Notes under the pieces: generated by a model | Databases searched by the model: none | What the model saw: the letters and a program-made list of their open reading frames with translations, nothing else | What the model was told of the DNA's origin: nothing | Shown: positions 1 through 64,000 of the stretch, piece by piece | Numbering within the stretch: position 1 is the first letter of the stretch | Layout of the letters: each line of letters begins with the position of its first letter | Program-made: the position numbers and the translations under genes | Origin: Streptomyces sp. NBC_01754 | GTDB taxonomy: Bacteria > Actinomycetota > Actinomycetes > Streptomycetales > Streptomycetaceae | Length of the DNA stretch: 64,000 nucleotides | Assembly (NCBI RefSeq): GCF_035918015.1 | Contig: NZ_CP109132.1 | Coordinates: forward strand, 5,146,001-5,210,000 | Reading direction: 5' to 3'

Positions 1-1
1 T

Positions 2-442
2 CTCGCGGACGCGGTCGGCCGGGAGCTGGGCCTGTCCGGTCCCGAGCTGACCGTCCTGGAGTACGCGGCGCTGATGCACGACATCGGCCAGCTCTCACTG
101 GTGGACGCGGTGCCCGGCGGGGCCACGGTGGCCCTGCCGCCCGCCGAGCAGCGCAGGATCGCCCTGCTCGGCGGCGCCGTGGTCCGGCAGACCGGCGGGG
201 ACACGGAGGTGGCGGTCGTGGTCGAGCAGCAGGCCGATCCGTACCGGGACCAGCCCGCCGCCGCCAGGATCATCCGCACCGTCAACGCCTACGACGACCT
301 GTGCGGGGAAGGCGTCAGCGGAGCCCTCAGGGCGCTGGAGCAGCTCCGGCTCGGCACCGGACGCGACTACCAGCCGCAGGTCGTCGAGGCACTGGCGAGA
401 GTCCTGGCGCGAGGCGGTCTGACCCTGGCCCCCAGCGGGTAA
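2..442 (+). CDS. HD-domain phosphohydrolase, C-terminal part (5' end outside window)
   Basis: The reading frame is open from the first bases of the window and stops at TAA 440-442, so only about 146 C-terminal residues are present. An AALMHDIGQ stretch carries the His-Asp pair of the HD superfamily. The downstream text (VNAYDDL, then ALEQLRLGTGRDYQPQVVEAL) resembles the tail of HD-GYP-type domains, with the NAYDDL helix and the 'G..ydp.vv.al' end. HD-GYP proteins hydrolyse cyclic dinucleotides, but the GYP loop is not recognisable here, so substrate and activity are uncertain. The next gene begins about 90 bases downstream on the same strand. Family assignment is fairly secure; function is inference. 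Confidence 0.7.
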   Translation, partial: LADAVGRELGLSGPELTVLEYAALMHDIGQLSLVDAVPGGATVALPPAEQRRIALLGGAVVRQTGGDTEVAVVVEQQADPYRDQPAAARIIRTVNAYDDLCGEGVSGALRALEQLRLGTGRDYQPQVVEALARVLARGGLTLAPSG

Positions 443-532
443 CCCACGGGTAATGAGCGGGCGTCCGGCCGGGCATGGTTGGATGCGAAGAGAGCGGAAG
501 ACGAGGGTGTCCAGTCGGGACAGGCGGGAATC

Positions 533-1525
533 GTGAGGATCTTCGGGAAGGTACGGCATCGGCCGTCCGCCTCTTGGCGGCAGGCCACGGACCGCGCGTT
601 CACGCTGATCGGCGACGGCCGGTACGAGGACGCGGGGGCGCTGCTGACACGTGCGGCGGACCTGGAACCCTGGCTCTCGGAGTCCTGGTTCAATCTGGCG
701 CTGCTGCACAAGTTCCGGCACGACTGGGAGCAGGCGAGGGCCGCGGGTCTGCGTGCCGTGGCCCTGCTCGACCGTGAGTCCGGGGCTCCGGACTGGTGGA
801 ACGTCGGGATCGCGGCCACCGCCCTTCAGGACTGGCCGCTGGCCCGCCGGGCCTGGCAGGCGTACGGCCTCAAGGTGCCGGGCAGCGGCCAGTACGACGC
901 CGTGTCCACCAGCGAGCCGGCCGGCATGGAGCTGGGCAGCGCCGCCGTGCGGCTCTCGCCGGAGGGCGAGGCCGAGGTGGTCTGGGGCCGTCGGCTGGAC
1001 CCGGCCCGCATGGAGGTGCTGTCGATCCCGCTGCCGTCCTCCGGGCGGCGCTGGGGCGAGGTCGTCCTGCACGACGGGGTCCCCAACGGCGAGCGGATCA
1101 CGGCGGCCGGTCCGTCCTACCCGGTCTTCGACGAGATCGAGCTGTGGGCGCCCTCTCCGGTACCGACCTGGGTGGTGCTGCTGGAGGCGGCCACCGAGTC
1201 CGACCGGGACGCGCTGGAGAGGCTCGCCTCCGACGCCGGCTTCGCCGCCGAGGACTGGTCGTCCTCCGTGCGGCTGCTCTGCCGGGCCTGTTCGGAGAGC
1301 CGGATGGAGAGCGACGAGGGCGACGGCGATCACCTCGACCCGCACGACCACAGCGAGCCGGGCCATCCCGGGCCGCTGGGCCACCGCACGGCCGGTGAAC
1401 TGTGGTCCCCGGAGCGTGAATGCGGTATAGCGGCGCCGGCCGCTCTGGTGCGGGGGCTGCTGGACGGCTGGGTCGCGGACAGTCCGGACAGTCGTGAGTG
1501 GCGGGATCTGGAAGAAGTCTGCTGA
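533..1525 (+). CDS. Tetratricopeptide-repeat protein
   Basis: This encodes about 330 residues. The first 130 or so form helical TPR-like units (ATDRAFTLIGDGRYEDAGAL, LSESWFNLALLHKFRHDW), which usually mediate protein-protein contacts. The rest is a less familiar domain with a His/Asp/Glu-rich stretch near residue 280 (HLDPHDHSEPGHPG). No signal peptide is visible, so it is probably cytoplasmic. I chose GTG 533 because the TPR fold begins right after it; an ATG at 479 would add 18 residues with no matching character. It lies in the same direction as, and just upstream of, peptide deformylase. The partner protein is unknown. Confidence 0.75.
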   Translation: MRIFGKVRHRPSASWRQATDRAFTLIGDGRYEDAGALLTRAADLEPWLSESWFNLALLHKFRHDWEQARAAGLRAVALLDRESGAPDWWNVGIAATALQDWPLARRAWQAYGLKVPGSGQYDAVSTSEPAGMELGSAAVRLSPEGEAEVVWGRRLDPARMEVLSIPLPSSGRRWGEVVLHDGVPNGERITAAGPSYPVFDEIELWAPSPVPTWVVLLEAATESDRDALERLASDAGFAAEDWSSSVRLLCRACSESRMESDEGDGDHLDPHDHSEPGHPGPLGHRTAGELWSPERECGIAAPAALVRGLLDGWVADSPDSREWRDLEEVC

Positions 1526-1601
1526 GCCGTGCCCGTAGGCTGTACGGGCACCGATTCCGGTGCGTTTCCCACGGGTATTCGCAGGAAGGCGTACGGCGGA
1601 C

Positions 1602-2240
1602 ATGTCGCAGCAGGAGACGGACGAGCAGGTCGGCGTGGACGACGAGGGTTTCCTCGTGGACACCGAGGACTGCGAGGCGCGCGAGACGGCACACCGCGAG
1701 CGCGGCACCTCCCGGCCGATCACGGTGGTGGGCAACCCGGTGCTGCACAAGGAGTGCAGGACGGTCACGGAGTTCGACGACGAGCTGGGCCGGCTGATCG
1801 ACGACATGTTCGCCAGCCAGCGCACGGCCGAAGGCGTGGGCCTGGCGGCGAACCAGATCGGGGTGGACCGGAAGGTCTTCGTCTACGACTGCCCGGACGA
1901 CGAGGGGCTGCGGCACGTCGGCGCGATCTGCAACCCGGTGCTGGAGGAGCTCGCCCCGGAGCGGCGCAACCTCGACGACTCCAACGAGGGATGCCTCTCC
2001 GTCCCGACCGCGTACGCGGAGCTGGCCCGGCCCGACTACGCGGTGGTGCGCGGCCAGGACGCGAAGGGCAACGACGTGCGGGTGCGCGGCACCGGGTACT
2101 TCGCGCGCTGCCTCCAGCACGAGACCGACCACCTGTACGGCTACCTGTACATCGACCGGCTCTCCAAGCGGGACCGCAAGGACGCGCTGAAGCAGATGGC
2201 GGAGGGCACGCCCCGCTATCCGGTCGTCCCGAACGACTGA
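1602..2240 (+). CDS. def: Peptide deformylase
   Basis: This metalloenzyme removes the N-formyl group from nascent polypeptides. All three family motifs are present in the 212-residue protein: GVGLAANQ (about residues 78-85), EGCLSVP (129-135, metal ligand Cys131) and HETDH (173-177, two metal-ligand histidines and the catalytic Glu). The N-terminus carries about 35 extra acidic residues ([21 protein letters not shown]), common in streptomycete paralogues. ATG 1602 is preferred over an ATG at 1560 because the conserved part follows it. Streptomycetes usually carry several def genes, so this need not be the only one. Confidence 0.93.
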
Positions 2241-2400
2241 GGACTCCGCCCCATCCGCCCGTACGGGGCCGCCGGTTCCCCGGCGCGGTCCCGTACGGGT
2301 GCGTCCGCGCTCGGTGACACATGTCTCGCCCGGCCGGTTGACGCGGGTAGACCCCTTCCGACAGGCTCACCCCCACACCTCACCGTCGTAGGGAGACCTC

Positions 2401-3138
2401 ATGCTCGGACGTATCGCACACATCCTGCTCGGTTTTGTCATGGTCATGGCCTTTGCCACCGGTGGTGCCCTGGCCACCGCGGGCACCGCGCAGGCGGACG
2501 GCTGTTACACCTGGACCCGGACGCTCTCGTCCGGCGCCACCGGGAACGACGTCACCCAGCTCCAGATCCGGGTGGCCGGATACCCGGGGTACAACTCGGT
2601 GCTGGCCATCGACGGTTCGTACGGACCGGCCACCACGGCCGCCGTGAAGCGCTTCCAGGCCGCCTACGGCCTCGCCGCCGACGGCATCGCGGGACCGGCG
2701 ACCCAGGCCAAGCTCTACGCGCTCCAGGACAACGACTGCACCCCCGTCCACTTCACGTATCCCGAGCTCAACAAGTGCAACAGCACCTGGGCGGGCGGCA
2801 AGGTGGCGGCCGGTACCGCCAAGGCCAACGCGCTCAGCTCGATGTGGAAGCTGGAGGCACTGCGGCACGCGCTCGGCGACCAGCCCCTCCGGGTCACCAG
2901 CGGCTTCCGGTCCGCCTCCTGCAACTCGGCCGTGGGCGGAGCGTCCAACAGCCGGCACATGTACGGCGACGCCGTCGACCTCGGCGCCGGGCCGCACTCC
3001 CTGTGCACCATCGCCAAGCAGGCCCGCAACCACGGCTTCAACGGGATCCTCGGCCCGGGTTACCCCGGCCACAGCGACCACATCCACGTGAACCAGGGAC
3101 CGAGCCACTACTGGTCGGCCTCCGGCTGCGGAATCTGA
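2401..3138 (+). CDS. Secreted peptidoglycan-binding M15 peptidase
   Basis: The 245-residue product begins with a signal peptide (about residues 1-33, ending near AQA). It continues with a PG_binding_1 domain (about 40-107; IDGSYGPATTAAVKRFQ is typical) and an M15-type zinc peptidase domain (about 115-240). The zinc site is visible as SRHMYGDAVD (His186, Asp193) and DHIHV (His227/His229). Enzymes of this fold cleave D-Ala-D-Ala or related cross-links in peptidoglycan outside the membrane. Paired cysteines near the C-terminus fit an exported protein. A GGGAG ribosome site lies 7-8 bases before ATG 2401. It converges on nrdB, with a shared hairpin between them. Exact bond specificity cannot be read from sequence. 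Confidence 0.88.
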   Translation: MLGRIAHILLGFVMVMAFATGGALATAGTAQADGCYTWTRTLSSGATGNDVTQLQIRVAGYPGYNSVLAIDGSYGPATTAAVKRFQAAYGLAADGIAGPATQAKLYALQDNDCTPVHFTYPELNKCNSTWAGGKVAAGTAKANALSSMWKLEALRHALGDQPLRVTSGFRSASCNSAVGGASNSRHMYGDAVDLGAGPHSLCTIAKQARNHGFNGILGPGYPGHSDHIHVNQGPSHYWSASGCGI

Positions 3139-3230
3139 TCCCGTCCGGGGGGCGGGTCCCCCGGTACCGCTCGACCGGCCCGCCGGCTGCGGGAGGCGGA
3201 ACGGGGGCGCGGCGAAGCTCCGGGAACGGC

Positions 3231-3266
3231 GGACGCCGCGTGGCCGGTCACGGCCACGCGGCGTCC
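3231..3266. terminator. Bidirectional hairpin between M15 peptidase and nrdB
   Basis: A perfect 15-bp inverted repeat (arms 3231-3245 and 3252-3266, GC-rich, 6-base loop) lies between two convergent genes. There is no long T tract, which is normal for streptomycete terminators. Confidence 0.8.
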
Positions 3267-3288
3267 ACGGGAGGTCTTGGGCGAGGAC

Positions 3289-4359
3289 CTAGAAATCGTC
3301 GTCGAAGCCCACGGAACCCTCCACCGCGACCTGGTAGGCCGACGGCCGGCGCTCGAAGAAGTTCGTCAGCTCCTGGACGCCCTGCAACTCCATGAACGAG
3401 AACGGGTTCTCGGAGCCGTAGACCGCCGGGAACCCGAGCCGGGTGAGCCGCTGGTCGGCGACGCACTCCAGGTACTGGCGCATCGACTCGGTGTTCATCC
3501 CGGGCAGGCCCTCACCGCACAGGTCGCGGCCGAACTGCAACTCCGCCTCGACGGCCTCCCGCAGCATGTCGGTGACCTGCTGCTGGAGGGCGTCGTCGAA
3601 GAGCTCCGGCTCCTCCTTGCGGACGGTGTCGACCACCTCGAACGCGAAGTTCATGTGCATCGTCTCGTCACGGAAGACCCAGTTGGTGCCCGTGGCGAGA
3701 CCGTGCAGCAGACCGCGCGAGCGGAACCAGTAGACGTAGGCGAAGGCGCCGTAGAAGAACAGCCCCTCGATGCACGCCGCGAAGCAGATCAGGTTCAGCA
3801 GGAAGCGGCGCCGGTCGGCCTGGCTGTCCAGCCGGTCGATCTTCTCGACCGAGTCCATCCACTTGAAGCAGAACCGCGCCTTCTCACGGATCGACGGGAT
3901 CTCCTCGACCGCGTCGAAGGCCGCCGCGCGGTCCTCCGGGTCGGGCAGGTAGGTGTCGAGCAGCGTCAGGTAGAACTGGACGTGCACGGCCTCCTCGAAC
4001 AGCTGACGCGACAGGTACAGCCGCGCCTCCGGGGAGTTGATGTGCTTGTAGAGCGTCAGCACGAGGTTGTTGGAGACGATCGAGTCGCCCGTCGCGAAGA
4101 ACGCGACGAGCCGGCCGATCATGTGCTGCTCGCCGGGCGAGAGCTTGGCGAGGTCGGCGACGTCGGAGTGGAGGTCGACCTCCTCCACCGTCCAGGTGTT
4201 CTTGATCGCGTCCCGGTAGCGCTCGTAGAAGTCCGGGTAGCGCATGGGACGCAGGGTCAGCTCGAAGCCCGGGTCGAGCAGGTTCTTCACGGCCTTCCCG
4301 GCGGTCGTGTCGTCGGTCGTGCCGGTGGTCGTGTCGGTGGTCGTTTCGGTGGAGCTCAT
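3289..4359 (-). CDS. nrdB: Ribonucleotide reductase class Ia, beta (radical) subunit
   Basis: The R2 protein (356 aa) holds the diiron-tyrosyl radical cofactor that NrdA needs to make deoxyribonucleotides. Carboxylate/His ligands are recognisable in EEAVHVQFY, IEGLFFYGAF and RDETMHMNFAFE. A tyrosine four residues after the first ligand His (HVQFY) matches the radical Tyr spacing of R2. The C-terminal acidic/aromatic tail (GSVGFDDDF) is the usual NrdA-docking peptide. The N-terminus is a low-complexity Thr run (about 20 residues). Its start codon overlaps the nrdA stop (TAATG), so translation is coupled. It shares the cobalamin riboswitch upstream of nrdA. No nrdS-like regulator follows; the next gene is convergent. 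Confidence 0.96.
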   Translation of the reverse strand: MSSTETTTDTTTGTTDDTTAGKAVKNLLDPGFELTLRPMRYPDFYERYRDAIKNTWTVEEVDLHSDVADLAKLSPGEQHMIGRLVAFFATGDSIVSNNLVLTLYKHINSPEARLYLSRQLFEEAVHVQFYLTLLDTYLPDPEDRAAAFDAVEEIPSIREKARFCFKWMDSVEKIDRLDSQADRRRFLLNLICFAACIEGLFFYGAFAYVYWFRSRGLLHGLATGTNWVFRDETMHMNFAFEVVDTVRKEEPELFDDALQQQVTDMLREAVEAELQFGRDLCGEGLPGMNTESMRQYLECVADQRLTRLGFPAVYGSENPFSFMELQGVQELTNFFERRPSAYQVAVEGSVGFDDDF

Positions 4360-6770
4360 TACTGGCAGGCCTCGCAGGACTCGGGGTTTTCGAGGGAGCA
4401 GGCGACGGCGTCCGCGTCGGGAGCCTGGGCCTGCTGGGCGGGAAGGGCGGCGGACGCGGTACGGCCGGAAGCCGCGCGGGCGATCCGGGTCGCCGGACGG
4501 GAGCGCAGGTAGTACGTGGTCTTCAGACCCCGCTTCCAGGCGTACGCGTACATCGAGGAGAGCTTGCCGATCGTCGGCGTCTCCAGGAACAGGTTCAGCG
4601 ACTGGCTCTGGTCCAGGAACGGCGTACGGGCCGCCGCCATGTCGATCAGGCCGCGCTGCGGGATCTCCCAGGCGGTGCGGTACAGCGCGCGCACGTCCTC
4701 GGGGATCCACCCGAAGCCCTGAACGGAGCCGCTCGCCTCGCGCAGCGCCTCACGGGTGCGGGCGTCCCACACGCCGAGCTTCTTCAGCTCCTCGACGAGG
4801 TAGCCGTTGACCTGGAGGAACTCACCGCTGAGGGTCTCACGCTTGAAGAGGTTGGAGACCTGCGGCTCGACGCACTCGTACACCCCGGCGATCGAGGCGA
4901 TCGTCGCTGTCGGGGCGATGGCCAGCAGCAGCGAGTTGCGCATCCCGCTCTTCGCGACGCGGGCCCGCAGGGCCTCCCAGCGCTCCGGCCAGTTCAGCTC
5001 GGTGTCGTAGTGGTCGGGGTGCAGCACGCCACGGGCGGTACGGGTCTCGGCCCAGGCGGGCAGGGGGCCCGACCGCTCGGCGAGGTCGCAGGAGGCCTCG
5101 TAGGCGGCCAGCATGATCCGCTCGGAGATCCGGGTGGACAGCGCGCGGGCCTCGGGGGAGTCGAACGGCAGCCGCAGCTGGAAGAAGACGTCCTGGAGCC
5201 CCATCGCGCCCAGACCCACCGGGCGCCAGCGTGCGTTGGAGCGCCCGGCCTGCTCGGTCGGGTAGAAGTTGATGTCCACCACGCGGTCCAGGAAGGTCAC
5301 CGCGGTGCGGACGGTGGCGTCCAGCCGCTCCCAGTCCATCGAACCGCCGGAGACGAAGGCGCCCAGGTTGACCGAGCCCAGGTTGCAGACCGCGGTCTCG
5401 CCGTCGTCGGTGACTTCGAGGATCTCGGTGCACAGGTTCGAGGAGTGGATGACGCGGCCCGGCTCGGCGGTCTGGTTCGCGGTCCGGTTGGAGGCGTCCT
5501 TGAACGTCATCCAGCCCTGGCCGGTCTGCGCGAGGGTGCGCATCATCCGGCCGTACAGCTCGCGCGCCGGCATCGTCTTGCGGGCCAGGCCCTTGGCCTC
5601 GGCCGCCCGGTAGGCCGCGTCGAACGCGTCGCCCCACAGGTCCACCAGTTCGGGCGCGTCGGCGGGGGAGAACAGCGACCACTCGGTGTCCGCGTCGACC
5701 CGGCGCATGAACTCGTCCGGGATCCAGTGCGCCAGGTTGAGGTTGTGCGTACGCCGCTGGTCCTCGCCCGTGTTGTCGCGGAGCTCCAGGAACTCCTCGA
5801 TGTCCGCGTGCCAGGTCTCCAGGTAGACGGCCGCGGCCCCCTTGCGCCGGCCTCCCTGGTTGACCGCGGCGACCGAGGCGTCCAGCGTCTTCAGGAACGG
5901 CACGATGCCGTTGGAGTGCCCGTTGGTGCCCCGGATCAGCGAACCCCGGGCGCGGATGCGGGAGTACGACAGACCGATGCCGCCCGCGTGCTTGGAGAGC
6001 CGCGCCACCTGGTGGTAGCGGTCGTAGATCGAGTCCAGCTCGTCCTTGGGCGAGTCCAGCAGGTAGCAGGAGGACATCTGGGGGTGCCGGGTGCCGGAGT
6101 TGAACAGCGTGGGGGAGGAGGGGAGGTAGTCCAGCCGGCTCATCAGCCCGTACAGCGCGGCGACCTCGTCCCGTGCCCGCACCGACTCGTCCTCGGCGAG
6201 ACCGGCCGCGACACGGAGCATGAAGTGCTGCGGGGTCTCGATGACCTGGCGCGTGTGCGGGTGGCGCAGCAGGTAGCGGCTGTGCAGCGTACGGAGACCG
6301 AAGTAGCCGAAGCGGTCGTCCGCGCCGTCGGCCAGGGTCCGCTCGACGAGCGCGTCGAGGGCTTCGGCGTGCAGCTCGACGAAGGCGGCGGTGCGGTCGC
6401 CGATCAGACCCTGCCGGTGCCCCACGGCGACCGAGGCGGAGAAGGACGTCGCGCCCTGGCCGGCGGCCTCGTCGGCGATCGTGAGGGTCAGCAGCCGGGC
6501 GGCGAGCCGGGAGTACGCGGGGTCCTCGGAGATCAGGCCCGCGGCGGCCTCGGTGGCCAGCGAGCGCAGCTCGGCCTCGTCGGAGCGGGCGTTGCGCCCG
6601 CGCAACGCGGAGGCGGCGACCCGTCCGGGGTCGGTGTCGGGCAGATCGACGGTGAGGTCGGTCAGGGTCCGCAGCAGAGCGGTCCCGGGTCCGTCGTTCG
6701 TGGCTTCCCCGGACGTGGCGGACACAGCGGATTCGGTGGCTGAAACCGGATCGGCGGGCGCGATGGTCAC
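4359..6770 (-). CDS. nrdA: Ribonucleotide reductase class Ia, alpha (catalytic) subunit
   Basis: This 803-residue large subunit reduces ribonucleoside diphosphates. Visible catalytic elements are the SSCYLLDSP cysteine, NLCTEI (thiyl-radical Cys and Glu), AVCNLGSVNL (second redox Cys) and the C-terminal CEAC redox pair that is recharged by thioredoxin. The N-terminal 80 residues show no clear ATP-cone signature (no V.KRDG motif), so allosteric activity control may differ from E. coli NrdA. The start is GTG 6770 behind GGAAAG. It is cotranscribed with nrdB. In S. coelicolor the class Ia operon is known to be shut off by coenzyme B12 through a riboswitch while B12-dependent NrdJ takes over. The leader here shows the same element. 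Confidence 0.96.
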   Translation of the reverse strand: MTIAPADPVSATESAVSATSGEATNDGPGTALLRTLTDLTVDLPDTDPGRVAASALRGRNARSDEAELRSLATEAAAGLISEDPAYSRLAARLLTLTIADEAAGQGATSFSASVAVGHRQGLIGDRTAAFVELHAEALDALVERTLADGADDRFGYFGLRTLHSRYLLRHPHTRQVIETPQHFMLRVAAGLAEDESVRARDEVAALYGLMSRLDYLPSSPTLFNSGTRHPQMSSCYLLDSPKDELDSIYDRYHQVARLSKHAGGIGLSYSRIRARGSLIRGTNGHSNGIVPFLKTLDASVAAVNQGGRRKGAAAVYLETWHADIEEFLELRDNTGEDQRRTHNLNLAHWIPDEFMRRVDADTEWSLFSPADAPELVDLWGDAFDAAYRAAEAKGLARKTMPARELYGRMMRTLAQTGQGWMTFKDASNRTANQTAEPGRVIHSSNLCTEILEVTDDGETAVCNLGSVNLGAFVSGGSMDWERLDATVRTAVTFLDRVVDINFYPTEQAGRSNARWRPVGLGAMGLQDVFFQLRLPFDSPEARALSTRISERIMLAAYEASCDLAERSGPLPAWAETRTARGVLHPDHYDTELNWPERWEALRARVAKSGMRNSLLLAIAPTATIASIAGVYECVEPQVSNLFKRETLSGEFLQVNGYLVEELKKLGVWDARTREALREASGSVQGFGWIPEDVRALYRTAWEIPQRGLIDMAAARTPFLDQSQSLNLFLETPTIGKLSSMYAYAWKRGLKTTYYLRSRPATRIARAASGRTASAALPAQQAQAPDADAVACSLENPESCEACQ

Positions 6771-6904
6771 TGGGCTTTCCCTCGCTCGGCTGGGGCCGGC
6801 GGGAGGCGGGGAGCCGGGCAGGACGGCCCTGGGCGGGCAGCACCGCGTACGGCGTCCACCGGCCTATCCGCGAGGCCCGGACGTCTGGCGTCCGGTTCGG
6901 TCGA

Positions 6905-7025
6905 TCCGGACGCGCTGTCGGCAGGTCGTCGGACTTGCGGGTAGCACAGATGTGCACCGATCACACCGTTGCGGGACAGTTCCGGATTCGCACCGGATTC
7001 CCCTGCGGCGACAGCGAGCACGAGC
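6905..7025 (-). promoter_or_regulatory. Adenosylcobalamin (B12) riboswitch controlling nrdAB
   Basis: On the minus strand the leader contains the conserved cobalamin-aptamer core: GGGAATCCGGTGCGAATCC (plus-strand 6984-7002), a following GTCCCGC, and the B12 box (AAGTCCGACGACCTGCCGAC, about 6918-6937). The aptamer is closed by a P1 helix of eight perfect pairs, 7009-7016 with 6913-6920. About 135 nt separate the aptamer from the nrdA GTG, enough for an expression platform. This matches the experimentally known streptomycete class Ia RNR riboswitch, which represses in the presence of coenzyme B12. Confidence 0.92.
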
Positions 7026-7027
7026 AT

Positions 7028-7065
7028 ACATGTGGGGGCCGCCCGATCGGGCGGCCCCCACATGT
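7028..7065. terminator. 38-bp perfect palindrome, terminator of the GNAT gene
   Basis: Two 19-base arms with no spacer (7028-7046 / 7047-7065, beginning ACATGTGGGGGCC). It lies 25 bases beyond the stop of the minus-strand GNAT gene and immediately upstream of the riboswitch. It therefore insulates nrdAB from read-through. Confidence 0.85.
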
Positions 7066-7089
7066 TGTGTCGTACGGGAGGTTGCCCGG

Positions 7090-7590
7090 TCAGAGATCCA
7101 GGCGGAAGGTGAGCAGCGGGACCGCCGGAATGGGCGTCCAGTCCCGCTCAGGGGTCCGCCTGAAGCCCAGCCGGAGGTAGATGCGGTGAGCGGCCGCCAT
7201 GGTCGTCTGCGTCGACAGGACGAGCCCGGAGATGCCTTCCGTCACGCGGGCCCGGTCGACGCAGGCGCGGACGAGCGCCTCGCCCACGCCCCGCCCGCGG
7301 ACCTCGCGGGCGACGGCGAGCATACGCATCTCGGCCTCGCCCTGGCGGGCCACGTCGGCCCACGGGGTGCCCGCCGTGACGTAGGTGACACCGCCCATCA
7401 GTCGGCCCTCGCCGTCGGTCGCGACGAGGACCTCGGCCTCGGCGGCCCGGCGGGCGACGGCGCGGAGCTCTTCCAGATAGGGGTCCTCGGCGCCGAAGTC
7501 CAGCAGCCCGTCCCCGAGGTAGGCCTCGGCGGTCATCTCCCCCAGGGCGCCGTACTGGGCGGGGTGCGCGGGTCCGATCGACAGGTCCAT
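7090..7590 (-). CDS. GNAT family N-acetyltransferase
   Basis: This single-domain acetyltransferase (166 aa) has the acetyl-CoA pyrophosphate loop VRGRGVGEALV (motif A, near residue 97) preceded by the MRMLAV strand. Motif B follows (AAHRIYLRLGFRRTPERDW). Substrate cannot be deduced. It is a single gene, flanked downstream by a 38-bp palindromic terminator and upstream by the mctP operon on the same strand, about 90 bases away. Confidence 0.88.
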   Translation of the reverse strand: MDLSIGPAHPAQYGALGEMTAEAYLGDGLLDFGAEDPYLEELRAVARRAAEAEVLVATDGEGRLMGGVTYVTAGTPWADVARQGEAEMRMLAVAREVRGRGVGEALVRACVDRARVTEGISGLVLSTQTTMAAAHRIYLRLGFRRTPERDWTPIPAVPLLTFRLDL

Positions 7591-7682
7591 GGCGGGTCAG
7601 TGTGCCCGGTCGGGTGGGAGGGCGCACCGGGTTTTCCGGCGGTGCGGCACGCCGGACCGGACACGGGGGCGTCCTGGGTGGG

Positions 7683-9314
7683 TCAGTGGCCGCCGGGGGC
7701 ACCCACCGTGGCCGGCGGGAACTCCACCTCGACGGCGGGGACGCCCGCGTCAGCCGTGTAGTCGGACGGCGAGGTCTCGTCGATGCCGGCGGGGGCTTTC
7801 AGCGCGTTCAGGACGAACGTCAGCACGATCACCGTGATCACGTTCAGGATGAACGCGGTGAGGCCGATGTAGCCGATCTCGCCGATCCCGGGGATCTCCT
7901 TCGAGGAGCCCCCGAAGTGCTTCTGGGTCGGGCCGGCCACGCCGTACGCCGCCACGGTGCCGTAGACCATGCCGACCGCCCAGCCGGCGATCAGGGCCCA
8001 CCGGTGGAACCATCGGGTGAACAGGCCCCCCACCAGGGCCGGCATCGTCTGGAGGATCCAGATCCCGCCGAGCAGCTGGAAGTTGATCGCGACCGTCTTG
8101 TCCATGGTCAGGACGAAGACGAGTGCGCCGACCTTGACCAGCAGCGAGACCAGTTTGGAGACCCTCGTCTCCTGTCGCGGGGTCGCGTCCGGCTTGAGGA
8201 AGTCCTTGTAGATGTTGCGGGTGAAGAGGTTGGCCGCGGCGATCGACATGATCGCGGCGGGCACCAGGGCCCCGATACCGATCGCGGCGAAGGCCACGCC
8301 GGCGAACCAGTCCGGGAACATGTTCTCGAAGAGCTGCGGGATGGCGAGCTGGCCGTTGTCCACCTCGATGCCGGCGGCGATCGCCATGAACCCGAGCAGC
8401 GCCAGCAGGCCCAGCATCAGCGAATACAGGGGCAGGATCGTGGTGTTGCGCCGGATCACCTCACGGCTGCGGCTGGAGAGCGTCGCCGTGATGGAGTGGG
8501 GGTACATGAAGAGCGCCAGCGCCGAACCCAGGGCCAGTGTGGCGTAACCCCACTGCCCCGCCTCGCCGGGCACCAGCGCGCCGCGCGGCAGACCCGCCTC
8601 GTTCTTCTCGGCGAAGGCCTCGCCGGCCTTGGCGAAGATGTGGTCGAAGCCGCCGAGCCTGATCGGGATGTAGATGATGGCCACCACGATGACCAGGTAG
8701 ATCAGGCCGTCCTTGACGAACGCGATGAGCGCCGGGGCACGCAGCCCGGAGGAGTAGGTGTACGCCGCGAGGACGGCGAAGGCGATCAGCAGCGGCAGGT
8801 CCTTGACGAACCAGTGCGTGGTCGAGCCGCCGCCGACCCCCATGACGTCCAGGACGGCCTGGATGCCGACCAGCTGGAGCGCGATGTACGGCATCGTCGC
8901 GAGGATGCCGGTCAGGGCGACCGCCAGCGACAGGCCCTTGGAGCCGAAACGGCCGCGGACGAAGTCCGAGGTGGTGACGTATCCGTGGGTGTGCGAGACC
9001 GACCAGAGCCGTGGCAGGAAGGTGAAGACGAGCGGATAGACGAGGATCGTGTAGGGGACCGCGAAGAAGCCGGACGCGCCGGCCGCGTAGACGGCGGCGG
9101 GCACCGCCACGAAGGTGTAGGCCGTGTAGAGGTCACCGCCGAGCAGGAACCAGGTCACCCAGGTGCCGAACGACCGTCCGCCCAGGCCCCATTCGTCCAG
9201 GGTCGCCTCGTTCTCGGCCCTGCGCCAGCGCGCGGCCAGGAAGCCCATGACCGTGACGGCCGCGAAGAAGAAGACGAACACGGCGAGTGCGACGCCGTTC
9301 ACGCCGTCCTTCAT
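7683..9314 (-). CDS. mctP: Monocarboxylate uptake permease (sodium:solute symporter)
   Basis: This encodes 543 residues with about 13 hydrophobic membrane segments of the SSF family. The N-terminal text (TLDEWGLGGRSFGTWVTWFLLGGDLYTAYTF) and GYVTTSDFVRGRFGS are typical of MctP, a lactate/pyruvate/alanine importer. The start overlaps the stop of the upstream DUF3311 gene by four bases (ATGA), so the pair is translationally coupled. The cytoplasmic tail is hydrophilic. Family assignment is firm; the exact monocarboxylate is inferred from the rhizobial homologue. Confidence 0.88.
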   Translation of the reverse strand: MKDGVNGVALAVFVFFFAAVTVMGFLAARWRRAENEATLDEWGLGGRSFGTWVTWFLLGGDLYTAYTFVAVPAAVYAAGASGFFAVPYTILVYPLVFTFLPRLWSVSHTHGYVTTSDFVRGRFGSKGLSLAVALTGILATMPYIALQLVGIQAVLDVMGVGGGSTTHWFVKDLPLLIAFAVLAAYTYSSGLRAPALIAFVKDGLIYLVIVVAIIYIPIRLGGFDHIFAKAGEAFAEKNEAGLPRGALVPGEAGQWGYATLALGSALALFMYPHSITATLSSRSREVIRRNTTILPLYSLMLGLLALLGFMAIAAGIEVDNGQLAIPQLFENMFPDWFAGVAFAAIGIGALVPAAIMSIAAANLFTRNIYKDFLKPDATPRQETRVSKLVSLLVKVGALVFVLTMDKTVAINFQLLGGIWILQTMPALVGGLFTRWFHRWALIAGWAVGMVYGTVAAYGVAGPTQKHFGGSSKEIPGIGEIGYIGLTAFILNVITVIVLTFVLNALKAPAGIDETSPSDYTADAGVPAVEVEFPPATVGAPGGH

Positions 9315-9565
9315 GCCGACGCACCCCCCTTGCGGGCACGCTGGTCACGCTGCCACAGCTTGTAGGCGGTCATGGTGAGCGCGGTCGAGATGAGCACCCA
9401 GAGCATCTGGTACCAGTAGAAGAAGGGGATACCGATGAAGGCCGGGTCGGCCTTCGCGTAGGAGCCCACCCAGAGCATCGCCACGAACGGCGCGATCAGG
9501 CAGAGCGCGATGACCACCCTGGCGGGTGTCACCGGGGGTCGCTTCTCGTCGATGTCTTGCGGCAT
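9311..9565 (-). CDS. DUF3311 small membrane partner of MctP
   Basis: This small protein of 84 residues has two transmembrane segments (about 17-38 and 44-66; FIGIPFFYWYQMLWVLIS is the family hallmark) and a basic tail (RDQRARKGG). DUF3311 proteins almost always precede SSF monocarboxylate transporters and are thought to assist them. It is coupled to mctP through a 4-base stop/start overlap. No enzymatic motif is present. Confidence 0.88.
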   Translation of the reverse strand: MPQDIDEKRPPVTPARVVIALCLIAPFVAMLWVGSYAKADPAFIGIPFFYWYQMLWVLISTALTMTAYKLWQRDQRARKGGASA

Positions 9566-9773
9566 ACCGTGATTCCGTCCCCCCGCCGACCCCCCGTAGT
9601 CATGCGCGGGAAATCAAGAGGGGCGTTCCGGCCACCTGTCGCCCCTGTGCGCGTTCGCGGTCGTCAACGGTGCGGTCCCCTTGTTCCCGCACCGCGGTCC
9701 GGGCGACCGCGCCCGCACACGCGTCTGCCCCCGGCCGGCGCGGCCCGGGGGCAGAGGTGCGACGTACGGCCCC

Positions 9774-10637
<864 letters not shown>

Positions 10638-10696
10638 TTAGATGTCGGTCCTATAACGGACGCGAGTGCACTTCTTATACACCCTTGACACCCCTA

Positions 10697-10712
10697 AAGG
10701 TCTAGGCCAAGC
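10697..10712. promoter_or_regulatory. Second dre-like site upstream of dasA
   Basis: AAGGTCTAGGCCAAG keeps the central GGTCTAG.CC of the dre dyad but lacks the outer ACT arm. It lies 7 bases after a TTGACA hexamer (10685-10690) that could be the dasA -35 box, so binding there would overlap the promoter. It is weaker than the site at 10720. Confidence 0.45.
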
Positions 10713-10719
10713 TCCGGTT

Positions 10720-10735
10720 ACTGGTCTAAACCATT
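10720..10735. promoter_or_regulatory. DasR-responsive element (dre) of dasA
   Basis: ACTGGTCTAAACCATT matches the known 16-bp dre dyad (ACTGGTCTAGACCAST type) with only two or three differences. It is about 90 bases upstream of the dasA start, in the dasR-dasA divergent region. It predicts repression of dasA by DasR. Confidence 0.85.
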
Positions 10736-10825
10736 AAAGACCAGGTCCCAGCCCCACAGGCAGTACCAGGCGTACGTCTTCGCGGTGGGCGGGGGGTTGC
10801 TGGTATCCCTGAGGAGGGTGTGGTC

Positions 10826-12127
10826 ATGAAGCGGAAGCTCATTGCGGCGATCGGCGTCGCGGGCATGTTGGTCTCCATCGCGGCGTGTGGATCCGACGAC
10901 AAGTCGTCGTCGTCGCAGGATCCCAAGGACCGCAAGGAAGACCTGACCGTCTGGCTCATGGGTGAGGCCCAGACGACCTGGCCGGAACTGGTCAAGGACG
11001 TCAACGCCGAGTTCAACAAGAAGTACCCCAATGTCAAGGTCAAGGTCCAGTACCAGGGCTGGGCCGACAAGGTCAAGAAGCTCGACACCGCGCTCGGTGG
11101 TGACAAGTTCCCGGACGTCGTCGAGCTCGGTAACACCGAGACCATGCAGTACATCCTCAACGGCGCGCTCGGTGAGGTCGACCTCGCGAAGCACGAGAAC
11201 TCGGACTCCTGGATCAAGGGTCTGAAGGACACCTGCTCCTTCGAGGGCAAGGTCTACTGCGTTCCTTACTACGCCAGCGCCCGTCTCGCGGTCTACAACC
11301 AGGACATGCTCAAGGCCGGCACCGGCAGCGACGAGCTCCCGCAGACCGAGGACGAGTTCCTCAAGGCGATGGACAAGGTGTCCGCGGAGCTGGGCAAGAA
11401 GGACAAGCGCGCCTCGTCCCTCTACTTCCCCGGCCGTTACTGGTACGCCGCGATGTCCTACGTCGCCGCCGAGGGCGGTCAGATCGCCGAGTACGACGAG
11501 GGCTCGAAGGAGTGGAAGGCCACCCTTTCCGCCCCCGAGGCGCAGAAGGGCATCAGCCACTACGTCGACCTGGTCAAGAAGTACAACAACGCCGACCAGA
11601 CGAAGGACGAGCAGGACCACGCCAACGTCATGGCCAACGAGAAGGCCGCGGTCATCTACGGCCAGGCCTGGGAAGCCGGTTCCGTCACCACGGGTGACAA
11701 CGGCAACCCGAAGCTCGAAGGCAAGATCGCCACGGCCGGTATGCCCGGCCCGAACGGCAAGGCGCTCCCGTCCTTCATCGGCGGCTCGGACCTCGCGACC
11801 ATCTCCAAGTCCAAGATCCAGGACCTCGGCGAGGAGTGGATCTCGCTCTTCACCAACGCGAAGTCCATGGAGGTCCTCGCGTCGAAGAACATCCTCCCCA
11901 ACAACGAGAAGCAGCTGGAGCCGCTGAAGGCCAAGCCTGAGACGGCCGCCATCGCCAACGCGGTGCCGGACGCCTGGTTCACGCCGATCGCGCCGGGCTG
12001 GGCCTCCGTCGAGAAGGAGGAGATCCTGAAGAACATGCTCCTGGAGATCGTCAAGGGCACCTCCGTCGCCGACGCCACCAAGAAGGCCGACGAGAAGATC
12101 GACGCTCTGATCAACAAGAAGGCCTGA
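10826..12127 (+). CDS. dasA: DasA, N,N'-diacetylchitobiose-binding lipoprotein
   Basis: This is the extracytoplasmic solute-binding protein of the chitobiose ABC importer (433 aa). A lipoprotein signal peptide ends at a VSIAAC lipobox (Cys21). A Ser/Asp linker and an SBP_bac family 1 fold follow. ATG 10826 follows a GAGGAGGG ribosome site by 7 bases. The codon usage is strongly biased to AAG/GAC/GGC, fitting high expression. A strong hairpin between dasA and dasB should make this gene the most abundant transcript of the operon. In Streptomyces the import ATPase (MsiK) is encoded elsewhere, and none is present here. Confidence 0.93.
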   Translation: MKRKLIAAIGVAGMLVSIAACGSDDKSSSSQDPKDRKEDLTVWLMGEAQTTWPELVKDVNAEFNKKYPNVKVKVQYQGWADKVKKLDTALGGDKFPDVVELGNTETMQYILNGALGEVDLAKHENSDSWIKGLKDTCSFEGKVYCVPYYASARLAVYNQDMLKAGTGSDELPQTEDEFLKAMDKVSAELGKKDKRASSLYFPGRYWYAAMSYVAAEGGQIAEYDEGSKEWKATLSAPEAQKGISHYVDLVKKYNNADQTKDEQDHANVMANEKAAVIYGQAWEAGSVTTGDNGNPKLEGKIATAGMPGPNGKALPSFIGGSDLATISKSKIQDLGEEWISLFTNAKSMEVLASKNILPNNEKQLEPLKAKPETAAIANAVPDAWFTPIAPGWASVEKEEILKNMLLEIVKGTSVADATKKADEKIDALINKKA

Positions 12128-12141
12128 CCTTCCGATGCCAG

Positions 12142-12176
12142 GCGGGGCCCGGCAGTGATGCCGGGCCCCGCTCTTT
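12142..12176 (+). terminator. Intrinsic terminator/attenuator between dasA and dasB
   Basis: A perfect 13-bp stem (12142-12154 / 12159-12171) with a GTGA (GNRA-type) loop is followed by TCTTTT. It lies 15 bases after the dasA stop. Partial read-through would give more DasA than DasB/DasC, as binding-protein operons often require. Confidence 0.88.
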
Positions 12177-12239
12177 TCCCGCAAGTGAACGCCGTGAATT
12201 CCGGGGACTGCCTCGGACCCGCGATGGAAGGTCAGCCAC

Positions 12240-13253
12240 GTGACTGCCGCTGATACCAAGGCCGCCGGGCCTCCGGTCCCCGTACCACGGGACCCCGAAG
12301 TCACAGGGGGCATGCAGCCCCTCAAGGACGACACCGGGCTTCGTGGGCAGAAGAAGAAGCGGAAGAAAGGGGAGCTGCTTCCCTATTTTCTGATCCTGCC
12401 GGCGATCGTGGCGATCGCCGCCGTCTACCTCTACCCGCTCTCCAAGACCGTCATCATGTCCTTCCAGGACATGGGCAGGCGGGAGCTGTGGACAGGCGAG
12501 CCGGCCCCCTGGGTGGGACTGGAGCAGTTCACCAACATCCTGGGCGACTCCGACTTCTGGTGGGTCACCTTCCGGACCGTCGTCTTCATGGTCATCTGCG
12601 TCACGCTGACCATGGGTATCGGTCTGCTGGTGGCCCTCCTGATGCGCCGGCTGACCACCTGGGTGCGGCTCGCGCTGACCTTCGCCCTGATCGCCGCCTG
12701 GTCGATGCCGCTCATGGTGGCCGCCTCGATCTTCCGCTTCATGGCGGACTCCGACTACGGCCTGATCAACACCCTGATCGCCAAGGTCGTCGGTGAGGAC
12801 TGGCTCGGCCACAACTGGTACCTCGACCCGATCCAGGGCTTCGGCATCATCACCCTCCTCGTGGTCTGGGGAGCCGTCCCGTTCGTCGTCGTCACGCTGT
12901 ACGCCGCCCTCACCCAGGTCCCCCAGGAGCTGGAGGAAGCCGCGGCGCTCGACGGCGCCACCGGTTACGGCATCTACCGGTACGTCACCTGGCCGGTCAT
13001 CAAGCCGGTGTTCACCATGGTGGCCACGCTCTCGGTGATCTGGGACTTCAACGTGTTCGGCCAGATCTGGCTGCTGCGCGGCAACAAGCCGGAGCCCGAG
13101 TACGAGACCCTCGGCCTCTACTCCTACTCCAAGGCATTCGAGTCCACCTCGTTCAGCCAGGGCACCGCGATCGCGCTGATCACGGTCCTCCTGCTGTCCG
13201 GTGTGGCCGTGTACTACCTGCGCCAGCTCATGAAGACAGGAGAGGTCGAATGA
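12240..13253 (+). CDS. dasB: DasB, chitobiose ABC transporter permease
   Basis: This encodes 337 residues. An N-terminal cytoplasmic lysine-rich tract (QKKKRKKGE, about 38-46) precedes six membrane segments. The EAA loop that contacts the ATPase is clear (EELEEAAALDGATGYGIYRY region, near residue 230). The GTG start follows GGAAGG. Its stop overlaps the dasC start by four bases, implying coupled synthesis of the heterodimeric channel. It works with the DasA lipoprotein and, by homology, the shared ATPase MsiK. Confidence 0.93.
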   Translation: MTAADTKAAGPPVPVPRDPEVTGGMQPLKDDTGLRGQKKKRKKGELLPYFLILPAIVAIAAVYLYPLSKTVIMSFQDMGRRELWTGEPAPWVGLEQFTNILGDSDFWWVTFRTVVFMVICVTLTMGIGLLVALLMRRLTTWVRLALTFALIAAWSMPLMVAASIFRFMADSDYGLINTLIAKVVGEDWLGHNWYLDPIQGFGIITLLVVWGAVPFVVVTLYAALTQVPQELEEAAALDGATGYGIYRYVTWPVIKPVFTMVATLSVIWDFNVFGQIWLLRGNKPEPEYETLGLYSYSKAFESTSFSQGTAIALITVLLLSGVAVYYLRQLMKTGEVE

Positions 13254-14110
13254 GCAGCACGACCGAGACCCCGGCGCTGCGCCCGGACCGCAAGAAGAGC
13301 CGGCTCGGCTTCGACGTCCTCGGCCTGGGCATCGCCCTGGTCATGATCTTCCCGGTCTACTGGCTGGTCATCAGCGCGCTGCGGCCCAACCACGAGATCC
13401 GGTCCTACGACCAGACCCTGTGGCCCTCGTCGATCACCTTCGACAACTTCGTACGCGCCGCCCAGCAGCCGAACTTCGGCACCGCGATCCAGTCCAGCCT
13501 GATCGTCTCGGTCACCGCGGTGGTCGGCGGCATGATCATCGCGACCCTGGCCGCGCTGGCCATCGGGCGCTTCCGCTTCTTCGGCCGCAAGCCGCTGCTC
13601 CTGATCATGATCCTGGTGCAGATGCTGCCGCCGACCGCGATGCTCATCCCGATCTACGCCCAGCTCAACGCGATGGGCGGGATCGACGAGTACTGGGGCC
13701 TGATCGTCGTCTACCTGGTCTCGACGCTGCCCTTCGCGACCATCATGATCCGCGGCTTCGTGGTGAACATCCCGGTCGAGCTGGAGGAGTCCGCGATGGT
13801 GGACGGGTGCACCCGCTTCGGTGCCTTCCGCCGCGTGATCTTCCCGCTGCTCGCCCCGGGCCTCGCCGCCGCGTCGATCTTCGCGCTGGTCAACGCGTGG
13901 AACGAGTACCTGTTCGCCTACATCCTGATCAACGACAACTCCAAGTACACGCTCAACGTGTGGCTGATGACGTTCACGACCGAACGTGGGACCGACTACG
14001 GCGCGCTGATGGCGGCGTCCACCATGATCGCCATTCCGGTCGTCGTCTTCTTCATGATCATTCAGAAGAAGATGGCCGCGGGCCTCACCTCCGGCGCCGT
14101 GAAGGGATAG
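13250..14110 (+). CDS. dasC: DasC, chitobiose ABC transporter permease
   Basis: This second channel subunit (286 aa) has six membrane segments and a MalG-type EAA loop (ELEESAMVDGCTRFGAFRR, near residue 190). The start overlaps the dasB stop (ATGA). The next gene, dasD, begins 10 bases after its stop, so the three are one transcription unit. The short hydrophilic N-terminus (about 25 residues) is normal for the family. Confidence 0.93.
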   Translation: MSSTTETPALRPDRKKSRLGFDVLGLGIALVMIFPVYWLVISALRPNHEIRSYDQTLWPSSITFDNFVRAAQQPNFGTAIQSSLIVSVTAVVGGMIIATLAALAIGRFRFFGRKPLLLIMILVQMLPPTAMLIPIYAQLNAMGGIDEYWGLIVVYLVSTLPFATIMIRGFVVNIPVELEESAMVDGCTRFGAFRRVIFPLLAPGLAAASIFALVNAWNEYLFAYILINDNSKYTLNVWLMTFTTERGTDYGALMAASTMIAIPVVVFFMIIQKKMAAGLTSGAVKG

Positions 14111-14120
14111 TGCGGCTTCC

Positions 14121-15644
14121 ATGACCACCCTCGTATCCACGACGGACACCCTCACACGGGACGCGCTCGCCGTCCTCCAGCCCGGGTTCACCGGCACAAC
14201 CGCCCCGGACTGGCTGCTGCGCAGGGTCGGCGAAGGCCTGACCTCCGTCGGACTGTTCGGCCGGAACATCCACTCGCCCGAACAGCTCGCCGCGCTCACC
14301 GCCCGGCTGCGCGCCGAGCGCGACGACATCCTCGTCGCGATCGACGAGGAGGGCGGGGACGTCACCCGCCTGGAGGTCAGGGACGGCTCGTCCTTCCCCG
14401 GCAACCTGGCGCTCGGGTCGGTCGACGACGTGGAGCTGACCCGGGCCGTCGCCCGGGAGCTCGGCCGCCGGCTGGCCGAGTGCGGGGTGAACCTCAACTG
14501 GGCGCCGTCCGCCGACGTCAACTCCAACCCGGGCAACCCGGTCATCGGCGTACGGTCCTTCGGCGCCGACACCCACCTGGTCGCCCGTCACACCGCCGCG
14601 TACGTCGAGGGGCTCCAGGCCGCCGGTGTCGCCGCCTGCACCAAGCACTTCCCGGGGCACGGCGACACCGCGGTGGACTCGCACCTCGCGCTCCCGAGCA
14701 TCGAGGTGGATCTGGCCACCCTGCACGCCCGTGAGCTGGTGCCCTTCCGGGCGGCGATCGCGGCGGGTTCCAAGGCCGTGATGAGCGCGCACATCCTGCT
14801 TCCCGCGCTCGACGCCGCCCGGCCCGCGACGCTCAGCCCGCAGATCCTCACCGGCCTGCTGCGCCGGGAGCTGGGGTACGAGGGCCTGATCGTCACCGAC
14901 GGCATGGAGATGGACGCCATCGCGGGGACGTACGGCATCGAGCGCGGCTCCGTCCTCGCCATCGCCGCGGGCGCCGACGCCCTCTGCGTCGGCGGCGGAC
15001 TCGCGGACGAGGGCACGGTGCTGCTGCTGCGTGACGCGCTGGTCGCGGCGGTGCGGAGCGGCGACCTCCCCGAGGAGCGGCTGGCCGACGCCGCCGCACG
15101 TGTACGGGCCCTCGCGTCGTGGACGCAGCGGGCCAGGGGGGCTGTCTCGGAGCCGGGCGCGGCAGTGCAGGAGGGGACCGCGCCCGGCACCGGAGTCACC
15201 TCGGACATCGGGCTCTCCGCGGCCCGCCGCGCCCTGCGGGTGACGGGCGACGCCGCACCGCAGACCGAGCCGGTGTACGTCGCCTCGTTCGCCCCGGTCC
15301 TGAACATCGCGGTCGGCGCGGAGACCCCGTGGGGCGTCGCCACCGAGCTGGAGCGGCTGCTGCCGGGCACCGGCACGGGCACCTACGGCGGCGCGGACGT
15401 GGACGCGGTGCTCCGGGCGGCGGGGGAACGGCGCGTCGTCGCGGTCGTCCGCGACGAGCACCGGCACCCGTGGATGAGTGAGGCGCTGGACGGCCTGCTG
15501 GCGGCCCGGCCCGACACCGTCGTGGTCGAGATGGGGCTGCCCGAGGCACCGGCCCGGGGAGCCCTGCACCTCGCCACCTACGGCGCCGCCCGGGTCTGCG
15601 GGGCCGCGGCCGCGGAGGCGATCACCGGGGCGCGTACGGAGTAG
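14121..15644 (+). CDS. dasD: DasD, GH3 beta-N-acetylhexosaminidase
   Basis: This 507-residue glycoside hydrolase family 3 enzyme probably splits imported N,N'-diacetylchitobiose into GlcNAc. The NagZ-type loop KHFPGHGDTAVDSH (about residues 174-187) supplies the catalytic His/Asp pair. The nucleophile Asp lies in VTDGMEMDAI (about residue 260), where the more common SDDLEM is replaced by TDGMEM. There is no signal peptide, so it acts in the cytoplasm. A C-terminal Rossmann-like domain (about 350-507) is present. It is the last gene of the das operon, closed by a 24-bp perfect terminator. Confidence 0.93.
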   Translation: MTTLVSTTDTLTRDALAVLQPGFTGTTAPDWLLRRVGEGLTSVGLFGRNIHSPEQLAALTARLRAERDDILVAIDEEGGDVTRLEVRDGSSFPGNLALGSVDDVELTRAVARELGRRLAECGVNLNWAPSADVNSNPGNPVIGVRSFGADTHLVARHTAAYVEGLQAAGVAACTKHFPGHGDTAVDSHLALPSIEVDLATLHARELVPFRAAIAAGSKAVMSAHILLPALDAARPATLSPQILTGLLRRELGYEGLIVTDGMEMDAIAGTYGIERGSVLAIAAGADALCVGGGLADEGTVLLLRDALVAAVRSGDLPEERLADAAARVRALASWTQRARGAVSEPGAAVQEGTAPGTGVTSDIGLSAARRALRVTGDAAPQTEPVYVASFAPVLNIAVGAETPWGVATELERLLPGTGTGTYGGADVDAVLRAAGERRVVAVVRDEHRHPWMSEALDGLLAARPDTVVVEMGLPEAPARGALHLATYGAARVCGAAAAEAITGARTE

Positions 15645-15648
15645 GAAC

Positions 15649-15700
15649 GGTACGCAGGAGGGCCGGGTACCCACGGGGGTACCCGGCCCTCCTGCGTACC
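15649..15700. terminator. 24-bp perfect bidirectional terminator, dasD/nagB
   Basis: Arms 15649-15672 and 15677-15700 are perfectly complementary with an ACGG loop. It sits between the convergent ends of dasD and nagB, 4 and 14 bases from the two stops. Confidence 0.9.
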
Positions 15701-15714
15701 GGCTCGGCGGGCTG

Positions 15715-16500
15715 TTACAGGCCCTGCCAGGCCGGCTTCGTCGCGTACGTGGCGCGGAAGTAGTCCGCCAGCTTCAGCTTGGACGCCGCCGCCTCGTCCA
15801 CCACCACGGTGGCGTGCGGGTGGAGTTGCAGGGCCGAGGCGGGCACGACCGAGGCGAGCGGCCCCTCCACCGTCAGGGCCACCGCGTCCGCCTTGCCCTC
15901 GCCGGTGGCCAGCAGGATCGGGTGGCGCGCGTCCAGGATGGTGCCGATGCCCTGGGTGATGACGTGGTGCGGCACCTGCTCGACGTCGCCGTCGAAGAAG
16001 CGCGCGTTGTCGGCGCGGGTCTGCTCGGTGAGCGTCTTGATCCGGGTGCGCGAGGAGAGCGAGGAACAGGGCTCGTTGAAGCCGATGTGCCCGTCCGTGC
16101 CGATCCCCAGCAGCTGGAGGTCCACGCCCCCCGCCGCCGCGAGCGCCTTGTCGTACGCCTCGCACGCGGCCTGGACGTCCTCGGCGGCGCCGTCGGGGCC
16201 CATGAAGGAGGCCTCGGACAGTCCGAGGGGTTCGACGACCTCGCGCAGCACGACCGAGCGATAGGACTCGGGGTGGCCCACGGGCAGCCCGACGTACTCG
16301 TCGAGCTGGCAGATGCGGGCACGAGAGGCGTTCACGGCACCGGAGCGGACCTTCGCGGCCAGTGCCCGGTAGATGGGCAGCGGGGTAGAGCCGGTGGCAA
16401 CGCCGAGCAGGGCGTCGGGCTTGCGGCTCAACAGGGACGCGATGGTGTCCGCGATGAGTTCCCCGCCTGCCGTGGCGTCCGGGACGATGACAACTTCCAC
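15715..16500 (-). CDS. nagB: Glucosamine-6-phosphate deaminase
   Basis: This enzyme converts glucosamine-6-phosphate to fructose-6-phosphate and ammonia, moving aminosugar carbon into glycolysis. Its substrate is the DasR effector, so it closes the regulatory loop. The 261-residue product carries GVATGSTP (phosphate loop), CQLDEYVGL (catalytic Asp) and LGIGTDGHIGFNEP (the NagB signature). The start is GTG 16500. A dre-like site lies 32-47 bases upstream. It converges on dasD. Confidence 0.96.
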   Translation of the reverse strand: MEVVIVPDATAGGELIADTIASLLSRKPDALLGVATGSTPLPIYRALAAKVRSGAVNASRARICQLDEYVGLPVGHPESYRSVVLREVVEPLGLSEASFMGPDGAAEDVQAACEAYDKALAAAGGVDLQLLGIGTDGHIGFNEPCSSLSSRTRIKTLTEQTRADNARFFDGDVEQVPHHVITQGIGTILDARHPILLATGEGKADAVALTVEGPLASVVPASALQLHPHATVVVDEAAASKLKLADYFRATYATKPAWQGL

Positions 16501-16531
16501 GCTGTGCCTGCCGATCTGAAGAGTGGCGTCA

Positions 16532-16547
16532 TGTGGTATAGACCAAT
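16532..16547. promoter_or_regulatory. dre-like DasR operator of nagB
   Basis: TGTGGTATAGACCAAT is an imperfect dyad of the dre type (TGGTMTAGACCA core), 32 bases upstream of the nagB GTG and therefore near its promoter. Confidence 0.82.
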
Positions 16548-16550
16548 TGT

Positions 16551-17049
16551 CCGACCAATCTAGCAGAGCGGGGGCGGTCGGGTGCGGACCGGTCGGGCCG
16601 AACGAGTCCGTGTCGGCACGGGGCCCGTGACCGCGCGGGTCCGGGTGGGCCGTGCGGTCACGGGGCCGGGACGCGGGCGCGGAGGGTCCGGAAACACCCG
16701 CGGGCCGCGGCGCCGGGACGGGACCCTCAGCCCGTCCGGCACCGCAGCCCGGAGCTGCCTGGCCGGCGGTGTGCGGTGCCTCCGGCCACTGGAGGCGACC
16801 GGCGCGGTCAGGGCAGAGAGCGCCGGGCACCTCGGTCCGCCCTCCTGTGCGGGGAGGGCGGAGGTCGGTCGTGTACAGGATGCCCTTACCGGGATGCCGT
16901 ACACCGGCATTGTGGACTAGACCAATAGCCCGTGTCCATCCGTCGGCACGGACATTCCGCACGGGGTGCACGCGCCCCCCGCCCGGTGTCACGTACGCGC
17001 GCGGAGAACGGTTCGGAGGCTCCGGGGCCCCACGGGTACGCTCGCCCCT
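16551..17049. other. Intergenic region nagB-pdtaS, about 500 bases
   Basis: No convincing gene. An open frame at 16582-16920 is Arg/Gly/Pro-rich with no conserved text and no ribosome site. The segment holds a third dre-like site (16911-16926). It also has a composite element at 16871-16904: outer inverted repeat GTGTAC/GTACAC around two direct GGATGCC copies 14 bases apart. The rest is very GC-rich and featureless to me. Confidence 0.6.
16911..16926. promoter_or_regulatory. Distal dre-like site between nagB and pdtaS
   Basis: TGTGGACTAGACCAAT differs from the nagB-proximal site at only two central positions. It lies 411 bases from the nagB start and 124 bases upstream of the pdtaS-like kinase, so it may serve either gene. 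Confidence 0.65.
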
Positions 17050-18525
17050 GTGCCCTCCATGAACAACCTCGTCCGCCAGCACACCGCTCTGAGCGACACC
17101 GACCTCGAGTGGCTCCATCTGCTGGTCTCGGAGTGGCAGCTGCTCTCCGACCTGTCCTTCGCCGACCTCGTCCTGTGGGTGCCCACCCGGGACGGCACCC
17201 GTTACGTCTCCGTGGCGCAGATGCGGCCCAACACCGGCCCCACCTCCTACCAGGACGACATGGTCGGCCACCTCGTGCCGCGCGGGCGCCGTCCGCTGCT
17301 GGACGCGGCCCTCGACGAGGGCCGGATCGTGCGTGAGGGCGACCCGGAGTGGCGCGAGGAGGTGCCCGTACGGGTCGAGTCCATCCCGGTACGCCGTGAG
17401 GGCCGGGTTCTCGGCGTCATCGCCCGCAACACCAACCTCCTGACCGTGCGCACACCCTCCCGGCTGGAGCTCACCTACCTGCAGTCCGCGTCCGACCTGG
17501 CCCAGATGATCGCGGCGGGGGCTTTCCCCTTCCCCGGCCAACAGGTCGACATGGACGCCTCGCCGCGCGTCGGTGACGGGCTGATCAGGCTCGACGCCGA
17601 GGGCGTCGTGCAGTACGCCAGCCCCAACGGGCTCTCCGCCTACCACCGGCTCGGCCTCGCCTCCGACCTGGTCGGCCATCACCTCGGTGCCACGACGGCC
17701 GAACTCGCGCCATCCCGCGGCCCGGTGGACGAGGCCCTGGTCAAGATGGCGAGCGGGTACGCGCCACGGGAGTTCGAGGTCGAGGGCGCGAGCGGGGTGA
17801 TCCAGCTGAGGGCGATCCCGCTCGAACCCAAGGGGGTGCGCATCGGCTCACTGGTGCTGCTGCGCGACGTCACCGAACTACGGCGCCGTGAACGGGAGCT
17901 GATCACCAAGGACGCCACCATCCGGGAGATCCACCACCGGGTCAAGAACAACCTCCAGACCGTGGCCGCCCTGTTGCGTCTCCAGTCGCGCCGGATGGAT
18001 TCCCCGCAGGGCCGCGAGGCGCTGGACGAGGCGGTACGGCGCGTCGGTTCGATCGCGATCGTCCATGAGACGCTGTCCCAGAATCTGGACGAGCGGGTCG
18101 AGTTCGACGAGATCGCCGACCGTGTCATCGCGATGGTGGCCGAGATCTCTCCCGGCAAGGTCACCTGCCGCCGTACGGGCCGCTTCGGGATCCTGGACGC
18201 GGCGGTGGCCACGCCCCTGTCGATGGTGCTCACCGAGGTGGTGCAGAACGCTCTGGAGCACGCCTTCGCGGTGGCCGAGCGCGGCACGGTGGAGGTGTCC
18301 GCGGTGCGCGGCGGGACGCCGGCCGAGGGCCGGCTGCTGATCACCGTGACGGACGACGGGCGGGGACTGCCCGAGGGGTTCGACCCGAAGCAGGCCGGCA
18401 ATCTGGGGCTCCAGATCGTCCGGACCCTGGTCGAGGGTGAGTTGGGCGGCGGCTTCGGTATGGTCCCCGGCCCTGGACGAGGCACCCGGGTCGTCCTCGA
18501 CATCCCGGTCAGCAACGACAAGTGA
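17050..18525 (+). CDS. pdtaS: PdtaS-like sensor histidine kinase
   Basis: This soluble kinase is about 491 residues. A GAF-type sensor of the PdtaS family covers about residues 1-150, a PAS-like domain about 170-285, and a HisKA_2 dimerisation/phosphoacceptor helix follows (REIHHRVKNNLQTVAALLRLQ; phospho-His near residue 300). The HATPase_c domain has N box VVQNALEHAF and G boxes DDGRGLPEG and GNLGLQIV. There are no membrane segments. In actinobacteria PdtaS phosphorylates PdtaR, an ANTAR RNA-binding antiterminator; no response regulator is adjacent here. GTG 17050 and ATG 17059 are both possible starts. Function is inferred from the mycobacterial orthologue. Confidence 0.88.
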   Translation: MPSMNNLVRQHTALSDTDLEWLHLLVSEWQLLSDLSFADLVLWVPTRDGTRYVSVAQMRPNTGPTSYQDDMVGHLVPRGRRPLLDAALDEGRIVREGDPEWREEVPVRVESIPVRREGRVLGVIARNTNLLTVRTPSRLELTYLQSASDLAQMIAAGAFPFPGQQVDMDASPRVGDGLIRLDAEGVVQYASPNGLSAYHRLGLASDLVGHHLGATTAELAPSRGPVDEALVKMASGYAPREFEVEGASGVIQLRAIPLEPKGVRIGSLVLLRDVTELRRRERELITKDATIREIHHRVKNNLQTVAALLRLQSRRMDSPQGREALDEAVRRVGSIAIVHETLSQNLDERVEFDEIADRVIAMVAEISPGKVTCRRTGRFGILDAAVATPLSMVLTEVVQNALEHAFAVAERGTVEVSAVRGGTPAEGRLLITVTDDGRGLPEGFDPKQAGNLGLQIVRTLVEGELGGGFGMVPGPGRGTRVVLDIPVSNDK

Positions 18526-18552
18526 GCCGGCCGTGCGGCCTCGGCCGCACGA

Positions 18553-18590
18553 CAGTGGGCCCGGACCGTGGTGACGGTCCGGGCCCACTG
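18553..18590. terminator. 17-bp perfect hairpin after the kinase gene
   Basis: Arms 18553-18569 and 18574-18590 pair perfectly around a GGTG loop, 27 bases after the kinase stop. It may also stop transcription from the convergent WhiB-like gene. Confidence 0.87.
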
Positions 18591-18700
18591 CGTGGTGCTC
18601 ACGGTGCGATGCGCTTCGGGGATACTGCGCGCTGCGACTCGAAGGCGGGGCCGTGCGTACGCTCTGTACGCGCCGCCTGGCTGCGGCTCGGTGGCGTCGG

Positions 18701-18958
18701 TCAGGCGCTGGCGTTACGCGCCCGGTTGCGAGCGGCGCGGCGCTTCATTGCGCGGCGCTCGTCCTCGCTGAGGCCACCCCAGACGCCGGAGTCCTGGCCG
18801 GACTCGAGCGCCCACTGCAGGCACTGCTCCATGACGGGGCAGCGACGGCAGACGGCCTTGGCTTCCTCGATCTGCAGCAGCGCAGGACCGGTGTTGCCGA
18901 TGGGGAAGAACAGCTCGGGGTCTTCCTCACGACAAACGGCGTTGTGACGCCAGTCCAT
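18701..18958 (-). CDS. wblE: WhiB-family iron-sulfur regulator (WblE/WhiB1 type)
   Basis: The small (85 aa) protein carries the four cysteines that bind a [4Fe-4S] cluster (Cys9, Cys37, Cys40, Cys46). It also has the GVWGG turn (58-62) that contacts sigma-factor region 4, and a basic C-terminal tail (KRRAARNRARN) for DNA contact. Length and text match the WhiB1/WblE group, which is nitric-oxide-responsive in Mycobacterium and usually essential. Position next to the PdtaS-like kinase is conserved in streptomycetes as I recall. A leader of about 300 bases separates it from the next gene upstream. Confidence 0.93.
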   Translation of the reverse strand: MDWRHNAVCREEDPELFFPIGNTGPALLQIEEAKAVCRRCPVMEQCLQWALESGQDSGVWGGLSEDERRAMKRRAARNRARNASA

Positions 18959-19277
18959 GGCTGCTACCTCTCCTTGGTATTACATGCTGGTGCTTGTGAA
19001 TGTGAACGCTTTCACGAATCCCCCCACAGGTGAAGGTCCGACGCCCAGATGAACTGGTTGTGGTCCTGTTGTGATGAGGAGGGGTTCTGGCTCTCAGGGA
19101 TGCCGGTGTTGCGGGCTGTCCCGATCGCCATGTAGAGATTCGCAAACCTCGGCGGCGGATACAACCCCTTCTGGAAAGTTTTTTTTGATTCCTCGGTGTC
19201 GACTAGGTCACAGCCGTACTTCTAAGGGGTGGGGCCCAGCCCAAACGTTCGAGTTAAAGGACTTTGGGCCCTTCTAC
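18959..19277. other. Upstream region of wblE and 3' side of the lipid kinase gene
   Basis: This AT-richer, non-coding stretch lies upstream of wblE. It includes a T8 run (about 19180-19187) and a GTGAACGCTTTCACGAA dyad (about 19002-19018, arms GTGAA/TTCAC) close to the wblE ribosome site. It probably holds the wblE promoter and long leader; no gene is seen. Confidence 0.55.
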
Positions 19278-20246
19278 TCACACAATCACACGCAGTGCAC
19301 GGCGTACGCCTGTGAACGTCACGCTCGTACGCAGTCCCAGGTGGTCGCCGTCCATCTGGAAGGGTAGTGGGGCCTTCGAATGCAAGGTGAAGTCGGTGAG
19401 GTCGTGCAGGGAGACCGCGTGCTTGCCGTGCGGGCCCTTCTCGGGGCTGGAAGTCAGCAGCTGGGTGGCGTACCGGGTCACCGCGGCGGTGGACAGGCGC
19501 CGCAGTCCGAGGATGTCCAGCGCGGTGTCGAAGGAGGCCCTGGGGGCGGCGTACATCGGCCGATTCCCCAGGTAGGTCCAGGGAGCCGTGTTGCAGATGA
19601 TGGAGAGCGCGAGGTCCGTCACCGGGTCCCGGCCGGGGACGTCCAGGGTGATCAGGCCGTCACGCCGGTGCGGTTCCTCGAGGAACTGGCGCAGGACCTG
19701 GCGTACGTACAGCGCGTGGGTCGACCGCTTGCCGCTCTCGCGCTTCTGTTCGACACGGCCGATGACCCCGGCGTCGAATCCGAGACCCGCGCAGAAGGTG
19801 AACCAGCGTTCGGGTACGGCCTCGTCGGGGCTGCCCGGGGTGCCGACCGCCAGACCGAGGCCCACCGTGCGCCGGCTGCGGTCCGCGAGGGCGTCCAGGA
19901 TGGCGCCGGTCGCCTCCACGGCGTCGTTGGGGATGCCCAGGGCGCGCGCGAAGACGTTGGTGGAGCCGCCGGGGACCACGGCGAGGCTCGGCAGGCTGTC
20001 CAGGTCGGGCCCTTTGTGCAGCAGGCCGTTGACCACCTCGTTCACCGTGCCGTCGCCGCCGAGGGCGACCACGATGTCGATGTCGTCGGAGTCCGCGGCC
20101 CGGCGTCCCAGGTCCCGGGCGTGCCCGCGGTACTCCGTGGTCACGGCCTCCAGCTTCATCTCGCTCGCCAGTGCGTGGATGAGCACGTCACGGGTCCGCG
20201 CGCTGGTGGTGGTGGCTGCCGGGTTGACCACGAGGAGTGCGCGCAT
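19278..20246 (-). CDS. Diacylglycerol kinase family lipid kinase
   Basis: This encodes 322 residues of the DAGK/YegS type. The nucleotide loop VVALGGDGTVNEVVNGL (about 60-76) and the VVPGGSTNVFARALG motif are both present. A C-terminal beta-sandwich domain follows. Such enzymes phosphorylate diacylglycerol, phosphatidylglycerol or sphingoid lipids at the membrane face; which lipid cannot be told. It is a single gene, with a divergent small membrane protein upstream. Confidence 0.9.
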   Translation of the reverse strand: MRALLVVNPAATTTSARTRDVLIHALASEMKLEAVTTEYRGHARDLGRRAADSDDIDIVVALGGDGTVNEVVNGLLHKGPDLDSLPSLAVVPGGSTNVFARALGIPNDAVEATGAILDALADRSRRTVGLGLAVGTPGSPDEAVPERWFTFCAGLGFDAGVIGRVEQKRESGKRSTHALYVRQVLRQFLEEPHRRDGLITLDVPGRDPVTDLALSIICNTAPWTYLGNRPMYAAPRASFDTALDILGLRRLSTAAVTRYATQLLTSSPEKGPHGKHAVSLHDLTDFTLHSKAPLPFQMDGDHLGLRTSVTFTGVRRALRVIV

Positions 20247-20396
20247 GCCGTCAGCCTACCTACGGCGCGGTACCGCTCAGAAGCGGCGGATCCCCCCGTC
20301 CGTGCCTGGTGACAATGTGTGACCGACCCGGTCCGGCAGGGTCGGTGCGCGGCCCCGGCTTCGCTTCCAGGGGGGCGAGATGCCAACCTGAAGGGC

Positions 20397-20846
20397 GTGA
20401 GTACTGAAGCGAACGCGCCCTCTCCGTCGCCCTCGGCCGGCGAGGAGAAGCCGGGCCGGATCCCCCTCGTGGCCGCCCTGAACGCCCTCGAAGGCGCCGC
20501 GCTCGCCCTCGGCGGGATCTACATGCTGGTCATGGGTCTGATCGGGCACCCCGACAGCCCCCGGCAGGCGGAGACGGGCGGTCTCACCCTGGTGGTGCTC
20601 GGCCTCATCCCGCTGTTCGCCGCGCGCGGCCTGCTGCTGCGGCGCAGCTGGAGCCGTGGTCCCGCGCTCATCACCCAGCTCATGGCACTGCCGGTGGCGT
20701 GGACGCTGCTGCAGTCGCACGGAGCACTCATCCCCACGGGGATCGTGCTCGCCGTGGTCGCCGTGACCGGGCTGGTGGTGCTGTTCGATCCGGCGACCAC
20801 GCGGGCGCTGGGCATCCGGGGGCCGCGGACGACGCCTGGAGCCTGA
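20397..20846 (+). CDS. Small integral membrane protein of unknown function
   Basis: The product of about 149 residues has four predicted membrane segments (about 30-50, 62-80, 90-108, 115-133) after a Ser/Pro-rich cytoplasmic N-terminus. No catalytic motif is recognisable. GTG 20397 is preferred because the family-like text starts after it (STEANAPSPSPSAGEEKPG). It converges on sigH. Confidence 0.7.
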   Translation: MSTEANAPSPSPSAGEEKPGRIPLVAALNALEGAALALGGIYMLVMGLIGHPDSPRQAETGGLTLVVLGLIPLFAARGLLLRRSWSRGPALITQLMALPVAWTLLQSHGALIPTGIVLAVVAVTGLVVLFDPATTRALGIRGPRTTPGA

Positions 20847-20906
20847 GACCGGCGCCCCGGAGCCTGAGGCGGTGCCGCGACGCCCGTCCCGGCACCGCCC
20901 CGCGTC

Positions 20907-21896
20907 CTACTCCTCGACGAGCAGTCGTTCGCGGAGCTGGGCCAGTGTGCGGGCCAGCAGCCGGGAGACGTGCATCTGGGAGATCCCGACCTCCTGGGCG
21001 ATCTGCGACTGGGTCATGTTGCCGAAGAACCGCAGCAGCAGGATCCGCTTCTCACGCGCCGGCAGCCCCTCCAGCAAGGGCTTGAGCGACTCCCGGTACT
21101 CGACGCCCTCCAGCGCCTCGTCCTCCGAGCCCAGGGTGTCCGCGACCGCGGGCGACTCGTCGTCCGTGTCCGGGACGTCCAGCGAGAGCGTGCTGTAGGC
21201 ATTGGCCGATTCCAGTCCCTCCAGCACCTCCTCCTCGGAGATGCCCAGGCGCTCCGCCAGCTCGTGCACGGTCGGCGACCGGCCGTACTGCTGGGAGAGC
21301 TCCGCGGTGGCCGTGGTCAGTGACAGCCGCAGTTCCTGGAGACGGCGCGGCACCCGCACCGCCCAGCCCTTGTCGCGGAAGTGGCGCTTGATCTCGCCGA
21401 CGACCGTGGGGGTCGCGTACGTCGAGAACTCGACGCCGCGGTCCGGGTCGAACCGGTCGACCGACTTGATCAGCCCGATCGTGGCGACCTGGGTCAGGTC
21501 GTCCAGCGGCTCACCCCGGTTGCGGAAGCGGCGGGCCAGATGCTCCACGAGGGGCAGATGCATCCGCACCAGCCGGTTGCGCAGCTCCGCCTTCTCGGGC
21601 GAGCCGTCGGGCAGCTCCCGCAGATCGACGAAGAGCGCCCGCGCCCCGCTGCGGTCGTGTGGATCGTGGTGCCCGTGCTCGCTCATCTGGCCCGCCCGCT
21701 CCGCCTGCGACTGCTCCACCGCGACCGTACGGCCTCGCGCCCCGTCCGTACCGCCGGAACCGTCGGCCCCGTCCGTGCCCTCCGTGCCGTCCACCGGATG
21801 CGGCCGGGCCTGCTGCTCCGGGACGGCGGCTGGGCGCACCACCCCTGACCGGATCGTCTCGTCACGCACAGGACCGTCCCCGTTCCCGTTGCTCAC
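20907..21896 (-). CDS. sigH: SigH-type stress sigma factor (SigB/F/G family)
   Basis: This encodes 329 residues. A low-complexity N-terminal extension (residues 1-95, Gly/Asp/Thr repeats) precedes region 2 (LDDLTQVATIGLIKSVDRFDPDRGVEFSTYA and its continuation), region 3, and region 4 with the helix-turn-helix MTQSQIAQEVGISQMHVSRLLA. In S. coelicolor sigH responds to osmotic and heat stress and gives several protein forms from alternative starts. An internal ATG (21686, Met71, MSEHGHHD) here could give a shorter form. The GTG start overlaps the stop of the anti-sigma gene, so the two are coupled. Confidence 0.92.
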   Translation of the reverse strand: MSNGNGDGPVRDETIRSGVVRPAAVPEQQARPHPVDGTEGTDGADGSGGTDGARGRTVAVEQSQAERAGQMSEHGHHDPHDRSGARALFVDLRELPDGSPEKAELRNRLVRMHLPLVEHLARRFRNRGEPLDDLTQVATIGLIKSVDRFDPDRGVEFSTYATPTVVGEIKRHFRDKGWAVRVPRRLQELRLSLTTATAELSQQYGRSPTVHELAERLGISEEEVLEGLESANAYSTLSLDVPDTDDESPAVADTLGSEDEALEGVEYRESLKPLLEGLPAREKRILLLRFFGNMTQSQIAQEVGISQMHVSRLLARTLAQLRERLLVEE

Positions 21897-22306
21897 GCCG
21901 GCCCGGGTCCCGCGCCGCGCTGTTTGTAGAGGCTGATGCTCACCGTGCGGTCGTCGGCCACCGTGGAATCGACCTTGCCGGCGAGTGCGGAGAGCACCGT
22001 CCAGGCGAAGGTGTCGCGCTCGGGGGCGCGTCCGTCCGTCGTGGGGGCCGAGACGGTCACCTCGAGGGAGTCGTCGATGAGACGGAAGACACAGCTGAGG
22101 ACCGAGCCGGGCACGGCCTGCTGGAGCAGGATCGCGCAGGCCTCGTCGACCGCGATGCGAAGATCCTCGATCTCGTCGAGAGTGAAGTCCAAGCGCGCTG
22201 CGAGACCGGCCGTGGCCGTACGCAGCACCGACAGGTAGGCACCCGCAGCGGGCAGCCGGACCTCAACGAAGTCCTGGTTCCCGGGCTCGCCTGCGATCTG
22301 GGACAC
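21893..22306 (-). CDS. ushX: Anti-sigma factor, RsbW/SpoIIAB-like kinase fold (UshX/PrsH type)
   Basis: This encodes 137 residues of the GHKL kinase fold. It has the N box DEIEDLRIAVDEACAILLQ (E and D for Mg/ATP) but a less clear G box. It lies directly upstream of, and coupled to, the sigma gene, as in the S. coelicolor ushX/prsH-sigH pair where it binds and inhibits SigH. I chose GTG 22306 because a strong GGAGG lies five bases upstream; longer upstream frames lack one. It acts in the cytoplasm, probably counteracted by BldG-type anti-anti-sigma factors encoded elsewhere. Confidence 0.88.
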   Translation of the reverse strand: MSQIAGEPGNQDFVEVRLPAAGAYLSVLRTATAGLAARLDFTLDEIEDLRIAVDEACAILLQQAVPGSVLSCVFRLIDDSLEVTVSAPTTDGRAPERDTFAWTVLSALAGKVDSTVADDRTVSISLYKQRGAGPGPA

Positions 22307-22536
22307 CCTCACCTCCAAGGTGGCACAAACTCGTTCGAGGCCCCAGGGCGGTGCCCAGGGCCATCCGGTCCGCCGCCCGGCGTGTGGTCCGGCGGCGTTG
22401 TCGCGGTCCATGATGCCGTGTCGCCGCGACCCCGTCCCTGGCCGTCACTCATGGTAAGCATAGGTGTACGAACAGTGGCTAGGGGTCTGTGGCGGTCAAT
22501 TGCGAAGAACCGGCGCCGGTTTGACGTACCCAGGCG

Positions 22537-22797
22537 TCACACGATCGAACCGTCCTCGAAGCACCATCGCCAGTTCTCGTCCTGTTCGAAACTGCGCATC
22601 ACCGGGTGGCCGGTGTCCTGGAAGTGCTTCGTGGCGTGCTGCAGCGGCGAGGAGTCGCAGCAGCCCACGTGCCCGCAGACCAGGCAGAGCCGCAGCTGCA
22701 CCGGGTGGGTGCCCGCCTCCAGGCACTCCGGGCAGGTGTCGCTGAGGGGGGTGGGTTCGGGGCGCGGCAGTCCGGATACGTGACGGCACTCACTCAT
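22537..22797 (-). CDS. UBP-type zinc finger protein
   Basis: This 86-residue protein is essentially one ZnF-UBP domain. The zinc ligands are visible in DTCPECLEAG, LCLVCGHVGCCDSS, HATKHF and TGHPV, followed by the aromatic WRWCFEDG end. In eukaryotes the domain binds ubiquitin C-termini; its bacterial role is unknown. The start ATG 22797 is 36 bases from the divergent antiporter gene, so they share a short promoter region. Confidence 0.88.
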   Translation of the reverse strand: MSECRHVSGLPRPEPTPLSDTCPECLEAGTHPVQLRLCLVCGHVGCCDSSPLQHATKHFQDTGHPVMRSFEQDENWRWCFEDGSIV

Positions 22798-22832
22798 GAT
22801 GGCCACGTTACGTCGGATGCGAGGACGGTGAG

Positions 22833-24437
22833 ATGGACGCGCTGCCCCTGGTGGCACTCGTCGCGGCCAGCGCGGCGGTCGCGGGGGCCGCACGGCGGAC
22901 CCCGGTGCCCCCACCGCTGCTGCTGGTGGCCGCCGGCCTGCTGGTCTCCTACCTTCCCGGGGTGCCGCACTACACCCTGGACGCGCACATCGTGCTGCCG
23001 CTGCTGCTGCCGCCCCTGCTGTACACGGCCGCCGTCGACAGCTCCTACCTGGATCTGCGGGCCAACCTGCGGCCGGTCGCGCTGCTCTCCGTCGGATACG
23101 TGCTCTTCGCGACCTTCGCCGTGGGCGCCCTGGCCTGTCTGATCGTGCCCGGCCTGCCGCTCCCCGCCGCGCTGGTGCTCGGCGCGGTGATCGCCCCGCC
23201 GGACGCCGTCACGGCCGCGGCGATCGCCCGGCGGGTCGGACTGCCCGCCCGGGTCACCACGATCCTCCAGGGCGAGTCCCTGGTGAACGACGCCACCGCG
23301 ATCACCGCCTTCAAGGTCGCCCTCGCCGCGGCCGTCGGCGAGGGCATGAGCTGGGGTGCCGGGGTCGTCGAGTTCCTGCTGGCCGCGGTCGGCGGCGTCG
23401 GGGTCGGGCTCGTGCTGATGGTGCCGCTGCACTGGCTGCGCACCCACCTCGGCGAGGCGCTGCTCCAGAACACCCTGTCGCTGCTGATCCCCTTCGTGGC
23501 GTACGCGGCGGCCGAGCGGGTGCACGCCTCCGGGGTGCTGGCGGTGGTCGTCGTCGCGCTGTATCTGGGACACCGGTCCTGGCAGGTGGACTTCGCGACG
23601 CGGCTCCAGGAGGCGGCGGTCTGGAAGATGGTCGCCTTCGTCCTGGAGTCGGCGGTCTTCGCGCTGATCGGCCTTCAGCTGCAGTCCGTGGTGAAGGGGC
23701 TCGGCACGTACGGCCTGGCCGACGCGGTCCGGTACGCGCTCGCCGTCTTCGTCGCCGTGGTGGTGGTGCGCTTCGTCTGGGTGTACCCGGCGATGTATCT
23801 GCCGCTGTGGTTCTCCCGGCGCATCAGGGACCGCGAACCCGCGATGCCGTGGACCTCGCCGCTGATCGTGTCCTGGGCAGGGATGCGGGGCGTCGTCTCG
23901 CTCGCCGTGGCCGCCTCCGTCCCGCTGGTCACGCATGACGGGAAGCACTTCCCGGATCGCAACCTGCTGCTGTTCCTGGCCTTCACGACGGTCATCGGGA
24001 CGCTGGTCGTCCAGGGTCTCACCCTGCCCCTCCTGGTGCGGGTGCTGAAGCTGCCGGGGCGTGACCTGCGCGCCGAGACGCTCGCCGAGGCGCAGGCGCA
24101 GAGCGAGGCGTCCTCGGCGGCGGAGGCCCGCCTGGACGCGCTGCTGGCCGATCCGCACAGCTCCCTGCCCGGCCCGCTCGCCGACCGGCTGCGCCACGTG
24201 CTGGAGCGGCGCCGCAACTCCGTGTGGGAACGGCTCGGCGCGGCGGACCCGGTCACCGGGGAGTCGGCGGACGACACCTACCGGCGGCTGGCCAGGGAGG
24301 CGATCGACGCCGAGCGCGAGGTGTTCGTCCGGCTCCGGGACGAGCGCCGGATCGACGACGAGATGCTCCGGGTGCTGCTGCGCCGGCTGGACCTGGAGGA
24401 GGCGACGGCCTACCGGGAACAGGACGGGGCGCCCTGA
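22833..24437 (+). CDS. CPA1-family Na+/H+ antiporter
   Basis: This 534-residue protein has about 12 membrane segments. Ion-site motifs are present: VIAPPDAVTAAAIARR (about residues 125-140) and GESLVNDATA (about 149-158), with a Arg-containing SWAGMRGVVSLAVA helix near 350. A cytoplasmic tail of about 125 residues is predicted helical. It exchanges monovalent cations for protons across the membrane. Its 3' end overlaps the convergent PLP-enzyme gene by 28 bases. Confidence 0.9.
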   Translation: MDALPLVALVAASAAVAGAARRTPVPPPLLLVAAGLLVSYLPGVPHYTLDAHIVLPLLLPPLLYTAAVDSSYLDLRANLRPVALLSVGYVLFATFAVGALACLIVPGLPLPAALVLGAVIAPPDAVTAAAIARRVGLPARVTTILQGESLVNDATAITAFKVALAAAVGEGMSWGAGVVEFLLAAVGGVGVGLVLMVPLHWLRTHLGEALLQNTLSLLIPFVAYAAAERVHASGVLAVVVVALYLGHRSWQVDFATRLQEAAVWKMVAFVLESAVFALIGLQLQSVVKGLGTYGLADAVRYALAVFVAVVVVRFVWVYPAMYLPLWFSRRIRDREPAMPWTSPLIVSWAGMRGVVSLAVAASVPLVTHDGKHFPDRNLLLFLAFTTVIGTLVVQGLTLPLLVRVLKLPGRDLRAETLAEAQAQSEASSAAEARLDALLADPHSSLPGPLADRLRHVLERRRNSVWERLGAADPVTGESADDTYRRLAREAIDAEREVFVRLRDERRIDDEMLRVLLRRLDLEEATAYREQDGAP

Positions 24438-25375
24438 GGTGCGTCGGGGCGCCCGGTGACGACGGCGGTGACCGTGGACCCCGGGGCGAACGCGCCGCCG
24501 CCCGCCAGGACGGTCAGGGCGTACAGCAGTTTGGCCACGTAGAGACGTTCGACGGGCAGGCCGTGCCGGTCCTCGAAGTCGTCGGCGAAGGCGTGCAGCG
24601 CGGCGGTCGTACGGGCGTAGCCCCCGAAGTGGAAGCGCTCGTCCAGGGACCACCGCCCGGCGGGGCCGCCGAACGCCTCCTCTTGCAGCGCGCGCACCGC
24701 GTTTCCCAGGAAGCCGCCGCGCAGCACGGGTACGCCCAGGGCGTGCTGTCCGGGCCCGAGTCCGGCGGCCAGTCCGGCCAGGGTGCCGCCGGTGCCGCAG
24801 GCCACCGCGACCGTCCCGGAGGGTCCGCGCAACTCGCGGCCGAGCTCTGTGCAGCCCTGTACGGCGAGCGCGTTGCTGCCGCCCTCCGGGATGACGGCGC
24901 ACTCCCCGAAGAGGCCCAGCAGGCCCTCCAGGACCTCGGGAGAGGCTTTCGCGCGGTAGGTGGTGCGGTCCACGAAGTGCAGGCGCATCCCGTCGGCCGC
25001 GCACCGGGCGAGCGAGGGGTTCAGGGGTCGGTGGGCCAGTTCGTCGCCGCGGACGACGCCGACCGTGGGGAAACCGAGCAGCCGGCCGGCCGCGGCGGTG
25101 GCCCGCAGGTGGTTGGAGTAGGCCCCGCCGAAGGTCAGCACGGCGCGGCCGGCGGCGGCCCGCAGATTGGGGCCGAGCTTGCGCCACTTGTTGCCCGGCG
25201 GGTACAGGTCCGCTGGTCCAAGCACGCCCGTGTCCCAGGGGACGGTGGTGTGGATCAGGTCATCCCGCTTCAGCAGCAGACGGACGCCCCGGCGGGCGAA
25301 CCGGTCGTCGTGAACTTCCTCCAGTGGGGAGGGCGGACGGGGCTGAAGTGCGAGGTCGAGATCTACGGGGCTCAC
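24410..25375 (-). CDS. PLP-dependent D-cysteine desulfhydrase / ACC deaminase-like enzyme
   Basis: This encodes 321 residues of the fold-type II PLP family. The Schiff-base lysine is in PGNKWRKLGPNL (about residue 63). The FGGAYSNHLRA loop and the glycine-rich phosphate cup GTGGTLAG are clear. ACC deaminase and D-cysteine desulfhydrase cannot be separated from this reading; the FGGAYSNH text fits the desulfhydrase side. The start is GTG 25375. It overlaps the antiporter gene end-to-end and follows the XRE regulator gene by 33 bases on the same strand. Confidence 0.85.
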   Translation of the reverse strand: MSPVDLDLALQPRPPSPLEEVHDDRFARRGVRLLLKRDDLIHTTVPWDTGVLGPADLYPPGNKWRKLGPNLRAAAGRAVLTFGGAYSNHLRATAAAGRLLGFPTVGVVRGDELAHRPLNPSLARCAADGMRLHFVDRTTYRAKASPEVLEGLLGLFGECAVIPEGGSNALAVQGCTELGRELRGPSGTVAVACGTGGTLAGLAAGLGPGQHALGVPVLRGGFLGNAVRALQEEAFGGPAGRWSLDERFHFGGYARTTAALHAFADDFEDRHGLPVERLYVAKLLYALTVLAGGGAFAPGSTVTAVVTGRPDAPQGAPSCSR

Positions 25376-25408
25376 CCCGCCATTGTGGCTGTGCCCCCGG
25401 TCGCTCCT

Positions 25409-26182
25409 TCACGGCGTCCGGCGCAGGCCTCGGTCCCACAGCTCTTCGGCGTGCTCCGCGAACCTGTCGAACATCCCGCTGTCGCCCTGGCGGCGCAGAT
25501 GCAGGAGAGGCGAGTCGTGGCCGACGAGCCGGGCCAGGTGGGGCGTCACGAGTGCGTCATGGTCGAACCTGAATACGGACAGGGACACATGATTCACGGC
25601 GTCCTCGGCGCTGCTGAAACGCGTTTCCAGGCCTTCCAGCGGGCCGAGACGTCCCAGGTGCTCCAGACTGACCCGGATGCGTGTGGCGACGCTCAGGGCG
25701 ACGGCCTCGATGGCCTCGCGCTGGTGGGTCACCTCCCCGTCGGGATCACCGAGCAGGAAACGCACCCGGCATCCCTCTGCGATCTTCCTGCGCAGCGTGT
25801 CGACGAATGCCGGTTGCTCCAGCCACACGAAGTAGTTCGTGTTTCCGGCCAGGAAGATATCTGTCGTGGCACCTTCGACCAGCTCACCCCACACCGTTGA
25901 CGGGCAGGCCGGCCGGTACGGGTAGGCGTGCACCAACTCGCGGTCATGACCGGTCTTCACACGTTCCTGTACGGCCTTCGGCCAGATCATCTCGTCGTCC
26001 ACCTTCAGCGCCCGGCACGCGTCGACACGGTTCCTTGAATGAGGTACCAACCCGGCGTCAGCCAGCCACCGTTCCACCGTCCTGGGTGCCACGCCGATAC
26101 GCTCGGCGAGTTTCCGTGGCGAGAGCTTGGCGTCTTCCATAGCTGATCGTAGAGCGACATTCAAGACTTCCCCCAGCGACAT
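25409..26182 (-). CDS. XRE-family regulator with C-terminal sensor domain
   Basis: This encodes about 257 residues. The N-terminal helix-turn-helix is LSPRKLAERIGVAPRTVERWLAD (about 20-42). The remaining 190 residues form a domain of the kind often labelled DUF5919 in streptomycete XRE proteins (DIFLAGNTNYFVW, VRFLLGDPDGEVT), possibly related to phospholipase-D-like folds. I prefer ATG 26182, behind GAAAGG, to an upstream TTG at 26209. It faces a divergent small gene at 26272, a recurring pairing in Streptomyces. Target genes are unknown. Confidence 0.82.
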   Translation of the reverse strand: MSLGEVLNVALRSAMEDAKLSPRKLAERIGVAPRTVERWLADAGLVPHSRNRVDACRALKVDDEMIWPKAVQERVKTGHDRELVHAYPYRPACPSTVWGELVEGATTDIFLAGNTNYFVWLEQPAFVDTLRRKIAEGCRVRFLLGDPDGEVTHQREAIEAVALSVATRIRVSLEHLGRLGPLEGLETRFSSAEDAVNHVSLSVFRFDHDALVTPHLARLVGHDSPLLHLRRQGDSGMFDRFAEHAEELWDRGLRRTP

Positions 26183-26271
26183 TTGGGCCTTTCGAGCCGT
26201 AGCGCTCAACGGTCCAACTGTCCGTGGCTCGTCGCGGGATACGTCCGCAAGGGGCGAGCGGCATCGCCGTC

Positions 26272-26691
26272 ATGACGGCACACAGGACGACGATGGACAG
26301 GCCCGTGAACCTTCGGCTTCCCCCGGAACGTCCCCGAGCGGCGGAGGGGTGCGATGTGTGCGCCGCCCTGGTCGGACAGGGGCGGGAGGCCAGGGCGCGA
26401 GGCGACTACTCGGCCGAGACGGACGCGAACGTGGAGATCCGTAACCACCCTCACAGGAGGAGAGGGCGCCCACGACGACACAGGGGCGAGGAAGGCGGAG
26501 AAGGGGCGAGCCGTGGCCCGCTTCCCGGCGGCGACGGCGCGCGGGACGCCGTCGCCGCCGGGAACCGCGTGGCCCGCGCGAGCGCGGCCGGCCAGGTGGG
26601 CGCGGCCGTCCTCGGCGGCCACGCGGTGGCGGTGCGGACCGGAGGCGCTCAGTCCTGGGCGAGCCACAGGTCGGGGCCGAACACCTCGTAG
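26272..26691 (+). CDS. Small protein divergent from the XRE gene, with an apparently run-on C-terminus
   Basis: The first 60 or so residues look like a small streptomycete family often found beside XRE regulators: VNLRLPPERP, then CDVCAALVGQ, then ARARGDYSAETDANVEIRNHPH. Such proteins normally end shortly after NHPH. Here the frame continues another 80 residues of Arg/Gly-rich text and overlaps the 3' end of hmp by 43 bases, so the natural stop may have been lost by a frameshift or point mutation. ATG 26272 is used; ATG 26293 is also possible. Function unknown. Confidence 0.6.
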   Translation: MTAHRTTMDRPVNLRLPPERPRAAEGCDVCAALVGQGREARARGDYSAETDANVEIRNHPHRRRGRPRRHRGEEGGEGASRGPLPGGDGARDAVAAGNRVARASAAGQVGAAVLGGHAVAVRTGGAQSWASHRSGPNTS

Positions 26692-27845
26692 TGGATGGCG
26701 GACGGAGCCACGCCCTTGGCCAGCAGCTGTCCGCGCACGGCCCGCATGAAGGGCAGCGGTCCGCAGAGGTAGGCGTGGGTACCCGGGGCGATCGGGAGGC
26801 CGCCCAGGTCGACCAGGCCGGTGCGCTCCGCGGGGTGGCCGGGCTCGGGACGCTCGTACCAGAAGTGGGCGGCGGCGTCGTGGAGTTTGCCGGTGAGGGC
26901 GGCGTGGTCGGCGCGCAGGGCGTGCTCGGCGGGCGAACGGTCCCCGTGCACCACGGTGACGGTTCCGCGGTGCTCCTCGGCCGTCAGGTGTTCGAGCATC
27001 GCCAGGATCGGGGTGCAGCCGATGCCCGCCGAGGCGAGCAGCAGCGGGGCGCCGGTGTCCTGGAGGACCAGGTCGCCGTACGGGGCCGAGACGCGCAGCC
27101 GGTCGCCCTCCCGTACGCGCGTGTGCAGGTGCCGGGAGACCTCGCCCTCGGGGGTGCCCTCGTCGTGTACACGCTTGACGGTGACGGTGCGCAGGTCGGA
27201 GCCGGGGGCGCCGGTGAGGCTGTACTGGCGTATCTGGCGTGCGCCGTCGGGGAGTTCGACCTGGACGGAGACGTACTGGCCCGGGCGGAACGCGGGCGCC
27301 GGCGCGCCGTCGGAGGGGGAGAGCCGGAAGGTGGCCACGTCCTCGGTCTCCTCGGTCCGGGAGGCCACCGTCCACTCGCGCCACACGTCGCCCGCCACGA
27401 CGCCCTGCTGGGCGTAGAGCCGTTCCTCCAGAGCGATGAGGGCGTTGGCCATCAGCCAGTAGACCTCGTCCCAGGCCGCGGCGACCTCCGGGGTGACCGC
27501 GTCGCCGAGCACCTCGGCGATGGCGGCGAAGAGGTGGGTGTGCACGACGGTGTACTGGGGGGCCGTGATGCCCAGGGACGCGTGCTTGTTGGCGATGCGG
27601 CCCAGCATCACGTCGGGGCGGGTACCGGGGTGCTCGACCAACTGCGTGGCGAAGGCGGCGATGGACCCCGCGAGTGCCTGACGCTGGCTGCCGGAGGACT
27701 GGTTGCCGCGGTTGAAGAGGTCCCGGAGCAGCTCCGGGTGGGCGTCGAACAGCTTCTGGTAGAAGAGGTCCGCGATGTCACCGATGGCCGCTCCCACGGC
27801 GGGAAGGGTGGCGCGGACGGTGGCGGTCGACGTCTCGGAGAGCAT
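26649..27845 (-). CDS. hmp: Flavohemoglobin, nitric oxide dioxygenase
   Basis: The 398-residue protein detoxifies nitric oxide to nitrate using O2 and NAD(P)H in the cytoplasm. It has a globin domain (about 1-140; proximal His in NKHASLGI near residue 87), an FAD domain (about 155-260; RQYSLTG is the flavin-binding motif) and an NAD domain (about 265-398; ASAGIGCTPILAMLEHL and YLCGPLPFM). An AGGAG ribosome site precedes ATG 27845. An NsrR-type site lies about 40-60 bases upstream, and nsrR itself is the next gene on the strand. Confidence 0.95.
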   Translation of the reverse strand: MLSETSTATVRATLPAVGAAIGDIADLFYQKLFDAHPELLRDLFNRGNQSSGSQRQALAGSIAAFATQLVEHPGTRPDVMLGRIANKHASLGITAPQYTVVHTHLFAAIAEVLGDAVTPEVAAAWDEVYWLMANALIALEERLYAQQGVVAGDVWREWTVASRTEETEDVATFRLSPSDGAPAPAFRPGQYVSVQVELPDGARQIRQYSLTGAPGSDLRTVTVKRVHDEGTPEGEVSRHLHTRVREGDRLRVSAPYGDLVLQDTGAPLLLASAGIGCTPILAMLEHLTAEEHRGTVTVVHGDRSPAEHALRADHAALTGKLHDAAAHFWYERPEPGHPAERTGLVDLGGLPIAPGTHAYLCGPLPFMRAVRGQLLAKGVAPSAIHYEVFGPDLWLAQD

Positions 27846-27885
27846 CGGGTGACTCCTGGGATGAGAGAGCGCGGTGGCGCCCTTT

Positions 27886-27908
27886 AATTGGTAGGGGAGA
27901 TGCGTATT
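27886..27908. promoter_or_regulatory. NsrR-like binding site upstream of hmp
   Basis: A 23-bp element, read on the minus strand as AATACGCATCT, one centre base, CCCTACCAATT. It resembles the 11-1-11 NsrR sites known in S. coelicolor hmpA promoters. It lies 41-63 bases before the hmp start. Confidence 0.65.
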
Positions 27909-27965
27909 TATAGGCGGCGGCAGCCGGTGCGCGGTGGGGCGCGCGCCGGGAGGCGGTCCGGTGGG

Positions 27966-28418
27966 TCAGCCGGGCGCCGGACGGGTCCTGCTGAGGCCGA
28001 TCAGCAGCGGGCCGGTGGGGGAGGAGGTGAGATCGCCGACCGTGAGCGGGTCGAGTGAGGCGTAGAAGGCGTCTTCGGCCTCGCGTAGTGCGGAGCGGAG
28101 CCGGCAGGCCGAGCGGAGGGGGCACGGGGTGTCGCCCTCGCAGTCGACGACCTCTCCGGGGCCCTCCAGCTGCCGTACCAGGCCGCCGATCGAGGCGGAC
28201 CGGCCGGTGGCCGTCATGGAGAGGCCCCCGCCGCGGCCGCGGCGCGCGTCGATCAGGCCCAGGTGCTGGAGGCGGGCGACGACCTTGGCCGCGTGGGTGT
28301 ACGGCACCTGCATGGTGGCCGCCACCTCCCGGGTGGTCGGGGGGTCCTCGCCCTCCGCCGCGACGGCCAGGCGCATGAGCACCCGGAGCGCCACGTCGGT
28401 GAATCTCGTCAGCCGCAT
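27966..28418 (-). CDS. nsrR: NsrR, Rrf2-family [4Fe-4S] nitric-oxide-sensing repressor
   Basis: This encodes 150 residues. The N-terminal winged helix (about 1-65; YTHAAKVVARLQHLGLIDARRGRGGGL) is typical Rrf2. Three cysteines at 93, 99 and 105 match the cluster ligands established for S. coelicolor NsrR. Nitric oxide destroys the cluster and releases DNA. It lies upstream of hmp on the same strand, with 120 bases between, and is divergent from the encapsulin gene. A perfect palindrome 19 bases before its start is a likely autoregulatory site. Confidence 0.94.
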   Translation of the reverse strand: MRLTRFTDVALRVLMRLAVAAEGEDPPTTREVAATMQVPYTHAAKVVARLQHLGLIDARRGRGGGLSMTATGRSASIGGLVRQLEGPGEVVDCEGDTPCPLRSACRLRSALREAEDAFYASLDPLTVGDLTSSPTGPLLIGLSRTRPAPG

Positions 28419-28432
28419 GACGGTCAGCCTAG

Positions 28433-28457
28433 ATATGTTGCATCTCGGATGCAACTT
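28433..28457. promoter_or_regulatory. Palindromic NsrR-type operator between nsrR and the encapsulin gene
   Basis: Arms GTTGCATC (28437-28444) and GATGCAAC (28448-28455) are perfectly inverted around TCG and flanked by AT-rich bases, fitting an 11-1-11 NsrR layout. The site begins 15 bases upstream of the nsrR start and ends 139 bases upstream of the shell-protein start. Confidence 0.75.
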
Positions 28458-28595
28458 AAGCGGGGTGCGCGGCGACGTCGGCAACGTGCCCCGACTGGGG
28501 ACTGGATAATCACACTCTTTCGTGTAATAGCGCGGCGTGATCCTCAGCTGAAAGGCTTCTTCGCGCAGGTCAGTCCATGATCGAGAGGATGTCGG

Positions 28596-29999
28596 ATGTC
28601 CGTTGGTGAAGAGGTTCGCGACACGCAGGCGCAACAGCAGAGTCTCGGCACAGCGGCTGCGCGGAACCTCGCGACGACGACCAAGTCCGCCCCGCAGATG
28701 CAGGAGATCACCTCGCGGTGGCTGCTGCGCATGCTCCCGTGGGTGCAGGTGCAGGGCGGCACCTACCGGGTGAACCGCAGGCTGAGCTACTCGGTCGGCG
28801 ACGGCAGGGTGACGTTCGTGCAGACGGGCGGCCAGGTCCAGGTCATCCCCGCGGAGCTCGGTGAGTTGCCGGCGCTGCGGGACTACACGGACGGAGAGGT
28901 GCTGGCCGAGCTCGCCCGCAGGTGCGAGCAGCGTGACGTGGCGGCCGGCGAGGTGCTCACGACGGCGGGGGAGGCGGCGGACCGCGTCTACCTGCTGGCG
29001 CACGGCAAGGTGCAGAAGGTCGGCTCGGGTCCGTACGGCGGCGAGGCGGTGCTCGGAGTCCTCGCCGACGGCGCCTACTTCGGCGACCACACACTGGTGG
29101 ACGGCGACGCCACCTGGGAGTACACGACCCGCGCCGTCACGGAGTGCACCCTTCTGACTCTCAGCCGCGCGGACGTGCTCAACCTCGCCGACCGCGCCGA
29201 ATCGCTCCGTGAGCACCTCGCGGCACTGCTGGCCATCCCGCAGCAGCGCACCAACCGCTACGGCGAGGCGGAGATCGACCTGTCGGCCGGGCACGTGGGG
29301 GAGAGCGTCGTCCCGCACACCTTCGTGGACTACGAGGCGGCGCCCCGGGAATACGAGCTCAGCGTCGCCCAGACCGTGCTGAAGGTCCACAGCAGGGTGG
29401 CCGACCTCTACAACCAGCCGATGAACCAGACCGAGCAGCAGTTGCGGCTCACGGTGGAGGCGCTGCGCGAGCGTCAGGAACACGAGCTCATCAACAACCG
29501 GGAGTTCGGGCTGCTCAACAACTGCGACTACGGGCAGCGGCTCCAGCCGCATGACGGGGTCCCCAGCCCCGACGACATGGACGAGCTGCTCTCGCGGCGG
29601 CGCGGCTCCAAGCTGTTCCTCGCCCATCCGCGAGCCATCGCCGCCTTCGGCCGTGAGTGCAACAAGCGCGGACTGGTGCCGGAGAGCGTGGAGGTCGGCG
29701 GGCACCACGTACCCGCCTGGCGCGGGGTCCCGATCTTCCCCTGCAACAAGATCCCGGTCACGGAAGCCCGGACGACCTCGATCATCTGCATGCGGACCGG
29801 CGAGCAGGACCAGGGGGTCATCGGGCTCCAGCAGAGCGGGATCCCGGACGAGATCGAACCGAGCCTGTCCGTCCGCTTCATGGGCATCGACGAGCAGGCG
29901 ATCATCTCGTACCTGGTGACGGCCTACTACTCCGCCGCGATCCTCGTGCCGGACGCCCTCGGTGTCCTGGAGAGCGTCGAGGTGAGCCGCTGGCGGTGA
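28596..29999 (+). CDS. Family 2B encapsulin shell protein with cNMP-binding-like insert (EshA type)
   Basis: This 467-residue protein assembles (by family knowledge) into an icosahedral protein nanocompartment of HK97 phage-capsid fold. Layout: an extended N-arm with shell start (about 1-90; [28 protein letters not shown]), an inserted cyclic-nucleotide-binding-like domain (about 95-215; [26 protein letters not shown]), then the rest of the HK97 core (about 225-467; [38 protein letters not shown]). The insert's phosphate cassette lacks the canonical Pro-Arg-Ala, having [12 protein letters not shown] instead, so cAMP binding is doubtful. GAGAGGA lies six bases before ATG 28596. An imperfect ATCACAC/GTGTAAT dyad (28509-28528) may be part of its promoter. 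S. griseus EshA is the historic relative. The next gene is the likely cargo. Confidence 0.93.
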
Positions 30000-30138
30000 C
30001 CTCCGGGCCGGGTGGGGCCAGGGCCGTGCGGGCCGCCACCCAGGCCGGGTACCCCCGTGCGCCGCATCCCGGCCGCCCGGGCCGCCTACGCGTACACCGC
30101 GACCACGGTGCCCTGGAGGCGCCCGGGAAGGAGTGACC

Positions 30139-31188
30139 GTGACCATGACGAGTACGGACGCCGCGACTGAGGGGCACGAGGCCGCAGCGCTCCTGGAACG
30201 CACCCGCGACATCGTCGGCCCGCACCTCAGAGCGGCGGTGGAAACGCTGCCCGGGACGATACGGCGGGTCGTCATGTACCACTTCGGCTGGCAGGACGCC
30301 GACGGGGTGCCCGCCGCGGGGCAGGGAGGCAAGGCCATCAGGCCCGCGCTCGTCCTGGCCGCGGCCCGCGCGCTGGGCGGCGGCCAGGAGTCGGCGCTGC
30401 GGGCCGCCGTCGCCGTGGAGCTCGTACACAACTTCACCCTGCTCCACGACGACGTCATCGACCAGGACGCGACCCGCCGGCACCGGCCCACGGCATGGGC
30501 GGTGTTCGGTGTCCCGGACGCGATCGTCGCGGGCGACGCGATGCTCGCCCTCGCCCAGCGGCTGCTGGCCGAGGACCCGCACCCCGCCGCCGCACGGGCC
30601 GCCGCGCGACTCTCGGGCTGCGTCATCGAGCTGTGCACCGGACAACAGGCCGACTGCGCCCTGGAGGAGCGCGACCCCCTCGGTGTCACGCTTGACGAGT
30701 GCCTCACCATGGCGACGGCGAAGACGGGCGCCCTGCTCGGCTGCGCCTGTGCCCTCGGAGCCCTCTACGCGGAGGCGGACGAGCCGGCCGTCGGGGCCAT
30801 GGACGGCTTCGGCAGGGAGGCGGGCCTCGCCTTCCAGCTCATCGACGACCTGATCGACATCTGGGGGGACGCCACCCGCACGGGAAAACCGGTCGGGGCC
30901 GACCTCGCCGCCCACAAGAAGTCCCTGCCGGTGGTGGCCGCCCTCACCTCCGGCACCCCCGCCGCCGACGAGCTCGCCGCGCTCTACCGCGGGGCCATGA
31001 GCACACCCGCCGAGGTGGTGAGGGCGGCGGCCGCGGTCGACCGGGCCGGCGGCCGCGACTGGGCGCAGGCCTGCGCGGCGGACCGGATGGCCCGCGCCGT
31101 ACACCATCTGTCCCGCGCCGTACCCGATCCGGCCGCGGCGCAGGACCTGCTGGCGCTGGCGGAGTTCGTGACCCGCAGGACGTGCTGA
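30139..31188 (+). CDS. Polyprenyl diphosphate synthase, probable encapsulin cargo
   Basis: This trans-isoprenyl diphosphate synthase (about 349 aa) condenses IPP onto allylic diphosphates. Both Asp-rich metal motifs are intact: DDVID (104-108) and DDLID (236-240), with GGKAIRPALVL before the first. Phe99, five residues before the first motif, suggests a short product (C15-C20) by known chain-length rules. That is inference. GTG 30139, five bases after GAAGGAG, is preferred; GTG 30133 and ATG 30145 are alternatives. It follows the shell gene by 139 bases. Polyprenyl synthases are known cargo-type neighbours of Family 2B encapsulins. No long disordered targeting tail is obvious at the annotated N-terminus, and no terpene cyclase is near. 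Confidence 0.9.
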   Translation: MTMTSTDAATEGHEAAALLERTRDIVGPHLRAAVETLPGTIRRVVMYHFGWQDADGVPAAGQGGKAIRPALVLAAARALGGGQESALRAAVAVELVHNFTLLHDDVIDQDATRRHRPTAWAVFGVPDAIVAGDAMLALAQRLLAEDPHPAAARAAARLSGCVIELCTGQQADCALEERDPLGVTLDECLTMATAKTGALLGCACALGALYAEADEPAVGAMDGFGREAGLAFQLIDDLIDIWGDATRTGKPVGADLAAHKKSLPVVAALTSGTPAADELAALYRGAMSTPAEVVRAAAAVDRAGGRDWAQACAADRMARAVHHLSRAVPDPAAAQDLLALAEFVTRRTC

Positions 31189-31392
31189 GCGGGCCGTTCC
31201 GCCGGCGGGGAGGCCTGTCCGTGGGCCCGCCGGGCTGCGCACGGCGAGTCGGTGGTGGTCCGCCGGCAGGTGGGCAGGAGTCGGGCCGTCCGACGGTGCG
31301 TCGCACGTCGGCCGGTATGCGCCTCGGGGGCCGGAGATACGAGGGGAGGGCGGCGGGGAGAGAGGGACGGGCAGGGGCTACAGTCCCTGCCC

Positions 31393-32121
31393 ATGACAGA
31401 TGAGTCGTGGGCGGGCTGGTACCGGGACAGCCGTGGTTCCGAGGCCGTCATTCTCACCACGGACGGGCGGCAACTCCGCATCCGGGTCCGGGGAACGGAC
31501 TTCGAGGGAGCGAGCTTCGACACGCTCGCACCGGTGGCCGGTGCGCCGGCCGAAGCCGCTGCGTTCGACCTGGCCGCCGGTGTGCTCGGCGACTGCGTGC
31601 TGGAATGGGACCTGCCGCTCCCGGTCCTCGTCGCCGGCACCGCCCGTCAGGCCACGCTCAGCTGCCTGCTGTCCCTGCGCCGGGCCGATCCGGATCTCTG
31701 CCTCGCCCTCCATCTGGACGGCGCGGTGTACGAGTCCCGTCGCGCGGAGAGGGACTTCGCCTCGGCCCTCTCCACGATCCGGGCCGCCCTCCCCCCGGAC
31801 ATACATCTGCAGATATGCGCGGCCTGTGCCCTTTCCGGCTACCTACCCGCGTCCGACCGCGGCATGTCCGGCGGGCTCGGCTGCTTCCGCGACACGAAGG
31901 ACGCCTACCGGGACGCGGCTGAGGAGCCGGGCGTCGAGGGGCTGTGGGACCGGCGGGCCGGGGTCGTCCAGGAGATATGGAGCTGCCGGGAGTTCGAACC
32001 GCGACCGTCCGGGCCGGAGTTCGTCCCGGCGGAACAGGGCGAGCGGCCGACCATCCCTCAGGTCCCGGCGGAACGCACCGACCCCGGCCGCCTCGGGGCC
32101 TACCCGCTCGAACACGCCTGA
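31393..32121 (+). CDS. DUF6304-like protein of unknown function
   Basis: This 242-residue soluble protein has no membrane segment. Recognisable text includes WAGWYRDSRGSEAVILTTDGRQL at the start and a cysteine-bearing HLQICAACALSGYLPASDRGMSGGLGCFRDTKDAY region (about 138-172) that could bind metal. It ends in an acidic/proline tail. I associate it with the DUF6304 family from memory. It follows the polyprenyl synthase by about 200 bases on the same strand. Whether it belongs to the encapsulin operon is open. ATG 31393 is the first start with conserved-looking text after it. Confidence 0.7.
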   Translation: MTDESWAGWYRDSRGSEAVILTTDGRQLRIRVRGTDFEGASFDTLAPVAGAPAEAAAFDLAAGVLGDCVLEWDLPLPVLVAGTARQATLSCLLSLRRADPDLCLALHLDGAVYESRRAERDFASALSTIRAALPPDIHLQICAACALSGYLPASDRGMSGGLGCFRDTKDAYRDAAEEPGVEGLWDRRAGVVQEIWSCREFEPRPSGPEFVPAEQGERPTIPQVPAERTDPGRLGAYPLEHA

Positions 32122-32311
32122 CCGGCGCTCCGGCCGTGCGGGGCCGTGGCCCCCGTCGCCGACCGTCCGTCGTCGGCGTCGCTGTCAGGCGTCCCTGGGT
32201 GATCTGTCCGTGGTGATCGGCAGAGGAGGTGCCCATGGTGCCTGCCCCGGGTCCGGCCACCGCGTCGTGACCGCACCACCGCATCCACTGTCGGCCCTGC
32301 CGGCCCCCGCT

Positions 32312-32351
32312 GCCGCTGCCCCGTACCGGACCGCCGGTGCGGGGCAGCGGC
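32312..32351 (+). terminator. Hairpin terminator after the DUF6304-like gene
   Basis: Twelve-base perfect arms (32312-32323 / 32340-32351) enclose a further small inverted repeat (TACCGG/CCGGTG), followed by GTTT. It separates the encapsulin block from the DUF1648/GntR operon. The 190 bases before it show no gene. Confidence 0.7.
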
Positions 32352-32379
32352 GTTTGCGCGGGGAGGCACGGTGTTGGCC

Positions 32380-32409
32380 TGTTCGCATTGTTCTACTACC
32401 ATGCGAACA
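32380..32409. promoter_or_regulatory. Perfect palindromic operator upstream of the DUF1648/GntR operon
   Basis: Nine-base perfect arms TGTTCGCAT (32380-32388) and ATGCGAACA (32401-32409) are spaced by 12 bases and end just before the CGGAGG ribosome site. Size and position fit an autoregulatory operator for the YtrA-type GntR protein of the same operon. Confidence 0.7.
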
Positions 32410-32421
32410 ACGGAGGTGCTC

Positions 32422-33396
32422 ATGAACCGTACGAAGACCGGGCGCGCGATCCTCGCCGCCCTGCCGTTCCTTCTCGCCCTGATCCTCGCTCTCGTCCTCG
32501 CGGCCACCCTCGGGGACCGGTTGCCCGCACGGATGGCCACTCACTTCTCGGTCAACGGTGAGGCCGACGGGTACACGAGCCGTACGACGTTCCTCGTCAT
32601 CACCGCCCTGGTGCCCCTCTTGTCGGGTGCCTGCTGGAGCTTCATGGTGGGCAGGGGCCGGTTCCACGGCGGCGCGTACGACGGATTCACCTCAGCCGGG
32701 TACGCGACCGCCGCGTTCTTCGGCTACATGACCACTGCCACGCTGCTCACCAATGTGGACGCGGCCGGTGGTGAACCCGGGGCGTCGTTCACGATGTGGC
32801 ACCTCGCGGGCGCCTTCGGGGCGGCCGCGGTCGCGGCGGGCCTCGGGTTCTGCGTGGCGAGGCTGCTGCCCGCCCCGCCGGACACGTCGCAGACCGCCGG
32901 TGGTGCCCGCAGCGGTGCCCGCATCCCGCTGGCCGACGGAGAGGTCGCCGGCTGGGCGCGCGGCATGACGTCCTGGTGGCTGCCGGCGTCCGCCCTGGTG
33001 ACGGCGCTCGCCGGTGCTGTCCTGGCCTTCGCCGCCGGGCCGGGCGCCGGGCTGCCCCTCGTCGTCCTCGGCCTGATCATCCTGCCCTTCAGCAGGCCGA
33101 ACGTCACGGTGGACCGCCGTGGGCTCACCGTCTCCGGACTTCTGCCCTGGCCGCGCGTCCACGTACCGCTGGAGCGCATCGACACCGCCGCCAGCGAGGA
33201 CGTCAACGCCATGGCCGACTACGGCGGATGGGGCTACCGCGTCCTCCCCGCGCGTTCGGGTGTGATCACCCGGTCCGGTGAGGCCATCGTGGCCCGGCTG
33301 GAGAACGGGCGTGACTTCGCCGTCACGGTCGACGACTCCGCCACCGCAGCCGCCCTGCTCAACACGCTCGTCGACCGACGGCGGGGGAGGGCCTGA
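32422..33396 (+). CDS. DUF1648 multi-pass membrane protein
   Basis: This encodes 324 residues. An N-terminal membrane helix (about 7-27) is followed by the DUF1648 signature (LPARMATHFSVNGEADGYTSR), then further helices (about 50-70, 85-105, 125-147, 190-230) and a soluble C-terminal domain. ATG 32422 is chosen because ACGGAGG lies six bases upstream. It is followed after two bases by the GntR gene. Such DUF1648-GntR pairs are common in Actinobacteria and may act in envelope stress or transport. The specific role is unknown. Confidence 0.85.
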   Translation: MNRTKTGRAILAALPFLLALILALVLAATLGDRLPARMATHFSVNGEADGYTSRTTFLVITALVPLLSGACWSFMVGRGRFHGGAYDGFTSAGYATAAFFGYMTTATLLTNVDAAGGEPGASFTMWHLAGAFGAAAVAAGLGFCVARLLPAPPDTSQTAGGARSGARIPLADGEVAGWARGMTSWWLPASALVTALAGAVLAFAAGPGAGLPLVVLGLIILPFSRPNVTVDRRGLTVSGLLPWPRVHVPLERIDTAASEDVNAMADYGGWGYRVLPARSGVITRSGEAIVARLENGRDFAVTVDDSATAAALLNTLVDRRRGRA

Positions 33397-33398
33397 CG

Positions 33399-33755
33399 GT
33401 GCTCTTCCGGGTCGACCCCTCCTCCTCGGTGCCGCTGGGCGACCAGATCGCCGCGTGTGTCCGCCGCGCCGTCTCGGAGGGAACGGTGACGCCGGGGGAG
33501 CGGCTGCCGGCGGCCCGCGCGCTCGCCGACTCCCTGGGGGTCAACGTCCACACCGCCCTGCGCGGCTACCAGCGGCTGCGCGAGGAAGGCCTGATCGAAC
33601 TGCGCAGGGGCCGGGGCGCGGTGGTCACGGCCGGTGCGTCCCCGCACCGCGCACGGCTGCTGGCGGGGGTGCGCGCCGTGGTGGCGGAGGCTCGGGAGCT
33701 GGGAATGACGGAGGGCGATCTGCTGGATCTGGTCCGCGCGGAGCTGAAGACATGA
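33399..33755 (+). CDS. GntR regulator, YtrA subfamily
   Basis: This compact (118 aa) protein has an N-terminal winged helix (VPLGDQIAACVRRAVSEGTVTPGERLPAARALADSLGVN region, about 10-65). The short C-terminal helical part lacks a large effector domain, which defines the YtrA subgroup that normally regulates a cotranscribed membrane or ABC gene. GTG 33399 lies two bases after the stop of the membrane-protein gene. The perfect palindrome at 32380-32409 is the obvious target. Confidence 0.88.
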   Translation: MLFRVDPSSSVPLGDQIAACVRRAVSEGTVTPGERLPAARALADSLGVNVHTALRGYQRLREEGLIELRRGRGAVVTAGASPHRARLLAGVRAVVAEARELGMTEGDLLDLVRAELKT

Positions 33756-33851
33756 GCCCCCGGACCGGACGCCCCGGACCGGACGCCGGGCGCGCCCCGG
33801 GCCGGGCTCTCCGCTCCCGCTGCCGGTACCCGCACCGCCGAACCGCGTGAG

Positions 33852-33884
33852 GCAGGGGCCGCCCCCTGCCGTGGCGGCCCCTGC
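33852..33884. terminator. Bidirectional hairpin between GntR and snapalysin genes
   Basis: Perfect 12-bp arms (33852-33863 / 33873-33884), loop of nine bases, between convergent genes. Confidence 0.75.
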
Positions 33885-33905
33885 GGCACACGTCCGAGGA
33901 CGGTG

Positions 33906-34571
33906 TCAGGAGTCGGCGCCGGCCAGGGCGGCCGCGAGGCCGTACTGCCAGAGGGAGTTCACCCGGGAGCGCTCGTTGGCGTCCGGGTAGGGGTTGGTGC
34001 AGGAGGGGCCGGGTCCTCCGCCCGACATCAGTTCGCTGCACGGCCCGCTGTAGTGGTCCGGCAGGCCGAGCACGTGCCCGGTCTCGTGTGTCGTGACCCG
34101 GGTCGAGTCGTACTGCTGGTTCTGCGCGTAGTCGAGGAAGATGTAGCCCCTGCCGTGCCCGTCCGTGCTGGCGTACGAACCACGTGCGTCGTTGCCCTCG
34201 TAGTAGACGAAGTCCGCGTTCGAGCCCTCCTGGAGCTTCACGTTGCCGACGGAGCTGTTCCAGATCGACGCGCTGTTCGCTATCTGGCTGCGGAAGCTGG
34301 GCGCCTGGGCCGCGCTGTAGACCACGGTGACCGCCTGGGTGCCCGGCACGGCGGCACGCTTCTCGGCAACCGACTTCATGACGGCTTCGAAGAACGCCTG
34401 GTTCGCGGCGGCGTTCTCACTCGATCCGTTGTACGCGGCGTATCCGGTGGTGGTGGAGGCGGAGGGCGCGGACCGGGCCGGTGCGGTGGCCACCGCGGGG
34501 GAGGTGCTGAGCGCGACGGCGAGGCCGAGACCGGCGACGGCCGACATGAGGAGGGTCCTGGGGTGTCTCAT
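33906..34571 (-). CDS. snpA: Snapalysin, secreted small neutral metalloprotease
   Basis: The 221-residue precursor (family M7) has a signal peptide (about 1-29, AVATA end) and a propeptide to about residue 80. The mature protease follows, beginning near [10 protein letters not shown]. The zinc motif [11 protein letters not shown] (His162, Glu163, His166, Asp172) is diagnostic for snapalysin, which uses Asp as third ligand. One disulfide is suggested by [14 protein letters not shown]. It is secreted milk-clotting-type protease. It is divergent from a LysR gene whose homologues (snpR/mprR) activate it. Confidence 0.95.
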
Positions 34572-34678
34572 GGGGGGGTTCTCCTACCTGTCCGATGGAC
34601 CCCGTCCGGAGACGGGGAACGGGTGGGGGTACGCAGAGAGTGTCGGGCCGGCCGGGTCCGTCGCGGACGATGTCAACC

Positions 34679-34701
34679 GGCGATAGTGCCGCCCTATCAC
34701 C
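34679..34701. promoter_or_regulatory. LysR-type operator in the snpA-lysR divergent region
   Basis: Near-perfect inverted repeat GGCGATAG / CTATCACC spaced by seven bases, containing the T-N11-A LysR signature (TAGTGCCGCCCTA). It lies 108 bases upstream of snpA and 119 bases upstream of the lysR gene. Confidence 0.65.
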
Positions 34702-34819
34702 AGCACCGGAACGACACAGCACCCGCACACGGGCCTCGCCCCAACGGCCCCTGAATCGGCCTGTTTAGCGGCATTGGGGCCCCTGGTGCCGGCACGGTCG
34801 CGGTCATACGCTCGTCGCC

Positions 34820-35773
34820 ATGGAGTTGGAGGTGAGACACCTCAGGGTGCTCTGCGCCATCGCCGACACGGGCAGCCTGCGCCAGGCGGCACGGCGGCTG
34901 GGCGTCAGCCAGCCCGCGCTGACCACCCAGCTCCAGCGGATCGAGAAGTCCCTGGGGGCGGCCCTCTTCAGCCGCGAGCGCACCGGCTGCCGGCCGACCC
35001 TGCTGGGCCGTGCCGTCCTCAGCCGGGCCCGGCCCCTGGTCGACGGCATGTCCACCCTGGTCGACGCCGCGCTCGCCGAGGCCGAGGCGGCCCGGTCGGG
35101 CGGTCCCCGGCTGCGTATCGGCTCCACCGCGAGCAGGGTCATCGGCGACTGGCTGCGCCGGTTGCGCGTGCGGCTGCCCGGAACCGACATCTCGCTCCGG
35201 GTCGACGTCTCGGCCCGGGAGCTGCTGCGAACCGTGGCGGCGGGCCGGCTCGACGTCGCTTTCGTGCACGAGGTGGAGGGCTTCCCGCTGACCGTTCCGG
35301 AGGGCCTGCGCCAGCGCGTACTCCTGGAGCGTGAACCGCAGTTCATCTCCCTGTCACGCGATCACCCGGCGGCCGCGCGCCCGGTGGTGGATCTGGACGA
35401 CCTGGCGGGCGACCGCTGGATGGTCGACCCCTCGGTCGACGGTGAGTGGGACGGGGTCCGCCGGGTGCTGGGCGCGGCCGGTCTGGACCCGCCCGTGCTG
35501 CACGGTGACTACCTCACCGCGGCGTCCCTCGTCGTCCTGGGCGAGGCGGTCGCCCCGTGCCAGCCCACGTCCGGACCGCGCGAGGACATGGCGATCCGTC
35601 CGCTGCGCGGCGACCCGCTGGCCGTGCGGCTGCTGCTGGTGTCGCGGCCGGGGACCGACGCGGACACGGTGTACGCGGAGTTGGAGGCGGCCTACCGCGA
35701 GGCGGCGCAGCGCGCGGCGGCCTACCACCAGTGGCTGCTGCGCCATCGGAGCCCGCTGGCCGCCGTTCCCTGA
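34820..35773 (+). CDS. snpR: LysR-family activator of snapalysin
   Basis: This encodes 317 residues. The N-terminal helix-turn-helix (MELEVRHLRVLCAIADTGS start; LRQAARRLGVSQPALTTQLQRIE) is typical LysR, with an effector domain from about residue 90. Divergent orientation to snapalysin is the classic snpR/snpA (mprR/mprA) arrangement in which the LysR protein activates the protease gene. Name by context and resemblance. Confidence 0.88.
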   Translation: MELEVRHLRVLCAIADTGSLRQAARRLGVSQPALTTQLQRIEKSLGAALFSRERTGCRPTLLGRAVLSRARPLVDGMSTLVDAALAEAEAARSGGPRLRIGSTASRVIGDWLRRLRVRLPGTDISLRVDVSARELLRTVAAGRLDVAFVHEVEGFPLTVPEGLRQRVLLEREPQFISLSRDHPAAARPVVDLDDLAGDRWMVDPSVDGEWDGVRRVLGAAGLDPPVLHGDYLTAASLVVLGEAVAPCQPTSGPREDMAIRPLRGDPLAVRLLLVSRPGTDADTVYAELEAAYREAAQRAAAYHQWLLRHRSPLAAVP

Positions 35774-35962
35774 ACCGGGTGCCCCGCCCGGTCGCCGAGT
35801 CCGGCCCCGGTCCCCGTGTCCGCGCGGGTGCCGGTGCCCGCCCCGGTCCGGGTTCCCGCTCGGGCCGGGTCCGCGTAACGGTGTGCGGACCGGCGGGGTT
35901 CCCCGTTCTGCTGACAGCAGGGCGCCGTTTCCCGCGCGGGCGGCCATGGGCAGGACCACCTC

Positions 35963-36967
35963 ATGAAGATCCTGATGCTGGGCGGTACGGAGTTCGTCGG
36001 CCGCGCCGCCACCGAGGCGGCGCTCGAACGGGGCTGGCAGGTCACGGTGTTCCACCGCGGCCACCACGCGCCGCCCCCCGGCGTGCGGGCGCTGCACGGC
36101 GACCGTGCCCGCGGCGCGGCGGGGCTGACCGCCCTGGAGAGCGGCACGTGGGACCTGGTCGTCGACACCTGGAGCGGCGCGCCCAGTGCTGTGCGGGACG
36201 TGGCGCGGCTGCTGGCGGGCCGCGTCGGGCACTTCGCATACGTCTCCAGCCGCTCGGTGTACGCGTACCCGGCACCGGCCGGGCTGACGGAGGACGGCCC
36301 GCTGGTGGACGGCGCGTCGCCCGACGCGGGCGAGGACGTCTCCTACGCCCTGGCCAAGCGGGGCGGCGAGCTGGCCGCGCTCGACGCCTTCGGTGACCGG
36401 GCCCTGCTGGCTCGCGCCGGGCTGATCCTCGGCCCCGGGGAGAACATCGGCCGGCTGCCCTGGTGGCTCGGGCGGATGTCGCGCGGCGGCCCGGTCGTCG
36501 CCCCCGGCCCTCCGGGGGCCGCCCTCCAGTACATCGACGCCCGGGACCTCGCGAACTGGATGCTGGACGCGGCGGCGGAGGGCCTGGGCGGCGCGTACGA
36601 CACGGTCAGCCGGCCCGGGCACACCACCATGGGGGAGCTGCTGGAGACCTGTGTCCGGGTCACCGGTTCCGGTGCCGAACTGCGCTGGACCGAACCGGAG
36701 GTGCTGCTGGCCGCCGAGGTCGAACCGTGGACGGGTCTGCCCCTGTGGCTGCCCGCCGGCGAGCTGCACGACTCCCTGTACCAGGGTGACGTCACCAAGG
36801 CGCACGCCGCCGGACTGCGCTGCCGGCCCGTGGTCGAGACCGTCGCCGACACCTGGACCTGGCTGTGCGAACGGGGCGGTGCGGCTCCGCAGCGGCCCGA
36901 CCGGCCCGTGGTCGGCCTCGACGCGGAGACGGAGGCGAAGCTGCTCGCCGGTGATGGGGCCTCGTAA
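35963..36967 (+). CDS. NAD-dependent epimerase/dehydratase family (extended SDR)
   Basis: This encodes 334 residues with an N-terminal Rossmann fold (MKILMLGGTEFVGRAATEAAL; GGTxFxGR is an atypical-SDR glycine motif). The catalytic Tyr-x3-Lys equivalent is SYALAKRGGEL (about residue 130). Close relatives are often called reductases or isoflavone-reductase-like. Substrate unknown. It stands alone; an AGGA ribosome site precedes ATG 35963. Confidence 0.85.
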   Translation: MKILMLGGTEFVGRAATEAALERGWQVTVFHRGHHAPPPGVRALHGDRARGAAGLTALESGTWDLVVDTWSGAPSAVRDVARLLAGRVGHFAYVSSRSVYAYPAPAGLTEDGPLVDGASPDAGEDVSYALAKRGGELAALDAFGDRALLARAGLILGPGENIGRLPWWLGRMSRGGPVVAPGPPGAALQYIDARDLANWMLDAAAEGLGGAYDTVSRPGHTTMGELLETCVRVTGSGAELRWTEPEVLLAAEVEPWTGLPLWLPAGELHDSLYQGDVTKAHAAGLRCRPVVETVADTWTWLCERGGAAPQRPDRPVVGLDAETEAKLLAGDGAS

Positions 36968-37152
36968 CCCGGCCTGATGACCGACGGGCCCTGGCAGTTC
37001 TCACGCCCTCGGTCCGTGGTGGTCCGACGGCACCGCCGAAGCGGTCAGCGGTGGAGGCGCTGGGCGAGGATGTGGGCGCGGCCAACGGGTGGCGAGGCGG
37101 ACGGGCTGCCCGACTCCGTCTCCCGAACGCCTCCCGCACGGTCGTGAACGCC

Positions 37153-37189
37153 CAGAGGGTCCGACCGTCTTGTGCGGTCGGACCCTCTG
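37153..37189 (-). terminator. 15-bp perfect hairpin downstream of sodN
   Basis: Arms 37153-37167 and 37175-37189 are perfectly complementary around TCTTGTG, about 50 bases past the sodN stop. On the minus strand it fits a sodN 3'-end. Confidence 0.82.
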
Positions 37190-37237
37190 ATTCACCCCTC
37201 TGACCCGGGCGGAGCCGGGGCCGGACGGGAAGGGCGG

Positions 37238-37633
37238 TCAGCCCTGCTTGGTCTCCCAGAAGATCTTGTCGATCTGGGCGATCAGGTCCAGGGCCTTCTG
37301 GCCCGTCGCCGGGTCGTTCGAGCCCTTGGCCGCCGAGAGCGCCTTCAGGGTGTCGTTGACCAGCTGGTGCAGCTCCGGGAACTTCTCGAAGTGCGGGGGC
37401 TTGAAGTAGTCGCTCCAGAGCACCGAGACGTGGTGCTTCGCGAGCTCGGCGCGCTGCTCCTTGATCAGGATGGCGCGCGTACGGTAGTCCGCGTCGTCGT
37501 TGGCCTGGTACTTCTCCTGGACGGCCTTGACGGACTCGGCCTCGATGCGGGCCTGGGCCGGGTCGTACACGCCGCAGGGCAGGTCGCAGTGCGCGCTGAC
37601 CTTCACCTTGGGGGCAAACAGGCGGGAAAGCAT
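37238..37633 (-). CDS. sodN: Nickel superoxide dismutase
   Basis: The 131-residue precursor has a 14-residue leader (MLSRLFAPKVKVSA) removed to expose His15. The nickel hook HCDLPCGVYDP (His15, Cys16, Cys20) is complete, so the enzyme should dismutate superoxide with a Ni(II/III) centre in the cytoplasm as a hexamer. Maturation needs the divergent SodX protease. The start ATG 37633 follows GAAGGAC. In streptomycetes sodN and iron sodF are inversely controlled by nickel through Nur; sodF is not in this window. Confidence 0.97.
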   Translation of the reverse strand: MLSRLFAPKVKVSAHCDLPCGVYDPAQARIEAESVKAVQEKYQANDDADYRTRAILIKEQRAELAKHHVSVLWSDYFKPPHFEKFPELHQLVNDTLKALSAAKGSNDPATGQKALDLIAQIDKIFWETKQG

Positions 37634-37813
37634 GGAGCTGTCCTTCCTCGTGATCGTCTTCTCAGGTGGGACATTACTCCGTGGGGGAGTGCTTTTTGCG
37701 TCTGCCCCCGTGGGCTTAGGCCAAAAGTCCAGGGTGAGGACGAGACCAGTGGCCGGAAGTACGAAACGGTACGCACGGCGGCGTATCGGATGACGGACCG
37801 GGAGGTGCCACGC

Positions 37814-38251
37814 ATGCAGGAGCTGACGCAGGAGCCCGGGGGCGGGCATACGGCGCGCGGACCGTTCCAGGTGGTGGAGGTGACGGGCCCCTCGATGGTG
37901 CCCACCCTGTACCACGGGGACCGGTTGCTCGTGCGGTACGGGGCGCGGGTGCGTCCCGGGGACGTGGTGATTTTGCGTCACCCGTTCCAGCAGGACCTGC
38001 TGGTGGTGAAACGGGTGGCCGAGCGTCGCGGCAACGGGTGGTGGGTGCGGGGTGACAACGCGTACGCCGGCGGTGACAGCACCGACTACGGTGCCGTGCC
38101 CGAGGAGCTGGTACTGGCCCGGGTGCGGGCCCGCTACCGGCCGCTGAGGCGGGATCAGCGGTCGGTCTTCGGGGTGCTCGGCTGGGCCGTGTCCGCGGTG
38201 CGTCCCGTCTCCTCGGTCCGCTCCGTCCCCAGGCGCTTGCGCGCCCGGTAG
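37814..38251 (+). CDS. sodX: SodX, S26-type peptidase maturing nickel SOD
   Basis: The 145-residue signal-peptidase-like enzyme has a Ser/Lys dyad: VTGPSMVPTL (Ser27) and LLVVKRVAER (Lys66). It lacks an N-terminal membrane anchor, fitting cytoplasmic cleavage of the SodN leader. ATG 37814, eight bases after GGGAGG, is preferred over ATG 37790. It is divergent from sodN (180 bases apart), the conserved arrangement. Its last 97 bases overlap the convergent CGNR gene in another frame. Confidence 0.92.
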   Translation: MQELTQEPGGGHTARGPFQVVEVTGPSMVPTLYHGDRLLVRYGARVRPGDVVILRHPFQQDLLVVKRVAERRGNGWWVRGDNAYAGGDSTDYGAVPEELVLARVRARYRPLRRDQRSVFGVLGWAVSAVRPVSSVRSVPRRLRAR

Positions 38252-38784
38252 GCGGCCACGTTGGCGCGGGTCGCGCAGCGGTCCGAGCAGTAGCGCCGCG
38301 AGCGGTTGGTGGAGGTGTCGAGGTAGGCGTTGCGGCAGGGGGCCGCCTCGCACAGACCGAGCCGGTCCACTCCGTGCGAGGTGAGGTGGAAGGCCAGTCC
38401 CATGGCCGCGATGGCGGCGAAGCCGGCCGTCGCGTTCGACGGATGGTCGGCGAGGTGCATGTGCCAGTCCGGCTTGCCGTCCACGTCACGGGTGTCGTGG
38501 CCGGAGATCTGCGGGCTCACCGGGAATTCCAGCAGCAGCGAGTTGAGCAGGTCCACCGCGAGGGTCTCGGCGCCGCCGTCCGCGGCTTCGAAGACCGCGC
38601 GCAGCCGGGCCCGTACGGACCGGAAGCGTGTGACGTCCGCGTCCGTGGCCCGCCGGGCGGCCTGGGCGTTGGCCCCGAACAGTTCGCGCACGGAGTCGAC
38701 GGTGGTGAGGGAGTCCTTGGCGCGGGCCGGCTCCTCGGTGTTCACCAGGCGCACAGCGTAATCCGAGTAATGGGCCAGTTCCAC
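38155..38784 (-). CDS. CGNR zinc-finger / ABATE-domain regulator
   Basis: This encodes 209 residues. An N-terminal ABATE-type stress domain (about 1-130; LVNTEEPARAKDSL, LRAVFEAADGG) is followed by a CGNR zinc finger (about 150-190; CEAAPCRNAYLDTSTN with a later YCSDRC), probably DNA-binding. A hydrophilic Thr/Arg/Pro tail of about 25 residues lies in the part antisense to sodX. Function in Streptomyces is not established. Confidence 0.87.
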   Translation of the reverse strand: MELAHYSDYAVRLVNTEEPARAKDSLTTVDSVRELFGANAQAARRATDADVTRFRSVRARLRAVFEAADGGAETLAVDLLNSLLLEFPVSPQISGHDTRDVDGKPDWHMHLADHPSNATAGFAAIAAMGLAFHLTSHGVDRLGLCEAAPCRNAYLDTSTNRSRRYCSDRCATRANVAAYRARKRLGTERTEETGRTADTAQPSTPKTDR

Positions 38785-38872
38785 TTGTAGTCCTTACGCC
38801 ATCGGTCTAGGGTCGCCGTACCGACCAGTGTAATGGGCGGCCATGTTCAGTGAGTATTACGTGGAGGTTGGG

Positions 38873-39634
38873 ATGGCGGAGGCCGCACGGGGCACCGACT
38901 GGCAGTCCTGGCAGGAGAGCTGGGACCGGCAGCAGGAGTGGTACATGCCGGACCGCGAGGAGCGGTTCCGGGTGATGCTCGACATGGTGGAGGCCGCGGT
39001 GGGGCCCGCACCGAGAGTCCTCGATCTGGCGTGCGGTACGGGAAGTATCACCGACCGCCTCCTCAAGAGGTTCCCGGACGCCACCAGCACCGGCGTGGAC
39101 CTGGACCCCGCGCTGCTCGCCATCGCCCGGGGCACCTTCGAGGGTGACGACCGGGTCACCTTCGTGACCGCCGACCTCAAGGACCCCGCCTGGACCGAGC
39201 GGCTCCCGCACTCCTCGTACGACGCCGTCCTGACCGCCACGGCCCTGCACTGGCTGCACAGCGAGCCGCTCGCGGAACTGTACGGGCGGATCGGGCGGCT
39301 GGTCCGCGACGGCGGGGTGTTCATGAACGCCGACCACATGATCGACACCGGCACCCCCCGCATCAACGCCGTCGAACGCGCCCACCGGCACGCCGTGATG
39401 GACCGCGCCCGGGACCGGGGCGCCGTCGACTGGGCCGACTGGTGGGCGCTGGCCGCCAAGGACCCGGTTCTCGCGGAACCGACCGCCGAGCGTTTCCGTG
39501 TCTACGGTGAGCACGCGGACGGCGACATGCCCTCCCCGCAGTGGCACGCCGACACCCTGCGCGCCGCCGGTTTCGGGGAGGCCCGAGCGGTCTGGTGCTC
39601 GCCGTCGGACACCCTGATCCTGGCGCTCAAGTAG
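38873..39634 (+). CDS. Class I SAM-dependent methyltransferase
   Basis: This encodes about 253 residues. Motif I is VLDLACGTGSITDRLL (about 42-57), the acidic end of strand 2 is GVDLDPALL and motif III region is VLTATALHWL. There is no membrane segment. Substrate unknown; the fold resembles small-molecule methyltransferases. ATG 38873 behind GGAGG is preferred; an ATG at 38843 would add ten residues. Confidence 0.87.
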   Translation: MAEAARGTDWQSWQESWDRQQEWYMPDREERFRVMLDMVEAAVGPAPRVLDLACGTGSITDRLLKRFPDATSTGVDLDPALLAIARGTFEGDDRVTFVTADLKDPAWTERLPHSSYDAVLTATALHWLHSEPLAELYGRIGRLVRDGGVFMNADHMIDTGTPRINAVERAHRHAVMDRARDRGAVDWADWWALAAKDPVLAEPTAERFRVYGEHADGDMPSPQWHADTLRAAGFGEARAVWCSPSDTLILALK

Positions 39635-39646
39635 GCGCGGACGGAT

Positions 39647-39680
39647 GGGGGAGGACGGCCGTACACGGCCGCCCCTCCCC
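39647..39680. terminator. Hairpin between methyltransferase and ABC ATPase genes
   Basis: GGGGAGG pairs with CCTCCCC, with an inner CGGCCG/CGGCCG pair, between convergent genes. A few unpaired bases interrupt the stem. Confidence 0.65.
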
Positions 39681-39725
39681 ATTTTCCCGTCTTCTCCACG
39701 GCCCACCACCGGGCCCGCCCTAGGA

Positions 39726-40487
39726 CTAAAGGACCTTGGACAGGAAGGACTTCGTCCGGTCGTGCTGCGGGTCGGTCAGGACGTCGCGCGGGTGGCCCGA
39801 CTCGACCACGACCCCGTCGTCCATGAAGACCAGCGCGTCGCCCACCTCACGGGCGAAACCCATCTCATGGGTGACGACGATCATCGTCATACCGTCCTCC
39901 GCGAGCCCCCGCATGACGTCCAGGACGTCGCCGACCAGCTCCGGGTCGAGTGCCGAGGTGGGCTCGTCGAAGAGCATCAGCTTCGGTTCCATGGCCAGGG
40001 CCCTCGCGATGGCCACCCGCTGCTGCTGGCCACCGGAGAGCTGCGAGGGGTAGTTCCCCGCCTTGTCCGTCAGGCCGACGCGGTCCAGGAGCCGTTCGGC
40101 GCGGACCCGGGCGACGGCCTTGGCCTCGCCCTTGACCTGGACCGGGGCCTCCATGACGTTCTCGATCGCCGTCATGTGCGGGAACAGGTTGAAGCGCTGG
40201 AAGACCATGCCGATGTCCCGGCGCTTCAGGGCGACCTCGTTGTCCTTGAGTTCGTGGAGCCGGCCGCCCTTCTGCCGGTAGCCGACCAGGTCGCCGTCGA
40301 CGTACAGCCGGCCGGCGTTGATCTTCTCCAGGTGGTTGATGCACCGCAGGAACGTCGACTTGCCGGAGCCGGACGGCCCGATCAGGCAGAAGACCTCACG
40401 CGGGGCCACCTCCAGGTCGATGCCCTTGAGGATGTGCGCGGGGCCGAAGGACTTGTGTACGCCCTCGGCCTTCACCATGGCGGTCAT
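39726..40487 (-). CDS. Polar amino-acid ABC transporter, ATP-binding protein
   Basis: This 253-residue GlnQ-type ATPase is complete: Walker [10 protein letters not shown] (about 38-46), Q loop [13 protein letters not shown], signature LSGGQQQR (about 156-163), Walker [13 protein letters not shown] and the H loop VVTHEM. It couples ATP hydrolysis to import through the permease of the next gene upstream. The start overlaps the permease stop by four bases (ATGA). It is the last gene of a three-gene operon. Confidence 0.94.
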
Positions 40488-41452
40488 ACGGAGACACCTC
40501 CCGAGGGGCGGTTGCTGAAGGAGGTGAGAGCCGCCTTGGCCCGCTGGAACGGGGTGAGCGGAAGGCTCCGCAGCGAGCCCCGGGCGTACCGGCGCTCCAG
40601 GTAGTACTGGCCCACACTGAAGACGCTCGTCATGACGATGTACCAGATCGAGGCGACGAAGAGCATCTCCATCACCGCGTAACTGGTCGACCCGATCTGC
40701 GACGTCGAGCGCAGCAGTTCGTTGTAGGTGACCGCGTACACCAGGGACGAGGTCTTCAGCATGTTGATGAACTCGTTGCCGGTGGGCGGGATGATGACCC
40801 GCAGCGCCTGCGGAAGCACGACGCGCCGCATGGTCTTGGCCTGGGTCATTCCCAGCGCGTGCGAGGCCTCGGTCTGGCCCTCGTCCACCGACTGGATGCC
40901 CGCCCGGCAGATCTCCGCCATGTACGCGGCCTCGTTGAGGCCGAGCCCCAGCAGGGCGCACATGAACGGGGTCATCACGTCGGTCATCTCGTCCTTGTAG
41001 ACGAACGGGATGTCGAGGATCGGGAAGACCAGGGCCAGGTTGAACCAGAGCAGCAGCTGTACGTAGACCGGCGTGCCGCGGAAGAACCAGATGTAGAGCC
41101 AGGCGACCCAGCTGGTCACCGGGTTCTTCGAGAGCCGCATGACGGCCAGGACCACACCCAGGGCGACGCCCAGGATCATGGCGAGCACGCTGATCATCAG
41201 GGTGCGGCCGGCGCCGGCCAGGACGGTGTCGTCGAACAGCTTGTCCCCGACCGCCTGCCACTGGATGTTGCCCTGCGAGAAGGCGTACACCAGGGCGGCG
41301 AGCAGGGCGATGACGACCACGGCGCTGATCCAGCGGCCGTAGTGCCGGACGGGCACGGCTCTGATGGTCTCCGGTGCGACGGTGGTGGCCTGGGAGACGG
41401 GTGTGGCGGCGACCGATGGGCCGGCGGGCACCTTGTCGAACATGTCAGTCAC
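40484..41452 (-). CDS. Polar amino-acid ABC transporter, permease
   Basis: This encodes 322 residues of the HisM/GlnP family, with about five or six membrane segments and an unusually long N-terminal cytoplasmic tail (about 40 residues). The EAA-type loop is [33 protein letters not shown] region (about 185-215). The start is GTG 41452, 26 bases after the binding-protein stop. Glutamate, glutamine or cystine are all plausible substrates. Confidence 0.92.
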
Positions 41453-41478
41453 GGTGGCTGCCCTTCAGAATGGGCCGG

Positions 41479-42441
41479 TCACTTGCCGCCGTTGACGGCG
41501 GCCTTGTCGATCGCTCCGGTGCCGGCGCCCCACTTGTCGAGCACCTTCTGGTAGGAGCCGTCGGCGATGATCGCGTCCACGGCCTCCTTGAGGACGTCGC
41601 GCAGTTCGGTGTTGTCCTTGTCGACCGCGATACCGAAGGGGCCGGCGTCGACCTGCTCGCCCACCACCTCGAAGTCGTCGCCGCCACCGGCCTTGCGGGC
41701 CAGGTCGACCGCGACCGGGTAGTCGTTGACGCCCGCGACCGCGCCGCCCGACTTCACGCGGGTCTGGGCCTCGGTGTCGTTCTCGAACGGCTCGATCTTG
41801 ACGGCCTTCTGGCCACCGTCCGTGCAGGCCTTGGACTGCGTCTTCAGTGCCTTCTCGTAGGTGGTGCCACGCTGCACGGCCGCGACCTTGCCGCACAGGT
41901 CCTCGATGGACTTGATGCCCTCGGGGTTGCCCTTCTTGGTGTACACGGCGGTGCCGGCCAGGAAGTAGTCGACGAAGTCGACGCCCTTGCCGAGCTTCTT
42001 CCCGCTCTCGTCGAGGCCTTCCTGGCGTTCCTTGTTGTCCGTGATGGACGACATGGCGATGTCGTGGCGCCCGGTGTTGAGGGCGGTGATCAGCCCGTCG
42101 AAGGAACCGGAGGTGAACTCGAACCTCACACCGAGCTGCTTGCCGAGGGCTTCGGCGATGTCCGGGTCGACGCCGACGATCTGGCCGTTCTCGACGGATT
42201 CCATGGGGGCGTACTCGGCGTTGGTACCGACCTTGATGACACCGGACTTCCGGTACTTCTCCGGCAGCTTGTCGAAGAGGGGGGCGCCGCTCTTGGAGGT
42301 GGCGGTGTCGCCGGTCTTCGTCGAGCCGCTGTCGGTCTGGTCGCCGCAGGCGGTCAGGAGCAGGGCGCCGGCGACCGCGACCGCGCAGACCGCGGCGATC
42401 CGGGACTTCGGGGCCGTACGGCAGAGGGTGCTTGCGGTCAT
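41479..42441 (-). CDS. Polar amino-acid-binding lipoprotein of an ABC importer
   Basis: This encodes about 320 residues. The lipoprotein signal ends at LLLTAC (Cys32). The SBP_bac_3 domain starts near residue 65 with VIKVGTNAEYAPMESVENGQ. The GVDPDIAEALGKQLG helix and the RTTYE-like phosphate/carboxylate contact (VQRGTTYEKAL) indicate amino-acid binding. It is first gene of the operon. A perfect 18-bp palindrome lies 37 bases before the start and may be its operator. Confidence 0.92.
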   Translation of the reverse strand: MTASTLCRTAPKSRIAAVCAVAVAGALLLTACGDQTDSGSTKTGDTATSKSGAPLFDKLPEKYRKSGVIKVGTNAEYAPMESVENGQIVGVDPDIAEALGKQLGVRFEFTSGSFDGLITALNTGRHDIAMSSITDNKERQEGLDESGKKLGKGVDFVDYFLAGTAVYTKKGNPEGIKSIEDLCGKVAAVQRGTTYEKALKTQSKACTDGGQKAVKIEPFENDTEAQTRVKSGGAVAGVNDYPVAVDLARKAGGGDDFEVVGEQVDAGPFGIAVDKDNTELRDVLKEAVDAIIADGSYQKVLDKWGAGTGAIDKAAVNGGK

Positions 42442-42477
42442 GATCGGTGTCCTCCGGCGGTGAGTGAATGCTGGTCG

Positions 42478-42495
42478 GGTGCGTGCGCACGCACC
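42478..42495. promoter_or_regulatory. 18-bp perfect palindrome upstream of the amino-acid importer operon
   Basis: GGTGCGTGCGCACGCACC, centred 45 bases before the binding-protein start, is perfectly self-complementary and isolated in a non-coding region. A transcription-factor operator is likely; the factor is unknown. Confidence 0.5.
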
Positions 42496-42966
42496 TTCGG
42501 GTGTCGCCACCTCGTGTGATTAGGGCATCTTGCCATTCGGACTGGTCCATTCAGGGGGCTGGGCATGTCAAAATCGGGTAACGGGTGATCCCCGGACCCC
42601 AACGAGGCTGTGCCGTCAGGCCGGATCATCTGTTGGAATTCACGCTTCCCTCCGGAGAATCTCCGGCACGTCTCGACCCGTGAACGGCCTTGGCGCCTCT
42701 TGGCGGACTTGTCCAGATATTCGACTATGAGTCACGTCACCGCGTCGATATGGACTCGTCCTGGGCCCGGTCCGTCGGGTAAAAAAGACCTTTACACCCC
42801 TCATCCGGGGCTCAGGGCGCGTGTGCGGCGCGCCCGCGCGTATGTACCTCCCCGACGGGAGCGGGCCGACAACCGCTCGGCGCCGGGAACGTACGCGGTG
42901 CCCGCCCACCCCTCCTCAACCAGGAGTGGCCACCCTCAAATGATGAAGACTTAAGGGGTCAACACA
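42496..42966. other. Divergent intergenic region, importer operon / malic enzyme
   Basis: About 470 bases with lower GC than its surroundings in the middle (for example TTCGACTATGAGTCACG, and GGTAAAAAAGACC near 42777). No gene is convincing; open frames lack ribosome sites and conserved text. It probably holds both promoters and a long leader of the malic enzyme gene. Confidence 0.5.
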
Positions 42967-44202
42967 ATGGCAGCGGAGATCGTCAATCCTCGCAGCGACA
43001 GCGCGACGACCGGCCCGGCCGGTGCGGACGGCATCAGTGGTACGGACGAGCCCTTCGATCCGGCTTTCGCCCTGCACCGCGGCGGGAAGATGGCGGTGCG
43101 GTCCACCGTCCCGATCCGGGACAAGGACGACCTTTCCCTCGCGTACACGCCCGGCGTCGCCAAGGTGTGCAGCGCCATCGCCGACAACCCGGAGCTGGTG
43201 CACGACTACACCTGGAAGTCCCAGGTCGTCGCCGTCGTCACGGACGGCACCGCCGTGCTCGGCCTGGGCGACATCGGCCCGGAGGCATCCCTCCCCGTGA
43301 TGGAGGGCAAGGCGATCCTCTTCAAGGAGTTCGGCGGTGTCGACGCGGTTCCGATCGCGCTCGCCACGACGGACGCGGACGAGATCGTCGACACCGTGGT
43401 GCGACTCGCGCCGTCCTTCGGCGGGGTCAACCTGGAGGACATCTCGGCGCCGCGGTGCTTCGAGATCGAGCGCAAGCTCCAGGAGCGCCTGGACATCCCG
43501 GTGTTCCACGACGACCAGCACGGTACGGCGGTCGTGACGCTCGCCGCCCTGCGGAACGCGGCGAAGCTCTCCGGCCGGGCGCTCGGTGATCTGCGCGGCG
43601 TCATCTCGGGCGCCGGGGCGGCCGGTGTGGCCATCGCGAAGTTCCTGCTGGAGGCGGGCATCGGCGATGTCGCCGTCGCCGACCGCAAGGGCATCGTGAG
43701 CAAGGACCGGGACGACCTCACCGACGTCAAGCGGGAGTTGGCCGAGCTCACCAACCGGGCGGGCGTCACGGGTTCCCTGGAGTCGGCCCTGGCGGGGGCC
43801 GACCTGTTCATCGGGGTCTCCGGCGGCACGGTCCCCGAGGCGGCCGTCGCCTCCATGGCGCCCGGCGCGTACGTGTTCGCCATGGCCAACCCGAACCCCG
43901 AGGTCCACCCGGAGATCGCGCACAAGTACGCGTCCGTGGTCGCGACCGGCCGGTCGGACTACCCGAACCAGATCAACAACGTGCTCGCCTTCCCCGGCAT
44001 CTTCGCGGGCGCTCTCCAGGTCCGGGCCTCCCGGATCACCGAGGGCATGAAGCTCGCCGCGGCGAACGCGCTGGCGGACGTCGTCGGTGACGAGTTGGCC
44101 GCCGACTACGTCATCCCGTCCCCGTTCGACGAGCGGGTCGCCCCGGCGGTCACCGCCGCGGTCGCGGCCGCGGCCCGCGCCGAGGGTGTGGCCCGGCGCT
44201 GA
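42967..44202 (+). CDS. NAD(P)-dependent malic enzyme
   Basis: This encodes 411 residues, the short bacterial form without the C-terminal phosphotransacetylase domain of MaeB. It oxidatively decarboxylates malate to pyruvate, linking the TCA cycle to pyruvate and reducing power. Visible are [12 protein letters not shown] (substrate Tyr), [17 protein letters not shown], the metal motif [11 protein letters not shown], the Rossmann loop [16 protein letters not shown] and a terminal FANPNPE-like MANPNPEV. A 20-residue low-complexity N-terminus precedes the fold. NAD versus NADP preference cannot be read with certainty. Confidence 0.93.
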
Positions 44203-44360
44203 ACCGCTTGAACCGCTGAGGGGCGGGGAGGGAGCCGGGCCCGCGGGTCGGTGCCTCTTCCCGCCCCTCGCCGTCCGCCGGGCCGTGGACGGTCGTGTGG
44301 GGCCCGTGTCACATCATCGAACGGTTACCCCACGGTGCGTCACCGCCTATCGTCAGGGCC

Positions 44361-45326
44361 ATGTTCGCCGCCTACGCCGCACGCATCGACCGCGACCAGC
44401 CGCTCGACGGCCTCGAGCTGGGAGAACGCCCCGCGCCCGGGGCACGGCCCGGCTGGACCACCGTCCAGGTCAAGGCCGCCTCGCTCAACCACCACGACCT
44501 GTGGTCGCTGCGCGGAGTCGGGCTCACGGAGGACAAGCTGCCCATGATCCTGGGCTGCGACGCCGCGGGGATCGACCAGGACGGCAACGAGGTCGTCCTG
44601 CATTCCGTCATCGGCCAGACCGGGCACGGGGTCAGCCCCGGCGAGCCCCGTTCGATCCTCACCGAGCGGTATCAGGGCACCTTCGCGGAACAGGTCACCG
44701 TCCCCAGCTGGAACGTCCTGCCGAAGCCCGCGGGGCTGACCTTCGAGCAGGCCGCCTGCCTGCCCACGGCCTGGCTGACGGCGTATCGGATGCTCTTCAC
44801 CAACGCGGGGGTACGCCCAGGGGACTCCGTGCTCGTCCAGGGGGCCGGGGGAGGTGTGGCCACGGCGGCGATCGTGCTCGGCAAGGCCGCCGGGCTGAGG
44901 GTGTTCGCCACCAGCCGCGACGAGGCCAAACGCAGGAGGGCCGTCGAGCTGGGCGCCGAGGACGCGTTCGAACCCGGTGCGCGGCTGCCACGGCGGGTCG
45001 ACGCCGTCATCGAGACCGTCGGGGCCGCGACCTGGTCCCACTCGGTGAAGTCGCTGCGGCCCGGGGGCACCCTGGTCATCTCCGGTGCGACCAGCGGCGA
45101 TCGGCCGTCGCACGCCGAACTCACCCGGATCTTCTTCCTGGAACTCAAGGTCGTCGGCTCCACGATGGGGACCAAGGACGAGTTGGAGGACCTGCTGTCG
45201 TTCTGTGTGGCCACCGGCGTACGGCCCGTCATCGACAGGACCCTGCCGCTGGACCGGGCCCGGGAGGGATTCGAACGGCTTGCCGCGGGCGACCTGTTCG
45301 GCAAGATCGTGCTGACCGCCCCATGA
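44361..45326 (+). CDS. Quinone-oxidoreductase-like MDR dehydrogenase
   Basis: This encodes 321 residues of the medium-chain dehydrogenase fold: GroES-like domain (about 1-130, ASLNHHDLWSLRG) and Rossmann domain (VLVQGAGGGVATAAIVLGKAAG). The structural-zinc cysteine cluster is absent, so it is of the zinc-independent quinone oxidoreductase type rather than a true alcohol dehydrogenase. ATG 44361 starts the conserved text. Its stop overlaps the start of the following GNAT gene by four bases. Confidence 0.88.
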   Translation: MFAAYAARIDRDQPLDGLELGERPAPGARPGWTTVQVKAASLNHHDLWSLRGVGLTEDKLPMILGCDAAGIDQDGNEVVLHSVIGQTGHGVSPGEPRSILTERYQGTFAEQVTVPSWNVLPKPAGLTFEQAACLPTAWLTAYRMLFTNAGVRPGDSVLVQGAGGGVATAAIVLGKAAGLRVFATSRDEAKRRRAVELGAEDAFEPGARLPRRVDAVIETVGAATWSHSVKSLRPGGTLVISGATSGDRPSHAELTRIFFLELKVVGSTMGTKDELEDLLSFCVATGVRPVIDRTLPLDRAREGFERLAAGDLFGKIVLTAP

Positions 45327-45877
45327 CCACTGACACCGGACGGCGTACAACCGGCCCGGTCCTGCTGAGGCCCTGGCGGCCGTCCGACGCACCCGCCGTA
45401 CTCCGGGCCTTCGCGCCCGAGGAGATGGTGCGGCAGTCCGGCGGCCGGCCCGTCGCCACGACGGCCGACGCGCTGGACTGGGTGGCCCGATGGGAGCGGC
45501 AACGTGCGGACGGCACCGGGTACGCCTGGGCCGTCGTCCGCGCCGAGGAGGACGAGGCCCTCGGCTGTGTGGCCGTGACCGCCGTCAACCGGGTCCACGC
45601 ATGCGGCTGGGTGTCGTACTGGACCACCGAGGCGGCGCGTGGCTCCGGCGTGGCCACGGCCGGTGTGCGGGCGCTCGCGCGCCGGGCCTTCGACGACCTG
45701 GGCCTGTACCGGCTGGAGCTCGGGCACCGCATGGACAACCCGGCCTCCTGTGCGGTGGCCCGGGGGGCCGGCTTCGCCGCGGAGGGCGTCGAACGCGGAA
45801 GACTGCGCTACGGGGACACCCGGTACGACGTGGAACGCCACGCCCGCCTCGCCACGGATGACGTCAACTTCGGTTGA
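45323..45877 (+). CDS. GNAT N-acetyltransferase (RimJ/RimL-like)
   Basis: This encodes 184 residues. It has the N-terminal strand LLRPWRPSDAPAVLRAF, acetyl-CoA loop EAARGSGVATAGVRALARRAF (about 108-128), then LYRLELGHRMDNPASCAVARGAGF, as in the RimJ/RimL/Atf3 group that acetylates protein N-termini or antibiotics. It is translationally coupled to the upstream oxidoreductase (ATGA overlap). A UUCG hairpin overlaps its stop codon. Confidence 0.9.
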   Translation: MTTDTGRRTTGPVLLRPWRPSDAPAVLRAFAPEEMVRQSGGRPVATTADALDWVARWERQRADGTGYAWAVVRAEEDEALGCVAVTAVNRVHACGWVSYWTTEAARGSGVATAGVRALARRAFDDLGLYRLELGHRMDNPASCAVARGAGFAAEGVERGRLRYGDTRYDVERHARLATDDVNFG

Positions 45878-45880
45878 CGT
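45861..45880 (+). terminator. UUCG-tetraloop hairpin across the GNAT stop codon
   Basis: ACGTCAAC-TTCG-GTTGACGT: perfect 8-bp stem with an exceptionally stable UUCG loop, covering the last GNAT codons, its TGA (45875-45877) and the first bases of the possible next start. No T tract follows; it may be a translational or mRNA-stability element rather than a terminator. Confidence 0.55.
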
Positions 45881-46314
45881 GCCCCGGGTGTCAACGTATA
45901 CGGACCGTCGGGCCTCGCTGGAGTCGGCGTTCACCGAGGCGCGCAGGCGCGGGGGGCTGACCAGGGCCGACGAGGAGGCACTGGCCGCAATCGGCGTCGA
46001 CGTCGGCGCGATCGTGGCCCGGATCGAGGGCACACACGGCGAGGGGGTCCTGGACGGCGACCGCGGCAACCGACGCTGGTGGTCGGGGCGCCGCAGCTTC
46101 ACCGGCGGCGCGAAGAGGGTCCTGGAGAAGTCCCTGCGCGTCGCGCTCGGCCGGGGCGACCGCTTCATCGGCGGGGGGCACCTGCTGCTGGCGCTGACGA
46201 CCGCCCCCCCCCGGCGCGGTCGCCGATGTGCTCGCCGACCACGGGACGACGTACACGACGGTGGAGCGCGCGCTGTACGGGACCGGGGGAGAGGGCGAGG
46301 CGAAGGCGGGCTGA
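45879..46314 (+). pseudogene. Clp N-terminal-domain protein gene, frameshifted at a C9 tract
   Basis: The first frame encodes a Clp-N-like repeat: RRASLESAFTEARRRGGL, then ADEEALAAIGVDVGAIVARIEGTHGEGVL, then GGAKRVLEKSLRVALGRGDRFIGGGHLLLALTTAPP. At a run of nine Cs (46204-46212) the frame breaks. One base fewer would continue GAVADVLADHG, TTYTTVERALYG and end at TGA 46312. As given, the original frame runs on into nonsense text. GTG 45879 or GTG 45888 is the start. Full-length relatives are small Clp-N adaptor-like proteins. It may be a real mutation, a slippery phase-variable site or a sequencing error. Confidence 0.75.
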
Positions 46315-46444
46315 CCCGCCTCCCGGGCTCACCGGTGGCCAGGCGGACGCGCGGCCACCGCTGCGTCCGGGGGACGGGGTCCCCGCCCCCTTCCGCCACG
46401 CGCCCCTCAGGGTGTGGGCCCTCCGAGGCAGTCGCCCACGGTGG

Positions 46445-47500
46445 TCAGAACTTCTTCCGGTGCGGCCCGTCCTCCTGTCGGTCGTCTTCGCCGCCGGTCT
46501 CACGGAGCAGCGTGTCGATGCGGGTCGCGGCGGTGGCGAGGTGGTGGCGGGCCTCCGTCAGCTGGGTCTCGCCGATGCCCCGATCCCTCGCCGCGTCCCG
46601 GATGTCGTCGCGGAACCGGTCCAGCAGCCGGTCCAGGTCCCGCGCGGGGTCGCCGGTGGACGGGGTGTCGGCGGCCCATTCGGCGTGTGGCCCGTCGGCG
46701 TCCGGTCCATCGGTGTCCGGCCTGTCGGCGGCCCGCCAGTCGACGTCCGGCTCGGCCGGGTCGGGCCTGCTGTACGACGGCCAGGTGCCCGACCTGGCGA
46801 AGCTGCCGAGCTGGCCCGTGATCTCGGCGAGCCCTTCCCGCACTCCGGAGGGCCAGTCGCCGCGGGCGAAATGCTCCTGCACCTGCCGGGCGGCGTTCTG
46901 CATCTGCTCGCGCGCCCTCTCCTGCGCCTCCTGGGCCTGGCGGCGCGCCCGGTCGGCCTCCTCGCGGGCGCGGCGCGACTCGTCCTTCGCCCGGCGGGCC
47001 TGTTCCTTCCACTCCTGCTTCGCCTTGCGCAGCTCCTCCTTCGCCCTGCGCCACGCGTCGGCTTCGGCTCTGGCCTCTTCTCCCCGGACGCGGTGGGGGT
47101 CGTCCGCCCCGCTCTTGGACTCGGAGGCCGCCGCGCGCATCTCGCTCCGCAGCTTGCCCGCCGCACCGCGCACGTCGTCGCGTATCTCCGCGGCCAGCTC
47201 CGACACCGACTCATGGATCTCCAGCTCCAGGTCGGCCAGCTCCCCGCTGCGGCCCGCGAGCTCGGTGCGCCCCGCGTCGGTGATGGAGTAGACCTTGCGG
47301 CCGCCCTCCGTGGCGTGGGTGACCAGTCCCTCGGCCTCCAGCTTCGCCAGTCGCGGGTAGACGGTGCCGGCCGAGGGCGCGTACAGGCCGTGGAAGCGCT
47401 CCTCCAGCAGCCGGATCACCTCGTAGCCGTGGCGTGGCGCCTCGTCCAGCAGCTTGAGGAGGTAGAGACGCAGACGTCCGTGGGCGAATACGGGGGCCAT
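46445..47500 (-). CDS. PadR-family regulator with long charged coiled-coil extension
   Basis: This encodes 351 residues. The PadR winged helix covers about residues 1-85 (LYLLKLLDEAPRHGYEVIRLLEE; SAGTVYPRLAKLEAEGLV). A long Lys/Arg/Glu/Ala-rich coiled coil (about 95-215) and a proline/aspartate-rich tail follow, much longer than a typical 180-residue PadR protein. The start lies one base past the stop of the DUF4097 gene, so the two are coupled. The ATATCGCG repeats upstream of the operon are candidate operators. Confidence 0.88.
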   Translation of the reverse strand: MAPVFAHGRLRLYLLKLLDEAPRHGYEVIRLLEERFHGLYAPSAGTVYPRLAKLEAEGLVTHATEGGRKVYSITDAGRTELAGRSGELADLELEIHESVSELAAEIRDDVRGAAGKLRSEMRAAASESKSGADDPHRVRGEEARAEADAWRRAKEELRKAKQEWKEQARRAKDESRRAREEADRARRQAQEAQERAREQMQNAARQVQEHFARGDWPSGVREGLAEITGQLGSFARSGTWPSYSRPDPAEPDVDWRAADRPDTDGPDADGPHAEWAADTPSTGDPARDLDRLLDRFRDDIRDAARDRGIGETQLTEARHHLATAATRIDTLLRETGGEDDRQEDGPHRKKF

Positions 47501-47501
47501 G

Positions 47502-48359
47502 TCAAAGCACCTTTCCGGTCGGGTCGGCGTCACGGGGGTCGTCCTTGGCCGGTGGGCGGCGCAGCAGGGCGATCGAACCGGAGACCGTGGTCGCCTTGAG
47601 GGTGCCCGTGCCGGCGCCGAGCTTTCCGGTGATCTTCTTCGCCCCCCACAGGCCGCTGACCCGCAGGTCCTCGAAGGCGTTGCTGACCTCACCGCTGGCG
47701 GTGTTCGCCTCCACCTCGGCGTCCGCCGGGTGCGGCAACCGTATGGCGATCTCGCCGGAGACCGTGGTCAGCCTGATGTCCGTCGGCCTCTCGGAGGTGT
47801 CGAGGTCCAGCATCATGTGGCCGCTGACGGAGTCGGCCCGCACGGATGTGCCGGCCCCCTCGACGACCGTCAGGTCCCCCGACACGGACTGGAAGCGGAG
47901 GTCGCCGGTCACGGCCTGGGCCTCCAGGCTCCCGGAGACGGTCTCCGCGCGGACCGTGCCGGAAAGGCTCACCAGAGTGGTGTCGCCGGTGATCCCGCGC
48001 AGCTCCGTACGGCCCTGGACGCCCGAGACGACCGCGGCCGCGTCGATGACCCCGACCTCCACCGCCGAACCGGTCGGCACGGCGAGCGAGACGACCGCCC
48101 GCCGGCGTGGGTAGCGGCGGTCGAGCCAGCTCAGGAACCCTTTCCACGGCAGATCCTCGTACGCGACGGTCAGTGTGCCGTCCCGCAGGGTGACGATCAG
48201 GGGTGGCCCCTCGATCTCGGAGACCTCCAGCCGCGCCGTCGGCTCCGTGGTGCCGACGACGTTGACCGTGCCTCCCACGACACGCACCTGGAGGGCCGTC
48301 ACGGGGTCGTCGAAGGTGAGCTTCTGCGGCTCGGCGACGGTACACGTCGAATCAGGCAT
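47502..48359 (-). CDS. DUF4097 adhesin-like beta-solenoid protein
   Basis: This encodes 285 residues made largely of repeated short beta strands (VRAETVSGSLEAQAVTGDLRFQSVSGDLTVVE pattern), the DUF4097/DUF4098 solenoid. There is no signal peptide or membrane segment. I chose ATG 48359 with GGGAGG upstream over earlier starts. DUF4097 genes next to PadR regulators are common in Actinobacteria, and the pair is an operon here. Function unknown. Confidence 0.87.
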   Translation of the reverse strand: MPDSTCTVAEPQKLTFDDPVTALQVRVVGGTVNVVGTTEPTARLEVSEIEGPPLIVTLRDGTLTVAYEDLPWKGFLSWLDRRYPRRRAVVSLAVPTGSAVEVGVIDAAAVVSGVQGRTELRGITGDTTLVSLSGTVRAETVSGSLEAQAVTGDLRFQSVSGDLTVVEGAGTSVRADSVSGHMMLDLDTSERPTDIRLTTVSGEIAIRLPHPADAEVEANTASGEVSNAFEDLRVSGLWGAKKITGKLGAGTGTLKATTVSGSIALLRRPPAKDDPRDADPTGKVL

Positions 48360-48393
48360 GGATCTGACCTCCCGGAGCATGACGGCACGCAAC

Positions 48394-48425
48394 ATATCGC
48401 GTCTCTGGTAACACGATATATCGCG
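48394..48425. promoter_or_regulatory. Repeated ATATCGCG sites and CGATATATCG palindrome, candidate PadR operator
   Basis: ATATCGCG occurs twice in direct orientation (48394-48401, 48418-48425), and a perfect 10-bp palindrome CGATATATCG lies at 48414-48423. It is 35-66 bases upstream of the DUF4097-padR operon start, in an unusually AT-rich patch. Autoregulation by the PadR protein is likely. Confidence 0.6.
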
Positions 48426-48520
48426 GTTGTCGTAAGTCAAGGGGCGGCCGGGTGGGTGCGTATGCCGGAGCCAAGGGCTGAATCAGCCCATACAGGGACA
48501 AGGTGACCTAGCGTGGGGGC

Positions 48521-49405
48521 ATGACCGCTACCTCCGTCGGTGCTCTGCTGCTGTGCCGGGCCGACCCCGGGACCGTACGGCCCCCGGCGCACCTGTTGCA
48601 GGAACGGATGCTGCTCCTGCCCGCCGGGAACGGCTGGAGTGTCCTCGTCCCCGAAGGGAAGCCCTGGCGGCACGGTCCGGCCGAGGGCCGGGGCTTCGGT
48701 TCCGGCTCCGGTGAGGGGGACGGAGCCGAGCCCGTCGACCGGGTCATGGGCGGCTGGGCCGCGGCGCTCGCGGTGGGCTCCACCTGGCCTGTTCTCGCGT
48801 TGTGGTGGGACGGCGACCGGTCCGGCTACACGCTCGCCGCGGGCTTCCGCCGTCCGGTCGGCTACGTCTGGCTGGCCGACGGCACCCCGGCCGGCGAGGA
48901 CGAGGCGATGCGGACGTTCGCGGCCCGTCTGGGCCTCGACCCGGTGCTGGACGTCCAGGAGCTGGAGGCCCTCACCCGGACGGACCCGGAGGCGGACGCC
49001 GAGGCCCGGCTGCGCGGGCTGCTCGCCGTGCTCACCCGCACCGGAGTGGCCCTGCCGCCCGGGCTCGCCCCGGGGGAACCGGCCGACCGGCTGCGCACGG
49101 CCGCCGACGTCCACCCCCAGGTGGACCGGATCGAGTGGGCCGGCTGGCGTGACGCCGTACAGGCGGAACTCGACGCCGTCGAGAGGACCGGTCTCGGCCC
49201 CTGGATGCGCGGTCCTCGCGCCCGGGCCGTCGCGAGGGCCCAGGTCGCCGCGGGTATCCCGCTCGCCTTGTGGGGAGCCCGCAGGCGCGGCGCGGGATGG
49301 ATCACGGCGGGGCTGGTCCTGCTGGCGCAAGGGATGCTGGGGCTCGCCTACGACCGGTTCAGGGCCGACGCGGAACGGGTCGCGCGGGGCGGCCCGGCGT
49401 GGTGA
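48521..49405 (+). CDS. Hypothetical protein with C-terminal membrane segment
   Basis: This 294-residue protein has a possible hydrophobic segment near 84-98 (WAAALAVGSTWPVLAL) and a clearer one near 255-280 (AGWITAGLVLLAQGMLGLAYDRF). The central part is acidic and helical. I do not recognise the family beyond streptomycete hypotheticals. ATG 48521 is divergent from the DUF4097 operon, 162 bases apart. Confidence 0.7.
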   Translation: MTATSVGALLLCRADPGTVRPPAHLLQERMLLLPAGNGWSVLVPEGKPWRHGPAEGRGFGSGSGEGDGAEPVDRVMGGWAAALAVGSTWPVLALWWDGDRSGYTLAAGFRRPVGYVWLADGTPAGEDEAMRTFAARLGLDPVLDVQELEALTRTDPEADAEARLRGLLAVLTRTGVALPPGLAPGEPADRLRTAADVHPQVDRIEWAGWRDAVQAELDAVERTGLGPWMRGPRARAVARAQVAAGIPLALWGARRRGAGWITAGLVLLAQGMLGLAYDRFRADAERVARGGPAW

Positions 49406-49468
49406 GCGGAGCGTGCCCGTGGTGCGGCCCACGGACCGGTGCCGGGCGAGGGCGGCCCGGCGGGGCGG

Positions 49469-49645
49469 CTACTCGTCCTCGTCGTCCAGCCGGGCGAGCC
49501 AGGTCGCGAGACGCTCGACGGGGACCTCGAAGTCGGGGTTGAGATCGACGAACGTCCGCAGTTGCTCGGCGAGCCACTCGAAGGTGACCTCCTCCTCGCC
49601 GCGCCGCTTCTCCAGCTCCTCGATGCCACGGTCCGTGAAGTACAT
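49469..49645 (-). CDS. Small DUF6104-like protein
   Basis: The 58-residue protein (MYFTDRGIEELEKRRGEEEV at the start, ending ARLDDEDE) is small, acidic and probably helical. I recognise it as a conserved streptomycete small protein lying just beyond the 2-oxoglutarate decarboxylase gene, usually labelled DUF6104. Stop TAG 49469-49471, start ATG 49645. It is separated from the decarboxylase gene by an 18-bp hairpin. Function unknown. Confidence 0.75.
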   Translation of the reverse strand: MYFTDRGIEELEKRRGEEEVTFEWLAEQLRTFVDLNPDFEVPVERLATWLARLDDEDE

Positions 49646-49674
49646 GGCTCCAGGATAGCGAGGCCGGAAAGCCC

Positions 49675-49715
49675 GGAGGCCCGGTCCCGCGAACCTCTCG
49701 CGGGACCGGGCCTCC
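49675..49715 (-). terminator. 18-bp perfect hairpin downstream of kgd
   Basis: Arms 49675-49692 and 49698-49715, five-base loop, 37 bases beyond the kgd stop. Confidence 0.87.
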
Positions 49716-49751
49716 TTCGCGTACGACAGCCGGTCGGTCTCCGACGGCCGG

Positions 49752-52700
49752 TCAGGCCTCGAAGACCTCGTTGATCAGCTGGGTCTGCTCGGCCTGGTGG
49801 CGCTTGGCCGAGCCGACCGCCGGGGACGAGCCGTGCGGACGCGAGATGCGGCGCAGACGCTCGTCGTGCGGCACATCGGCGCCCACGGCCAGGTCCAGGT
49901 GGTCGATCAGGTTGAGCGCGATGAACGGCCACGCGCCCTGGTTGGCCGGCTCCTCCTGGGCCCAGAGGTACTTCTCCGCGTTGGGGTACTTGGCGATCTC
50001 GGCCTGGATCTCCGCACCCGGCAGCGGGTACAGCCGCTCCAGACGGATGAGCGCGGTCTGCGTGTCACCGCGCTTGACCCGCTCGGCGTCCAGGTCGTAG
50101 AAGAGCTTGCCCGCGCAGAAGACGACCTTGCGGACGGCTTCCGGCTCCACCGAGTCGTCGCCGATGACCGGACGGAACCCACCGGTGGTGAACTCCTCCG
50201 CCTTCGACGCCGCGGCCTTCAGACGCAGCATCGACTTCGGGGTGAAGACGACCAGCGGCTTGTGGTGCGGGTTGTGCACCTGCCACCGCAGGAGGTGGAA
50301 GTAGTTCGACGGGAGGGTCGGCATCGCGACCATCATGTTGTTCTGCGCGCAGAGCTGGAGGAAGCGCTCCGGGCGCGCGGACGAGTGGTCCGGGCCCTGG
50401 CCCTCGTAGCCGTGCGGCAGCAGCAGCGTGACGCCGGAGGTCTGGCCCCACTTCTGCTCGGCCGAGGAGATGAACTCGTCCACGACGGTCTGCGCGCCGT
50501 TGACGAAGTCACCGAACTGGGCCTCCCAGATCACCAGCGACTCCGGGCGGGCCAGCGAGTAGCCGTACTCGAAGCCCATCGCCGCGTACTCGCTGAGCAG
50601 CGAGTCGTAGACGTTGTAACGGGCCTGGTCGTCGGTGAGGTAGAGCAGCGGGGTGTAGTCCTCGCCGGTCTTCTGGTCGACGAGCACGGCGTGGCGCTGG
50701 CCGAACGTGCCGCGGCGGGTGTCCTGGCCGGCGAGCCGGACCGGGGTGCCCTCCATCAGCAGTGAACCGATGGCCAGCGTCTCGCCCATGCCCCAGTCGA
50801 TCGTGCCGTTCTCCACGGAGGCGGCGCGGCGCTGCATCTGCGGCATCAGACGCGGGTGCACGGTGACCGTGTCGGGGATGTTCACCTGGGACTCGGCGAT
50901 CAGCTTCACGACCTCCGTGGACACCGCGGTGTTCACGGCGACCGGGAACTCCGCCTGCACGTCCGGGACATGCGGCTGGGACGGCGCCGAGGTGGCCTCG
51001 CGGACCTCCGCGAAGACCTTCTCCAGCTGGCCCTGGAAGTCCTGGAGCGCCTGCTCGGCCTCTTCCAGCGTGATGTCGCCGCGACCGATGAGGGACTCGG
51101 TGTAGAGCTTGCGCACCGAGCGCTTCTTGTCGATCAGGGTGTACATCTGCGGGTTGGTGAACTCCGGGTTGTCGCCCTCGTTGTGACCGCGGCGGCGGTA
51201 GCAGATGAGGTCGATCACGACGTCCTTGTTGAACGTCTGCCGGTATTCGAAGGCCAGGCGCGCGACCCGCACCACGGCCTCCGGGTCGTCGCCGTTGACG
51301 TGCATGATCGGCGCCTCGATCATGCGCGCCACGTCGGTGGCGTACATCGAGGAGCGCGAGGACTCGGGGGCGGCGGTGAAGCCGACCTGGTTGTTGATCA
51401 CCACGTGCACCGTGCCGCCGGTGCGGTAACCGCGCAGCTGCGACATGTTGAGCGTCTCGGCGACGACGCCCTGGCCCGCGAAGGCCGCGTCGCCGTGGAG
51501 CGCGACGGGCAGGACCGTGAAGTCCGTCCCGCCCTTGTTGATGATGTCCTGCTTGGCGCGGGCGATGCCCTCCAGGACCGGGTCGACCGCCTCCAGGTGC
51601 GAGGGGTTGGCGGCCAGCGAGACCTTGATCTGCTCGCCGTCCAGACCGGTGAAGGTGCCCTCGGCGCCCAGGTGGTACTTGACGTCGCCGGAGCCGTGCA
51701 TCGACCGCGGGTCGAGATTGCCCTCGAACTCCCGGAAGATCTGCGCGTACGACTTGCCGACGATGTTCGCCAGGACGTTCAGACGGCCGCGGTGGGCCAT
51801 GCCGATGACGACCTCGTCCAGGCGCGCCTCGGCGGCGGAGTCGATGACCGCGTCGAGCAGCGGGATGACGGACTCGCCGCCCTCCAGCGAGAACCGCTTC
51901 TGGCCGACGTACTTGGTCTGCAGGAACGTCTCGAACGCCTCGGCGGCGTTGAGACGGCGCAGGATCCGCAGCTGCTCCTCACGCTCCGGGGCCGGGCGCG
52001 GACGCTCCACCCGGTCCTGGATCCACTTGCGCTCCTTGGGGTCCTGGATGTGCATGAACTCGATGCCGGTGGTGCGGCAGTACGACTCACGCAGGACGCC
52101 GAGGATGTCGCGGAGCTTCATCAGGGTCTTGCCCGCGAAGCCGCCGACGGCGAAGTCCCGCTCCAGGTCCCACAGGGTCAGGCCGTGCTCGGTGATGTCC
52201 AGGTCGGGGTGCTTGCGCTGGCGGTACTCCAGCGGGTCGGTGTCGGCCATCACGTGACCGCGGACCCGGTAGGAGTGGATCAGCTCGAAGACCCGCGCGG
52301 CCTTGGTGACGTCGTCGTCGTGCGAGGCGTCGATGTCCTTGAGCCAGCGGACCGGCTCGTAGGGGATGCGCAGCGCCTTGAAGATCTCGTCGTAGAAGTC
52401 GTTCTCGCCGAGCAGGAGCTGGGCCAGGACACGCAGGAACTCGCCGGACGCCGCACCCTGGATGACCCGGTGGTCGTACGTCGAGGTCAGTGTCATGACC
52501 TTGGAGATGCCCAGCTTGTTCAGGGTGTCCTGCGAGGTGCCCTGGAACTCGGCCGGGTAGTCCATCGCGCCGACGCCCATGATGAGGCCCTGTCCGGGCA
52601 TCAGGCGGGGCACCGAGTGCACGGTGCCGATGCCGCCGGGGTTGGTCAGCGAGGCGGTGACACCGGCGAAGTCGTCCATGCCGAGCTTGCCGACGCGGGC

Positions 52701-53618
52701 GCGGCGGACGATGTCCTCGTACGCCTGCCAGAACTCGAAGAAGTTGAGCGTCTCGGCCTTCTTGATGGCCGCGACGACCAGCTGGCGGTCGCCGTTCGGC
52801 TTCACCAGGTCGATGGCCAGGCCGAGGTTGATGTGCTCCGGCTTGACCAGGGTCGGCTTGCCGTCCTTGACCGCGAAGGAGTAGTTCATCGACGGCATGG
52901 CCTTGAGGGCCTGCACCATCGCGTACCCGATGAGGTGCGTGAAGGAGATCTTCCCGCCGCGGGCGCGCTTGAGGTGGTTGTTGATGACGATGCGGTTGTC
53001 GAAGAGCAGCTTCACCGGGACGGCGCGGACGGACGTGGCCGTCGGCAGCTCCAGGGAGGCGTTCATGTTCTTCGCGACGGCGGCCGAGGGGCCGCGCAGT
53101 GTCACGTACTCGGGGCCGGCCGGTGCCTCGGTCGCGTCGTCGGTCTTCTTGCCGGCCGGAGCGGGCTTCGCCGGAGCGGGCTTCGCCGGCGCCGCCGCGG
53201 CCGGAGCGGCCTTGGCGGGGGCCGCCTGTGCGGCGGCGGGCTTCGCGGGTGCGGCCGGTGCCGCTGCCTTCGTCTGGGCGGCGGGGGCGGACGAGGGGGC
53301 TGCGGCCTGGGCCGGGGCGGGAGCGGCGGCCGGGGCGGGAGCGGCGGCCGGGGCGGGAGCAGCGGCACCCGTGGCCGGGGTCACCGCGGCGCCCACCGCC
53401 GTGGGGACGGGCTTGTCCGCCGTGCCGGACGTGCCCGGCTTGTAGTCGGCGAAGAAGTCCCACCAGGCGCGGTCGACCGAGCTGGGGTCATGGAGGTACT
53501 GCTGGTAGATCTCGTCGACGAGCCACTCATTGGCACCGAAAGCGGCCGCCGGGTTGGACCCGGAGCCCGCTTCTTGATCGGTCGAGATACTCGGGTTACT
53601 GGGGGACTGAGACGACAC
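49752..53618 (-). CDS. kgd: Multifunctional 2-oxoglutarate decarboxylase/dehydrogenase (OdhA/KGD)
   Basis: This encodes about 1288 residues. Order: an N-terminal E1-type segment ([28 protein letters not shown]), a long Ala/Pro/Lys linker (about 70-165), an E2-type acyltransferase domain (about 170-410; [16 protein letters not shown] with active His), then a thiamine-diphosphate E1 domain (about 430-1288; [46 protein letters not shown]). This E2-E1 fusion, lacking a lipoyl domain, is the actinobacterial form that makes succinyl-CoA or succinic semialdehyde at the TCA branch. It is controlled by OdhI/GarA through an FHA contact in relatives. GTG 53618 fits family starts; ATG 53669 would add 17 residues. 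Confidence 0.95.
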
Positions 53619-53875
53619 GGCGGCAACCGCCCTCTTCCGCTTCACAAGGTGATGGACAGCGGAAATCAAGGCTACGCCCCCCGAGCCGTTACGTGCAGGC
53701 CGGGCCGGTCTTCGTCGTGCACATCACATCGACAGCCGGGTTTCGGCGCATGAAATGGCGGGAAACAAGCGGGGTTCCGCTGCACTTCGGTACGCGAGGC
53801 CGAAGTTCGGCCCCTTGGACCGTATCTCGTTCCTGGTCAGGACGGAGAACCTGGTCCTCAGGTTCGAACGCCAGG

Positions 53876-54952
53876 TCAACCGCGCAACTGCGGATTCCCT
53901 GGAAGAGTGACCTGGATCCGGCAACCCCGAGCTGATTCGGCCACTCCGATACGGCCGCCGTGCAGGTCGACCGCCCAGCGGGCGATCGCCAGGCCGAGCC
54001 CCGTGCCGCCGTCGCTTCCGGGGCCCTGCGGAGAGGGCGTCTGCCCCCGGTTGAAGCGCTCGAAGACCCGGTGGCGCTCGGCCTCCGGGATGCCCGGGCC
54101 CTCGTCGACGACCTCCAGCTCCAGCGACTCCGGGTACCGCCCCCGCCGTGCCAGCACCGTGACCCGGCCGTGCGGCGGACTGTGCTTGACAGCGTTGTCG
54201 ATGAGGTTGGCCACCACCTGGTGCAGCCGTTCCGCGTCCGCGTGTGCCGTCAGCTCCGGCGGCGACACGTCGAGGTGCAGATGGACGTCCGTACGGGAGT
54301 GGTTGCCGGAGCCGGCGGAGAGCCGGCGCTGCGAGGCCGCGAGGTTCGCCTCCTTCAGCACGCCCGAAAGATACGGCCACACCTCGAAGCGCCGCCCCTT
54401 GAGCGCCACCACGCCGTTGTCCAGCCGGGAGAGGTCCAGAAGCGTCTCCACCAGCATGCCCAGGCGTTCCGTCTGCTTCAGCGCCGTGCGCATCGTCTCG
54501 GGATCGGCGGCGGACACCCCGTCCACCACGTTCTCCAGCACGGCCCTGAGCGCCGCGATCGGCGTACGCAGCTCGTGGGAGACATTGGCCACCAGCTCCT
54601 TGCGGTGCCGGTCCTCGGCCTCCAGGTCGTCCGTCATGCGGTTGATCGTCTGGGCGAGGTCCCCGAGCTCGTCGCGGCGCCCGGCGCCGCTCACCCGTCT
54701 GGTGTAGTCGCCGTGCGAGATCGACCGGGCCACCGCCCTCATCTCGTCCAGCGGCGCGGTCAGGCCGTGGGCCACGAACTGGGTGATGAGCAGGGTCGCG
54801 ATCACCGAGAAGACCGTGATGAACCGGAACTCCGTCCGGGTGCGCAGCGCCACGATCAGCAGTCCGGTGGTGATGAACACCGAGACCACCACGAGGGTGC
54901 CGAGCTTCGCCTTGATCGAGAAGGGCCGCAGTCCGGAGCCGGGCCGGGTCAT
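53876..54952 (-). CDS. Sensor histidine kinase of a two-component system
   Basis: This encodes 358 residues. Two membrane helices (about 18-36 and 42-60) have almost no extracellular loop between them, so it probably senses within the membrane or cytoplasm. HAMP follows (about 62-115), then HisKA with VANVSHELRTPIAALRAVLE (phospho-His about 127) and HATPase_c with N box VANLIDNAVKHS, G1 DEGPGIP and G2 GTGLGLAIAR. Its start overlaps the stop of the response-regulator gene by four bases (ATGA). Confidence 0.93.
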   Translation of the reverse strand: MTRPGSGLRPFSIKAKLGTLVVVSVFITTGLLIVALRTRTEFRFITVFSVIATLLITQFVAHGLTAPLDEMRAVARSISHGDYTRRVSGAGRRDELGDLAQTINRMTDDLEAEDRHRKELVANVSHELRTPIAALRAVLENVVDGVSAADPETMRTALKQTERLGMLVETLLDLSRLDNGVVALKGRRFEVWPYLSGVLKEANLAASQRRLSAGSGNHSRTDVHLHLDVSPPELTAHADAERLHQVVANLIDNAVKHSPPHGRVTVLARRGRYPESLELEVVDEGPGIPEAERHRVFERFNRGQTPSPQGPGSDGGTGLGLAIARWAVDLHGGRIGVAESARGCRIQVTLPGNPQLRG

Positions 54953-55686
54953 GGCGCGGGGGTCTCCAAGGCGTAGCCGACACCGTGCACGGTACGGATC
55001 CGCTCGGCGCCGATCTTGCGGCGCAGAGCCTTGATGTGGCTGTCGACCGTGCGCGTGCCCGAGGCGTCCGCCCAGTCCCACACCTCGGCGAGCAGCTGCT
55101 CCCGGGAGAGCACCGCCCGGGGCGTGTTGGCCAGGCAGACCAGCAGGTCGAACTCGGTCGGAGTGAGGTGGACGTCCTCGGCGCGCACCCGGACCCGGCG
55201 CTGCGCGTGGTCGATCTCCAGCTCGCCGAGGCGCAGGATGCCGCTGCGCGGCGTCACGGCGGCCAGGGCGGCCCGCTCGACCCGGCGCAGCAGGACGTGC
55301 ACCCGTGCGGCCAGCTCACGCATGGAGAACGGCTTGGTCATGTAGTCGTCGGCGCCGACCCCGAGCCCGACCAGCATGTCGGTCTCGTCGTCCCGTGCGG
55401 TGAGCATCAGCACCGGCACCGGACGCTGGGCCTGCACACGGCGGCAGACCTCCAGGCCGTCGAAGCCCGGCAGCATGATGTCGAGCACCATCAGGTCGGG
55501 CTGCCAGGACTCGGCCGCGTCCACGGCCGCGGGACCGTCCAGCGCGGTCTGCACCAGAAAGCCCTCGGCCCGCAGACGGGCGGAGATCGCGTCGACGATC
55601 GTGACATCGTCCTCGACCACCAGAACCCGGCGCTGGGCCCCTGGGGTGGGCGCGACGCCGTTGTGGGTGGTGTGTGTCTGTTCCAT
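54949..55686 (-). CDS. OmpR-family response regulator
   Basis: This encodes 245 residues. The receiver domain (about 20-135) contains DDVTIVD (acidic pocket), PDLMVLDIMLPG (phosphoacceptor Asp about 69) and KPF (switch Lys). The winged-helix OmpR DNA-binding domain (about 150-240) ends in RTVHGVGYALE. It partners with the coupled sensor kinase. Targets are unknown. Confidence 0.94.
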   Translation of the reverse strand: MEQTHTTHNGVAPTPGAQRRVLVVEDDVTIVDAISARLRAEGFLVQTALDGPAAVDAAESWQPDLMVLDIMLPGFDGLEVCRRVQAQRPVPVLMLTARDDETDMLVGLGVGADDYMTKPFSMRELAARVHVLLRRVERAALAAVTPRSGILRLGELEIDHAQRRVRVRAEDVHLTPTEFDLLVCLANTPRAVLSREQLLAEVWDWADASGTRTVDSHIKALRRKIGAERIRTVHGVGYALETPAP

Positions 55687-55919
55687 CGCCCCGCCCCTGC
55701 CCGTTCTCGCGGGGGCCATTCCCCCTGAGACGCGGTTTTCGCTCGTGGATTTCGTGGGACACAGCCCCTGTGCCGCTCAGCAGCGTAAGGGAGCGAGCGG
55801 CTTTCGGCTACGCAGGGTGTTCTCCGACCCGGGCGGAAGGGCCCCGGGCCGGAGCGGGACCGACCGCCGCGCGGCGCTCTTCCCGTGGGGGACGCGGGCC
55901 GTGCGCACCGGACGGGGGT

Positions 55920-56603
55920 TCAGTCCCCGCGCAGTGCGAGATGGACCACGTCCGGAACACCTCGGGCAACGGCTACTTCTTCGGTCCGTACTGCGTGGAA
56001 CCCGGCATTCCGTAGTGCGTCCTCGAACGCCGCGGAAGGCTGGGCGGACCACACGGCGAGCACTCCGCCGGGCGTCAGACGCACTCGGCAGGCCGCCAGG
56101 CCGGCGGGTGCGTAGAGGCTTCCGTTGTCCTCGGTGACCGTCCAGTCGGGGCCGTTGTCGATATCCAGACACAGGGCGTCGTAACGCTCCGTGGTTGTAT
56201 GGAGGTAGGTCACGAGGTCCGTCCGCAGGATCTCGGTACGCGGGTCGGCGAGCGCCGCACCGGAGATCCCGCCCAGCGGCCCGTCCAGATGCCAGTCGAC
56301 GATGGCCTGTTCCCGCTCGACGACGGCGATCCGGCCCCAGCGGTACTCGGCGGCGGCCCGTACGAGCGAGAAGCCGACTCCGAGCCCGCCGATGAGCACG
56401 GCCGGATCCTGGCGCCCGTCGGGCAGGGCGGCGAGCGCCGCGTCGATCAGCAGCCGCTCGGAACGCCCGTCGGAGGTGTCCATCAGGAAGCACCCGTTGG
56501 CGATGATCTCGAAGTCGTCGCCGCGTTCCCGCAGGACGACTTCGCCGTAGGGCCCCTCGCGCCGGTCGAGGGTGACGGGGGTGGGGATGTCCGTGGCGGT
56601 CAT
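55920..56603 (-). CDS. Spermidine-synthase-like class I methyltransferase-fold protein
   Basis: This encodes 227 residues. The SpeE-like core is visible: ILANG-like EIIANGCFLMDTSDGRSERLL, VLIGGLGVGFSLVRAA (glycine motif), VVEREQAIVDWH (acidic motif) and LCLDIDNGPDW. The short length and the text resemble the spermidine-synthase-like proteins of unknown function in Actinobacteria rather than true spermidine synthase. It is a single gene. Confidence 0.82.
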   Translation of the reverse strand: MTATDIPTPVTLDRREGPYGEVVLRERGDDFEIIANGCFLMDTSDGRSERLLIDAALAALPDGRQDPAVLIGGLGVGFSLVRAAAEYRWGRIAVVEREQAIVDWHLDGPLGGISGAALADPRTEILRTDLVTYLHTTTERYDALCLDIDNGPDWTVTEDNGSLYAPAGLAACRVRLTPGGVLAVWSAQPSAAFEDALRNAGFHAVRTEEVAVARGVPDVVHLALRGD

Positions 56604-57227
56604 GGGCGCTGTCTCCGGTCTCCGGTCGGGGGCATGGCCCCGCCCATCCTGCCCAGAACCCCCGTGTGGGAGCGAACCGGTTGCCGGACGGGCGGGGCGG
56701 GGGGTCCGCGAACAGGACGCCGTGACGTCCGGGTGTGCACCTTCCGCCTCGCCCCGGCGGCCACCTCCCCGAAGGCGTCATGTGGTCGGTGCGGATGGTG
56801 ATCAGCCGGCGGGGGAGTGACCGGCGCCTGGTCAGGTTTCGGCCAGTCGGTCACGCCGGGGACCCCGAACGGGCCTGGTGTCTGCCCGATGGGGCAGGAC
56901 GGCATACGTCCGCGTCGACCCGCAGAACCTCGCGTCCGAGGGTGCCCGCGAGGCGGAGGACGGGGGTGAGCACGTCGTCGCCCTACCGGTGCCGATCACG
57001 CATCCCACAGCGGACTCCGCAGTTCCGGACCACCCGGCTCGACGCGCCCGACCTCGAACCCGTATGGGGGAGGGCGCGCTGTACCGCCCTGCAACACAAC
57101 CGAGTGGTACAGATCGGCCTCGCGTATTCGGCGGGTGGGGACGCCTGGTCGGGGCGGCGACCGGGCCGGTGGCTGGTTCGGTCTGCGGGTCTTGACCGCT
57201 GCCGAGCCCGCTGATCAGGTGGCCGGC
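56604..57227. other. Intergenic region, about 620 bases, no gene recognised
   Basis: Both strands carry open frames, but none has a ribosome site, biased third-position GC in phase, or conserved text. No clear hairpin or operator stands out either. It may contain decayed sequence or promoters for the two divergent flanking genes. Confidence 0.5.
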
Positions 57228-57776
57228 ATGACTGAGCCCGGACCCGTCGCCTGGCCACCTGCCCCGATCAGGACCGAGCGGCTCGTACTCCGTGAGCCCG
57301 AGGCCCGGGACCGTGCGGCGTTCATCGAGTTGCTGACGTCGCCAGAGGTGCACACCTACCTCGGAGGCCCCCGCCCGCGTGACGAGCTCGAGCGCGAGGT
57401 GCCCGAGGTGCCCGAGGTGCCCGGGCAGTGGCCCGGGTGCTTCGTCGTCGATCTCGACGGGGCGATGATCGGTGAGATCCTGCTCAGGAGAGCAACGGAG
57501 GGCCGTCGCCCGGCTGCCGCGGGGAAGGTCGATCTCGGGTACCTGTTCCTGCCGCAGGTGTGGGGATTCGGGTATGCCGCCGAGGCGTGCGCGGCGGCAC
57601 TCGACTGGTTCGACGGCGTCCTTCCCGGCGAGCCGGTGGTGCTCCACACCCAGACCGCCAACCTCGGCTCGATGCGCCTCGCGGCGAAGCTGGGGTTCAC
57701 CGAGGTGGAGCGGTTCGAGGCCTGGGACGCCGAACAGTGGCTCGGCCTGCGGTCCCCGGCCACGCCCGCCGATTGA
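57228..57776 (+). CDS. GNAT N-acetyltransferase (RimJ/RimL-like)
   Basis: This encodes 182 residues: RTERLVLREPEARDRAAFIELL start, GYLFLPQVWGFGYAAEACAAAL acetyl-CoA region (about 104-125) and HTQTANLGSMRLAAKLGFTEV. Three tandem 9-bp copies of GAGGTGCCC (57396-57422) encode an in-frame EVP repeat within the loop after residue 56, probably a local expansion. ATG 57228 begins the conserved part. Substrate unknown. Confidence 0.88.
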   Translation: MTEPGPVAWPPAPIRTERLVLREPEARDRAAFIELLTSPEVHTYLGGPRPRDELEREVPEVPEVPGQWPGCFVVDLDGAMIGEILLRRATEGRRPAAAGKVDLGYLFLPQVWGFGYAAEACAAALDWFDGVLPGEPVVLHTQTANLGSMRLAAKLGFTEVERFEAWDAEQWLGLRSPATPAD

Positions 57777-58050
57777 CTCCTGCTCGACAGCGGGATCCGC
57801 AACTCGACAGCACTGCTGGGGTGGCCATCAGGAGTGCTTGGAGTGGCTGTCTCCATTTGGGAGGACGGTGTGAGTCCGGAAGGGGCGCCAGGCACGGCGC
57901 CGATGTCCGCGAACAGCACTGCCCGGGCATCCACCGGCGAGCGACGCGATTCAGACCCTCCCTGGTCGGCGTCCGCGCCTTCGAACCCCTCCGACGGCCG
58001 GAGGCGCCCCTCGGCACCACTCCTCACCGACCCCGAGCGAGGACACAGGT

Positions 58051-58071
58051 GTGTTCGCTGTGAGCGAACAC
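58051..58071. promoter_or_regulatory. Perfect inverted repeat upstream of lon
   Basis: GTGTTCGCT and AGCGAACAC, spaced by GTG, centred about 83 bases before the lon start and 30 bases upstream of the HAIR box. It could be a second operator or an RNA hairpin. It is not the LexA box orientation (CGAAC-N4-GTTCG). Confidence 0.5.
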
Positions 58072-58101
58072 GGGGCGGGGAACATTCGGCGGCTCATAAG
58101 C

Positions 58102-58122
58102 ATTGAGTCTGCATAGCTCAAC
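58102..58122. promoter_or_regulatory. HAIR box, HspR operator of lon
   Basis: ATTGAGT-N7-GCTCAAC matches 11 of 14 positions of the HspR HAIR consensus (CTTGAGT-N7-ACTCAAG), ending 21 bases before the lon ATG. HspR control of lon is known in S. lividans. Confidence 0.8.
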
Positions 58123-58143
58123 TTGCCTGCCGAAGGGGAGATC

Positions 58144-60573
58144 ATGACTACCGAGTCTTCAGCGTCCACACCGATCGACCTGCCCGTGCTGCCGCTCGAC
58201 GACGAGGTCGTACTGCCGGGGATGGTGGTTCCGCTCGACCTGTCCGACGCGGAGGTGCGCTCCGCCGTCGAGGCCGCCCAGGCCGTCGCGCGGACCGGCG
58301 GCGGCAAGCCCGAGGTGCTGCTCGTGCCGCGTATCGACGGGAGCTACACCGGGACCGGTGTCCTGGGCACCGTCGAGCAGGTCGGCCGGCTGTCGGACGG
58401 GGACCCGGGTGCGCTCATCCGGGCCCGTGACCGGGTGCGCATCGGTGCCGGGACCAGTGGGCCCGGAAGCGCGCTGTGGGTGGAGGGCAACCGGATCGAG
58501 GTGCCCGTGCCCGGCACCGGGTCCGCCGCCGAGCTGGTCAAGGAGTACAAGGCGCTGGCCACCAGCTGGCTGAAGAAGCGCGGTGCCTGGCAGGTCGTGG
58601 ACCGCGTCCAGCAGATCGACGACGTCTCCGCGCTCGCCGACAACTCCGGGTACTCGCCGTTCCTGACCACCGCCCAGAAGGTGCGGCTGCTGGAGACGGT
58701 CGACCCGGTCGCCCGGCTGAAGCTCGCCATCCAGTGGCTGAGCGAACACCTCGCCGAGCAGGATGTCGCCGAGTCGATCGCCAAGGACGTCCAGGAGGGT
58801 GTCGACAAGCAGCAGCGCGAGTTCCTGCTGCGGCGCCAGCTGGACGCCGTACGCAAGGAGCTCTCCGAGCTCAACGGCGACCCGGAGGACGAGTCCGACG
58901 ACTACCGGGCCCGTGTGGAGGCGGCCGACCTGCCCGGACACGTCCGTGAGGCCGCGCTCAAGGAGGTCGAGAAGCTGGAGCGGGCCTCCGACCAGAGCCC
59001 CGAGGGCTCCTGGATCCGGACCTGGCTGGACACCGTCCTCGAACTGCCCTGGACCGAGCGGACCGAGGACGCCTACGACATCAGGGGCGCCCGGGAGATC
59101 CTCGACGCCGAACACGCGGGCCTGGCGGACGTGAAGGAGCGCATCACCGAGTACCTCGCGGTGCGCAAGCGGCGTGCCGATCGCGGCCTGGGTGTCGTCG
59201 GGGGCCGGCGCGGCGGTGCCGTGCTGGCGCTGGTCGGCCCGCCGGGCGTCGGCAAGACCTCGCTCGGTGAGAGCGTCGCGCACGCCATGGGCCGTCAGTT
59301 CGTCCGCGTCGCGCTCGGCGGTGTCCGGGACGAGGCGGAGATCCGGGGCCACCGGCGTACGTACGTCGGCGCGCTGCCCGGACGTGTCGTGCGGGCGATC
59401 AAGGAGGCCGGATCGATGAACCCGGTCGTGCTGCTCGACGAGATCGACAAGGTCGGCTCCGACTTCCGGGGCGACCCGGCCGCGGCGCTGCTCGAAGTGC
59501 TGGACCCGGCGCAGAACCACACCTTCCGCGACCACTACCTGGAGGTCGAGCTCGACCTCAGCGACGTGGTGTTCCTGGCCACGGCCAATGTGCTCGAAGC
59601 CATTCCGGAGGCCCTGCTCGACCGCATGGAGCTGGTCCGCCTCGACGGCTACACCGAGGACGAGAAGGTCGTCATCGCCCGAGACCACCTGCTTCCGCGC
59701 CAGCTGGAGCGGGCCGGACTGGACGCGGACGAGGTCACCCTGGAGGAGTCGGCGCTGCGCAGGCTGGCCGGCGAGTACACCCGGGAAGCGGGCGTACGGA
59801 ATCTGGAGCGGGCGGTCGCCCGGCTGCTCCGCAAAATCGCGGCCCAGCACGAGCTGGGCGACCGGGAGTTGCCGTTCACGGTGACCGCCGCCGACCTCAG
59901 GGGCCTGATCGGACGCCCGCACCACGTGCCCGAGTCCGCCCAGGACCCGGCCGAGCGCCGTACCGCGGTGCCCGGTGTGGCGACCGGGCTCGCGGTGACC
60001 GGAGCGGGCGGCGACGTGCTGTTCGTCGAGGCGTCGCTGGCCGACCCGGAGACCGGGGCCTCGGGACTGACCCTGACCGGTCAGCTGGGCGACGTGATGA
60101 AGGAGAGCGCGCAGATCGCCCTCAGCTTCCTGCGGTCGCACGGCGCGGAACTGGAGCTGCCGGTCGCGGACCTCAAGGACCGGGGCGCGCACATCCACTT
60201 CCCGGCGGGCGCGGTCCCCAAGGACGGCCCGAGCGCCGGCATCACCATGACGACGGCGCTCGCCTCGCTGCTGTCCGGCCGGCTGGTCCGTACGGATGTG
60301 GCGATGACCGGAGAGGTCTCGCTGACCGGGCGGGTACTGCCGATCGGCGGCCTGAAGCAGAAGCTGCTCGCCGCGCACCGGGCCGGTGTCACCACGGTGG
60401 TGATCCCCAAGCGGAACGAGGCCGACCTGGACGACGTCCCGGCCGAGGTCCTCGACACCCTGGAGGTCCACCCGGTCACCGACGTCCGTCAGGTGCTGGA
60501 GATCGCACTCGCCCCGGCCTCCGCCAGGGGCGAGGACAGGGCGGCCGAGGACAGGGTCCCGGCCGCGGCGTAG
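58144..60573 (+). CDS. lon: Lon ATP-dependent protease
   Basis: The 809-residue cytoplasmic protease degrades misfolded and regulatory proteins. It has an N-terminal substrate domain (about 12-210; LPVLPLDDEVVLPGMVVPL), an AAA+ module (Walker A GPPGVGKTS, Lys371; Walker B VVLLDEIDKVGSDFRG) and an S16 peptidase domain with the Ser-Lys dyad in KDGPSAGIT (Ser697) and GGLKQKLLAAHRAG (Lys740). ATG 58144 has GGGGAG four bases upstream. A HspR-type box overlaps its promoter region. A hairpin at 60630-60663 ends the unit. Confidence 0.97.
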   Translation: MTTESSASTPIDLPVLPLDDEVVLPGMVVPLDLSDAEVRSAVEAAQAVARTGGGKPEVLLVPRIDGSYTGTGVLGTVEQVGRLSDGDPGALIRARDRVRIGAGTSGPGSALWVEGNRIEVPVPGTGSAAELVKEYKALATSWLKKRGAWQVVDRVQQIDDVSALADNSGYSPFLTTAQKVRLLETVDPVARLKLAIQWLSEHLAEQDVAESIAKDVQEGVDKQQREFLLRRQLDAVRKELSELNGDPEDESDDYRARVEAADLPGHVREAALKEVEKLERASDQSPEGSWIRTWLDTVLELPWTERTEDAYDIRGAREILDAEHAGLADVKERITEYLAVRKRRADRGLGVVGGRRGGAVLALVGPPGVGKTSLGESVAHAMGRQFVRVALGGVRDEAEIRGHRRTYVGALPGRVVRAIKEAGSMNPVVLLDEIDKVGSDFRGDPAAALLEVLDPAQNHTFRDHYLEVELDLSDVVFLATANVLEAIPEALLDRMELVRLDGYTEDEKVVIARDHLLPRQLERAGLDADEVTLEESALRRLAGEYTREAGVRNLERAVARLLRKIAAQHELGDRELPFTVTAADLRGLIGRPHHVPESAQDPAERRTAVPGVATGLAVTGAGGDVLFVEASLADPETGASGLTLTGQLGDVMKESAQIALSFLRSHGAELELPVADLKDRGAHIHFPAGAVPKDGPSAGITMTTALASLLSGRLVRTDVAMTGEVSLTGRVLPIGGLKQKLLAAHRAGVTTVVIPKRNEADLDDVPAEVLDTLEVHPVTDVRQVLEIALAPASARGEDRAAEDRVPAAA

Positions 60574-60629
60574 GCGCCACCACGCCGTGACGGGCGCGGC
60601 GCAGCGGACACGGTACGGATGGTGCGGAC

Positions 60630-60663
60630 GGCCCCGCAGCTCCCGCGGGGGAGCGGCGGGGCC
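60630..60663 (+). terminator. Hairpin terminator downstream of lon
   Basis: GGCCCCGC / GCGGGGCC outer arms with inner GCTCCC / GGGAGC arms around a GCGG loop; one unpaired base on each side. 57 bases after the lon stop. Confidence 0.75.
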
Positions 60664-60753
60664 GTTACCCCGCGTCCAGCGGTTCGGGCCGGACCGCGAG
60701 GCCCTGGGACACGGCCGGTCCGGGCCCGGCTGGGTGCTCCGTGGGCCAGGGGG

Positions 60754-61518
60754 TCAGGGGCGGTAGATCGTGCCCGGTTCCGGCTCGGCCGGAGCCATCA
60801 GCTGGGGCACGGTCACGAAGGTGAAGCCGCGCTTCTTCAGCGCCTCGATGATGCCCGGAACCGCCGGAACCGTCCCCTTGTAGATGTCGTGCAGGAGGAT
60901 GATCCCGTCCTTGTCCGCCTGGTCGAGTATCCGCTCGGTTATCAGCGCCGAGTCGTTGGTGGAGTAGTCCTTGGCGGTCGCGCTCCACAGGATCTGTGAG
61001 AGCCCGAGCTCCTTGCTGATGTCGGAGACCGTGTCATCGGTGCGGCCCTGCGGCGGGCGCATCAGCCGCGGCTTCTTGCCCGTGATCTTCTCGATCGCCA
61101 GCTGGGTCTTGTCCAGCTCGGCCCGGATCTCGTCGGGCTTCTTGTCCGTCAGGATCTCGTGCGACCACGTGTGGTTGGCGACCTCGTGTCCTTCCGCCTC
61201 GATGCGGCGGACGGTCTCCGGGTGCTTGAGCACGTGGTTCTTGCCCAGCAGGAAGAACGTCGCCGGTACCTTCTCCTCCTTGAGCACGTCCAGGAGGTGC
61301 GGGGTGTCCTCGCCGGGCCCCGCGTCGAACGTGAGGGCGATGCACTTCGCCTTGCGGCAGTCCACCGGGCCGAACGTGCCCTTGGCGTCGGACGCGGCGT
61401 CCGCGCGCGCGGTCCCCGGAGCCGTCGTCTCCATGGAGCAGCCGCTGAGCGACAGGGTGAGGACGGTCACAAGGGCGGCGGTCAACCCCGTACCGAGCGG
61501 TGTCGTCTTTCTGGGCAC
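60754..61518 (-). CDS. Polysaccharide deacetylase lipoprotein (CE4) with altered metal motif
   Basis: This encodes 254 residues. A lipoprotein signal ends at LSLSGC (Cys27). The NodB-homology domain (about 55-240) has motif 1 ALTFDAGPGE, motif 2 HTWSH, motif 3 RPPQGR and motif 5 LLHDI. The second Asp of TFDD, normally a metal ligand, is Ala66, so metal binding may differ or activity may be reduced. This variant is frequent in streptomycete relatives as I recall. It is exported and likely acts on peptidoglycan or another cell-envelope polysaccharide. Confidence 0.87.
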   Translation of the reverse strand: MPRKTTPLGTGLTAALVTVLTLSLSGCSMETTAPGTARADAASDAKGTFGPVDCRKAKCIALTFDAGPGEDTPHLLDVLKEEKVPATFFLLGKNHVLKHPETVRRIEAEGHEVANHTWSHEILTDKKPDEIRAELDKTQLAIEKITGKKPRLMRPPQGRTDDTVSDISKELGLSQILWSATAKDYSTNDSALITERILDQADKDGIILLHDIYKGTVPAVPGIIEALKKRGFTFVTVPQLMAPAEPEPGTIYRP

Positions 61519-61641
61519 AGCGGATCACTCCCGAAGCATCGGCCGGCCGCACCCCCGCGGTGTGGCACCCCGCGACTCTACACAGCGCGTATACGCGCGG
61601 TGTATAGCAGGGCCGGTGAAGCAGGGGGAGGCGAACAGGCG

Positions 61642-61680
61642 GGAGCCCCCGGTGGCCGGGGTACGGCCACCGGGGGCTCC
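61642..61680 (-). terminator. 16-bp perfect hairpin downstream of the lysozyme gene
   Basis: Arms 61642-61657 and 61665-61680, seven-base loop, 35 bases past the lysozyme stop. Confidence 0.87.
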
Positions 61681-61714
61681 GTCGGGTGCGGGGGGTGCTC
61701 CCGCGGTGGGCCTG

Positions 61715-62560
61715 TCAGCCGTTCGCGAGGGCCTGTACCCGGTCGAGTGCGCCGTTGAAGTGGTTGTGGTCGCCGACCGTGGGGCCGGACGAGGTGTACT
61801 GCCAGATCGTGTAGAAGCCCCAGCCCGCCGGGAGCTCGCCGACGGTCGAGTTGTAGCGGGCCACCCAGAGCGGGTTGGTGGTGCCGAAGCTCGCGTTGTT
61901 GCCCGTGCAGTCCTTCCACCAGCTGGTCGCCGTGTAGATCACGGCGTCCCGGCCGGTGCGGGCCTTGTAGGTGTTCACGAAGTCGCGGATCCAGGCGACC
62001 ATGGCGGCCTGGGTCTTTCCGTAGCACTGCGCGCCGTAGGGGTTCCACTCGATGTCCAGCACGCCGGGCAGGGTCTTGCCGTCCCGGGACCAGCCGCCGC
62101 CGTTGTCCACGAAGTAGTTGGCCTGGGCCGCGCCGCTGGTGGTGTTCGGAGTGGCGAAGTGGTACGAGCCTCGGATCATCCCCACGTTGTAGGAGCCGTT
62201 GTACTGCTGCGCGAAGTACTCGTTCTTGTAGTACGTCCCCTCGGTGGCCTTCACGTAGGCCCATTTCACGCCGCTGTTCCACAGGGTCGGCCAGGCGACG
62301 TTGCCCTGATGGCCGCTGACGTCCACGCCCTCGGTCTGGACGGCGGTGGTGCCGGCGGGAGTGACGCCGCCCTGCTGGCCGTCGTGGGCGAGGACGCCCT
62401 GGCCCATGCGCGCCGTCCCCCGTTCGGGGAAGTCGGTGCCGTCGTCGGCCGACGCGGCACCGGGCAGGGTGAGGAGGAGGGAGAGGGCGGCGAGAAGGGT
62501 GCCCGCCGCGGTGAGGCGCGAGCGAGCGGACTGGACGGTTCCGGATCTGTGCACGGGCAT
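61715..62560 (-). CDS. Secreted GH25 lysozyme (muramidase)
   Basis: This encodes 281 residues. A signal peptide (about 1-38, GAASA cut) is followed by a short linker and a GH25 domain (about 75-280). Catalytic acids are expected in EGVDVSGHQGNVAW and VLDIEWNPYG; KATEGTYYKNEYF and FYTIWQYTSSG complete the family pattern. It is closest in text to Streptomyces cellosyl-like lysozymes, which hydrolyse beta-1,4 bonds of (O-acetylated) muramic acid. ATG 62560 is the likely start. It is divergent from the MarR gene. Confidence 0.93.
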   Translation of the reverse strand: MPVHRSGTVQSARSRLTAAGTLLAALSLLLTLPGAASADDGTDFPERGTARMGQGVLAHDGQQGGVTPAGTTAVQTEGVDVSGHQGNVAWPTLWNSGVKWAYVKATEGTYYKNEYFAQQYNGSYNVGMIRGSYHFATPNTTSGAAQANYFVDNGGGWSRDGKTLPGVLDIEWNPYGAQCYGKTQAAMVAWIRDFVNTYKARTGRDAVIYTATSWWKDCTGNNASFGTTNPLWVARYNSTVGELPAGWGFYTIWQYTSSGPTVGDHNHFNGALDRVQALANG

Positions 62561-62812
62561 CTGCGTGCCTCCGCAGGTTCGGTGGGGGGAGCTCATGACC
62601 CAGGAGTGGGTGCGGAACACTCCTGTGGGGCGTAACGCCGTGGTGTGAACATGCCACCATGGCGCCTCTGACGCTACGCACGTAGACCCATCCGGCGGAA
62701 GAGGGGCAGGGCGCCGCCGGAGGTCTACTCCTGCGAAATACTGGCCGAGCTGCGGCGATGGCCCCAGTTGAAGGAAAGTTTCATCGGCAGAAAGCCCCGG
62801 AGGGATGCTGAC

Positions 62813-63295
62813 GTGCGCGGGAGCGGAAGCGGCGGTGAACCCGGTGCGACGGCCGGGAGTGGTGTGGACCACGAATTCCTCGCTCTGGAACGGGAGTTGG
62901 CGGTCTTCCTGCGTCGGGCGCGGGCCAATTCCGGGGAGATGGCCCGTGAGGTCCACCCGGACCTGGAGCCCGCGGCCTACGGCCTCCTCGTACGCCTGGA
63001 ATCGGCGGGGCGTCAGCGCCCCACGGACCTGGCCGCCTACTTCGGAGTCGGCAGGGCGACGATGAGCCGCCAGTTGCACGCCCTGGAGGGCCTCGGCCTG
63101 GTGGCCCGTGAGAGTGATCCGGCGGACGGCCGCGTCTCCCTCGTCCGCCTGACGGGTGAGGGGCTGACCCGCTTCCGCCGTGTCCGTGACGCGCGGCGCG
63201 GCCGGTACGCCGACAAGCTGGCGGACTGGGACCGCGCGGAGGTGGCGGAGCTGGCGAGGCTGCTGCACCACCTGAACGCGCGCGCCGTGGACTGA
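62813..63295 (+). CDS. MarR-family regulator
   Basis: This encodes about 160 residues. The winged helix is RQRPTDLAAYFGVGRATMSRQLHALEGLGLVARESDPADGRVSLVRLT (about 65-110), flanked by dimerisation helices. The N-terminal 20 residues are Gly/Ser-rich. GTG 62813, nine bases after CCGGAGGG, is preferred to ATG 62768. It is divergent from the lysozyme gene, 252 bases apart. Ligand and targets are unknown. Confidence 0.87.
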   Translation: MRGSGSGGEPGATAGSGVDHEFLALERELAVFLRRARANSGEMAREVHPDLEPAAYGLLVRLESAGRQRPTDLAAYFGVGRATMSRQLHALEGLGLVARESDPADGRVSLVRLTGEGLTRFRRVRDARRGRYADKLADWDRAEVAELARLLHHLNARAVD

Positions 63296-63389
63296 GCGAC
63301 GGTCAGGGGCGCCCAGGCTCCTGGCAGGTCTCCCCGTCGCGGTCCGGACCCGGCGCGGAGCTTCCGGTCCCGCCCCGGCGCGGAGCCTC

Positions 63390-64000
63390 CTACAGCTCCA
63401 CCAGGACCGCGGTCGCGTCGTCGTGGGTCTTGCCGCGCCCCAGGAAGACGCGGCCGGTGTCGGCCCGCTCCAGCTCCCTGACGCGGTCGATCAGCCCCTG
63501 CGGCCCCGCCTTGCGCAGCAGCCCCAGCGTGGCCGTCCAGTCCCCCTCCCCGAACGTCTCCGTCCAGCGGCTCGCCCCGTCGGTGAGAGCCGCCAGGGAC
63601 CGCACCCGCTCCCGGGGCGTCTCGCCGGTCACCGCGCGCGACACCACCTCGGGGTCCGCCGCGGCCGTGAAGAAGCCGCCCTCCTTGTTCCGGGTCCGTG
63701 CGTCCGTGATCGCCTCGGAGGCCAGGGAGCCGGACGGAAGCCGGTCGAGGCGGTCGTCGAGGACCGGGCGGACCGTGCCGTCGGGTGCCTCCAGGAGCAG
63801 GGCCGAGTCGGAGAGCACCAGGTGTTCGACGCGCCGCGCGTCCCAGCGCGCCAGGACCACCGTCGCCTGCGGTGTGCGTGCGTGAGAAAGGTCACACGAG
63901 GAGCGATGGGCGTCCGCGGTGCGTCGGATGGACGCGGCGAGAATCCCGGTGAGCGTCAGATCCCGACGGGATGCCGCCAGTTCGGTCAGCGAGCCGCCCA
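63390..64000 (-). CDS. PP2C-like protein phosphatase domain, 3' part (5' end beyond window)
   Basis: On the minus strand the frame is open from the window end to TAG 63390-63392, about 202 residues. An internal GTG near 63860 is not the true start because conserved text continues upstream (GSLTELAASRRDLTLTGILA). TVVLARWDARRVEHLVLSDSALLLEAPDG and GRGKTHDDATAVLVEL (acidic metal site at the end) match the PF13672-type PP2C_2 group. The N-terminal metal motif is out of view. Ser/Thr dephosphorylation is inferred. Confidence 0.75.
   Translation of the reverse strand, partial: GGSLTELAASRRDLTLTGILAASIRRTADAHRSSCDLSHARTPQATVVLARWDARRVEHLVLSDSALLLEAPDGTVRPVLDDRLDRLPSGSLASEAITDARTRNKEGGFFTAAADPEVVSRAVTGETPRERVRSLAALTDGASRWTETFGEGDWTATLGLLRKAGPQGLIDRVRELERADTGRVFLGRGKTHDDATAVLVEL

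Follow-up and report, generated by a model that had tools for sequence, protein, structure and literature searches.

The locus analysed here is located in a 64-kb stretch of DNA (64,000 nucleotides, hereafter the window) from Streptomyces sp. NBC_01754 (NZ_CP109132.1, positions 5146001-5210000), whose genome is 7.77 Mb in size with a completeness estimate of 100%. Two genes on the forward strand, separated by a gap of 133 nt, define this locus: a gene encoding a Family 2B encapsulin shell protein at 28596..29999 (467 amino acids, ATG start) and a gene encoding a trans-polyprenyl diphosphate synthase, the putative cargo, at 30133..31188 (351 amino acids, with AAGGAG positioned 5 nt before its GTG start). 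An ORF check of the window found both frames open and intact at these positions, and both products exceed the cut-offs of their NCBIfam models (NF041163 and NF041169, respectively), confirming as real the shell-synthase pair at 28596..31188 proposed in an earlier note on this DNA. Within the shell gene, a cNMP-binding-like insert (CBD) is encoded at 28932..29195 on the same strand (residues 113-200, PF00027, 61.3 bits), followed by the HK97-type C-terminal part at 29238..29987 (residues 215-464, PF19307, 459.1 bits). In the synthase gene, the first aspartate-rich motif DDVID, contained within NFTLLHDDVID, is encoded at 30448..30462 and the second, DDLID, at 30844..30858. Ahead of the shell gene lies a conserved element, TCACACTCTTTCGTGTAATAGCG (28510..28532, forward strand), which is a putative promoter or operator of the shell-synthase unit. 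Divergent to the shell gene is an nsrR-like gene of the Rrf2 family (27966-28418) with the hmp flavohaemoglobin gene next door to it, and a perfect palindrome, TTGCATCTCGGATGCAA (28438-28454), is present between the nsrR-like gene and the shell gene. As the earlier note had held, the pair comes without a terpene cyclase: no PF19086 match is found in the 64-kb window, and the five matches in the genome, two of which share an ORF, all lie outside it, with about 220 kb separating the nearest from the pair.

Assignment of the shell to Family 2B is based on a score of 772.1 bits with the encap_f2b model NF041163 (cut-off 400) as compared to 363.9 bits with the Family 2A model NF041162, which is under its cut-off of 380, on the presence of the HK97-type shell domain of Family 2 and on the 2B-specific insert, which is absent in Family 2A. 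Closest among solved structures are 9bhu, 9bix and 9bje, at 691, 625 and 617 bits, respectively. The first of these is the Family 2B shell of S. griseus (PMC12407261), while 9bix and 9bje can be identified, from diagnostic motifs in the alignment, as what appear to be Enc2 and Enc1 of S. lydicus. Of the two diagnostic motifs, which were defined in PMC12407261, motif 1 reads RRRG in the window's shell, like RRRK of Sl-Enc2 and unlike TVWK of Sl-Enc1, and motif 2 is intermediate in the alignment with the S. lydicus shells. According to the same paper, Sl-Enc1 alone is unable to form shells. From published work, Family 2B shells assemble and have their CBDs over the two-fold pores. The window's shell is expected to assemble by itself. 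Although 9bhu belongs to the same shell family (alignment over residues 7-466), it is probably a different paralogue, since the synthase locus of an S. griseus strain (L040) encodes an orthologue sharing 87% identity with the window's shell, and 9bhu has many more differences from the window in the alignment than this orthologue. The designation 'EshA-type' in the earlier note is loose as a label, as the gene is the synthase-linked paralogue, probably the counterpart of S. coelicolor eshB (SCO5249). This putative orthology, like the link to SCO5249-SCO5250, is drawn from the literature. Expression of eshB is described to rise during development in S. coelicolor.

The synthase contains the Pfam domain PF00348 and is recognized by NF041169, the model for the family 2 encapsulin nanocompartment cargo protein polyprenyl transferase (PT), with 487.3 bits (cut-off 450). 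The next-best curated family is the GGPP synthase IdsB with 362.2 bits; IdsB-type enzymes and PDB 3nf2 (255 bits) belong to the same superfamily, but the window's enzyme remains under the IdsB equivalog cut-off of 475. Both DDxxD motifs claimed in the earlier note are indeed present, though DDLID is atypical of relatives. The second motif is DDxxG in 115 of 116 locus rows (the window included, and with four or more rows duplicating a locus already counted), and the same holds for 119 of 120 homologous proteins, among which the window's own is counted, with the window as the lone DDLID in each set; at 30856-30858 the codon specifies Asp where relatives have Gly. In the first motif region, NFTLLHDDVID is identical in 90 of the 116 locus rows. 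By the chain-length rules for these enzymes, an aromatic side chain at the fifth position ahead of the first Asp points to a product of C20 or shorter. Such an aromatic residue is present in the window's synthase, without insertion in the motif, which by these rules suggests GGPP or a shorter product. The enzyme is most likely a GGPP-synthase-like protein, and the short prenyl diphosphate that it would make is probably of C20 length. Its product need not be unique, since the genome has six polyprenyl synthetases, five besides that of the window.

Pairing of the two genes is conserved well beyond this strain. In 74 of 80 named loci the shell adjoins the synthase, and the six misses are two loci cut by contig ends (L051, L077) and four distant paralogues with 34-49% identity (L115-L118). 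Using a sample of 50 Streptomyces loci, taken as every third of 149 genomes counted above the synthase cut-off (150 in the tally elsewhere) and with the shell sought within 1.5-2 kb upstream of the synthase, adjacency was observed in 49, the exception being L177, searched within 2 kb. This adjacency is far beyond chance. Among 199 sampled genomes of the genus, a synthase above cut-off is present in 150 and a 2B shell in 196. Compared pairwise with five relatives whose frames are unbroken (L039, L045, L046, L072 and L040), the shell gives dN/dS values of 0.11-0.17 and the synthase values of 0.14-0.20; the L074 synthase was left out, since a frame break inflates its value (0.298).

The pair is of a catalogued kind, already known from hundreds of actinobacteria. 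A 2021 survey by Andreas and Giessen reported 900 PT-type Family 2B operons and 165 systems with both PT and terpene cyclase (PMC8346489). The view of the earlier note that no other locus here is a better candidate for a poorly described system was overstated, given that the class also has its own NCBIfam model. Like the window, PT-type operons (PMC8346489; NF041163 with NF041169) have a CBD-insert shell beside a polyprenyl transferase, are actinobacterial and mostly have no terpene cyclase in the cluster. The window differs from them in an N-terminal tail of at most 17 instead of 50-100 residues, in DDLID and in the missing acetyltransferase that many relatives possess. In the published descriptions consulted, this short tail, the 23-bp upstream element, shells without synthase and the DDLID of the window were not encountered. 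Widespread as the pairing is, with a synthase above cut-off in three quarters of the sampled genus genomes (150 of 199), a literature search covering mainly open-access journal papers yielded no experimental work on encapsulins of the polyprenyl-transferase type.

A disordered N-terminal domain of 50-100 residues is described as typical of such cargo (PMC8346489). By length and start codons, no domain of this kind is present in the window's synthase: from the stop at 29983 to 30133 there is no in-frame start codon upstream of the GTG, hence at most 17 residues precede ALLERTR, the first conserved helix. The enzyme was nevertheless kept as a PT-type cargo, because membership in NF041169 is a matter of score and does not demand a tail. 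Across 112 aligned rows, tails are of two short types, MTSTDAATEGHEAA and MGTTEAITTGEGHEAA, and two long types, beginning with MGEFMTE and with MKTHHAPQPPTPRAPGD, and the long MKTHHAPQPPTPRAPGD type falls within the window's own group in tree order (branch support not given). The alignment of 118 rows leans to the query and is partly redundant, with three rows for the window's locus and two rows for each of four other loci; L051, L077, L096, L098, L104 and L136 were dropped for the tree of 112 rows. In L071, L061, L062, L063, L070 and L108 a conserved start peptide of the MKTHHAPQPPTPRAPGD kind is followed by a variable Pro/Ala/Gly-rich stretch, an arrangement suggestive of a tag carried by a flexible arm. 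The GxEAxxLLER region is a stretch common to the synthases and is partly present in 3nf2, a polyprenyl synthetase outside the family. In the systematic genus sample, a long tail is impossible under any start codon in 13 of 50 synthases, counted even with the longest possible start and including that of L177, where the shell was not found. By the chosen start, 19 of 50 have a clearly longer tail; however, start codons were picked by Shine-Dalgarno score and at least six of the 50 picks look too far downstream, for which reason more weight is given to the former figure. Thus, a long tail is not a general requirement, and loading may instead be mediated by the folded N-terminal region or by a short tail. 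Loading signals can accordingly be sought, in short-tailed synthases, among a few residues or on a folded surface.

The conserved upstream element precedes shells of the synthase type. Its sequence TCACACTCTTTTGTGTAATRGCG is common to shell leaders of PT loci, and the element is matched with up to six mismatches in 72 of 75 shells of named PT loci. Of 84 distinct leaders, 72 have the start of the element at a distance of 84-91 bp from the ATG (86 bp in the window). When loci of the genus were compared, the element was present in 10 of 10 shells with a synthase vs 1 of 20 without, the lone carrier (L139) being a syntenic locus with no synthase match. In a scan of the genome, the first 21 bases had one site only at up to three mismatches. 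A scan for the sigma-70 consensus gave no match, and a SigB-type promoter was retained as a lead only, as the published -10 consensus starts with GGG (PMC8346170) and the consensus of the copies here reads GTG. Control of the shell by NO through the NsrR-like palindrome was considered and rejected, since across loci the palindrome tracks nsrR and not the shell. With the window's own palindrome as query, 51 of 52 leaders with nsrR as the divergent neighbour (window included) match at least 11 of 17 bases, in contrast to a best match of 8-11 of 17 in 23 leaders with nsrR elsewhere; the palindrome hence belongs to nsrR. An Rfam element in the shell leader was also discarded: the lone match is to RF02735 (Saccharopolyspora antisense RNA) at 28623-28700 on the reverse strand, below threshold (33.8 bits, E 5.5e-7; gathering score 50), antisense and inside the coding region, and it is read as conservation of the coding sequence.

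The shell is retained in some genomes with a missing or damaged synthase. Among 50 genomes of the genus read as having no synthase above cut-off (49 as implied by the tally of 199), nine contain a shell with 75% or more identity to that of the window. Three of these (L158, L159 and L163) have no synthase match and have kept the shell with its 5' element, and in L163 the acetyltransferase is kept as well. In L162, 47 C-terminal residues of the synthase are left, in L157 the copy is frame-broken, in L160 it is shortened and in L161 it is diverged but readable, while neither a synthase match nor a good copy of the element is present in L164 and L165, where the neighbours are different as well. 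At 465-468 residues, the retained shells of L157, L158, L159, L162 and L163 are of full length, and their pairwise dN/dS vs near relatives is 0.07-0.22, as compared to medians of 0.14 (dS 0.2-0.5) and 0.30 (dS 0.5-0.8) for random synthase-bearing shell pairs; such pairwise values do not separate selection before the synthase loss from selection after it, and the loss may be recent. Full-length shells persisting beside deleted or broken synthases count against the synthase as the shell's sole purpose and suggest that it may serve in another role, with recent loss being possible. These genomes can serve as natural controls for the function of the shell itself.

Taking these results together, we consider it probable, with some reservation, that the locus encodes a single-component Family 2B polyprenyl-transferase encapsulin, in which the synthase is packed in a self-assembled shell and makes a short prenyl diphosphate. 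The shell protein would assemble into an icosahedral shell with the GGPP-synthase-like enzyme inside, IPP and an allylic starter would enter via the shell pores, and the CBDs over the two-fold pores may gate this flux, though not through cAMP or cGMP. A synthase-loaded shell is the most likely reading given the matches to the NCBIfam equivalog and cargo family, the adjacency, the single shell gene of RRRG type and the low dN/dS. The compartment making a prenyl diphosphate that was suggested in the earlier note fits the published reading of such operons as terpenoid biosynthesis, and what we infer is that this shell assembles alone, that the synthase is enclosed as cargo, its product and its mode of loading. 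Against loading stand the absence of the long disordered tail, the genomes that keep the shell without an intact synthase, and the L177 synthase with no shell nearby. The missing long tail of this synthase, the 13 of 50 synthases that cannot have one, the lost, remnant, broken or shortened synthases of L158, L159, L163, L162, L157 and L160, and the dN/dS of the five retained shells would be accounted for if the synthase is co-transcribed yet not packed, acting as an ordinary cytosolic GGPP synthase, with the shell empty or filled with other cargo. We regard this as a possible but doubtful explanation, because adjacency is nearly invariant over the genus, a curated cargo family exists, and the dN/dS comparison is blind to the timing of selection relative to loss. 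More tentative still is the proposal that the synthase-type 2B shell of Streptomyces might be independent of the synthase and of a long disordered tag. In one large group, enzyme uptake would then occur via either a tail no longer than about 17 residues or the N-terminal helices in their folded state, and the shell, expressed from its own upstream element, would have a second cargo or job that keeps it intact after synthase loss.

Two further alternatives concern the shell itself. Control by cyclic nucleotides, with cAMP or cGMP at the insert opening or closing the shell, would be in line with the PF00027 match and with the resemblance of the insert to CRP-like and channel domains in structure-sequence matches. 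However, in the alignment to 4muv and 3co2 no Arg is found at the aligned phosphate-binding place of the insert. The Mll3241 channel domain (4muv) reads 'EPRSAT', and its Arg, which we take to be the residue holding the cyclic-nucleotide phosphate, stands opposite a Thr of the window; chain 3co2 reads 'PWSAT', with Trp matched to Trp in the window. Cyclic-nucleotide binding by 2B shells was suggested in the 2021 survey (PMC8346489) and is no requirement for belonging to Family 2B, and the Family 2B insert is stated not to bind cyclic nucleotides in PMC12407261, itself citing a preprint. A cyclic-nucleotide role, on which the earlier note had touched, is thus disfavoured and such control appears very improbable. 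Even less credible is that the window's shell forms half of a two-component shell with its partner elsewhere in the genome. Two components are reported for 21% of 2B operons (PMC12407261), and in Saccharopolyspora rosea (L110, 2908-7989) two 2B shell genes are located upstream of a 52% identical synthase. The S. lydicus two-component shell (9bix, 9bje) shares family and insert with the window, but its two shell genes belong to a xylulose-kinase system, as compared to one shell gene with a synthase here. No second 2B shell is present within 10 kb, and a profile search of the whole genome, complete by estimate, revealed one shell gene above cut-off, the other match to the 2B model (45 bits) being to the model part that holds the cNMP-like domain.

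Around the pair, a set of neighbours recurs in the 80 named loci, comprising a PALP enzyme (71), antiporter-like (68), snapalysin-like (67) and LysR-like (67) genes, hmp (59) and nsrR (57), with no isoprenoid gene among them; the labels nhaP/antiporter, snapalysin, LysR and epimerase were given by eye. Weak matches of the PALP gene include an ACC-deaminase model. PT operons were reported to be enriched in epimerases, dehydrogenases, acetyltransferases and deaminases, read as terpenoid tailoring enzymes (PMC8346489). This enrichment may partly reflect plain synteny, because the PALP and epimerase-labelled genes near the pair sit amid unrelated genes on both strands. A GNAT acetyltransferase (PF00583) comes after the synthase in 46 of the 80 named loci and is present in 27 of 50 sampled stretches and in 23 of 30 top-scoring genus loci; it was set aside as a novel partner, since acetyltransferases are already listed for PT operons in PMC8346489. 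The window has no match to it, including at its usual place (31189-31392), and the best match in the genome reaches 28 bits, hence this lineage seems to have lost the gene. In L072, a short partial acetyltransferase match looks like a remnant.
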